Below are positions 1 through 37,711 of a stretch of 37,711 bases of DNA, one piece after another. Numbering within the stretch: the first letter of the stretch is position 1; each line of letters starts with the position of its first letter. Location: contig JAVZPJ010000007.1 in NCBI GenBank assembly GCA_038881635.1, forward strand, positions 2,675-40,385. Direction: 5' to 3'. The notes under the pieces are model-generated. The model saw only the letters and a program-made list of their open reading frames with translations. It had not been told where the DNA came from and made no database searches. This stretch comes from Sulfolobales archaeon (GTDB lineage Archaea; Thermoproteota; Thermoprotei_A; Sulfolobales; AG1). The position numbers and the translations under genes were made by a program.

Positions 1-1
1 T

Positions 2-1396
2 ACTCCCACAACAACTACTCCTACAGTGATCCAGACTACTCCTACAACTACTCCAACTCCTACTCCCACAACTACAACCCCTGCCACAACTCCTACTACA
101 ACAGCTCCTCAGCTCATGATTCTTAATATCGATGGAACTCAGATTAGAGTTCCAAAGGATCTATATGATTTCGCCATGAACGCTCGCGAGGGTAAGATCT
201 CTGTCACAATAAACTTCTGGACCTCTATGTATCCATTCGAAGCAGATCTTATGAAGCAGGTTGTAGCAAACTTCACGAGAGAGTATCCTGGTATCAAGGT
301 TAATTATCAGAATATTCAGAATCTTAAAGAGACTGTAAAAGCAGGGATAGTAGCTGGAGATATCGAGAATACAGCTCATGTATTTACCTGGGCTCATGAC
401 TGGACTGGAGAATTCGCTGAGGCTGGATTTATAATACCTCTTGACAAGTATCTACCTCCTCAGACTCTAAGCGATATACAATCCCAGCTTCTACCACTAG
501 CTTTCGCGGCAGGACAGCTTGGCGTTCACGTGTACGGACTTCCATGGGCTGCTGAAGGTATTGCTCTGATCTGTGATGCTAATAAGGTTCCTCAGATTCC
601 TTCAACATTCTCAGATCTAGAGAGTATAATGAAGAACTATACAGATCCTTCAAAAGGATTATATGGCTTAGCATATCAGATAGATCCTTATCACATATAT
701 CCATTCATAACAGCATTCGGAGGATATTACTATGATGAAACCACTGATACCACAGCTTTCAATTCCTCAGGAACTCTTCAAGGTATAAGCTTTCTACTAA
801 CTCATGTATTCCCCTACATGTACACAGCTGATGTAGGTGGAGAAACTCAGCTAAAGCTATTCCTAGACGGTAAGACTCCATGCATTATAACAGGTCCTTG
901 GAGTATGAATAGCATTCTGGGAGTTTATAAGAATCTTAGCATAGGAGCTATCCCGAGTATTGATGGAAGAATTCCCAGACCTTTCGTAGGTATTAGAATG
1001 CTATGGATAACAAGTCTTGTTGAGAAGGATCCTAACAGACTCTATGCATCACTACTCTTCACATTATGGTTTACTATGAATGATAGAATGCTTAAGTTCT
1101 TAGTAGACTATGGAGGGTATATACCTGTTAAGAATAGTGTTATAAATTATATCACAGCTAATAGAGATAAGTATAATATTGTCTATGGATTTATAGAATC
1201 CATATCGAATGGTATTCCAATGCCTAAGGTTCCTAAGATGGGCTGTGTATGGGATCCCATCGGTACTGCTGTTAGTGCAATAGTTACAGAGTATAATGAG
1301 AAAGGTCTTAACGCGACGCTACAGGATCTGAAGGGAATACTAGATCAGGCTGCTTCAGCTCTTGTGAGTAAGTGCAATGTTAAACTAGCTGGATGA
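2..1396 (+). CDS. Sugar-type ABC transporter solute-binding protein (family 1), 5' end outside window
   Basis: Extracellular binding protein of a carbohydrate-type ABC importer (MalE-like, family 1). The reading frame is open from the left edge, so the start and signal peptide lie upstream; a GTG at 26 is only an internal Val codon. The visible protein begins in a Thr/Pro-rich linker (to about base 110), typical of archaeal membrane-tethered binding proteins. A two-lobe binding domain follows, opening with VTINFWTSMYPFEADLMKQV and with segments such as HVYGLPWAAEGIALI and CIITGPWSMNSI that are characteristic of family 1. Two MalFG-type permeases follow 24 bases downstream, so this is the substrate-recognition part of that importer. 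The substrate cannot be told; maltose or an oligosaccharide is only a guess. No ATPase gene is in the window next to it. Confidence 0.88.
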   Translation, partial: TPTTTTPTVIQTTPTTTPTPTPTTTTPATTPTTTAPQLMILNIDGTQIRVPKDLYDFAMNAREGKISVTINFWTSMYPFEADLMKQVVANFTREYPGIKVNYQNIQNLKETVKAGIVAGDIENTAHVFTWAHDWTGEFAEAGFIIPLDKYLPPQTLSDIQSQLLPLAFAAGQLGVHVYGLPWAAEGIALICDANKVPQIPSTFSDLESIMKNYTDPSKGLYGLAYQIDPYHIYPFITAFGGYYYDETTDTTAFNSSGTLQGISFLLTHVFPYMYTADVGGETQLKLFLDGKTPCIITGPWSMNSILGVYKNLSIGAIPSIDGRIPRPFVGIRMLWITSLVEKDPNRLYASLLFTLWFTMNDRMLKFLVDYGGYIPVKNSVINYITANRDKYNIVYGFIESISNGIPMPKVPKMGCVWDPIGTAVSAIVTEYNEKGLNATLQDLKGILDQAASALVSKCNVKLAG

Positions 1397-1420
1397 TCAA
1401 GATTTTTAAAGGGTTTTAAT

Positions 1421-2875
1421 ATGGGTAGTGTTAGAAGAGTTTTGTATCCTCTCAGAGTAGCATTAGCTCTCACTATAGTGAGTGTGGTTCTATATCTTTT
1501 TTTCAATATATGGCCTATAGCATATTCTCTCTATATAGCTTTCACTGATGCTAATGCTAATAATATTGTTCCAAGTCCTAAGCTTCTAGAGCTTCTAAGT
1601 TTGAGAGCTAATGTGACAAGAGATCTTGAGACTAGGAGGGGCGAGATATCTTCTTATCTCGCTAGGATAGATTCTTCGATCTCTAGAGTGATCAGTACTA
1701 TAGAATCTTTTGAGAACTATATAAATCAGAATGCTAGCAAGATCTCTATCGCAGAGTTGAATAGCTATATAGATAATATGAGTTCTGAAATGCTTGAAGT
1801 AAATTCACTGGTAACAGCAGAAGGCTACTATCTCAACTACTATCCAGAGCTCAGAGGTAATATATCTAAAGCTAATGAGATCCTAGGATCCTTCAGAACA
1901 GAGATTTCATCAGTGCTCTTCTTCAAGATAAGCATCTCAGAAGAAGATCTCAACAGAATAAGGAATATATCATATAAATACCTCCCCCAAGTAGTAGACT
2001 ATCTAAACTCAGGTCTCATGACTCTGAGAACTATTGAAAGTGATTATGATCTCTTTGTAGAGAGAGTGGTAGGAGACATAGACAGACAGATCGATGCTCT
2101 AACACTTCACTTCGTAGGATTAGAGAATTTCAGAAGATTATTCACAGAAGCTTCATACCCCTACGCAGTGTATAAGACACTTTTATTCGTTGCAACCAGC
2201 GTGCCTCTCAAAGTCATAGTCGGTGTAGGGATCGCATTCTTATTCTCATCACCACTCATAGCAGGTAGGAGAATTATGAGAGCTCTTCTAGTACTCCCAT
2301 GGGCTCTTCCTCCTCTTCTCACTATAACAACCTGGAGAATGCTCTTCCTACCTGGGGTAGGTCCTTTCGCTCAATTCTTCTCAGCTTTTCTAGGGAGAAG
2401 CTTTAACATATATAATCTTGAGTGGGATGCATTCACAGTATATAATATTGTTGAGACATGGCTTGCATACCCATTTATAATGACCGTAGCCATGGGAGCT
2501 ATAGCAGGAGTTCCAAGAGAGATTATAGAAGCTACATATATCGATGGTGCTAGTATTCTCTATAGATTTAGAAGAGTGACCCTACCTCTAACTCTGAGAC
2601 CTATAGCATTTGCAGCTATAATGACCACAGGTGCTTCACTACAGGCCTTCCTAGTACCTCTTCTGATCAATGGAGGAGGTCCTGCTACAATGATAAGCTT
2701 CCCCGGAACCTCTCCCCAGCTCGGGTATTCAAATGATTTTATAATACTCTACGGCTATAGACAGGCTTACTTCTACAGAGATTACGGGCTTTCAGCTGCT
2801 TCATATCTTTTCGCAGTTCTAATACTCCTAGTATACGCTCTTCTATGGTACTACTTCCTGTATAGAAAGAGGTGA
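1421..2875 (+). CDS. ABC sugar transporter permease, MalF-type, with large helical extracellular insertion
   Basis: Inner permease of the sugar-type importer. The first membrane segment is at residues ~9-33, the last five span ~250-480, and the EAA loop that contacts the ATPase is at ~367-390 (EIIEATYIDGAS). The protein has 484 residues, while ordinary family members have about 290-310. The extra length is one insertion at ~47-229, between the first membrane helix (ending near FTDAN) and the usual FVGLENFRRLF. It is rich in Glu, Ser, Ile and Leu with heptad-like spacing and few prolines, so probably helical or coiled-coil and outside the cell. Its place matches the P2 loop of E. coli MalF, but it does not look like that domain. 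The ATG at 1421 follows an AAAGGG. The stop overlaps a GTG of the next gene, whose likely ATG is six bases on. Confidence 0.9.
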   Translation: MGSVRRVLYPLRVALALTIVSVVLYLFFNIWPIAYSLYIAFTDANANNIVPSPKLLELLSLRANVTRDLETRRGEISSYLARIDSSISRVISTIESFENYINQNASKISIAELNSYIDNMSSEMLEVNSLVTAEGYYLNYYPELRGNISKANEILGSFRTEISSVLFFKISISEEDLNRIRNISYKYLPQVVDYLNSGLMTLRTIESDYDLFVERVVGDIDRQIDALTLHFVGLENFRRLFTEASYPYAVYKTLLFVATSVPLKVIVGVGIAFLFSSPLIAGRRIMRALLVLPWALPPLLTITTWRMLFLPGVGPFAQFFSAFLGRSFNIYNLEWDAFTVYNIVETWLAYPFIMTVAMGAIAGVPREIIEATYIDGASILYRFRRVTLPLTLRPIAFAAIMTTGASLQAFLVPLLINGGGPATMISFPGTSPQLGYSNDFIILYGYRQAYFYRDYGLSAASYLFAVLILLVYALLWYYFLYRKR

Positions 2876-2880
2876 GAGTA

Positions 2881-3738
2881 ATGAGATCTTTTAAACTGAG
2901 TTATTATATAGGAGGTATAATTCTCACAGTACTAGCAATACTTGTTATAGCGATACTCATGTATCCTATAGCATATGTTGTCATAGCATCACTACTCAGA
3001 GGACAGGTTATACCAAGTAGCTTTGAAGATATTGAGAGGTATGGACTCTCTCTAGAGCATTATATCAATGCAATATCAGATCCTAATTTTATAGCAGCTA
3101 CTATTACAAGTATTATAGTAGCTCTTCTCAACATAATACTCTCGATCTTTGTCATAGTTCCTGCAGCCTATGCTTTCTCAAGATTCGAGTTCAGAGGTAA
3201 AGGTTATATTCTGGTTCTCTACCTTATACTAAGCCAGATAGGCGGAGGATTCGGTGTTGCAGCTGTGATAGCTTTATTCATATTCTTGGTTAAATTAAAC
3301 TCTCTAGGAATACCTCTCATAGGGAATCCATTCATACTACCTCTTATATACACATCATCAGCAGTACCTTTTCAGACATGGCTTATTAAAAACTACTTTG
3401 ATTCATTACCAAGATCTCTTGATGAAGCAGCCTTCATAGATGGAGCAAGCTGGAGAGATATAGTATTCAGAGTAATATTCCCAGCATCTAGAGGTGTGGT
3501 ATTCATAGTAGCTCTATTCGCGTTCATGGGAGCCTGGGGTGAGTTTCTTCTAGCCTCATTTATAAGAGTTAACACACTTGCAGCATATGTTTACCAGACC
3601 GCGGTCGGTCAGACAATATACTGGGCTGATTTCGCTGCTAGAACAGTTTTGTTTTCAATACCTATAGTCCTGATATATGTGATTGCTCAGAAGTACATAG
3701 GTGAGGCTATGAGATATGGTGCTGGTAAGATCTCTTAG
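2881..3738 (+). CDS. ABC sugar transporter permease, MalG-type
   Basis: Second permease of the sugar-type importer, 285 residues and six predicted membrane helices, which is the normal size. The EAA loop is seen as SLDEAAFIDGASWRDIVFRV in the second half. I chose ATG 2881 because GGTGA at 2871-2875 sits five bases before it; a GTG at 2872 would add three residues and overlap the upstream stop. It is the last gene of the operon: ftsY converges from the other strand with only 19 bases between the stops. There is no ATPase after it, so the importer must use an ATPase coded elsewhere or upstream of the window. Confidence 0.9.
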   Translation: MRSFKLSYYIGGIILTVLAILVIAILMYPIAYVVIASLLRGQVIPSSFEDIERYGLSLEHYINAISDPNFIAATITSIIVALLNIILSIFVIVPAAYAFSRFEFRGKGYILVLYLILSQIGGGFGVAAVIALFIFLVKLNSLGIPLIGNPFILPLIYTSSAVPFQTWLIKNYFDSLPRSLDEAAFIDGASWRDIVFRVIFPASRGVVFIVALFAFMGAWGEFLLASFIRVNTLAAYVYQTAVGQTIYWADFAARTVLFSIPIVLIYVIAQKYIGEAMRYGAGKIS

Positions 3739-3757
3739 CATATTACAAGATCCTAGA

Positions 3758-4690
3758 TCAGAGAATTCTACCTAAGATCTCTTCTGGAGAGTATTTAACG
3801 AGATCATCATACCCCTGTCCTACTCCTACGTAGAGTATTGGTTTATTAATAGATGCTATAATGCTAAGCGCAGATCCTCCTGAGGCTTCTGCATCTAGTT
3901 TTGTAAGTATGACAGCGTCAACACCTACATATTTATCAAATTCTCTAGCTTGATTAACCGCGTCATTCCCTGTTAATGCGTCAAGCACTAGAATTCTCAG
4001 ATCTGGTTTTGACACTCTCGATACTTTTAAAATCTCATTCATAAGATCTCTATCAGTATGCTGTCTACCAGCTGAGTCTATTAGAAGAACATCAAACCCC
4101 TGCTTCATAGAATATCTTATAGCATCATACACCAGAGCTGCTGGATCTGCTCCATATCTTCCTTTGAATATGGGTATCGAAAGTCTATTACAATGGACTT
4201 CAAGCTGTTCTTGAGCACCTGCTCTGAAAGTGTCTGCAGCAACCACCATTACTTTAAAACCTTTATCTCTAAGATACTTAGCAACCTTAGCTATCGTAGT
4301 TGTCTTTCCAACACCGTTAACACCCATAAAGAGTATCTTATAAGGTTTACTCCTGCTCTCTCTAATGATCTCTGGAAGATCTTTTTCTGAAACTCCTTTA
4401 CTAAGATACTGTTTTAAAACCTCTCTAAAGCTATCAACTATGTACTCTCTCTTACTCTCTAGAAAACCTATTCTAGAGCCTACTATCCTCTTCTCAAAAT
4501 CTCTTACAATGCTCTCTGCAACTTCTAGTGCTACGTCTGCTTCTACGAGTTCTAGAACTAGTTCTTCAGAGATCTTTTCGAGATCTTCTTCAGAGATCTC
4601 TTTCGAGATCTTATTCGAGATCTTCTCCTCAATAGCATTTGATATCTTATCAGCTACCCTATTGAAAAGCTCTTTAAGTCTTCTGAACAA
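3758..4690 (-). CDS. ftsY: Signal recognition particle receptor FtsY
   Basis: SRP receptor GTPase that docks SRP-bound ribosomes at the membrane and hydrolyses GTP together with SRP54. The NG domain is complete: N domain helices ~40-110, P-loop GVNGVGKT at 123-130, DTFRAGAQEQL at 153-163 (the insertion-box region special to SRP GTPases), DSAGR at 205-209 and TKLD at 263-266. At 310 residues it is a usual archaeal FtsY with a short charged N-terminal helix instead of the long bacterial A domain. The start is TTG at 4690, preceded by no ribosome-binding site but by a TATA box at 4711-4722 at leaderless distance. The N-terminal helix is coded by GAGATCTT-like repeats (4564-4627). Confidence 0.95.
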   Translation of the reverse strand: MFRRLKELFNRVADKISNAIEEKISNKISKEISEEDLEKISEELVLELVEADVALEVAESIVRDFEKRIVGSRIGFLESKREYIVDSFREVLKQYLSKGVSEKDLPEIIRESRSKPYKILFMGVNGVGKTTTIAKVAKYLRDKGFKVMVVAADTFRAGAQEQLEVHCNRLSIPIFKGRYGADPAALVYDAIRYSMKQGFDVLLIDSAGRQHTDRDLMNEILKVSRVSKPDLRILVLDALTGNDAVNQAREFDKYVGVDAVILTKLDAEASGGSALSIIASINKPILYVGVGQGYDDLVKYSPEEILGRIL

Positions 4691-4710
4691 TGTAATCTCA
4701 GTATATTAGT

Positions 4711-4722
4711 TATATTATAAGG
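4711..4722 (-). promoter_or_regulatory. TATA box of ftsY, leaderless spacing
   Basis: On the minus strand this reads CCTTATAATATA. Its centre is about 26 bases before the TTG start at 4690, so transcription should begin at or next to the start codon. This fits the lack of any Shine-Dalgarno sequence. Inferred from spacing only. Confidence 0.5.
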
Positions 4723-4755
4723 ATTTAAGATTGATGTAGAGACTCTAGAGAGGTT

Positions 4756-4770
4756 CCGGAAAAATATTTA
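4756..4770 (+). promoter_or_regulatory. BRE/TATA promoter of the Lhr-like helicase gene
   Basis: CCGGAAAAATATTTA combines a purine-rich BRE-like stretch with an archaeal TATA box. The expected transcription start is near 4792, giving a leader of about 17 bases before the GTG at 4809. Confidence 0.55.
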
Positions 4771-4808
4771 AGCATTCAAGCTTAAAACATGTCTCTGGAT
4801 GTTGTAGG

Positions 4809-7682
4809 GTGGAGTGTAAGATATATGAATGTTCTGGGAAGAATGAGAAATCCTATGAAGAGGATCTAAATAGAATTTTAGATCGTAGGATCCTAGATCT
4901 TATCAAGATAAAAGGTTGGAGCTCTCTCACACCAGTACAGATAGAAGCTTCGAGAAGTATTATTGAAGGGAGAAATACTCTCATAATATCTCCTACGGGT
5001 AGTGGTAAGACTGAAGCTGCTATGCTACCTATCTTCTCTATGATGCTCTCCGATAGTGATGTGAGAAATTCCTCAGGTGTCTACGTGCTCTATATAACAC
5101 CTATGAAAGCTCTTATAAATGATCTCTATAAGAGGATCAAGTGGTGGACTGATAGACTTGGTTTCATCGTAGGAAGAAAACATGGTGATGTCCCTACCGT
5201 CGAGAGGATTAGAAGACTTAAGAAGGTTCCTCATATTCTCATTATAACTCCTGAGAATCTTCAGGTAGATCTTGATTGGGGTATCAGATTTAGAGAGTTC
5301 TACGAGAAACTCAGATGGGTTGTGATAGATGAGATCCACGAGCTTATAGGGAGTAAGAGAGGTGTTCAGGTAGCTATTCTTCTTGAGAGACTTAGAAGAG
5401 TTGTAGGAAGAGATTTCCAGAGGATAATGCTCTCAGCAACTGTAGGAGATCCAGAGTATGTGATAAGATTCTTCACAGGATCCTCGGAGAGAGAGTGTAG
5501 CATAGTTCAATCTAGAGAGTTGAAGAAGATAAGAATACATATTAGCAGGGTTGTGTCGAGCGGCGAGAACTCTCTAGATAGCATTGCTAGAACTATTAAA
5601 AATCTGTACAAGCCTGTGACACTGGTGTTTGTAAATAGCAGGTACATGGCTGAGAGACTTCATGAAGCTCTTGAGAGAGCAGGTATCGATAGAGTTTTCG
5701 TGCATCATTCTTCGATATCTAGCAAGGTTAAGGAAGATGTTGAGGATCTTGTTAAAAATGGTGAGGCTAACATAGTAGTCTCTACCAGAACACTGGAGCT
5801 GGGAGTGGATCTGGGGTTTATTGAGAGAGTGATTTTATTCAGATCTCCTGGTCAGGTATCTTCTCTGATTCAGAGAATAGGAAGATCTGGGCATTCTCTC
5901 GATAGAATTTCCGAGGGTGTTATACTTGTTGATAGAGATATAGATCTTCTAGAGATACTCTCTCTAGTAAGACTTATGAGCAGAGGTTATGTTGAGAAGC
6001 CTAGGAGATTTAGAAAGCCTAAGGATCTAATTGCCAGAACTATTCTTGGCATGTCTCTGAGAAGTCTTGTAAGTGCTGAGGAGATCTATAGCACTCTAAA
6101 GTCTACATATGTATTCAGAGATCTATCTTATGAAGATTTTATGAGAGTAGTAGACTATCTGGCTGAGAATAAACTGATTGAGAGGTTCCCGGATGATAGT
6201 ATAAGAGTTAAGAGGAATTTCTTTAATATATGGAGTTTTAACAAGAATAAGAATTGTATTAAAAGCTTCTCAGAATTCTTCTCCTACATAAATGATAACG
6301 ATATGTATATTGTCAGAGCTGATAAAGAGGTTATAGGAGCTCTCGATGAATTCTATGTTTATAGGATTCTTAGAGCTGGCGATGTTATAAGACTTTCTGG
6401 GAGACTTTGGAAGGTTCTGAAAATAGATGATTATAATAAGATTGTCGAGGTATCGGCTACGGAGAGTGGTGAGGGCTTTATACCTCTCTGGAATGGAGAT
6501 ACTGCTTCTAGAAGTATTTCTACAGCCAGATCATTCTACGAGATCCTTGGAGAAGGTTCAGAGGATCTTAAAGCTCTAAAAGATCTCATGGATGCTGAAT
6601 CGCTAGAGTTATCTCTTGAATCCGTGAGATCTTTTAGAAGATGGTTTGTAAACAATAAGATCCCTATTCCTAGAGAAGATCTGATCGTAGTAGAAGATCT
6701 AGGAGTTGAGAAGATCGTTTTATACCCCTTCGGAGATAAATTAGCCGAGATATTAGGATATGTAGTACTCAATGAAGCTTTTAAGAGAGCTGGTAGAGAT
6801 GTTGAGATCAGGATCACAGGATATGGATTCTCGCTAAGAGCTGAAGGATTAGATCCTATAGAACTTATAATGGATATCTGTAGGAGTGGCAGGATTTCCG
6901 AGAGTATCAGAAGTGCTCTTATGAGAAGTCCTAGACTCAGGAGTAAGGTGAGAGAGATACAATATAGTTTCGGAAAGATTAGTGGTGCTGAAGATGATAG
7001 TTTTATAGTTGATGAGGCTTTGAATCAGATCCTCTCAGATTTTGAGGATGAGATCAGCTTGAGCGAGTTTATAGAGAATCTATGCAAGGAGAGAATCAAG
7101 GTATTCAGAGTCAGATCTAGAGAACCTTCTCCTATATCTAGAAGGATTCTCGAGATACCTCCAACAAGGATCTGGCTTAAGGATCTTAGTTACACGATAA
7201 GCAAAGCTATGAAAGGAATGGCTTTAACAGTTAGCGAGATTTCAGAGATAACAGAGCTACCAGAAGATCTCGTGGAGAGCAAGCTTAAAGATATGAGAAA
7301 AGACTCTGATACAGCCGTGATCTACTTTAGAGATGTAGCTTCCAATGATATTAGATGGGTTCTCGTAGAGGATCTAGAGGAGATATCTAGAGATCCTCTA
7401 TTCGAGGAAAGTTTCAAACCTTTAGACCCTGATGAGCTCTTTGAGATAACCTATAAAGAGTATCATCAGAATCCATCGAATACTCTAATTCTAAGAGCTG
7501 GAGATATCGAGAGTAATGGAGGATTGCTAGAGAGATACATAAGATCTGATGAAGTGTACGAGGTGAGAGTAAGACCTGCTCATGGTAATGGAGGTGTCAG
7601 CTTTTATAATGTTAAGAAGAAAGCATTGAAATACGTGGTTTTAAACGCTATATCATTCCTCCAGAGATCTAGCGAGATCTAG
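4809..7682 (+). CDS. Lhr-like DEAD/DEAH-box helicase
   Basis: Large superfamily 2 helicase of the Lhr group, likely acting in DNA repair or replication-fork processing. Motifs in order: Q-motif-like TPVQIEA (41-47), Walker A SPTGSGKT (61-68), TPMKAL, DEIH (174-177), SAT (209-211), STRTLELGVDLG (~325-336) and QRIGRSGH (355-362). A winged-helix and Lhr-core C-terminal region follows. At 957 residues it is as long as archaeal Lhr-core proteins. GTG 4809 is the first start in this frame after the promoter at 4756-4770; an ATG at 4789 is in another frame. Its last 14 bases overlap the convergent PHP gene. Archaea have several Lhr paralogues and I cannot say which type this is. Confidence 0.93.
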   Translation: MECKIYECSGKNEKSYEEDLNRILDRRILDLIKIKGWSSLTPVQIEASRSIIEGRNTLIISPTGSGKTEAAMLPIFSMMLSDSDVRNSSGVYVLYITPMKALINDLYKRIKWWTDRLGFIVGRKHGDVPTVERIRRLKKVPHILIITPENLQVDLDWGIRFREFYEKLRWVVIDEIHELIGSKRGVQVAILLERLRRVVGRDFQRIMLSATVGDPEYVIRFFTGSSERECSIVQSRELKKIRIHISRVVSSGENSLDSIARTIKNLYKPVTLVFVNSRYMAERLHEALERAGIDRVFVHHSSISSKVKEDVEDLVKNGEANIVVSTRTLELGVDLGFIERVILFRSPGQVSSLIQRIGRSGHSLDRISEGVILVDRDIDLLEILSLVRLMSRGYVEKPRRFRKPKDLIARTILGMSLRSLVSAEEIYSTLKSTYVFRDLSYEDFMRVVDYLAENKLIERFPDDSIRVKRNFFNIWSFNKNKNCIKSFSEFFSYINDNDMYIVRADKEVIGALDEFYVYRILRAGDVIRLSGRLWKVLKIDDYNKIVEVSATESGEGFIPLWNGDTASRSISTARSFYEILGEGSEDLKALKDLMDAESLELSLESVRSFRRWFVNNKIPIPREDLIVVEDLGVEKIVLYPFGDKLAEILGYVVLNEAFKRAGRDVEIRITGYGFSLRAEGLDPIELIMDICRSGRISESIRSALMRSPRLRSKVREIQYSFGKISGAEDDSFIVDEALNQILSDFEDEISLSEFIENLCKERIKVFRVRSREPSPISRRILEIPPTRIWLKDLSYTISKAMKGMALTVSEISEITELPEDLVESKLKDMRKDSDTAVIYFRDVASNDIRWVLVEDLEEISRDPLFEESFKPLDPDELFEITYKEYHQNPSNTLILRAGDIESNGGLLERYIRSDEVYEVRVRPAHGNGGVSFYNVKKKALKYVVLNAISFLQRSSEI

Positions 7683-8367
7683 AGCAGAGTTCTCTCGGAT
7701 AATTTTTATTCATTCTAAGTGCTATGCTGTGTAGAGCGTCTTTTATATAGGCTACTAGAGAAGGTCTTCCAGGTACTGGTATCACTCTATTCTTTCTTAT
7801 CTCTTCTAGCACATCCTCAGCTCTTAGATTTTCAATCTCAATGATATTATAAGCAGATCCTATGAAATCAGGCACGTGAGCATCGCTATTAGCCAGCATT
7901 GTTCTCCCCATCTCCTTAGCTGTTTTATAAGCCTTCTTATTAGACCATGGAGGTGCTGATGCGTTGAAGATCTCTATAGCATCGATCTCAAGCTTTCTGA
8001 TCATGTCTTTCACACCAAGTCTCAGAGGATCGTAGGGGTGTGGTGCGTAGACTATGCAATTTCTCTCATGCGCGAAATCGATGAGTTCTACAGCTCTTCT
8101 AGGTACTATCTCGTCGGGGAGAGGATTCTCACATAGTATTATAAGTTCTCCCAGGTCTGTTCTAACTTCGTTTCCAGCGATCACTATCATGCTTGCGTTG
8201 ATCTTTTCAACAGCTTCTCTAACGATCTTATAACCCTTGAAAGTATTATGATCTGTAGGAGCTACGATTCTCACACCCTTTATAAGTGCATGCCTTACAA
8301 CATCCTCTCCAGTAGACTTACCATCACTACAAACTGTATGTATCTGAAGATCTGCTTTAAACCTCAT
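7669..8367 (-). CDS. PHP-domain metal-dependent phosphoesterase
   Basis: Hydrolase of the PHP superfamily, which acts on phosphoester bonds with two or three metal ions. Metal ligands seen: DLQIHT (6-11), SDG (14-16), TDHN (38-41), E67, H110 in APHPYDP, and SDAH (161-164). The first motif is QxH rather than the usual HxH, so one ligand is changed. I chose ATG 8367 (232 residues, starting MRFKADLQIHT) because PHP proteins begin just before this motif and a GGGTG lies about eight bases upstream. A GTG at 8394 overlaps the stop of the ABC permease and would add nine residues. It is the last gene of the ABC-2 exporter operon and overlaps the 3' end of the helicase gene. Substrate unknown. Confidence 0.88.
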   Translation of the reverse strand: MRFKADLQIHTVCSDGKSTGEDVVRHALIKGVRIVAPTDHNTFKGYKIVREAVEKINASMIVIAGNEVRTDLGELIILCENPLPDEIVPRRAVELIDFAHERNCIVYAPHPYDPLRLGVKDMIRKLEIDAIEIFNASAPPWSNKKAYKTAKEMGRTMLANSDAHVPDFIGSAYNIIEIENLRAEDVLEEIRKNRVIPVPGRPSLVAYIKDALHSIALRMNKNYPRELCSRSR

Positions 8368-8393
8368 TATAGAAGCACCCAAGACTGTTAACA

Positions 8394-10040
8394 CTATGTG
8401 TAGAGAGGTATTCTTCTGAACCTGATATATGCTAGGATTGGAGGAATGAAGATCCAGGATGCTATAGATATGGCAACATACAAGGGATCTAGACTCAGCT
8501 GAGTGCCTATTATATGATTCTGAGCAAGCTCCACGAAAAATCTCGTAGCTATTCTAGGATTAAAGTAGAGACTTCTACTGGTGAAATCCTGAATATCCTG
8601 AAGACTAGAGATTCCGAATACTGTGAAAGCTAGTAGGAACATGATCGCATCCCAGAATATCACTAGTATCATATAGAGTAATATGGCAAGACCCATGTAC
8701 ATACCCGATCTTAGAGAAGTTGCTATAGAGTAGATCAGTGATAGAAATCCTGCGAGTGCCAGCATCACTGACGCGTACAGATAGACAAGTGTTAGAGCAT
8801 CGTATGAGAAGCCTAGGAAAACTGTAGTTGAGATCTGGAAGACTACTGTGAAGAGTAGAGTCATTATAGCGAGTGAAACCAGCTGAGCTACATATCTATT
8901 TATAAAAAGATCTCTTCTAGTAATAGGTTTTGAAAGTATGAACTCAAGTTCTCCAGAAGACCTAGGTCTCGCCATAAGTTGATTCGAGAGATATACGACT
9001 GATATTGTGAAAAGCATCATTATAATAGCTATTGATGAAGACAGAGTTCCTGTGGCGGCAGCAGTTATCGGAGAAACCGAGTTGAAGCTTATTATAAGAG
9101 TATTCTGATCTGCAGATGATTTATTTACATCTATAATCACCACACCATATCTCAGATCTCTCATAAGATCTTCGGGAGCTTTCAGATAAACTTCACTCCA
9201 GAAACCTCTGAGATTTCCATAGTATTGCAGAGAGATCTCACTAAGATTAATATTAGGAGTTTGAAGTACGAAAACATTTGGAGAAGCTCTAGCAGGTCCT
9301 GCTATTGGAGCTCCGATCATGATGCTCATGTTCAGAGATGTTTTCGATATATTATAATAGAGAGGATCTGTAAGAGGTCTGATAGAACCTCCATCGAATG
9401 AGAATCCGAAGACCATAGATTTGATACCCTTGCTATCTACGGCTAGTATCATAGAATCTAGATACGTGTAGGGCAAACCCTCCTGGATCTTTGGATATGA
9501 AGCTGAGAGAGGCAGATAGCCGCTAGCCCATCTGAAGATAACTAGAGGCATGCTTCTGTTATCTCCCGCAGAGGTGTAGAGAACTCCTGTCACAGTAATA
9601 TTAGCGGAGTCTTTCGAAAGATATAATGTTGGTGTGGCAAAAGCTGTAGGAGATGCCGGGGTTTGCAGGGGTATAGGTGCTTGGCTCATGATCTCTTTCA
9701 TAAGATCTCTTGTGTTAAGCTCTGCATATATGAGTCCGCTATCATTAGAAAAAGTCTCTAGAATTCTTGAGCTACCTAGGTATAGTTCTGCTCTTACACT
9801 ACTCAAAGGCTCTCCATTCTTATTAAAGACAGCTCCTAACAGATACGATCTATCTAATCCTACGGCTAGAGCTCCTATGAAGTTCACATCCTCAAGAGCT
9901 ACTCCTCCTTGAAGTAGAGATACTTTCAGTAGATATGTTAATCCTACTCCTGCTAGTAATGCTAGTAGTAGTAGCATTATTGTTGATATTCTCAGAATAG
10001 ACCTCCTGAGATCATATATGATAGGAGATAAGCTCATCAT
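8394..10040 (-). CDS. ABC-2 type transporter permease with large extracellular domain
   Basis: Membrane partner of the ATPase coded just upstream (ATGA overlap at 10037-10040). Layout: a short cytoplasmic start, membrane helix ~18-38, an extracellular region of nearly 290 residues, then about five more helices from ~330 to the end. The motif FILSKPITRRDLFINRY after the second helix is typical of ABC-2 permeases. At ~68-110 the extracellular part (GAVFNKNGEPLSSVRAELYL, then TFSNDSGL) resembles a carboxypeptidase-regulatory-like beta-sandwich. Many N-x-S/T sites lie in this part, which suits an outside location. The cargo is unknown; lipid, peptide or drug export are all possible. 548 residues is longer than simple ABC-2 permeases. 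Confidence 0.85.
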   Translation of the reverse strand: MMSLSPIIYDLRRSILRISTIMLLLLALLAGVGLTYLLKVSLLQGGVALEDVNFIGALAVGLDRSYLLGAVFNKNGEPLSSVRAELYLGSSRILETFSNDSGLIYAELNTRDLMKEIMSQAPIPLQTPASPTAFATPTLYLSKDSANITVTGVLYTSAGDNRSMPLVIFRWASGYLPLSASYPKIQEGLPYTYLDSMILAVDSKGIKSMVFGFSFDGGSIRPLTDPLYYNISKTSLNMSIMIGAPIAGPARASPNVFVLQTPNINLSEISLQYYGNLRGFWSEVYLKAPEDLMRDLRYGVVIIDVNKSSADQNTLIISFNSVSPITAAATGTLSSSIAIIMMLFTISVVYLSNQLMARPRSSGELEFILSKPITRRDLFINRYVAQLVSLAIMTLLFTVVFQISTTVFLGFSYDALTLVYLYASVMLALAGFLSLIYSIATSLRSGMYMGLAILLYMILVIFWDAIMFLLAFTVFGISSLQDIQDFTSRSLYFNPRIATRFFVELAQNHIIGTQLSLDPLYVAISIASWIFIPPILAYIRFRRIPLYT

Positions 10041-10765
10041 CTCTCACCTATGAGTTTGAAGAAGAACTCTTCTAGAGCTCCATGCTCTCTACTACCAACT
10101 CTACTTCTTATCTCATCAATACTCATATCAGCTATAATCCTCCCCCTATGTATGAATACAACTCTATCAGCAATACCCTCAACCTCCGAGAGTATATGAG
10201 AAGAGAATAAAACCGCTTTACCCTCTTTCTTAAATTCCTGAGCCAGCTGTCTGAAGAATACAATACCCTGAGGATCCAGACCGTTGAGAACTTCGTCGAA
10301 GAGGAAATTAGGAGGATTACTTATCATGCTCAGAGCTAGTGCAAATCTCTTTCTCATACCCTGGGAATACTGACCAATCTTTCTATTCATAGCATCTTCA
10401 AGTCCGAACCTGCTCATAAGCTCTCTACCGAGTCTTAAGGCTTCAGACCTTGAGTAGCCGTGAAATCCTGCTATGTATATGAAGTAGTCTAATGCTTTGA
10501 AATCTCTTTCAAATAAAGGTATCTCAGGAATCCACCCGATCCTCTCAGAAACCTTCTTCTTATCCTTAGTAACAGAGTAGCCGTCAACAATTACATCTCC
10601 GGAATCAGGTGGAAGCACTCCAGCAGCTATTCTAATAGTAGTGGTCTTACCAGCACCGTTGAGACCTACAAAACCTACTATCTCTCCATTTCTCACATTG
10701 AAAGACACTCTATCAAGAGCTTTAAAGCCTCCGAAACTCTTCGAAACATTTTCGATGGAGATCAT
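10037..10765 (-). CDS. ABC-2 type transporter ATP-binding protein
   Basis: ATPase of an ABC-2 type exporter. Walker A GLNGAGKT (34-41), signature YSQGM (133-137), Walker B FLFDE (154-158) and the H-loop SSH (188-190) are all intact, and the length (242 residues) is usual. I chose ATG 10765 because a GGGTG lies about seven bases before it; a GTG at 10774 would add three residues. It is the first gene of a three-gene operon with the permease (four-base overlap) and a PHP phosphoesterase. A TATA box lies in the palindromic AT-rich stretch at 10814-10835. Confidence 0.93.
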   Translation of the reverse strand: MISIENVSKSFGGFKALDRVSFNVRNGEIVGFVGLNGAGKTTTIRIAAGVLPPDSGDVIVDGYSVTKDKKKVSERIGWIPEIPLFERDFKALDYFIYIAGFHGYSRSEALRLGRELMSRFGLEDAMNRKIGQYSQGMRKRFALALSMISNPPNFLFDEVLNGLDPQGIVFFRQLAQEFKKEGKAVLFSSHILSEVEGIADRVVFIHRGRIIADMSIDEIRSRVGSREHGALEEFFFKLIGER

Positions 10766-10774
10766 GTGACACAC

Positions 10775-10979
10775 CCTAAAGGTTTCATTCTACCAGTAGG
10801 ATTTCGATAAGAAGCATATAAATATGTAAATATGCTGGCGTGCGTATCATGTTGAAGGATCTTTATTGAAGACCTATGAGAAAAATTCAATTCTAAGATC
10901 TAGATCTTAGATAATGATATATCTTCTACTGGGATATATGAGAGATCTGCTGGGAAGTTCTTATCCTCTGATAACCATT
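10775..10979. promoter_or_regulatory. 205-bp non-coding region with promoter and perfect palindrome
   Basis: One of the two longest gene-free stretches in the window. It holds an AT-rich imperfect palindrome at 10814-10835 that contains TATA boxes in both directions. The minus-strand one is well placed for the ABC exporter operon. A perfect 20-bp palindrome, TCTAAGATCTAGATCTTAGA, lies at 10892-10911. I see no convincing RNA gene or open frame. Whether anything is made from the plus-strand TATA is unknown. Confidence 0.5.
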
Positions 10980-12146
10980 CTATATAACTTTTCTTATTCT
11001 ACCCAAACCTTTCAGTTCTAAGAAAACTCCTAGGTCTCCTGGCACCTCGTATAAGGCTTGTGATCTTACTTCGAGTGTGCGTTCTAAAAATCTTATTCTA
11101 GGTATTCTATATCTTATCTCGATTATAATCCTGAGATCTTTAAATGGTGATAGTTTCTCTGATTCTGGTGTGAAATTCTCCAGCTCGCTCAAATCTATTT
11201 TCTTTGTGATAAGCCCTGATTTGCCATTTATAGAGTTGGGTATTCTCACGAGTCTTGATATATCTATCGTGACCATCGTATCAATAGGTATTCCAGCATA
11301 TTCGTTGTAGAGTTTCTCAAGGTCTCTAAGCTTGTTTCTATCAATCCGTCTTATTATATCCAAGCCTTCGGAACCTGATGAAAGTATGTATCTTCTTATA
11401 TCCTCATCTTCTATGATTCTTAGGATCCTTCTCGCAATTCTACTTCTAATCCCTCCATCAGAGATTCTTGGTGGTAGAATGATAAGATCTGGATCTATAT
11501 TTTCCCTAATATTGTAATCTTTAGCTAGAACATATTCGGCAATGATCCTTCTCTCATCTCTTCCAAGCTCTCTAAATCTCTCATCAAAAACCCTCACATG
11601 AAAACCTCTGTTTCCTGAGAAGTACACCTCTAGAGAGTTTCTGCTGACACCAATTTCCTCTATAAGCACATCAACAAGATCCCTAGTTATTCTAGCAGCT
11701 TCTGAAAGACACTCTGGTTCTACAAGATCTATAGTTTCTCCAGAACACTGAGGACATTCCTCAGAAGGATTTTCAGATACTACACCGCATTCAGGGCATA
11801 TTCTAAGTCTTCTAATCCACCCACTTCTAACGCATTTCTCAATATGATCCGCATCTATATCAAAGAGAAGATCTGAACCTCTCCAACCTTTTGCATCCAT
11901 ATCCTCTACAGCCGGATGAAGATATGTTGCTGATGAATAGTAGAGATGTAGCGGTGGATTTCTAGTGAAGAAATCTATAACTTCATCGCGTGTTCTAAAA
12001 GAGAGATGTCTCACATAAGACTGAGATCTGAATGGCTGGTATGCAAATTCTCTGAACTCAAGATCTTCTGGAAGTATGAGAGGAGCTCTTGAATAATATT
12101 CCGAGAACAGTCTTTCCACAGCACTAATCTTCTCTTGGAGCGACAT
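10980..12146 (-). CDS. priS: DNA primase small (catalytic) subunit PriS
   Basis: Catalytic subunit of the archaeal/eukaryotic primase, which makes primers together with PriL. The metal-binding DID is at 96-98 (LLFDIDAD), the SGNRGFH motif at 177-183, and a zinc-knuckle-like set C117, C120, C131, C134 (CPEC...CPQC) lies between. 388 residues fits crenarchaeal PriS. The ATG at 12146 lies 23 bases inside the end of the PCNA gene, so the two are surely cotranscribed and probably translationally coupled. PriL is not in the window. Confidence 0.96.
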   Translation of the reverse strand: MSLQEKISAVERLFSEYYSRAPLILPEDLEFREFAYQPFRSQSYVRHLSFRTRDEVIDFFTRNPPLHLYYSSATYLHPAVEDMDAKGWRGSDLLFDIDADHIEKCVRSGWIRRLRICPECGVVSENPSEECPQCSGETIDLVEPECLSEAARITRDLVDVLIEEIGVSRNSLEVYFSGNRGFHVRVFDERFRELGRDERRIIAEYVLAKDYNIRENIDPDLIILPPRISDGGIRSRIARRILRIIEDEDIRRYILSSGSEGLDIIRRIDRNKLRDLEKLYNEYAGIPIDTMVTIDISRLVRIPNSINGKSGLITKKIDLSELENFTPESEKLSPFKDLRIIIEIRYRIPRIRFLERTLEVRSQALYEVPGDLGVFLELKGLGRIRKVI

Positions 12147-12876
12147 AAAGTGTCAGCCTAGCACTTCTCGGCAGGCTTGTAGTAATTCTGATAGGCAGAC
12201 TCTCTCCATATGCTATCTCTACATCATCGCTTATCATAGAAACCTTAGAGATCTTATCAAGATAGCTTAGAGAATACTTACTCCTCTGCTCTTTCTCTGC
12301 TTTAAACTCATAGCTTCTGAGAAGACCTGATTCCTGAGATAGCTCTATGAAAACCTCTCCGATCTCGGATGATGATTGTAAAAGCATCTTGCTCTGATCC
12401 GATACTATCTCGAAAACTTCTCCTACTTCGGAGAGAACTTTATAGCTGCTTCTAAAAGCCTGGGGAACTACAGAAGCTTTGACAGGGAATTCTAGAGAGA
12501 GTTCTGGAGGTTCTTCTACAACTCCTGGAGATAGTGCTGAGAATTCAAAGAATCTCTCAACACCTTCAGGAGATGAAAGTCCTACTCTAATGCTCGGAGG
12601 CTGATATTCTATTACTATCTCATCTTTCTTACCAGCTCTTCTGAGGATCTTCATCATATTCTCAAGATTCACAGGTATTCTATATTCTTTATCGATATCT
12701 ATAATATCAAAACCTTCTCTAGGGATCATGAATTCTATCATGGCAACATGAGCCGGATCCATGGCTCTCATCATCAGACCTGATTCATTCACTACCATGA
12801 TAGCGTTTTCAATGAGATCCTCTACAGCAGCTATAGAATATCTCCAAACTCTAGCATCAACAAATCTAAGTCTCAT
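12124..12876 (-). CDS. pcn: DNA polymerase sliding clamp PCNA
   Basis: Ring-shaped clamp that holds polymerase, FEN1 and ligase on DNA. The start MRLRFVDARVWRYSIAAVED, the MRAMDPAHVAMIEFMIP segment and a C-terminal PIRITTSLPRSARLTLYVAP are typical of PCNA; 250 residues is the usual size. I chose ATG 12876 because GGTG lies six bases before it; an upstream ATG at 12891 would add five residues before this site. Crenarchaea often have two or three PCNA paralogues that form heterotrimers, and I cannot say which this is. It overlaps priS downstream. Confidence 0.95.
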   Translation of the reverse strand: MRLRFVDARVWRYSIAAVEDLIENAIMVVNESGLMMRAMDPAHVAMIEFMIPREGFDIIDIDKEYRIPVNLENMMKILRRAGKKDEIVIEYQPPSIRVGLSSPEGVERFFEFSALSPGVVEEPPELSLEFPVKASVVPQAFRSSYKVLSEVGEVFEIVSDQSKMLLQSSSEIGEVFIELSQESGLLRSYEFKAEKEQRSKYSLSYLDKISKVSMISDDVEIAYGESLPIRITTSLPRSARLTLYVAPRED

Positions 12877-12905
12877 TAAAACACCATACATAATTCTATA
12901 TAGAA

Positions 12906-12918
12906 ACCATTTATATCA
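12906..12918. promoter_or_regulatory. Shared TATA element between PCNA and HAD genes
   Basis: ACCATTTATATCA reads as a TATA box in both directions. The spacing gives starts near 12887 (minus, PCNA) and near 12939 (plus, HAD gene), each just before a GGTG-type ribosome-binding site. Only 69 bases separate the two chosen start codons. Confidence 0.5.
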
Positions 12919-12945
12919 TATATCTCATACAAACCTGGTGATACT

Positions 12946-13572
12946 TTGATTAAAATCGTGACATTCGATGTATATGGTACTCTTGTTGATTGGAGGTATT
13001 CCATAGGATCTTTTCTCAGCAGATATGTTTCGAGAGATTCTATTGAAGAATACTTCGAATGCGACTTCTACGAAGTGAGATCCTATAAACCGTATAAAGA
13101 AGTGCTTAGAACATGTCTTAGAAGAGTTATGGAGAGAAGAGGTCTTAGCTACAGTGATTTTCTTGGAGAAGCTTTTATAAGAAACTTCGCTAGATCTCCT
13201 CCCTTCCCAGACACTATCTATGGACTTATAATGCTCAGAAACTCAGGTTTTAAAACAGGTGTTATATCTAACACAGACAGAGATCTTATTGATGTGACTT
13301 TACATGGTTTCAGAGATCTCTTCGACTATATCATCACAGCCGAGGATTTAAAGATCTACAAACCTGATCCGAGGGCTTTTAGAAGAGCTCTCGATATCAT
13401 AGGTCTAGACCCCGAGTATGTTCTTCACGTGTCAGCATACCCTCAATATGATCTGGTTCCGGCGAGTAGTATCAATATTAGAAGTGTTCATGTGAATAGA
13501 TATGGATATGATTGGAAGCCTGAGATCAGATCCTTAGACGAGCTTGTGAGTTATATAAAGTCTTTAAAATAG
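12946..13572 (+). CDS. HAD-superfamily hydrolase, haloacid dehalogenase type II-like
   Basis: Hydrolase using an aspartate nucleophile. Motif I is FDVYGTLVD with D8, motif II SNTD at 108-111, motif III the Lys in YKPD (K139). Motif IV reads HVSAYPQYD (161-169) in place of the usual VGD, which is closer to the VSSNxxD of L-2-haloacid dehalogenases than to phosphatases. The FDVYGTL start also fits that group. The real substrate is unknown and a phosphatase role is still possible. The TTG start at 12946 is supported by GGTGA at 12938-12942. A crotonase gene follows. Confidence 0.85.
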   Translation: MIKIVTFDVYGTLVDWRYSIGSFLSRYVSRDSIEEYFECDFYEVRSYKPYKEVLRTCLRRVMERRGLSYSDFLGEAFIRNFARSPPFPDTIYGLIMLRNSGFKTGVISNTDRDLIDVTLHGFRDLFDYIITAEDLKIYKPDPRAFRRALDIIGLDPEYVLHVSAYPQYDLVPASSINIRSVHVNRYGYDWKPEIRSLDELVSYIKSLK

Positions 13573-13591
13573 TTATGTGGAGGTCTTTGAA

Positions 13592-14353
13592 TTGAGTCTT
13601 GTTAAGACTGAGAGAATAGATTACATAGCTTGGATCTCAATGAACAGACCTGAGAAAGGCAATGCACTCAGCACCAGTCTCATGAGAGAAATCATAGGAG
13701 CTGTGAAAGAGGTTGAGAGAGATCCTAGTGTGAGGATCGTGATATTCTCAGGCGAGGGTAAGTTCTTCTCGAGCGGTATAGACCTCTCCGAGATCTCCTC
13801 AGCATCAAGTCCTGAAGATGTTGAGAGAATATTTAGAGTACTTGCAGAGCTATTCAAAACCCTCTTGAACCTCTCAAAACCTCTCATCATAGCTATTAAT
13901 GGAGATGCTTATGGAGGAGGTGCTGAGATGATCTGGACAGGAGATGTGGTTCTAGCTGTTGAAGATGCAAGACTCGGATGGGTTGAATCTAGATGGGGTC
14001 TAATACCTCCCGCACTCTCAGGAGTAGGAGCTCTCGTGATAGGTTTTGCAAGAGCATCTCTAATAGCTCTCACATCAGGAGTTATAAGTGCTAGAGAAGC
14101 CTATCAATACGGCATGATCTCTTATCTCACGACGAGAGAGAAGCTTAGAGATGATGCGATCAGGATCGCTAGAAGTATTATATCAACTAGTGCTCCAGAA
14201 TCTATAGAATCCATAAAGAATATAATGAGAAATGTTAAAACAGGAGCACTCCTAGATCTAGGAGTATCAGAACTGCTGAGATTATCAAGATCAGGAGATC
14301 TTATTAGAAGAGCTAGAGATTTTATAGAGAAGAAACAATATCCAGTATACTAG
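13592..14353 (+). CDS. Enoyl-CoA hydratase/isomerase (crotonase) family protein
   Basis: Acyl-CoA enzyme of the crotonase fold. ISMNRPEKGNALS is the family start, FFSSGIDLSEI and NGDAYGGG supply the oxyanion hole, and both acidic residues matching the catalytic pair of enoyl-CoA hydratase are present (E112 in GGGAEM, E132 in WVESRWGLIP). I chose TTG 13592 because GGAGG at 13579-13583 lies eight bases before it and the protein then begins MSLVKTERIDYIAW as the family does; a GTG at 13577 lies before this site. 253 residues is normal. The exact substrate cannot be told. The ETF operon lies just beyond, converging, so a role in acyl-CoA oxidation is reasonable. Confidence 0.9.
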   Translation: MSLVKTERIDYIAWISMNRPEKGNALSTSLMREIIGAVKEVERDPSVRIVIFSGEGKFFSSGIDLSEISSASSPEDVERIFRVLAELFKTLLNLSKPLIIAINGDAYGGGAEMIWTGDVVLAVEDARLGWVESRWGLIPPALSGVGALVIGFARASLIALTSGVISAREAYQYGMISYLTTREKLRDDAIRIARSIISTSAPESIESIKNIMRNVKTGALLDLGVSELLRLSRSGDLIRRARDFIEKKQYPVY

Positions 14354-14377
14354 ATATAGAATACTATACCAGTTTTT

Positions 14378-16054
14378 TCAGCCGTACTGATATTTAACAC
14401 CTTTTCCATCTCTCTGATGATGGAATCTTATAATATTAGGAGGACCTATAAACCAGCATGTGCCGCACTCCACGCATGAAACATGATCGAATCTAAGCTT
14501 TCCCATGCTTATATCTTTCAAAGTCTCTCTCATAGCGCTACCCCTGTCTCCACTCTTCCTGAGTCTGCTCTGTTCTAGATTGAATAAATATAGATCTTTA
14601 TATGATGCGAATACTCCTTTACCTTCTACAACCAGTGTATAACAGTTCATGGGGCATGCTGAAACCCATAGCTTTCTAGGATCTCTGTTAGCATTCTCAT
14701 AATCCACATCGATATGGATGTATTCTTTATTCTCATTATACTTTAGAATATTAATTCTCTCCTGAACCTTCTTAATAGCATCTCCAGAAGCTCTTCTAAT
14801 ATCTCCTCTAAAGATCCTTTCTCTACCCATGATCTTCAGCATGATCTTATACCCATAGCCGTAGAGAAGAGAGCTCTCAGATAATATGCTCTGCCTCTTA
14901 TATCTCTCTATATCTCTGGTAATAGGTCTGAGGAGATCCTGATATACGGAGAGAGCAGCCTCCGTGAATAATCCTCTAGATCTTGCTATTTCAAAAGTCT
15001 TAGCAGCCATAATACCCGTGGCGACAGCTCTTCTCATACCATCTATCATTGCACCGATCTTCACAAAAGCTCCTAGAGCATCTCCAACTGCTATAAATCC
15101 GCTCGTATAAGGCTTTCTAAGATAGATCTTCGAACCCTTAGGGATATTATGAGCTGAGTATTCAACAAGCTTGCCACCTTCGATAAGCCTGGCTATCTCA
15201 GGATGGCTTTCCATCTCTTCGAGCATGTCAAGTGGTTTACCGATAGAGTCTCTATGCTTTTCAAGAGCTTTGAGCATTGAACTCATCTCTAGAACAAGTC
15301 CTATAGATATAGTGTTCTTATTAGTATAGATAAAACCTCCACCCTTGCTCCCATACATGAAATCTCCCATGATAGCTATGGCAACACCCTCGCCCTTACC
15401 TAGTTTGAATCTCTCTTCTATCTCGCTCTCTCCCAACTCGTAAACATGCTTGATTCCGTGGTATACATGCTCAGGCTCTAGATATCCTCTTAATCCTGCT
15501 TCTATAACTAGAGTGCTTGTGACACCGCTAGCATCGATCACGAGATCTCCGTAGATCTCCTCTTTATAAGTTCTCACGCCAACGATTCTTCCATTCTCTC
15601 TTATAAGACTCTCTCCAGTAGCATCCGTAACCACTATACCTCCAGCCTCTATGACTTTAGATGCAAGCCATCTATCAAATCTGGATCTCAGTACTGAATA
15701 GCCTTCGCTCTTCTCAGCTTCTCCATGGATCATTCTATCTAGAAAAGTTTCTGAGAGATCTAGAAACCTATATCTATGTCCATTACTCTTATCAGGTTTT
15801 GATAGGATCCAGAGTTTATAGTCTTTGATCCTTCTCTCCAGAGGTGCTTCACTATATAGTTCTGGTATGAGATCTTTAAGACCATAACCTTCTATATATG
15901 ACGTGTATATAACACCACCACTAGAATTCCTCTGACCAGGTACGTGAGCTTTCTCTAGAACTATAACCTTATAACCCTTCCTAGCCAGGTAATACGCAGC
16001 TGAAGAACCTGCGATTCCCGCTCCTACGATCACTACATCATATTTCTCAACCAA
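14378..16054 (-). CDS. fixCX: FixC-FixX fusion: ETF-quinone oxidoreductase with ferredoxin domain
   Basis: Flavoprotein that takes electrons from ETF and hands them to quinone, joined to its ferredoxin. The N-terminal FAD motif is VVIVGAGIAGSSAAYYLARK (GxGxxG at 11-16) and the FixC part runs to about 430. The C-terminal part is a FixX domain with four cluster cysteines: C467 (CPMNCYTL), then C527, C530, C533 in CVECGTC, ending GVKYQYG like E. coli FixX. Between C467 and C527 are 59 residues instead of about 20, so a ~40-residue insertion lies inside the ferredoxin domain. I chose TTG 16054 because GGAGGT lies seven bases before it; a GTG at 16063 overlaps that site. It follows etfA by a few bases. 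Confidence 0.9.
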   Translation of the reverse strand: MVEKYDVVIVGAGIAGSSAAYYLARKGYKVIVLEKAHVPGQRNSSGGVIYTSYIEGYGLKDLIPELYSEAPLERRIKDYKLWILSKPDKSNGHRYRFLDLSETFLDRMIHGEAEKSEGYSVLRSRFDRWLASKVIEAGGIVVTDATGESLIRENGRIVGVRTYKEEIYGDLVIDASGVTSTLVIEAGLRGYLEPEHVYHGIKHVYELGESEIEERFKLGKGEGVAIAIMGDFMYGSKGGGFIYTNKNTISIGLVLEMSSMLKALEKHRDSIGKPLDMLEEMESHPEIARLIEGGKLVEYSAHNIPKGSKIYLRKPYTSGFIAVGDALGAFVKIGAMIDGMRRAVATGIMAAKTFEIARSRGLFTEAALSVYQDLLRPITRDIERYKRQSILSESSLLYGYGYKIMLKIMGRERIFRGDIRRASGDAIKKVQERINILKYNENKEYIHIDVDYENANRDPRKLWVSACPMNCYTLVVEGKGVFASYKDLYLFNLEQSRLRKSGDRGSAMRETLKDISMGKLRFDHVSCVECGTCWFIGPPNIIRFHHQRDGKGVKYQYG

Positions 16055-16066
16055 TATCCACACCTC

Positions 16067-17191
16067 CTACTCTCCTAGCTTCTTCTTAAGAGCCTGTATG
16101 ATCTTTGGAAGAGCATCATATAAATCCTCAACTATTACATGTGTTGCTATTTCGAATATAGGAGCATTAGGATCTATATTTATAGCTATTATATTCTCAG
16201 AAGCCTGCATACCAACCTTATGCTGCACAGCACCGCTTATACCACACGCGATATAGATCTTCGGTGATACAGCTTTTCCCGTCTGACCGATCTGCATATC
16301 ATGTTTTATCCTGCCTTCAAGCTCTTTAAGCTCTGCATGTATCAGAGCTCTTGAAGCTCCTAAAGCTGTTCTCACACCAAGCTTTCTACCTATATACTCC
16401 GCCAACTCTCTAGCTGTCTCATAAGCTTTAACAGGATCAGGTTCTCCAGAAGGTCTTCTTAGAATCCCCATTCCAAGACTTACTATTAGATCAGCTTCAA
16501 CCAAAGGATCTCTAGTCTCCGGAAGTTTCTCAACATTTATAACTCTAAACCTCTTAACCTCCTCAGGTATCTCGGGATCAAATCTTATTATATCACCACT
16601 TCTACTGGTATCCCTCTGAGGAGGTTTAAAGTAGCCAGGTCTAACACCAGCTATCTGAGGTCTGTGTCTGGGTGTGTATATCTCTGCAATCCATATAGCG
16701 GCAGGTCTTATCTGAGCAAGAAGATTCTTGAAAGTCTTTCCAGCTAGCTTGAACTCATAGTCTTTCACATCAAAATCTATACAATCAGCTGCCATCCCAG
16801 TATTAAGCTTGTACGCAACTCTAGGACCTAGATCTCTTCCTAGATCGTCTGCCATGAAGAAGAGAGCCCAAGGCCTGTATCTAGACGCTATCTGGTACAT
16901 AACCTCTGTATATGCTATGGGATTGTAATGCTCGAGTTCCGGATGATCCGCGTATACAACATAGTCGGCACCTCTATAGATCAGGTCTTGAAGAAGCTCT
17001 CTAGGGATCTTATGTCCTAGAACTACCGCTCCAACTCTCATACCTATCTTCCTAGCAACTTTAGCCGCAGCACCTAAGGTTTCGAGACTTACCTCGAACA
17101 ACTCTCCTTCAATGAACTCTATGAAGCCCCATGCATCTTTATAACCTTCTAGATCAGGTGTTGCAGGTAGAAGTCTTGATTCGAGAGACAT
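16067..17191 (-). CDS. etfA: Electron transfer flavoprotein alpha subunit
   Basis: FAD-binding subunit of ETF (FixB). The C-terminal FAD domain is clear: GASRALIHAELKELEG, HDMQIGQTGKAVSPKIYIA, CGISGAVQHKVGM and IAINIDPNAPIFEIA. The N-terminal half is the usual alpha/beta domain that pairs with EtfB. 374 residues is slightly longer than bacterial EtfA. ATG 17191 is one base after the etfB stop, with GAGGTGG five bases before it; a GTG at 17200 would lie inside that site. Order etfB-etfA-fixCX suggests a membrane-linked, possibly electron-bifurcating EtfABCX complex, but bifurcation cannot be proved from this reading. Confidence 0.94.
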   Translation of the reverse strand: MSLESRLLPATPDLEGYKDAWGFIEFIEGELFEVSLETLGAAAKVARKIGMRVGAVVLGHKIPRELLQDLIYRGADYVVYADHPELEHYNPIAYTEVMYQIASRYRPWALFFMADDLGRDLGPRVAYKLNTGMAADCIDFDVKDYEFKLAGKTFKNLLAQIRPAAIWIAEIYTPRHRPQIAGVRPGYFKPPQRDTSRSGDIIRFDPEIPEEVKRFRVINVEKLPETRDPLVEADLIVSLGMGILRRPSGEPDPVKAYETARELAEYIGRKLGVRTALGASRALIHAELKELEGRIKHDMQIGQTGKAVSPKIYIACGISGAVQHKVGMQASENIIAINIDPNAPIFEIATHVIVEDLYDALPKIIQALKKKLGE

Positions 17192-17192
17192 T

Positions 17193-18416
17193 CTAACCAC
17201 CTCTTGAGGTTTCTGAAGACAGGATCTTTACTATGTCATCTGCGAGATCATCATAATCATATATCTTGCCAAGACCTTGAGAAACCAGGGCTTCCGCAAG
17301 TTCTTTAGAAGGATTTGTTATGATATCTCCAGGCTTGTAAGGACCGTAAGCAACTCCTCCAACCTCTATTTTCTCAACCTCCTTCACAATCTTGATAGAT
17401 CTCCCTACAATTCTTTTGACAACCATCTTAGGAACCTCTATGGTTGGACCAACCTGAGTGGGAGAACCTAGAAGACCTATAAACCTCGGATCAGCACCTA
17501 TGTCATCGGCGTTTAAAACCTTGATCTCTGTGATCTTTCCTTTATACATCTCCATCAAGCTCTCCAATCTTCGCGAGATAGGTGTTGGAGGTGCTTCATA
17601 CTCAGGTCTTATCGTAAGCAGTGCTGGGAGATCCATTTCCACATCCTGAATCACTCTTCCCATTCTCCTTCTAACCATAATAACTCTTCTAACAGGATCA
17701 TATGTGAAATTCGTGACATAAGTCGCGTGAGCAACAGGTATTCCAAGTCTATCGCTCAGAGCCTGACTGAGTTGAGGACCTGTGTTTCCTGTTTCCCCGT
17801 CAACAGCTTTCATTCCTAGGAATAATACTATGTCTCTATAGAGATTCTCTCTATACTCTCTCAAGCTATCTAAGATCTTCTCTCTAGATATCTCTCTACT
17901 GATATATCTCTCTATAAGAGAGTACTTGCTTATACTAGGTTTATTGCTATAGATCTTATTAGGTATGAGATTTCTGCTATACAGATCCTCAGCTATCTTC
18001 TTTATCTCTTCATCACTTCTACCCTCCTCGATAGATGCTATGAGACTTGTCACAGCATCTCTGTGGATATCTATGATCTTTTTAATACCCATAGAGAGGG
18101 TGTACGCAGTAGCTCTAGTATCAGCTCCAGCCATTCTTCTATCGCTAAGTATATAAGACTCATCAACCCCCCAAACCTCGTAGCTGTATAGAGTTGATGC
18201 TATAGGTATAACCCTCTGGTGAGGACCCATAGAGATGCTTATAACCTTACCACCTGCAAGTCTTCTCAGATAATCAGCAGCTTCAATAGCTTTAACATCG
18301 TAGGGATTTATAACTAGTTGTGCTTCTTCTCTCTTGATAATACCTCCAGCTGTTGCGACCTTAGCAATGTCTGAGGGAACACCCTTGTACAGGGCGAAAA
18401 TTAGTATTCGGCTCAC
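17193..18416 (-). CDS. etfB: Electron transfer flavoprotein beta subunit with internal helical insertion
   Basis: Second ETF subunit (FixA). Family features: LVINPYDVKAIEAA (34-47), SDRRMAGADTRATAYTL (91-107) and KAVDGETGNTGPQL (203-216), the AMP/FAD-binding loop. The protein has 407 residues against about 260 usual. Much of the excess is an insertion at ~118-193, between the AGADT helix and the DGET loop, rich in charged residues and Ile/Leu and probably helical. The C-terminal part is also longer, with QVGPTIEVPKM and a tail after 330. Start GTG 18416 has no ribosome-binding site before it but a TATA-like element at 18440-18448, so the message may be leaderless. First gene of etfB-etfA-fixCX. 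Confidence 0.9.
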   Translation of the reverse strand: MSRILIFALYKGVPSDIAKVATAGGIIKREEAQLVINPYDVKAIEAADYLRRLAGGKVISISMGPHQRVIPIASTLYSYEVWGVDESYILSDRRMAGADTRATAYTLSMGIKKIIDIHRDAVTSLIASIEEGRSDEEIKKIAEDLYSRNLIPNKIYSNKPSISKYSLIERYISREISREKILDSLREYRENLYRDIVLFLGMKAVDGETGNTGPQLSQALSDRLGIPVAHATYVTNFTYDPVRRVIMVRRRMGRVIQDVEMDLPALLTIRPEYEAPPTPISRRLESLMEMYKGKITEIKVLNADDIGADPRFIGLLGSPTQVGPTIEVPKMVVKRIVGRSIKIVKEVEKIEVGGVAYGPYKPGDIITNPSKELAEALVSQGLGKIYDYDDLADDIVKILSSETSRGG

Positions 18417-18439
18417 CTCTAGTAAACTTCTTTAAAAGG

Positions 18440-18448
18440 TTAAAAACT
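18440..18448 (-). promoter_or_regulatory. TATA box of the etf operon
   Basis: AGTTTTTAA on the minus strand, centred about 27 bases before the GTG at 18416. This is the spacing expected for a leaderless message. Confidence 0.4.
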
Positions 18449-18503
18449 CTATCTTCTCTTTTTATCATTTTTATATCTAGTTAATATAGAAATTATCAGA
18501 TAG

Positions 18504-19223
18504 CTATAGAAGTCTAGAGAGTTTATATCTGAGATCTCTAAGTCCTCTAGCTAGTTCTTCAACGCTTTCATAGGTGGAAAGGATCAGTGGTATAGCTTCT
18601 TTATCCGCGAGAACTAGAGCTAGAGGGTCTACCCTCTTAGTTCCGTGGAGAACTACCGCGGCTGGTTTTACAGGAGCTACTCTCACGGCAATCATAGGAG
18701 ATCTTCCTGCAGCTACTTTTGTGAAGACTAATGCTCTCTCGCTAGTCATACCCATTATCTGCCAGAACTCGTTTCCAGAGAGATTCTTTATAGCTTCGAT
18801 AGAATCTATAAGTGTGTATCCGTAGAGTTGTTTTGGTATGAATATCGAGTTTAGAACTAGACCTCTCACAGCTGAGATGAGCTCGTCAAGGTTTACAGGT
18901 ATGTCGAATTCTCCCATGTCGATTATAGCTTGGATATTTATGTTAAAGCTTTTCATAAGCTCTCTAGCTACAGTCCATCCTCTCTCAGAATCTATCTTTA
19001 TCAGAGCTTCTACATATTTTCTTACAAATCTAGCTCCTGGAATCCTCTTACCCTTCTCATAGCTGTTTATAACGCTAGGAGCTATGTTAAGCATTCTAGC
19101 CAGCTCACTCTGGGAGACTTTGAATATAGTTCTCCACTTTCTAAGTGATGATGCTATGTCACTGCTCCAAACTATATCTCCTGCGATTCTCTTGCCCAGC
19201 ATTTCAATTATATACTCACTCAT
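18504..19223 (-). CDS. XRE-type helix-turn-helix regulator with conserved C-terminal domain
   Basis: DNA-binding protein of 239 residues. The helix-turn-helix is at ~25-75 (FKVSQSELARMLNIAPSVIN, then SYEKGKRIPGARFVRKY), clearly of the XRE/Cro type. The rest resembles the C-terminal half of an archaeal regulator family of about this length, with VFTKVAAGRSPMIAVRVAPV and GTKRVDPLALVLADKEAIPL; a ligand-sensing role is possible but unproved. The start is ATG 19223. It is divergent to a CBS-domain gene with 76 bases between, so it may control that gene and itself. It lies directly upstream of the etf operon on the same strand, 87 bases away. Confidence 0.87.
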   Translation of the reverse strand: MSEYIIEMLGKRIAGDIVWSSDIASSLRKWRTIFKVSQSELARMLNIAPSVINSYEKGKRIPGARFVRKYVEALIKIDSERGWTVARELMKSFNINIQAIIDMGEFDIPVNLDELISAVRGLVLNSIFIPKQLYGYTLIDSIEAIKNLSGNEFWQIMGMTSERALVFTKVAAGRSPMIAVRVAPVKPAAVVLHGTKRVDPLALVLADKEAIPLILSTYESVEELARGLRDLRYKLSRLL

Positions 19224-19271
19224 AGAATCAACACTCTTCTTGATTCCTCATATACAGTCTTATACTTCCTA

Positions 19272-19280
19272 CATAAAAAT
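19272..19280 (+). promoter_or_regulatory. TATA box of the CBS-domain gene
   Basis: CATAAAAAT, about 24 bases before the GTG at 19300. It supports 19300 as the start and a leaderless or very short leader. It lies in the 76-bp divergent region shared with the XRE regulator. Confidence 0.45.
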
Positions 19281-19299
19281 TAATTCTGAAGGTGTTATA

Positions 19300-20154
19300 G
19301 TGCTCGGCGAAAAGGCTCTGGATCTCATAGATATAATGCTTCCAGTTGTTTCGGAGAACATAGAGTCATGGGATGCAGTGCTAAGACTTATGAGGATTAG
19401 AAGGTATTGTATGGCTGTGGGAAGGATTATATCTGGAAGAAGTGTTCCTGTGTTCAGGATTAGAAATCTCGCCAGAGATCTTTTCGAGAAAAGCGAGATC
19501 GAATCAGCTGTGACAGAGATAAGCAGGATCGATGGTATATTTAGAAGAACGATGGCAGAATCATCTGAAGACATAGTATACACAGATCCCGAGATAGAAG
19601 CGTTCTCAGTAATCAGTATAATGAATGATCTATCTTTAGAATGTATACCAGTAGCAAGAGATGAAAATGTTCTAGGAGTAGTGTCAGAGATTTCAGTAAT
19701 AGAAGAACTGAAGAGGTTCATACCTCTAGATATTTCCGCACTAGATATAGCCACGAAAGATGTTGAGACAGTAGATTCAGAAGCACCATTAGAAGAAGTG
19801 ATAGGACTGATGATTCAGAAAGGATTTAGAAGAATTCCTGTTCATGATTCCGAGAGAAGAATTATAGGACTTGTGACAATGCTTGATATAGTAGCAGAGA
19901 TAGCAGATCAATATAGGGTACATGGAGAGCTAAAAACACTAGACATGCTCTCCAGACCTATATCTCGGATGAGATATCTTCAAAAACCTGTATTCATAGA
20001 TCTAGAGACATCTCTGAGAGAAGCTACCGAGGTCTTGCTAAGAAGCGGTGTCGGATGCGTTCTCGCAGGATCTAAGGAGAGTATTGTAGGGATAATCACA
20101 GAGAGAGATATAATAAGATTTCTAAGAAAAGAGATTATAAGATCCATTGATTGA
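19300..20154 (+). CDS. Multi-CBS-domain protein
   Basis: Protein of 284 residues made only of CBS modules, the adenosine-nucleotide-sensing units that work in pairs. Three clear modules: one with LECIPVARDENVLGVVSEIS, one with FRRIPVHDSERRIIGLVTML, and a last one with VGCVLAGSKESIVGIITERD. A degenerate first module (near YCMAVGRIISGRSVPVFRIR) would make four, that is two Bateman pairs. No enzyme domain is attached. I chose GTG 19300 because GGTG lies five bases before it and a TATA box is at leaderless distance; the frame is open further upstream, but that part would overlap the regulator gene and does not look like CBS sequence. Target unknown. Confidence 0.85.
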   Translation: MLGEKALDLIDIMLPVVSENIESWDAVLRLMRIRRYCMAVGRIISGRSVPVFRIRNLARDLFEKSEIESAVTEISRIDGIFRRTMAESSEDIVYTDPEIEAFSVISIMNDLSLECIPVARDENVLGVVSEISVIEELKRFIPLDISALDIATKDVETVDSEAPLEEVIGLMIQKGFRRIPVHDSERRIIGLVTMLDIVAEIADQYRVHGELKTLDMLSRPISRMRYLQKPVFIDLETSLREATEVLLRSGVGCVLAGSKESIVGIITERDIIRFLRKEIIRSID

Positions 20155-20181
20155 AATAGAGAAGCTGGCTGGAGCTCTGCT

Positions 20182-20203
20182 ATTATTTAATTCAATAAAT
20201 AAT
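20182..20203. repeat. AT-rich inverted repeat between convergent genes
   Basis: An 8-bp perfect inverted repeat (ATTATTTA / TAAATAAT) with a six-base loop. It lies 28 bases after the CBS gene stop and before the convergent DUF2283 gene. It may help end transcription, but the stem has no GC pairs, so this is weak. A T5 run follows near 20236-20240. Confidence 0.3.
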
Positions 20204-20269
20204 GAATAGAGTTAGAGAGAGTCTTACAGTTAGGTTTTTCTATATTCTCGTTTCTACAGATCTGAGGTT

Positions 20270-20494
20270 TCAGAACTCGATTCCTATTCTACGAGTGAAG
20301 TTTAATACTGTGAGTGATATTATTCTATTGTTCTTCACAGCTATTATTATATCTTCTCCTACCAGTATTGTCTCCTCGGGTTCTTCTTCAGATCCCATGT
20401 GAATGTAGAGTGTATCGCTCTGTCTATCATATTCAAACCATATCTTCTCAGGATCTTCTACTATATATGTTTTTCTGTTCTTCTCCTCGTTCAA
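20270..20494 (-). CDS. Small DUF2283-like protein at the end of the gcvP operon
   Basis: A 74-residue protein. The core WFEYDRQSDTLYIHMG, then GEDIIIAVKNNRIISLTVLN, matches the pattern of DUF2283 (YDxxxDxLYI, then a short strand and an ILNAS-like end). The function of this family is not known. The TTG start at 20494 overlaps the TGA stop of gcvPB (TTGA) and has GGTGAG seven bases before it, so it is cotranscribed and probably coupled. Whether it acts on glycine decarboxylase or is only carried along cannot be told. Confidence 0.8.
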   Translation of the reverse strand: MNEEKNRKTYIVEDPEKIWFEYDRQSDTLYIHMGSEEEPEETILVGEDIIIAVKNNRIISLTVLNFTRRIGIEF

Positions 20495-21993
20495 ATATTC
20501 TCACCTAAGGATCTCAGGATCTTAAGACTGGGAGCCAGAGTTTTCGGATGATTTGCTCTAACGTAATCCAGTCTCCTTACACTAGTATTCTCGGGTGTTT
20601 TCTTAAGTATTCCTGGATTCCTATAAGCTTCCTCAGCTATTTCTATCAAGGCTTTAGCATATAGATCTATGCTCTCTCTAGTTTCGGTTTCTGTGAATTC
20701 TATCATGAGAGCCTCCTCAACTATTAACGGGAAGTATATTGTCGGAGCGTGAAGACCTCTGTCTAGAAGTGCTTTTGCTATATCTTCTGTGGAAACGCCT
20801 GTGTCGCTGAGGATCTTCTTAGCACTTATAACAACCTCATGTTTTCTAGGTTTCTGAGGGTCGTAGGGTAGTATATAATATGGTTTCTCCATGATCTTCT
20901 TAATAAAGTAGTTCGTGTTTATAACAGATACCTCAGCAACTTCTCTAAGACCTTCGGAAGATAGAGATGCAATATATATAAATGTTCTGATCACAGGAAT
21001 TATATTACCATAGAAAGCAGAGATCCTGCCAATACACTTCTTACACTCATAATCCCAGTAGAACCTCCTTCCATCATAAGCTATCAAGGGTCTGGGGAGA
21101 TAGTCTACAAGAGATCCTCTAGCACATACAACACCACCTCCAGGACCTCCACCTCCGTGTGGTGTTGCAAAGGTTTTATGAAGATTCAGATGAACTATGT
21201 CAAAACCCATGTCACCAGGTCTTGCGATACCCATGATCCCGTTGAGATTCGCTCCATCGTAGTATAGAAGTCCTCCAGATCCATGAACGATTCTCGAGAT
21301 CTCTAGTATCTCATCTTCAAATACTCCAAGAGTATTAGGATTAGTAAGCATAGCACCTGCAGTCTTAGATGACACAACACTTCTGAGAGCATCAAGATCT
21401 ACGGTACCTCTAGAAGAAGTGGGAAGTCTTATCACCTTGAATCCAGCCATTGCAGCACTGGCAGGATTCGTTCCATGAGCTGAATCTGGTATCAGCATCT
21501 CATCTCTATTCTCACCTCTATCCCTATGATACTTAAGTATCATTAGAGCTCCGGCAAGTTCTCCAGCAGCTCCTGCAGGAGGTTGGAAGCTGCATCTATC
21601 CATTCCCGTGATCTCTGAAAGCCATCTCTCTACCGTGTATATGATCTCTAGAATACCCTGAACCGTATCAGGATCTTGTAGAGGATGTAGATATGTGATC
21701 CTCGTATCCATAGATATTAGATCTGATATCTTAGGATTATACTTCATAGTACAAGATCCCAGGGGAACAGGTCCTACATCTACTCCATATGACATCTGAG
21801 ATAATCTTATGAAATGTCTGACAACTTCAATCTCCGGAAGATCTGGAAGTCCTGTATGAGATCTTCTGATAATATTCTCAGGAATAGATATGCTCACATC
21901 TCTAAACTCATCTTCATATGGTATCAACGGTCCAGAACCGTATCTAGGTTTTCTCTGAATAAGATCCTCATCCCAGCGAGCTTGTCTCCACAT
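20491..21993 (-). CDS. gcvPB: Glycine decarboxylase (P protein) subunit 2
   Basis: PLP-bearing subunit of the split glycine decarboxylase, which with the H protein releases CO2 from glycine. The PLP lysine is K273 in VHLNLHKTFATPHGGGGPG. Other family segments are SFQPPAGAAGELAGALMI and PDSAHGTNPASAAMAGF. 500 residues is usual. I chose ATG 21993 (MWRQARWDED) because GGTGG is seven bases before it; a TTG at 21999 overlaps the gcvPA stop and is too close to that site. The T, H and L components are not in the window. Confidence 0.96.
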   Translation of the reverse strand: MWRQARWDEDLIQRKPRYGSGPLIPYEDEFRDVSISIPENIIRRSHTGLPDLPEIEVVRHFIRLSQMSYGVDVGPVPLGSCTMKYNPKISDLISMDTRITYLHPLQDPDTVQGILEIIYTVERWLSEITGMDRCSFQPPAGAAGELAGALMILKYHRDRGENRDEMLIPDSAHGTNPASAAMAGFKVIRLPTSSRGTVDLDALRSVVSSKTAGAMLTNPNTLGVFEDEILEISRIVHGSGGLLYYDGANLNGIMGIARPGDMGFDIVHLNLHKTFATPHGGGGPGGGVVCARGSLVDYLPRPLIAYDGRRFYWDYECKKCIGRISAFYGNIIPVIRTFIYIASLSSEGLREVAEVSVINTNYFIKKIMEKPYYILPYDPQKPRKHEVVISAKKILSDTGVSTEDIAKALLDRGLHAPTIYFPLIVEEALMIEFTETETRESIDLYAKALIEIAEEAYRNPGILKKTPENTSVRRLDYVRANHPKTLAPSLKILRSLGENI

Positions 21994-21995
21994 TT

Positions 21996-23369
21996 TCAAG
22001 CCACCTCTCTAAGAGATCTTATCAGAAGATCTATGTGATCTCTGCTATGTATTTCTGTGACACAGAATAATGCTGTGTTTCCTATACCGCTTATCAGATC
22101 TCCTATATAAAATCCTCCGTGAATTCCTCTCTCTATAAGTTCTCTTGAGATCTCTCTATAATCTCTTCTGAGAAATCTTACAGGGATCTCTCTAAAGAAT
22201 AATCTGGCTTTCGATGCTATCTCAGCACGATCTCTGAGATCTGATTCTATTCTCTCTCTAAGATAAGCAGTTCTTCTGAGAATACTCTCTCCAAGTCTTC
22301 TCAAACCTTTATCTCCTATGTAGGAGAGGTAGACGGCTGCGGCAAATGCTTCGAGTGCTGAGTTTGTAGTTATATTACTTGTAGCTCTCTCTCTCCTGAT
22401 ATGCTGTTCTCTTGTCTGGAGTATCATTGCGAAGCCTTTTCCAGAGCCGTCGGCTTCTCTAGTGAAGCCTATAAGTCTTCCAGGTAGCTGTCTAAGAAGC
22501 TCTTGATCCATTCTAATACCTAGGATCCCTAGCGAAGGACCTCCATAGTTAAGTCCTACACCGAGGCTTGCTCCATTACCAACAATAATATCAGCGCCGT
22601 ACTCTCCAGGAGGTTTTAGAATCCCTAGGCTGAGAGGTTCTGCATTTACTATGAACAGCATCTTCTTATCTCTAGCGTATTCTCCTATGATCTCAGGTTT
22701 TTCTATGACTTCTCCTAGGAATGAAGGGTTCTCGAGATAGATCCCTCCGACTTCTTTTTCCGAAACACTATCTATAATTCTTATACTATTGCTCTCCGTA
22801 ATCTCGTATCTTATTATAAAACCTCCTACAGGCTCTATCCATGTTCTCACAACATTCTCTATAAAAGGATTCATGATTCTCGGAACAAGAACCCCTCTTC
22901 TCTTAGAAACCCTCATAGCCATTCGAAAAGCTTCTGCAACAGCCGTAGAGACATCATACATAGACGCGTTTACAATATCTACTCCGTAGAGTTCTGCAAG
23001 CATGCTCTGATACTCGAAGAGAGCTTGCATAAGACCTTGATTAATCTCAGCCTGGTAAGGTGTGTATGCTGTATAGATCTCACCTCTGAGAAGAAGATAT
23101 CTCACGACATAAGGTATTGCATGCATGCATACCCCTCCTCCTAGAAATGATGGAGGATCTATGAACACTTTATTCTTCGAAAGAATCTTATCTATCAATA
23201 TCTCTATCTCATTCTCTGAGAGAGGTCTTCCAAAACCTACTTTAAGAGGTCTTCGAAGTCTTACCTCCTCAGGAATATCACTCACGAGATCCTCAAAGCT
23301 CTTCCCAATATACTCAAGCATGCTCTTCTTAATCTCAGGGTCAGAGTTAGGAATCCAGGGATGATACAA
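21996..23369 (-). CDS. gcvPA: Glycine decarboxylase (P protein) subunit 1
   Basis: First subunit of the two-part P protein. It opens MYHPWIPNSDPEIKKSMLEY, carries the FIDPPSFLGGGVCMHAIP and AYTPYQAEINQGLMQALFEY segments typical of gcvPA, and has the glycine-rich GANASLGVGLNYGGPSLG-type region (here NGASLGVGLNYGGPSLGILG). 457 residues is normal. The TTG start at 23369 is supported by AGGTGG about five bases before it, and by alignment of the N-terminus with the family. First gene of gcvPA-gcvPB-DUF2283. Confidence 0.96.
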   Translation of the reverse strand: MYHPWIPNSDPEIKKSMLEYIGKSFEDLVSDIPEEVRLRRPLKVGFGRPLSENEIEILIDKILSKNKVFIDPPSFLGGGVCMHAIPYVVRYLLLRGEIYTAYTPYQAEINQGLMQALFEYQSMLAELYGVDIVNASMYDVSTAVAEAFRMAMRVSKRRGVLVPRIMNPFIENVVRTWIEPVGGFIIRYEITESNSIRIIDSVSEKEVGGIYLENPSFLGEVIEKPEIIGEYARDKKMLFIVNAEPLSLGILKPPGEYGADIIVGNGASLGVGLNYGGPSLGILGIRMDQELLRQLPGRLIGFTREADGSGKGFAMILQTREQHIRRERATSNITTNSALEAFAAAVYLSYIGDKGLRRLGESILRRTAYLRERIESDLRDRAEIASKARLFFREIPVRFLRRDYREISRELIERGIHGGFYIGDLISGIGNTALFCVTEIHSRDHIDLLIRSLREVA

Positions 23370-23433
23370 TTAAGCCACCTATAACATCTTCAACTAAAAA
23401 ACTAAATAATGTATTAGCTTACAGCTGTAGCAC

Positions 23434-24396
23434 TCACTCTTCAGGATTGTAGGAGGGTTGCTCAGACTCTCTCACTCCTAATTCGTCAGGTTTCACCACA
23501 AGATAATTTAAACCCCTCTCCGAAATGATCTTGATCGCATTCTTCAGATCATGGGATTTGAATAATGCTATCACAATACCACCTCTCCCAGCTCCACTTA
23601 TCTTAGCTCCTAGAGCTCCGCTTCTTCTAAGGATCCATATTATATCTTCACATACATGACATGATGTGTTGATCGCGTATAAAAGCCCTTGATTAATGTT
23701 CATCAGCTCTCCTAAACTCTTGAAATCTCTCTCATGGATCATTTTAAGAGCTTCTTCTACGAGAACCTCCGCAGATCTATAGATATGATCTAGTATCTCT
23801 CTTCTCCTCTCATAGAGTTCTAGAACATCTCTCACAACAGATCCTGTGTCTCTTTCTATTCCACTATTCACCACTAGAAAACTATATTCATCAGGCCATT
23901 CAACAGAGATTCTCTTAAAAGATCCTGCTCTATAGTATACCAAGCCTCCGTAAGTCGCCAGAGTATTATCAATACCACTAGGTCTTCCATGAACTTTTTT
24001 CTCGGATTCAAAAGCTATTTTAGAGACAAGCTCTTTAGAAGGTTCTATATTGCAGAACCTTAGAAGAGCATGTGCTAGAGCTACAGATACAGCTGCTGAA
24101 GAACCCATTCCAGAACTTATGAAAATAGATGAATCAATGGCAGCTCTAAAGCTCCTGCTACAACCCAGATCTCTTATCTCTCTGATCAGAGTTTCAAAAC
24201 CGCTTCCAATCCCCACACCTCTTACCTCGTCATATACCAATCCCAGCTGCTTAGATTCTAGAAATGTTCTAGAGCTCTCCTCAACACATACTCTAGCGTA
24301 GGAGCTCACGGCAGTACCTATGCCTGGAAAGCCTCTCACAACAAAATGCTCTCCGAATAAAATGATCTTTCCAGGAGCTTTCGAGCATATCATCAT
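23434..24396 (-). CDS. mvk: Mevalonate kinase
   Basis: GHMP kinase that phosphorylates mevalonate on the way to archaeal isoprenoid lipids. Motifs: KAPGKIILFGEHFVV (6-20), the ATP loop SSGMGSSAAVSVALAHALL (94-112), the catalytic aspartate D143 in GRPSGIDNTLATYGG, and KISGAGRGGIVIALF near the C-terminus. 320 residues is usual. The ATG at 24396 overlaps the stop of the upstream permease gene (ATGA), so it is read from the same message. A second ATG follows at once. Confidence 0.95.
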   Translation of the reverse strand: MMICSKAPGKIILFGEHFVVRGFPGIGTAVSSYARVCVEESSRTFLESKQLGLVYDEVRGVGIGSGFETLIREIRDLGCSRSFRAAIDSSIFISSGMGSSAAVSVALAHALLRFCNIEPSKELVSKIAFESEKKVHGRPSGIDNTLATYGGLVYYRAGSFKRISVEWPDEYSFLVVNSGIERDTGSVVRDVLELYERRREILDHIYRSAEVLVEEALKMIHERDFKSLGELMNINQGLLYAINTSCHVCEDIIWILRRSGALGAKISGAGRGGIVIALFKSHDLKNAIKIISERGLNYLVVKPDELGVRESEQPSYNPEE

Positions 24397-25772
24397 ACTC
24401 CACCGACAGCTTTGAGTAATGCTACTATAGTGGGAGCTCCTACGAGAGTCATGAAGAGAACTCCCAGTGAGACTCCTTGTCTTGCTAGAGCTCCTGAGAT
24501 TACTGCTACGAGAAGCATTCCGAAGATCCCTGGAAGTCCTGCGTCGTAGTATGCTAGGACTAATGCTATCGCTATGAAAAGCCCGTACAGCGATTCTGCA
24601 GATATTCTTCTAAACACGTATCTCGTGATCTCTCTAGAGTACTTCACTATCAGAGGATATGTTATGAGTAGTGATACTAATGCTGAGTAGATCAGTATCA
24701 ATGATATGTCTAGATAGCTGTAGTGTGAGAGTATGTATTGAAACGGCTTCCCGCCAATACCTTGTATATCTTGGAAGAAAGGTCCTGCGGGACCTGCACT
24801 CATAGGTCCTGTGGGAGCTCCTATCACTAGAAGTGGTATGAGAGTTCCTCCTATGTATGTCCCGAGTTTAATACCTTCACGGGTTGTATACGCGAGCATA
24901 GCGCCTTCAAGCTTATCCTTCTTACTCTCTCTCAGAAGATCTCCTATGAGTATTGTGAGACCTACTGGAGACATTACGGTGGCGAGAATAGAGGTTATAG
25001 GAGACCATATGAGTATATTGGCAAGTTCTTCTCTGTTAATATTCTTGAAGGGGTTGAGATATATTCTATCAATCTTTGCAAGCTTCACTTCTTTGAAACC
25101 TCTTCCAGCAATACTTCTCCTAAGATCCTTATTCAATGATTGAAAAACCTCATACATTATAGGACCTACGGTGATTCCTAGGAAGAAGCTTACAACCACA
25201 TTCTTACCATAAACACCTCTCAAACCTTGAATCATTAGAGCGAATAGTGGTATTGTAATCAATGCGAGTAGTTTATTCTTCGATGTGAGAGCTAGAATCA
25301 TTACTCCTGCAAATAATATCCAGAACCATCTAGGTATAGAAACACCGAGAACCTGATCCTTTGTATTAAGCCAGTCACCCACCGGGAGAAGAAGCCATGC
25401 TACTGCTAGTGTGAATACTAGTGTGAGTATTGATGCTATGAGAGCTGCGGAATTACCCTTCCTAAGAAGCGTGTCAGCATACCCCTTCTCTCTAGCTGTA
25501 AGTGCGTCAGGTACCTGTGGTACTGCCATAACACCTCCAGGTATTCCGGCGAGAGCTACTGGTATCGCATCTGCTATTTTGAATGCTACTATAGCTGCTA
25601 TAAACCATGAGAGAACTAGAAGAGGATCTACGCCTGCTAGTAGTAGTGCTAGAGCTATGGGAGCCATTGTAGCAGTCTCATCAGTTCCTGGGAGGATTCC
25701 TATAACTATGTATACTAGAGATGATATTGCAGATAGAATTGTTGCATACACTATCATCATGAGATCGATCAT
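24393..25772 (-). CDS. TctA-like permease (tripartite tricarboxylate transporter large subunit family)
   Basis: Membrane protein of 459 residues with about ten to twelve helices. The conserved TctA start is seen: GILPGTDETATMAPIALALL (27-46) and then PVALAGIPGGVMAVPQV. In the TTT systems this subunit forms the channel for carboxylates such as citrate, taking substrate from a TctC binding protein. No TctC is present here, so the substrate is open. The gene follows a 93-residue membrane protein by one base and overlaps mevalonate kinase by four. The coupling to mevalonate kinase hints at transport of a carboxylate, but this is only a guess. Confidence 0.8.
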   Translation of the reverse strand: MIDLMMIVYATILSAISSLVYIVIGILPGTDETATMAPIALALLLAGVDPLLVLSWFIAAIVAFKIADAIPVALAGIPGGVMAVPQVPDALTAREKGYADTLLRKGNSAALIASILTLVFTLAVAWLLLPVGDWLNTKDQVLGVSIPRWFWILFAGVMILALTSKNKLLALITIPLFALMIQGLRGVYGKNVVVSFFLGITVGPIMYEVFQSLNKDLRRSIAGRGFKEVKLAKIDRIYLNPFKNINREELANILIWSPITSILATVMSPVGLTILIGDLLRESKKDKLEGAMLAYTTREGIKLGTYIGGTLIPLLVIGAPTGPMSAGPAGPFFQDIQGIGGKPFQYILSHYSYLDISLILIYSALVSLLITYPLIVKYSREITRYVFRRISAESLYGLFIAIALVLAYYDAGLPGIFGMLLVAVISGALARQGVSLGVLFMTLVGAPTIVALLKAVGGV

Positions 25773-25773
25773 A

Positions 25774-26055
25774 TCAAGTCTCCTCAGAGATGATTCTCTT
25801 AACTCTTGTAAGTTGAGTAGATATGATAAAGCCTATGGTAGCTCCTAAAGCTCCTAACGTGACTCTTAGCGCGGGAGCTATATTCTGCATGTTCAGAAGA
25901 CTTGATATAGCTGGTGTGAGATAGTATAGTGAGAATGCCCCAATACTAGATATCAATGTGGCGATCCCTAGTTCTTTCAGAGAGACATACTCGCCATATA
26001 TCTCGATGATATCACCTGGATCATCTTCTAGATTCTTTTTCTTCATATTCTTCAT
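25774..26055 (-). CDS. Small membrane protein, possible partner of the TctA-like permease
   Basis: 93 residues with two or three predicted membrane segments (LGIATLISSIGAFSLYYL, and APALRVTLGALGATIGFIIS) after a charged start of ~28 residues. It may take the place of the small TctB subunit, but TctB normally has four helices and I see no sequence match. The ATG start at 26055 lies after a GAGGTT. The stop is one base before the permease start, so the two are translated from one message. Not recognised beyond this. Confidence 0.6.
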   Translation of the reverse strand: MKNMKKKNLEDDPGDIIEIYGEYVSLKELGIATLISSIGAFSLYYLTPAISSLLNMQNIAPALRVTLGALGATIGFIISTQLTRVKRIISEET

Positions 26056-26136
26056 ATTATAACCTCATGGAAACCTTTTTTAAGAAGTCTAATAAATTAT
26101 GCTATAGAATAAGGATCCTTATACGATTGTATTATT

Positions 26137-27456
26137 TTAATAGAAGGATCTCAATCCTCCTGCTTTCAGAACTTCTCTAAAAGATCTGATGGCTTCTTCT
26201 CTTCTATCTATTGAATCTCTATCTATGTAGAGTCTTATGAGAACAACACTCTGAGAAAGAGATCCGAAGGTAGTCTCATCAAATCTTCTACTACTAAGAC
26301 TTCCATCACTTCTCCTTATGAGAACATCCTCACTATGAAGCATTGGATTGAGAGGTAGTACTGGTGTGTCTATAAAAACTCTACTCCTAAGATCATCTGG
26401 AAGTCTTTCTCGAAGAATTCTATTGAGAAATTCTCTATCTAGCGCTGAGAGAACTAGCTGGAGATTTCTTCCTATAGGTACTCTATATTCGTCTATCATG
26501 GCGAATCTGATTTTCCTCTTCATAAGATCTCTTATGTGTCTATGGTTTCTAAGTTCTTGGATGAATAGAATCGTCTGATCATCAAGTTCTAGATATGATT
26601 CTGTTCTCATGATCAGATTCTTCAACTCTGATTCCTCTGCAGCTTCTCTAAGTGCTGTGCCTATCATTATGTCAATAGCTCTGCTAGTCTTGTGATAGTA
26701 TACTGACATGAACATATGATATCTTGCTAGAAGCATGTGCTCGAAAGCGTCTAAAGCTTTATCACCTAGTGCAAGTCCTTTCTCTGTGGGTGTGGCGTTA
26801 TATGCGATCCTAAGCCAGTCAATTCCAGATCCGTATCCTGCTCCTGTGTAGTATGAATCTCTTATGAGATAATCTATTATATCAGCTGCGAAAGGTCCTT
26901 TAAGAATATAGTATAGAGATCTCTCGAGATCTTCTTCAAATCCTGAGACACCTAGCACAGGCCATTCAGAAGGAGATCTAGATAGAATAGCTAGAGCTAT
27001 CTCATCACAAGTGAATGAAAGGTTTTTTCCGAATCTCTCGAGACATTCTCTCAACTCTTCATTCTCTCTCACAATCCTAGATCCTATGATCTCGTGATTA
27101 AGCCCTTTAGGATATAGAACAGCTTCTTCAAAAGTATGAGAGTAAGGTCCATGCCCTACGTCATGAAGTAGTAAAACTAATCTTATGAATTGAATTAGAG
27201 ACATAGAATCACTTCTTCCATAGAGACCTAATCTCTCAATAATACTAGAAGACATTACACCGGCAACATGCATAGAACCCACACTATGAATAAATCTGCT
27301 ATGAGTAGCTCCTGGGTAGACATATACAGATGTAGGTAGCTGAAGAACTCTCCTCAGTCTCTGCATAGCTAGCGTATCTATAATGCATCTCTCCAGCTCT
27401 GTAATACCTATATAGCCATGAACAGGATCCTTTATAAAGTAATCGTATCTAAGCAT
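26137..27456 (-). CDS. HD-domain phosphohydrolase (dNTPase/SAMHD1-like)
   Basis: Metal-dependent phosphohydrolase of the HD superfamily, of the group that includes dNTP triphosphohydrolases. Ligands seen: H52 in THSRFIHS, H57, H98-D99 in LLLHDVGHGPYSHTFE, and the later DIIDYLIRDSYYTGAGYG segment typical of this group. Archaeal relatives of about 400-450 residues are common. I chose ATG 27456, because the protein then begins MLRYDYFIKDPVHGYI like its family and because a TATA box at 27482-27491 lies at leaderless distance. A frame open from 27540 would overlap the divergent peptide-transport gene. dNTP control is an inference. Confidence 0.88.
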   Translation of the reverse strand: MLRYDYFIKDPVHGYIGITELERCIIDTLAMQRLRRVLQLPTSVYVYPGATHSRFIHSVGSMHVAGVMSSSIIERLGLYGRSDSMSLIQFIRLVLLLHDVGHGPYSHTFEEAVLYPKGLNHEIIGSRIVRENEELRECLERFGKNLSFTCDEIALAILSRSPSEWPVLGVSGFEEDLERSLYYILKGPFAADIIDYLIRDSYYTGAGYGSGIDWLRIAYNATPTEKGLALGDKALDAFEHMLLARYHMFMSVYYHKTSRAIDIMIGTALREAAEESELKNLIMRTESYLELDDQTILFIQELRNHRHIRDLMKRKIRFAMIDEYRVPIGRNLQLVLSALDREFLNRILRERLPDDLRSRVFIDTPVLPLNPMLHSEDVLIRRSDGSLSSRRFDETTFGSLSQSVVLIRLYIDRDSIDRREEAIRSFREVLKAGGLRSFY

Positions 27457-27481
27457 TTTCAAGTATTCATTAGGTAGAATA

Positions 27482-27491
27482 AATTTATATC
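27482..27491. promoter_or_regulatory. Bidirectional TATA element between HD gene and peptide-transport operon
   Basis: AATTTATATC reads as a TATA box on both strands. It gives a start near 27461 for the minus-strand HD gene (leaderless, ATG 27456) and near 27512 for the plus-strand transporter gene (ATG 27525). The two start codons are only 68 bases apart. Confidence 0.5.
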
Positions 27492-27524
27492 CTTTTAAAG
27501 GATAGAGTAGACGGTGCTCTCTAA

Positions 27525-29747
27525 ATGAAGGTGCTTTCAAAAGGTATAAGCAGGCTTGCTGCTATAACAATACTAGTAGTAATATTGGTAGCAATAGTAG
27601 CTGGTGTAGGTTTCTACTATATCACAAGACCTCCTCCAACACCTGTTACAACACCAACACCTACCCCTACTTCTCCTATAACAACTCCAACTCCTACACC
27701 GACACCTTTTACAACGCCTACAACAACTCCTCCGCCTATGGTGAAGCTCCATACGCAGGTTCTCTATATAATATCTAATGATGAGAATGCGAGGATTCAG
27801 ATGTATAAATCCGGTGCTGTAGATATAGCTGTTGTCACACCTGCTAGATGGAAGGATCTTAATGGAACTCCTGTTGGAAACTTCTACTTGGTTCTCCAAC
27901 CGGATCCTAATAAGCCTAGACTGACTATACAGCATATAATACTCAATACATTTAGAGAACCTTTCAACATAACTGAAGTAAGACAAGCTCTAGCATATGC
28001 AACCCCATATGCAGTAATACTAGACCAGATATTCGGAGGTCTTTATACTCCTCTCTACACTATAGTTCCTAAAGGCATGTTCGGATACACAGAGTACAAC
28101 ATAATTAAGTACACCTATAACATGACAAAAGCTAGAGAGATTATAGATAATCTGAAAGCCAGAGGATTCGATCCTGGGAAATACACTATTACAATAATAT
28201 ATAATCTAGGCAACACAGCTAGAGCACAGATAGCAGCACTGCTACAAAACTCATGGTCTCAGCTAGGTTTCAAAGTTTTCGTAGAAACCTACAACTGGCC
28301 TCAATATCTTTCGAAAGTTGATCACTTTGATTTCGATGTAGCATTACTAGGATGGATACCGGATTATCTGGATCCTGATAACTATCTCACACCATTTGTC
28401 TGGGGTGGTGCGGAGTTTAAAGATCTCAAGTATTACAAGGGAGCATCTCCTGGAGATGTCTCCAACTATCTATCTAGAGTAGAGAGAGTTATAGATACTC
28501 CGAAGTATATAGTTGTCGTAGGACCTCAGGGTAGTGGAGCTACTTATACAGGTCCTACAAATAAGCCTCTCCTAGTAGTAAGTTATGTTCTAGATGAGGA
28601 GGCTACTAAGAAGAACTGGGAAAAGCCTTATGCAATGGTTAACATAGGTGCTCCAGGATGGAGAGATATACCTGTCAGCGCTCTCGTTAAGCTCTCTAAA
28701 GTAGTTCTAGATCCTGAGGTTAGAGAAGCTATAGTGAATGCCGCAGTAATAGTATTCAACAATGAAGTTCCAATGATAATGCTCGGTCAGGCTGTCACAG
28801 GTCTTAACTACGGTAGCTGGGTTAAGAATATGTACTATCCTCTTACAACATTCGCTAGATATGACCTGGTTTACGAGGATCCTAATGCTCCCGTAGTTGA
28901 CACAGGAGTGCTAGGTATCAAGAACAGTCCTGAGACAATGGTTATAGCGACAATTGGATGGCCTGATACTTTTGACACAGCGAAATCATACGAATCTTTT
29001 GGTTGGGAGATATTCCAGCAGATCTATAGCAAGCTAGTTGATTACGAGTATGAAAACATAGAGCCGGAACCTCAGATAGCGATAGCATGGGCTTTCAACA
29101 AGAATGGAGATGAGCTATACTTCGTGATCAGAGATGGTGTGCTGGCTTATGATCCTTGGAATAACAGGACCTACCCGATAACCTCGGTGGATGTTCTATT
29201 CAGCATATGGAGAGTAGCTAGACTGAATCTAGATCCTGCATGGCTTATAAGAGATTTCATAGATGTTAATGCATCAACAGTGCTAACTCTGGATGAGTTT
29301 AAACAGATACTCTCCCAAGGTCTTGTGACAGTATATCATGGTAGAGAGTATGATATATCATCTCTAGACCAGCTTCTCGGAGTATTCAACACAAGTAATA
29401 TACCTATAAATGGAGTTGTCAAGTTCAAGCTGTACAGCCCATACGCAGCAATACTCCATCTATTCACGACAGCTCCTGCAAGTATTATATCTATGCAGTA
29501 CGCCTTAGGAGACAAGTATCAGCAAGCTCTAGCAGATTCTAACAATGGAAGGAACCCGAGTGCCTGGGCTAAATACGTGATCCCTGGTGAGGATGATGCC
29601 ACATACAAGCTTTTAAGAGAGAAGCCTATAAGCACAGGACCTTACTATGTTGCAAGCTATAAGGAGGATAGCTACATACTACTAAAGATCAATCCATACT
29701 ACTGGGGTAAAGATATCTGGGTTAAACTCTATGGGTACAAGCCTTAA
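27525..29747 (+). CDS. dppA: Peptide ABC transporter substrate-binding protein (family 5)
   Basis: Binding protein of a dipeptide/oligopeptide importer, 740 residues. The N-terminus MKVLSKGISRLAAITILVVI has a charged start and a long hydrophobic helix with KG just before it, like the pilin-type signals cut by PibD in crenarchaeal binding proteins. A Thr/Pro linker (~36-75) joins it to the family 5 domain, seen in ILNTFREPFNITEVRQALAY, QLGFKVFVETYNWPQYLSKV and DFDVALLGWIPDYLDPDNYL. It heads the dppABCDF-like operon and is followed by T-rich stretches that may cut the message so that more binding protein than permease is made. Peptide is the likely but unproved substrate. Confidence 0.92.
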   Translation: MKVLSKGISRLAAITILVVILVAIVAGVGFYYITRPPPTPVTTPTPTPTSPITTPTPTPTPFTTPTTTPPPMVKLHTQVLYIISNDENARIQMYKSGAVDIAVVTPARWKDLNGTPVGNFYLVLQPDPNKPRLTIQHIILNTFREPFNITEVRQALAYATPYAVILDQIFGGLYTPLYTIVPKGMFGYTEYNIIKYTYNMTKAREIIDNLKARGFDPGKYTITIIYNLGNTARAQIAALLQNSWSQLGFKVFVETYNWPQYLSKVDHFDFDVALLGWIPDYLDPDNYLTPFVWGGAEFKDLKYYKGASPGDVSNYLSRVERVIDTPKYIVVVGPQGSGATYTGPTNKPLLVVSYVLDEEATKKNWEKPYAMVNIGAPGWRDIPVSALVKLSKVVLDPEVREAIVNAAVIVFNNEVPMIMLGQAVTGLNYGSWVKNMYYPLTTFARYDLVYEDPNAPVVDTGVLGIKNSPETMVIATIGWPDTFDTAKSYESFGWEIFQQIYSKLVDYEYENIEPEPQIAIAWAFNKNGDELYFVIRDGVLAYDPWNNRTYPITSVDVLFSIWRVARLNLDPAWLIRDFIDVNASTVLTLDEFKQILSQGLVTVYHGREYDISSLDQLLGVFNTSNIPINGVVKFKLYSPYAAILHLFTTAPASIISMQYALGDKYQQALADSNNGRNPSAWAKYVIPGEDDATYKLLREKPISTGPYYVASYKEDSYILLKINPYYWGKDIWVKLYGYKP

Positions 29748-29753
29748 CCAGAC

Positions 29754-29777
29754 TTCTTTTTTTAAGTTCAGCTTTTT
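29754..29777 (+). terminator. T-rich partial terminator after the binding-protein gene
   Basis: A T7 run at 29757-29763 and a T5 run near 29772-29776 lie between the binding protein stop and the permease start. Archaeal transcription stops at such T-runs. Here it would leave only part of the messages to run on into the permease genes. Confidence 0.4.
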
Positions 29778-29799
29778 AATCCTATGAAAGGTGCGGCTT

Positions 29800-30855
29800 A
29801 TGGGTTTCGAGAAATTCCTGATCCGGAGGATTATAACGTTCATACCCACATTACTAGGAGTTCTCTTCATAACATATATAATAGCATATGCTGTGCCAGC
29901 AGATCCTGTGAGAGCATGGGTTTCGGAAAAACTCATGGATCCTTCTATTATTGAGAGGATTAGAGCTCAGTATAAATTTAACGCGCCCTGGTATGAGCAG
30001 TTCATCTTTCTAGTGACAAGCTTTCTAAGAGGCGAGCTAGAAGATCCTGTGAGACATAAGAATGTATTTGATGAGATAGCATCAAGATTTCCTGTGACTG
30101 TAGAGCTGGCAGTGGTATCATTCATATTCCTTGTAGCCTTATCACTCCCTCTAGGACTTCTAGCAGCTCTTAGAAAAGATAGTGCTGTAGATTTCTTTGT
30201 TAGAATACTAGCTCTCTTCGGAAGCTCTATGCCTTCCTTCGTTCTATACTATCTCATGATACTGGTTTTCTTCACATATCTAGGAGCAACATATCTTGCA
30301 GGAATTCCCATGCCAAGCGATCAGTGTATTGCAACTATAAACAGCTACTCCTCCTATCCTGTAGTAGGTGTTGTGATAACATCTATAGGCTCTGTACCCA
30401 TGTTTGGAGCTGCTATGTGTGGTGAGTGGAATGTTGTTATAGATAGTCTTAAAAGACTTTATGTGCCCGCACTCTCGCTGGCGCTTCTAAACAGTGGTTT
30501 CATAGCTAGGATTGTTAGAAATAGCTTTCTCGATTCGATGGGTTCTGAGTACATACTCTATGCTAGAGCTAGAGGTCTTAGAAAGAGTAATATATTTAAA
30601 CATGCTTTCAAGAACGCATTCATACCAGTACTCACAATTCTAGGACTCTCCTTCGGAGGTCTGCTCTCAGGTGCTGTAATTGCTGAGACCGTATTCAACA
30701 TACCTGGTCTGGGTAAGTATATGTATGATTCTATTACAAGGCTTAACTTTCCAGCTTTAATAGGTTCGGTCTTCGTCGTAGCTGTAGTATATCTGATCGT
30801 GAATCTTGTGGTAGATATACTCTACGCATACATAGATCCTAGGATAAGATATTAG
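29800..30855 (+). CDS. dppB: Peptide ABC transporter permease, DppB-type
   Basis: First permease of the peptide importer, with six predicted helices. It begins MGFEKFLIRRIITFIPTLLG and has the DppB segments AYAVPADPVRAWVSEKL and LARARGL-type EAA loop (YILYARARGLRKSNIFKHAF). 351 residues is usual. I chose ATG 29800 because GGTG at 29790-29793 is six bases before it; a GTG at 29791 lies inside that site. The extracellular loop with three cysteines (near 30325-30425) could carry a disulphide. Confidence 0.93.
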   Translation: MGFEKFLIRRIITFIPTLLGVLFITYIIAYAVPADPVRAWVSEKLMDPSIIERIRAQYKFNAPWYEQFIFLVTSFLRGELEDPVRHKNVFDEIASRFPVTVELAVVSFIFLVALSLPLGLLAALRKDSAVDFFVRILALFGSSMPSFVLYYLMILVFFTYLGATYLAGIPMPSDQCIATINSYSSYPVVGVVITSIGSVPMFGAAMCGEWNVVIDSLKRLYVPALSLALLNSGFIARIVRNSFLDSMGSEYILYARARGLRKSNIFKHAFKNAFIPVLTILGLSFGGLLSGAVIAETVFNIPGLGKYMYDSITRLNFPALIGSVFVVAVVYLIVNLVVDILYAYIDPRIRY

Positions 30856-30863
30856 GTGGTTGC

Positions 30864-31961
30864 ATGAGCTATATACTATACAGAGCTTTAGAAAGGCTTA
30901 TAGAATCATATGCTAGATCTAGAGATATCATTCAGAGAGGATGGTACGAGAAAAATGAGTCAAGAGTTAGAGAGTGGAAGCTGATGGCATATGCTTTCAG
31001 CAGATCTCCTATAGGAGTTTTAGGAGGTTTCATGGTTCTCATAACAACTATTCTAGCGATCATAGGACCTATAATAGCTCCTCAACCGTATTGGGTGTAT
31101 CCTGTTCTAGAGAATCTAAGTCTCAGATATCTCCCCCCATGTATTCCGCCTATGTGTAGTGGAGGACCTCTGCTAGGTACTGATGAATGGGGTAGAGATC
31201 TTCTTTCAATGATACTATACGGGATTAGAATATCATTCGTGATATCTCTAGTAATAGTACTCCTAGGAGCTCCAATAGGTATAATTCTAGGATTGATAGC
31301 AGGATATAAAGGAGGTTATATAGATGAGATTATAATGAGGATCACAGATATATTCATAGCTTTTCCAGGGCTTATACTAGCTATAGCATTTGCATCAGTT
31401 CTACCGCAGAGGATAAGAGGATTTCTAGATGCCTACACACCAGTCAGAGATCTATTTGCGGCACTCTTCGGATTAAGACCTGAAGAATTTGGACAGATAG
31501 CAGCACTACTATCTATATGGATCGCTATGGTGGTAGTATGGTGGCCCGGCTATGCTAGGGTTGTGAGAGGTAGCGTGCTCAGCGTTAGAGAACAGCCTTT
31601 CATAGAGGCTGCAAAGCTTATGGGTCTTTCGAGCTGGAGGATCTTGACAAAACATATTCTTCCAAACATAATTTCACCGGTGCTAGTAATGATAACATTC
31701 GATCTAGCGACTGCAACTCTAGCTGCTGCAGCATTATCATTTCTAGGTTTAGGACCTCAGGAGCCTGTTCCAGAACTTGGTTTTCTGATCTCTAAAGCCG
31801 GTAATTTCTTCCCTGAGAAAAGTCTTCATGTGGTAGTCATAGTAGGTTCTGTGCTTCTCTTCATAGCTCTGGGGTGGAATCTGCTTGGAGATAGTCTTAG
31901 AGATATTCTGGATCCTAAGACTAGAAGAGCTATAGAGTATAGAATGAGGGAGAGGAGATGA
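30864..31961 (+). CDS. dppC: Peptide ABC transporter permease, DppC-type
   Basis: Second permease, 365 residues. A cytoplasmic start of ~50 residues is followed by six helices. GTDEWGRDLLSMILYGIRIS (near 110-130) is the DppC signature, and the EAA loop reads FIEAAKLMGLSSWRILTKHI. The ATG at 30864 has AGGTGG four to five bases before it, overlapping the stop of the upstream gene. Its end overlaps the ATPase gene by four bases. Confidence 0.94.
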   Translation: MSYILYRALERLIESYARSRDIIQRGWYEKNESRVREWKLMAYAFSRSPIGVLGGFMVLITTILAIIGPIIAPQPYWVYPVLENLSLRYLPPCIPPMCSGGPLLGTDEWGRDLLSMILYGIRISFVISLVIVLLGAPIGIILGLIAGYKGGYIDEIIMRITDIFIAFPGLILAIAFASVLPQRIRGFLDAYTPVRDLFAALFGLRPEEFGQIAALLSIWIAMVVVWWPGYARVVRGSVLSVREQPFIEAAKLMGLSSWRILTKHILPNIISPVLVMITFDLATATLAAAALSFLGLGPQEPVPELGFLISKAGNFFPEKSLHVVVIVGSVLLFIALGWNLLGDSLRDILDPKTRRAIEYRMRERR

Positions 31962-32959
31962 AGGTAGAATTCACAGACAGGCACATCCTGAAGGTAGTGG
32001 ATCTGGATGTTAAGTTCTACACATATGCAGGAGTTGTTGAAGCTGTTTCAAAAGTCTCCTTCGATGTGTATAGAAACGAGATAGTAGCTCTAGTAGGCGA
32101 GACTGGTAGTGGTAAGACTGTTTCTACGAGAGCTATAACCAGGCTTATTGATTCTCCTGGGAGAATTGAAGGAGGCTCTGTGCTTTTTAGAAGAAGAAAT
32201 GGAGGTATAGTAGATCTGCTCAGCCTACCTGATGAGGAGATCAGAAAGATTAGAGGTGATGAGATAGCATACATATTCCAAGACCCTACATCAGCGCTCG
32301 ATCCTCTTTATACTATCGGTGTTCACATAGCTGAGACTGTGAGAGATCATAGAACTGTCTCGGGGAGGGTTTTAAGAGATCTAGCTATAAAACTTTTAAG
32401 AGATGTAGCCATACCCAATCCAGAGATCAGATACAAGAGCTATCCGCATGAGATGTCAGGAGGTATGAGACAGAGATCTGTTATAGCTATAAGTCTCTCG
32501 AATACACCGATTCTGCTAGTAGCTGATGAACCTACTACAAATCTTGATGTCACAATACAAGCTCAGATACTTGACATGATAAGAGATCTGGTTAAGAGCA
32601 GAGGTATGAGTACTATACTTGTCACACACAATCTAGGAGTTGTTGCAGAGACTGCTGACAGAGTTTATGTAATGTATGCGGGGAAGATCGCTGAACATGG
32701 TGGTGTATACGATATATTTGAGAAACCTTCTCACCCCTACACTCAGATGCTTCTAAGAGCTGTTCCAAATCCCATGAGAAAGATCACAAAATTAGAGTCT
32801 ATACCTGGTACAATTCCAACACTTGTGAACCCTCCTAGAGGTTGTAGGTTTCATCCTAGATGTCCTTTTGCTATGGATGTGTGTAGAAGAGAGGAGCCTC
32901 CTCTTGTAGAGGTTGAGAAAGGTCATTTTGCTTCATGTTGGCTTCATGTTAAAAGGTGA
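31958..32959 (+). CDS. dppD: Peptide ABC transporter ATPase, DppD-type
   Basis: First of two ATPases of the importer. Walker A GETGSGKT (47-54), signature MSGGMRQR, Walker B LLVADEP and the oligopeptide-type C-terminal domain with CRFHPRCPFAMDVC are all present. 333 residues is usual. The ATG overlaps the stop of dppC (ATGA). The last 129 bases of the gene, the stop included, belong to the 136-bp repeat that is also found at the end of dppF. The cysteines of this end may bind a cluster, as in some family members. Confidence 0.95.
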   Translation: MKVEFTDRHILKVVDLDVKFYTYAGVVEAVSKVSFDVYRNEIVALVGETGSGKTVSTRAITRLIDSPGRIEGGSVLFRRRNGGIVDLLSLPDEEIRKIRGDEIAYIFQDPTSALDPLYTIGVHIAETVRDHRTVSGRVLRDLAIKLLRDVAIPNPEIRYKSYPHEMSGGMRQRSVIAISLSNTPILLVADEPTTNLDVTIQAQILDMIRDLVKSRGMSTILVTHNLGVVAETADRVYVMYAGKIAEHGGVYDIFEKPSHPYTQMLLRAVPNPMRKITKLESIPGTIPTLVNPPRGCRFHPRCPFAMDVCRREEPPLVEVEKGHFASCWLHVKR

Positions 32960-32966
32960 GATCATG
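32831..32966 (+). repeat. 136-bp perfect direct repeat, copy 1 (dppD end to dppF start)
   Basis: Identical over 136 of 136 bases with 33795-33930. It begins at the CCTCCTAGAGG that codes Pro-Pro-Arg, runs through the stop of dppD, and includes the GGTGA ribosome-binding site and the ATG of dppF. The base just before (AAC versus AAT context) and just after (AGA versus GGA) the repeat differ. In this copy every part has a use, so it is probably the source. Confidence 0.98.
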
Positions 32967-33923
32967 AGAATACTTGAAACACAGAACCTGAAGATCTATT
33001 TCAGAGTGAGAGGTAGTTTTACTAAGAAGGTGAGAGCAGTTGACGGAGTAGATCTATATGTTGAAGAGGGAGAGACTCTAGGCATTGTAGGTGAGAGCGG
33101 TAGTGGTAAGAGTACTCTTGGGAGAGCTATTCTAGGACTTATAAAGCCTACGAGCGGTAGGATCCTTTATATGGGGAGAGATATATGGAATATGAAGAGA
33201 AGCGAGTATAGAGAGTTTCGAAGAAATACTCAGATGGTGTTTCAAGATCCTCATACATCTCTTAACCCGCGAATGACCATAGTAGAGATACTTGAAGAAC
33301 CTCTCAGAGCATTCAACATAGATGTGGGGAATACTGTGAAGTATCTATCAGAGAGATTAACAGAAGTAGGGTTAGGACCTGAATTTCTATACCGCTACCC
33401 TCACGAGCTTTCGGGAGGTCAGAAACAGAGGATTGCTATACTAAGAGCTATAATATCCAAGCCTAAGCTGGTCGTCCTCGACGAACCTACATCAAGTCTT
33501 GATGTAAGTGTTCAAGCTCAGATCCTAGAGCTTCTCAAGGATCTTCGGAAGAAACATGGTTTCACATATGTCTTCATATCACATGATATAAGTGTTGTGA
33601 AGTACATGAGTGATAGAATTGCTGTAATGTATCTGGGGAAGTTATTTGAAGTCTCTGATAGTGATACGGTGTTTGAGAAGCCTCAGCATCCATACACTCA
33701 AATACTATTATCATCAATACCAATACCAGACCCCGAGATAGCTAGGAAGAGAGAAAGACTGAAACCTATAGGAGAACCACCCTCACCTATAAATCCTCCT
33801 AGAGGTTGTAGGTTTCATCCTAGATGTCCTTTTGCTATGGATGTGTGTAGAAGAGAGGAGCCTCCTCTTGTAGAGGTTGAGAAAGGTCATTTTGCTTCAT
33901 GTTGGCTTCATGTTAAAAGGTGA
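32964..33923 (+). CDS. dppF: Peptide ABC transporter ATPase, DppF-type
   Basis: Second ATPase, 319 residues from ATG 32964, which has GGTGA (32955-32959) four bases before it. An in-frame extension from 32913 would run inside dppD and is not needed. Walker A GESGSGKS (43-50), signature LSGGQKQR, Walker B LVVLDEP. The C-terminal 42 residues, from PPRGCRFHPRC to the stop, are identical to those of dppD at the DNA level, which is far more alike than the rest of the two proteins. This points to a recent copy of the dppD end onto dppF. Confidence 0.95.
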   Translation: MRILETQNLKIYFRVRGSFTKKVRAVDGVDLYVEEGETLGIVGESGSGKSTLGRAILGLIKPTSGRILYMGRDIWNMKRSEYREFRRNTQMVFQDPHTSLNPRMTIVEILEEPLRAFNIDVGNTVKYLSERLTEVGLGPEFLYRYPHELSGGQKQRIAILRAIISKPKLVVLDEPTSSLDVSVQAQILELLKDLRKKHGFTYVFISHDISVVKYMSDRIAVMYLGKLFEVSDSDTVFEKPQHPYTQILLSSIPIPDPEIARKRERLKPIGEPPSPINPPRGCRFHPRCPFAMDVCRREEPPLVEVEKGHFASCWLHVKR

Positions 33924-33930
33924 GATCATG
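33795..33930 (+). repeat. 136-bp perfect direct repeat, copy 2 (dppF end)
   Basis: Identical to 32831-32966, 964 bases away. After the dppF stop it still carries the ribosome-binding site and an ATG, but this ATG opens only an 11-codon frame (33928-33963). These leftover start signals show that copy 2 is derived from copy 1 rather than the reverse. Confidence 0.98.
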
Positions 33931-34530
33931 GGAGAGTTCTTTAAGTATTCTATCTATATCTAGGATTTTCTCATAGCTTGTAAGTCTGATTCTTCTGTTA
34001 TCTCCACAGATCATATAGATCTTTTTTCCTCCTCTTCTAAGATCTACTGCGATATTTAAATAGCCAAGTGCGACAGATCTGCAGGTATTATCTTTGAGAC
34101 ATCTCACTCTACTAATAAGATCTCTTGCTATAGAAAGTTCTGTAGCTTGTAGATAATATCTTCTAACACCTTCCTCCACACCTCTAAATATGATTCTTGT
34201 AGGAGATAGAATATGTGAGAGAAGAATTCTAGAAGAAGGAATCCTGAGACCAGGTATTTCTCCTTGCATCCTCTCTATATATTCTTCGATACTCTCTAAA
34301 TATTTTCTAAGAGAGTTGAGACATTCTCTTTCTCTGATCTCATCTTCGATTCTCTCTAGATCTTGTTCTCTAATTTTCAGAGTTAGATAGAGTCTGTTTA
34401 GAGGGTCTTCTCCTCTAGAGTATCTGTACAGAGTACAATCGAGAGCGTAGAATTCTTCTGAACCTCCGGAGCTAATCGTAATGAAGAGAGATTTGAGTAC
34501 TCCTACCCCACTATGCACGGGTTCTCTCAT
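33913..34530 (-). CDS. Unknown protein, convergent with dppF
   Basis: About 205 residues from ATG 34530 (a GTG at 34539 would add three). I do not recognise it. It begins MREPVHSGVGVLKSLFITIS, has a charged, probably helical middle (IREQDLERIEDEIRERE, EYIERMQGEIPG) and a mixed alpha/beta end with GKKIYMICGDNRRIRLTSYE. No signal peptide or membrane helix is seen. The codon use is like the neighbours. Its last five residues and stop (HDLTF-stop) lie in the 136-bp repeat, so its original end was probably replaced. The stop is 11 bases inside the dppF end. Confidence 0.65.
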   Translation of the reverse strand: MREPVHSGVGVLKSLFITISSGGSEEFYALDCTLYRYSRGEDPLNRLYLTLKIREQDLERIEDEIRERECLNSLRKYLESIEEYIERMQGEIPGLRIPSSRILLSHILSPTRIIFRGVEEGVRRYYLQATELSIARDLISRVRCLKDNTCRSVALGYLNIAVDLRRGGKKIYMICGDNRRIRLTSYEKILDIDRILKELSHDLTF

Positions 34531-34539
34531 GCTTCTCAC

Positions 34540-34733
34540 TGGCTAGATACCATATCACTATCTTAAGTTAATCATTTAAATTTGATGATGTAAGATTCTC
34601 AGCAGAATTCTGTTGAAGATGTGAAGCAGGTTCACTGTATTAACTCGAGCTAGCAGTCTTACAATGTATTTGATTCCAAGTCTTCATGAGTCTACTTATT
34701 ATATTTCTGTTCAAATCTATCTACGGGTTTAAT
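34540..34733. promoter_or_regulatory. Divergent promoter region, no gene seen
   Basis: Contains CATTTAAATTTG (34573-34584), which reads as a TATA box for the minus-strand unknown gene at about 48 bases before ATG 34530. A second, TTATTATATT (34697-34706), lies about 30 bases before ATG 34734 of the amidohydrolase gene. A short palindrome CAGAATTCTG sits at 34603-34612. No RNA gene was convincing. Confidence 0.4.
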
Positions 34734-36338
34734 ATGAGAGGTTTTGTAAAAGGATTTGTGAATGGCAGGATCTATGCTTCTTTTAATCCTAGAATAACAG
34801 CTAGCGCGATGCTGGTAGTAGGTGGTAGAGTTTCTTATCTCGGAGACACTTCCAGGGTGAGGTCTATGGCTAGAGATCTGAATGGAGAGATTATAGATCT
34901 TGAGGGGAGAATCGTTCTCCCAGGTTTTATAGATTCTCATGCTCATCTTGATGGTATAGGTTCTAATCTTAATACTCTAGATCTGAGGGGGGTTAGAAGT
35001 GTTAGAGAGCTTAAGGAGAGAGTTAGAGAGTATATTCTTAAGACCTCTTCAAAATGGATCATTGGAAGAGGATGGGATCAAGAGCTTTTCGAAGAGAAGA
35101 GATGGCCTACAAGATGGGATCTTGATGAGGTCTGTAGTGAGAGACCTGTGATCCTTACTAGAGTATGCGGTCATGCCGCGGTTATGAATACTAGAGCATT
35201 AATCGAGGCAGGTGTCATGGATATTCTCTCAGAAGATGTATTGAGAGATGAGAAGGGAGAGCCCACAGGTATTATAAGAGAGCATATTCTAAGTATTGTT
35301 AAGCAGAAGATTAGAAGAGATATGGATTTGAATACTCTCGAGAAATATCTTCTCGATGCAATGAAACATGCTGCTTCTCAAGGTGTTACTACAATAGGTT
35401 TTGTAAGTTGCGACCCTATATATCTACATGCTCTACTAAGCTTGCGTCAGAAGATCAAGCCTTTGATCAGGGTTAGAATATATCTAAGTCCTGGATCGGA
35501 TCCTAATGGGAGAGATATAACTATGCTCGATACTATCAGAAGACTTGGAATCTACAGAGGTTTTGGAGATGAGTATATAAGGATACAGGGTTTCAAGATA
35601 ATAGCTGATGGAAGTCTCGGAGCTAGAACTGCATGGCTTTCAAAACCATATTCAGATGATCCCAGAAGCTCGGGTTATCCTAATATAGAGAAGGATCTTC
35701 TGAGGATAATAGCAAGAGAAGTAGATAGATTAGGACTTCAACTCGCGATCCACGCTATAGGAGATAGAACTCTTGATATGATACTCGAGATATATAGAGA
35801 GCTTGGAAGTGTGGAGAGGAAGAGACATAGAATAGAGCATGCATCGCTGGTGAGAGATGATCAATTGGATATCCTTGGAGATTTGAAACCTGTTCTCGTG
35901 ATCCAGCCTAGATTTGTATTGGGAGATTGGTGGGCTTTAGAGAGGATTGGTGTTGAGAGAATCAAATGGTTGTATAGGTTCAAGGATTTTATAAGGAGAG
36001 GAATCCCAATAGCTATTTCAACAGACTCTCCTGTAGAACCTTTAAATCCTTGGGAGACGGTATACTCGGCGGTAACTAGAGGAGAATATGATAATATATC
36101 ATACTTCGAGTATTCTAGAGATCAGAGGCTAAGTCTCGATGAAGCTCTCCACTACTATACCAAGGGATCTGCTTACGCTCTAAGTGATGATGAGATAGGA
36201 TCTCTTGAGGAGGGGAGGTTCGCTGATTTCATTGTAGTAGATAGAGATCCTTTTGAAATAGATCCAAGAGATCTGAGGAGTATAAGAGTTATAGAAACAT
36301 ATCTAGGTGGAGAGAGAGTTTATCCTGAGAAACCCTAG
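34734..36338 (+). CDS. YtcJ-type amidohydrolase
   Basis: Metal-dependent hydrolase of the amidohydrolase superfamily, YtcJ group, 534 residues. The N-terminal beta domain carries FVNGRIYASF, and the barrel begins with LPGFIDSHAHLDG (HxH at 69-71). Group features follow: GRGWDQELFEEKRWPTRWDL, CGHAAVMNTRAL, IADGSLGARTAWL, AIHAIGDRTLDM, RIEHASLV and the final aspartate in ISTDSPVEPLNPWETVYSAV. I chose ATG 34734, as the family starts here and a TATA box is about 30 bases before it; an ATG at 34686 would add 16 residues. Members act on amides or related bonds; the substrate is unknown. It may follow peptide uptake, but there is no operon link. Confidence 0.92.
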   Translation: MRGFVKGFVNGRIYASFNPRITASAMLVVGGRVSYLGDTSRVRSMARDLNGEIIDLEGRIVLPGFIDSHAHLDGIGSNLNTLDLRGVRSVRELKERVREYILKTSSKWIIGRGWDQELFEEKRWPTRWDLDEVCSERPVILTRVCGHAAVMNTRALIEAGVMDILSEDVLRDEKGEPTGIIREHILSIVKQKIRRDMDLNTLEKYLLDAMKHAASQGVTTIGFVSCDPIYLHALLSLRQKIKPLIRVRIYLSPGSDPNGRDITMLDTIRRLGIYRGFGDEYIRIQGFKIIADGSLGARTAWLSKPYSDDPRSSGYPNIEKDLLRIIAREVDRLGLQLAIHAIGDRTLDMILEIYRELGSVERKRHRIEHASLVRDDQLDILGDLKPVLVIQPRFVLGDWWALERIGVERIKWLYRFKDFIRRGIPIAISTDSPVEPLNPWETVYSAVTRGEYDNISYFEYSRDQRLSLDEALHYYTKGSAYALSDDEIGSLEEGRFADFIVVDRDPFEIDPRDLRSIRVIETYLGGERVYPEKP

Positions 36339-36363
36339 ATCTTTGAATAAGATTCTTTGAGAA

Positions 36364-36774
36364 TCATCTTAGAGATGTTATTCTTCTACCGAATCTACTT
36401 ATTACAAGACCTTTCAAAGGATCTATGTAGAGAGCCCATGCATTTATTATGTCTCTTCCAATATATGATTCATAGTTCTTCTCTCCTGAGATGATCTCTG
36501 CAACGTAGAGGATTACAGGAATGCTTATTATAAATCCATTGAGAACACCCTGATCGATTCTGCATAATCCCTTGATCTTAAGAATCGAATCTTTTATCTT
36601 AATAATCTCTTCAACAAGATCATCAGGTTTTTCGAAGCATCTCAGATCTTCTGCTATATCTCTTAGAATTATACTATATCTAAGCCCTGGATCTACTAAT
36701 GCTCTAGCATAGCTAAATCTTTCTCCGCTGAACATCCCAAGCAGTATAGATATCTCACTCAATAATCTCACCAC
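36364..36774 (-). CDS. Unknown small protein
   Basis: Up to 136 residues. Not recognised. It has a hydrophobic-rich, probably helical sequence with one possible membrane segment (LNGFIISIPVILYVAEIIS) and a C-terminal NAWALYIDPLKGLVISRFGR. The start is uncertain: GTG 36774 or the next GTG, or a TTG at 36762 with GGTGA about five bases before it. TATA-like CCTAAAAACCC (36788-36798, minus) fits a start near 36765. The neighbours on both sides are on the other strand, so it is alone. Confidence 0.55.
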   Translation of the reverse strand: MVRLLSEISILLGMFSGERFSYARALVDPGLRYSIILRDIAEDLRCFEKPDDLVEEIIKIKDSILKIKGLCRIDQGVLNGFIISIPVILYVAEIISGEKNYESYIGRDIINAWALYIDPLKGLVISRFGRRITSLR

Positions 36775-36866
36775 AAGCCTGCTCGAAGGGTTTTTAGGTA
36801 CACCTAGTAAGAATACCTACTCTATCTTAATAGCTATAACCTCTAATTATAAGATGGTGTAATCAT

Positions 36867-37711
36867 ATACCAAGCTTAGATCTGGTTAGAGACCCCAGAT
36901 TTAGGCTTGTTATCGCATCGCTTATCATAACTATTCTAATAATACTGCTGAGAGTAGTCGTCTATATGATCACGGGGAGTATAGCTGTTCTAGCAGATGT
37001 TATTCATAGTAGTAGTGATCTTACTGCTAATATCATAGCTATTACAGCTCTAGCATTTTCTATGAGAAAACCTGATGAGGAGCATCCCTATGGTCATGGG
37101 AAAGCTGAGGGTATAGGATCCTTTTCAATATCACTTATCCTACTATTTCTAGCATCATTAATAATAATGCAAGCTCTCTCAAGAATGATCTCAGGCTCTG
37201 TAGAAGTAGAATTCACATTCTACTCAGTACTACTATTGATCATAACACTAGCTCTAGACCTATGGAGATCTAAGGCTTTAGAGAGAGGTGGACTGAGATA
37301 TGGATCTATGATTCTAAGAGCTGACGCTCTCCACTATAAGAGTGACTTCTATATAACATCTTCGGTGCTGGCAGTAGGTCTTGTTGATCTGATCTATAGA
37401 AATGAATCTCTAATACTAATCTTAGACTCTGCAATAAGCATAGGTATAGCAGGGTATATAATCCTTGCATCATATAGAATGATGAGATTATCACTAGACG
37501 AGCTTATGGACAGATCGCAGAAAGAACTTGCAGAACTCTTCATCGAGGTATCAGAATCACTTGGTGCTAGAGTTAGATCTGTTAGAAGTAGAAGAGCTGG
37601 TAGAAAGATCTTCATAGACGCAGTAATACTACTCCCAGAAGATCTCAAGATAGATAAAGCTCACGAGATAACAGATGAAATAGAGAAGAACATCAGAAGA
37701 AGAATAAGAGA
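36867..37711 (+). CDS. Cation diffusion facilitator (CDF) transporter, 3' end outside window
   Basis: Membrane exporter of Zn2+ or a similar ion, in exchange for protons. The first helices carry ITGSIAVLADVIHSSSDLTA with the metal site DxxHxxxD (D44, H47, D51), then HPYGHGKAEGIGS, and the second site HYKSD in ADALHYKSDFYITSSVLAV. The cytoplasmic domain begins ELFIEVSESLGARVRSVRSR and runs off the right edge. The frame is open from 36840 but has no ATG, GTG or TTG before 36966, which lies after the first helix. An ATA at 36867 sits seven bases after GGTG (36856-36859) and gives MPSLDLVRDPRFRLV as N-terminus; I use it as a tentative start. Confidence 0.85.
   Translation, partial: MPSLDLVRDPRFRLVIASLIITILIILLRVVVYMITGSIAVLADVIHSSSDLTANIIAITALAFSMRKPDEEHPYGHGKAEGIGSFSISLILLFLASLIIMQALSRMISGSVEVEFTFYSVLLLIITLALDLWRSKALERGGLRYGSMILRADALHYKSDFYITSSVLAVGLVDLIYRNESLILILDSAISIGIAGYIILASYRMMRLSLDELMDRSQKELAELFIEVSESLGARVRSVRSRRAGRKIFIDAVILLPEDLKIDKAHEITDEIEKNIRRRIR

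Follow-up and report, generated by a model that had tools for sequence, protein, structure and literature searches.

A predicted helical bundle at the position of P2 in an archaeal MalF-type permease, a candidate docking arm for the solute-binding protein

What does an archaeal sugar permease carry in the loop where E. coli MalF has its P2 domain, and what could that extra domain do? P2 is a periplasmic domain of 180 residues that E. coli MalF carries between TM3 and TM4. It is part of the best-studied ABC importer, and yet many MalF relatives are without it (Noll et al. 2008, PMC2246101). A sequence-only reading of the window, by which we mean the whole 37,711-nucleotide stretch analysed here (Sulfolobales archaeon, contig JAVZPJ010000007.1), had proposed that a MalF-type permease encoded near its start holds about 180 extra residues at this place, and that these residues are helical and could reach a tethered binding protein or the S-layer.

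The operon and the position of the insertion

The window begins with three genes, all on the + strand, in the order solute-binding protein (SBP), MalF-type permease and MalG-type permease. The SBP gene (SBP_bac_1, Pfam E 2.3e-25) lies at 2..1396 (+) and is cut by the window start. The whole gene (L109 2427-4070, 547 aa) encodes an N-terminal hydrophobic segment and then, on the N-terminal side of the SBP, a Thr/Pro-rich linker that is partly masked as X in the genome sequence, in agreement with the proposed tethering of the binding protein. The MalF-type permease (1421..2875, +, 484 aa) and the MalG-type permease (2872..3738, +, 288 aa) both match BPD_transp_1 (E 3.2e-11 and 2.4e-12, respectively), and the alignment of MalG proteins places no insertion in the latter. 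Upstream of the SBP gene, on the opposite strand, Pfam identifies a GH13 alpha-amylase-type gene (L109 238-2340). MalK-like frames are found on other contigs of the window genome, away from the SBP/MalF/MalG operon; the best one (G000:C5:3463-4569) is 65% identical to the MalK of L111, which lies beside a related operon, and the next one, on G000:C12, is 59% identical. Judged by this sequence likeness, either frame may be the partner of the window operon. The GH13 neighbour and the likeness of the MalK frames together imply that the substrate of the system is probably maltodextrin.

We examined the permease with sequence profiles and with structural alignment. Pfam finds BPD_transp_1 (PF00528) at residues 268-481 only, at 43.7 bits against a curated cut-off of 26.4, and in phmmer the match to E. 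coli MalF covers residues 232-474, with an extra stretch at residues 28-58 that scores -2.8 bits. The MalF equivalog NF008232 of NCBIfam, which matches at residues 231-474, is not reached (105.2 bits vs a cut-off of 392). When the predicted structure was compared by VIA-align, residues 8..475 of the model paired with residues 58..504 of E. coli MalF (2r6g_F; Z 22.8, 312 aligned), and comparison of the whole core gave Z 27.6 over 277 residues for SugA (7cad_A) and Z 26.2 over 308 for MalF (9bcr_H), so that MalF and SugA are the closest solved structures both by sequence and by fold. The assignment as a MalF-type permease is therefore sound. Because VIA-align pairs the two chains in this way, the insertion (1559..2107, +; residues 47-229, 183 residues, delimited by AlphaFold2 and by the alignment of 22 members) is in the TM1-TM2 loop of a six-helix core, which corresponds to the TM3-TM4 loop of E. 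coli MalF, a protein with eight membrane helices (PMC2246101). Thus, phmmer, VIA-align and the 22-member alignment all bear out the proposed insertion at the position of P2.

The setting is the same in both systems, since MalFGK2-MalE is likewise an SBP-dependent importer with a MalG partner, and its extra domain, of about 180 residues, occupies the corresponding loop. SugA of the mycobacterial LpqY-SugABC system, the best structural match to the whole core, has no room for such an insertion, as its solved chain (277 residues) aligns over its full length. For the insertion itself, Pfam and NCBIfam give no domain above cut-off, just scattered weak matches.

A predicted four-helix bundle and its likenesses

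AlphaFold2 was run on the whole permease (alignment of 35 sequences, 5 of which hold the insertion) and on the insertion alone (4 sequences). The first model has a mean pLDDT of 92.9 and a pTM of 0.75, with blocks of pLDDT 90-98 in the insertion, and the second a pLDDT of 88.3 and a pTM of 0.80, although with so few sequences the confidence values of helical models can run too high. In the whole-permease model the insertion consists of helices at residues 53-71, 73-103, 110-131, 142-166, 174-207 and 209-227, and contains no strands; modelled alone, it forms four continuous helices. Helix 1 (1577..1729, +; residues 53-103) has a slight break at residue 72 in the whole model and is continuous in the insertion-only model. 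Helix 2 (1748..1813, +; residues 110-131) and helix 3 (1844..1918, +; residues 142-166) appear in both models and are joined by a loop (1814..1843, +; residues 132-141). Helix 4 (1940..2101, +; residues 174-227), with a slight break at residue 208, leads back to the permease core. At 51 and 54 residues, helices 1 and 4 have roughly double the length of helices 2 and 3 (22 and 25 residues), and we therefore infer that the far half is an up-down antiparallel four-helix bundle standing on a two-helix stalk; the geometry of the stalk would follow from these helix lengths and from the similarity to NarQ described below. Hydrophobicity has helical periodicity in both sub-lineages of the family (peaks at 100 and 105 degrees; 0/300 shuffles as strong), and at 1.5 Å per residue the longest helices measure about 75-80 Å. 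From these models the insertion most likely folds by itself. Topology, the glycosylation sequons and the cysteine pair (see below) place it, we infer, on the extracellular side.

The helical character that had been read from the sequence is thus recovered in both models, and prediction of the permease, which had been proposed as a check, gives a confidently helical four-helix bundle. The suggestion of a helical hairpin or coiled coil holds as far as the helices go; a simple hairpin or coiled coil gives way to the predicted bundle with its two-helix base. Disorder of the insertion is ruled out by the pLDDT blocks of 90-98 in the whole model.

P2 is a domain with beta-strands. The insertion is all-helical in prediction and has no sequence match to the P2 of E. 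coli MalF, so that a known P2 fold is unsupported by sequence or by predicted secondary structure. A profile of ten inserts searched against the PDB did not find MalF at E 1, and MalF was absent among the Foldseek and VIA-align matches listed for the insertion, which by itself proves nothing. What appears to be new is an outrigger at the place of P2 whose predicted fold seems to differ. The titles and abstract beginnings listed from the open-licence literature on MalF and archaeal sugar permeases mention no helical domain of this kind on a MalF from archaea.

Which known folds does the predicted bundle resemble? Foldseek against the PDB returned no match to the insertion at E 0.001 or better. 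Among the matches listed, the best TM-score belongs to the NarQ sensor (5jeq; TMq 0.70, rmsd 2.9 over 180 columns, E 0.1), in a fragment that includes the NarQ membrane helices, and VIA-align gives NarQ a Z of 13.5 (rmsd 4.3, 167 aligned). Other four-helix bundles (FAT domains, vinculin, designed proteins) reach Z 12.4-14.3 among the VIA-align matches listed, and VIA-align itself rates Z values near 13 as common for helical models, four-helix bundles matching many unrelated proteins. The fold matches listed also contain the XylFII-LytSN complex 5xsj (VIA-align Z 12.5, 116 aligned) and the chemoreceptor ligand domains of Vc1313, PcaY_PP, Tar and MCP2201. The predicted insertion has the layout of the 4HB/TarH/NarQ type, a four-helix up-down bundle that continues into two membrane helices; NarQ, Tar, LytS and PcaY_PP all have a four-helix bundle, that of NarQ lying between two membrane helices. 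However, no sequence relation between these sensors and the insertion was found, and here the bundle sits on a transporter: the remainder of the protein is an ABC permease, without a signalling domain. No Pfam sensor family was detected at E 0.1 in the inserts scanned (10/10 of sub-lineage A, 8/12 of sub-lineage B), and the insert profile gave weak stretches to a methyl-accepting chemotaxis protein in the PDB (E 0.33-0.35). Hence, the predicted architecture resembles that of sensor bundles, without evidence of common descent.

Distribution, divergence and genomic setting

We then looked for the insertion in other genomes. Among 59 genomes, the window's own included, 41 have some permease match and nine the insert-bearing form. 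A scan of named genomes found four insert-bearing loci out of 78, two of which share their contigs with two of the nine; of the other 74 loci, 73 yielded reading frames for this check and have no such insert, 60 of which have at most 75 residues before the core, and in the nine insert-free frames with more than 100 residues there, TM1 lies directly ahead of the core. A search of 398 genomes of the phylum matched 37 at E 1e-30, of which 17 have the full-length form. Altogether, this gives 22 distinct insert-bearing permeases (nine, two from the named-genome scan and 11 from the 398-genome search). Since they come from different genomes, an artefact of one assembly is ruled out. The insertion-only search that had been suggested recovers the domain in the same 17 of the 398 genomes as the full-length search (six by the sub-lineage A profile and 11 by the B profile), each profile missing the other sub-lineage at E 1e-4; two further weak matches near E 1e-4 fall in frames that resemble coiled-coil proteins rather than permeases. 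Within the window's order the inserts are spread over several families; they are also present in four genomes, all of a single genus, from another family of the phylum (f35). The named hosts are Desulfurococcales or Desulfurococcaceae assemblies and a Staphylothermus.

The insertion is inherited and nearly constant in length: in an alignment of 46 permeases, 22 have 180-189 residues at the insertion site and 24 have 4-21, with no intermediates. In a maximum-likelihood tree of 42 proteins, from which the insert columns were left out, the 22 insert-bearing permeases form one clade (98/97; 91/94 for 11 insert-bearing rows in an earlier tree of 25 rows), which divides into sub-lineage A (10 members including the window, 100/99) and sub-lineage B (12 members, 100/99). 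The closest insert-free relatives (L011, L012 and L013) belong to the window's order. As the insert-bearing proteins are one clade in a tree built without the insert, the simplest explanation is a single gain of the insertion, in an ancestor of these archaeal MalF-type permeases. The four f35 loci (L159-L162, in G190, G218, G201 and G121) have an A-type insert-bearing operon with an upstream gene that resembles the amylase neighbour of the window. Their proteins nest inside sub-lineage A, which suggests that these operons may have been transferred between lineages. At another locus (L166 4305-5544, G406), a frame resembling the N-terminal part of GalT abuts a MalF truncated to its core, and the SBP, TM1 and the insert are absent ahead of it; this state reflects a genuine deletion or else a chimeric assembly.

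The insert is less conserved than its surroundings. Within sub-lineage A (8/10 members), mean identity is 68% for the core, 67% for MalG, 62% for the SBP and 34% for the insert, and within B (11/12 members) it is 68%, 57%, 57% and 29%, respectively. Between A and B the inserts are 8-15% identical (11 sequences compared) and the cores 56% on average. Comparison of the A and B insert profiles scores 40.8, vs at most 20.5 in 60 column-shuffled controls, and drops to 20.2, inside the range of the controls, without the last 40 columns. Therefore, the comparison supports homology for the C-terminal part, and for the remainder common origin would rest on position, length and helicity. In sub-lineage A (8/10 members), mean pairwise identity is highest at the membrane-near ends (0.42-0.59) and in the loops between helices 2 and 3 (0.52) and 3 and 4 (0.44), lower in the first loop (0.33) and lowest in the bundle helices (0.26-0.29). 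An S-N-x-T motif is common in the loop between helices 2 and 3 and is absent from the window's own sequence.

Exactly two cysteines, at positions 19 and 95-97, are found in 12/12 B inserts, and the A inserts have none (8/10) or one (2/10). Placed on the bundle predicted for A, through a stretch of the alignment that lacks significance on its own, the B cysteines would be neighbours, one in helix 1 and one near the loop between helices 2 and 3. N-x-S/T sequons are in excess in both sub-lineages (A inserts, 32 vs 16.5 +- 3.8 in shuffled sequences, 1/500 as high; B inserts, 58 vs 24.9 +- 4.5, 0/500 as high), and the cores contain 0 (A) and 3 (B); as related sequences are not independent, this excess is supportive only. 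The cysteine pair and the sequon excess would both fit an extracellular domain. Once the core has been corrected for, insert identity still follows SBP identity, with a partial r of 0.52 (p 0.008) in A and of 0.45 (p 0.001) in B. This co-divergence is positive but not specific to the SBP, since the corresponding correlation with MalG is higher in B (0.68; in A it is 0.37, p 0.07).

The neighbouring genes of six insert-bearing operons, picked by hand as glycosidase-like, were scanned with Pfam. The A operons (window genome, L111) adjoin a GH13 gene. GH57 carrying a C-terminal glucodextranase module is the neighbour of two B members, L113 and L115, and also of L119, which has no insert; in B, L117 lies next to GH53 and L116 next to GH35. 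The insert thus appears to be retained while the likely substrate shifts from alpha-glucans to galactans, and its persistence beside four glycosidase families argues against a role in substrate recognition. At L158, a B operon, no glycosidase was recognised among the listed neighbouring ORFs of at least 150 aa. Two more B loci, L034 and L166, also seem to lie beside GH53 or GH35, by likeness of sequence. At L155 (6506-8041, G226), the SBP gene of a B operon is in two pieces (187 and 306 aa), from a disruption or a sequencing error.

A proposed docking arm and its alternatives

How could such a domain serve the transporter? We propose, giving this reading about an even chance, that the insertion is a docking arm for the membrane-tethered SBP and does the job of P2. 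The SBP would be fixed to the membrane by its N-terminal segment and long Thr/Pro linker, and sugar delivery would require it to settle on MalF and MalG. The bundle would rise beside the entrance on two helices, one extending the outer end of TM1 and the other returning to the core, and, as a rigid body of about 75 Å, it could flank the docked SBP and hold or orient it, as is reported for P2 and MalE. With the SBP already tethered to the membrane, the bundle would serve as a lateral guide to keep it above the translocation pathway, perhaps with the conserved loop that joins helices 2 and 3 touching it. P2, according to work attributed to Daus et al. in 2009, reportedly interacts with MalE throughout the cycle. 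We favour the docking arm partly because some four-helix sensor domains bind SBPs. The four-helix sensor LytS docks an SBP, a role that by analogy may be shared by the insertion; XylFII docks on LytS at its helices H3 and H4, as described in PMC9769921, and a model of a complex between MBP and a chemoreceptor is among the works cited in PMC9600550.

A docking arm would explain a domain that equals P2 in position and size, is confidently modelled as helical, keeps a length of 180-189 residues in 22/22 members of a single clade, persists beside different glycosidase families and tracks the SBP in identity. Moreover, two insert-free relatives carry an insertion in the MalG loop, as if the same need were met there. 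Against it, the co-divergence is not SBP-specific, and the poorly conserved body of the bundle is unlike a fixed interface. This low conservation, combined with a nearly constant length and with conserved ends that adjoin the core, would be expected instead if the bundle were an element of assembly or stability, which stiffens the TM1-TM2 connection or the packing of MalF and MalG in a hyperthermophile and has no particular partner. The correlation of insert divergence with MalG in B and the invariant B cysteine pair, possibly a stabilising disulfide, point the same way; however, close relatives in the same order manage without the insert, and the loop between helices 2 and 3 is conserved too although it is far from the core in sequence, and we regard this explanation as unlikely. 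The insert-free relatives also weigh on the docking arm itself: the SBPs of L011 and L013 have 140 and 95 residues before their domain, within the range of the insert-bearing systems (79-147), and the operon of L011 (L119) has a GH57 neighbour as well. Insert-free sisters with similar tethers and a GH57 setting imply that transport of this kind can proceed without the insert.

The likeness to sensor bundles comes with no Foldseek match at E 0.001 and with a fold that many unrelated proteins share, which counts against reading it as a sign of docking. It could also indicate a sensor, in which the bundle binds a small ligand as Tar or NarQ does and modulates transport, and the presence of NarQ, with the best TM-score listed, and of chemoreceptor ligand domains among the fold matches listed would agree with this; the lack of a Pfam sensor family at the threshold used, the poorly conserved bundle helices and the missing signalling domain make a sensor the most improbable of the explanations weighed here. 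Scarcely better placed, and also quite improbable, is contact with another component of the envelope, such as secreted or membrane-anchored neighbour glycosidases, a glycan layer or the S-layer. Glycosidase genes do adjoin the six operons picked for the Pfam scan, and the sequon-rich insert may be glycosylated, but the glycosidase families differ among insert-bearing operons and none was recognised around L158. The canopies of crenarchaeal S-layers lie tens of nanometres above the membrane, and helices of 75-80 Å are too short for this height, so the earlier suggestion that the insertion reaches the S-layer finds no support.

The same place and length as P2 and an apparently different fold make P2 the natural comparison for the archaeal insertion. 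If both domains hold the SBP, an outrigger in the TM1-TM2 loop would be a general solution in type I importers. More tentatively, and with the balance somewhat against it, a chemoreceptor-like four-helix module, captured or arisen de novo, might be a second and non-homologous way of doing what P2 does, and the SBP outrigger a convergent design rule by which docking domains were gained repeatedly in the TM1-TM2 loop of MalF or MalG. The cases under such a rule, offered as tentatively, would be P2 in enteric bacteria and Thermotogales, the enlarged MalG of Thermotogales, the MalG insertions of a Thermococcus and a relative, and the bundle on MalF. The close insert-free relatives are built-in controls, and thermostable proteins make the docking idea testable.

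MalG proteins provide the comparison with the partner subunit. In the insert-bearing systems MalG has an ordinary length in five aligned examples, and over the 22 systems it measures 258-317 aa in 20 and 427 aa in two, where the frame starts inside MalF. L011, L013 and L145 have neither a MalF-type nor a MalG-type insertion. In Thermotogales, the TM1-TM2 loop of MalG is enlarged by about 500 residues, for which PMC2246101 reports no similarity to known proteins; this is the matching extracytoplasmic loop of a maltose permease subunit, but the insertion is on MalG and much larger. Two systems without the MalF insertion have extra MalG residues in the matching TM1-TM2 loop, about 131 in L035 (Thermococcus; MalG at 4885-6120) and about 159 in L163 (f35; MalG at 3649-4983, -). 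Together with the Thermotogales MalG, they make it seem that extra domains in this loop arose more than once. Neither the L035 nor the L163 insertion has helical periodicity or a Pfam domain; strand-like periodicity is clear in L035 (0/200 shuffles as strong) and weak in L163 (16/200).
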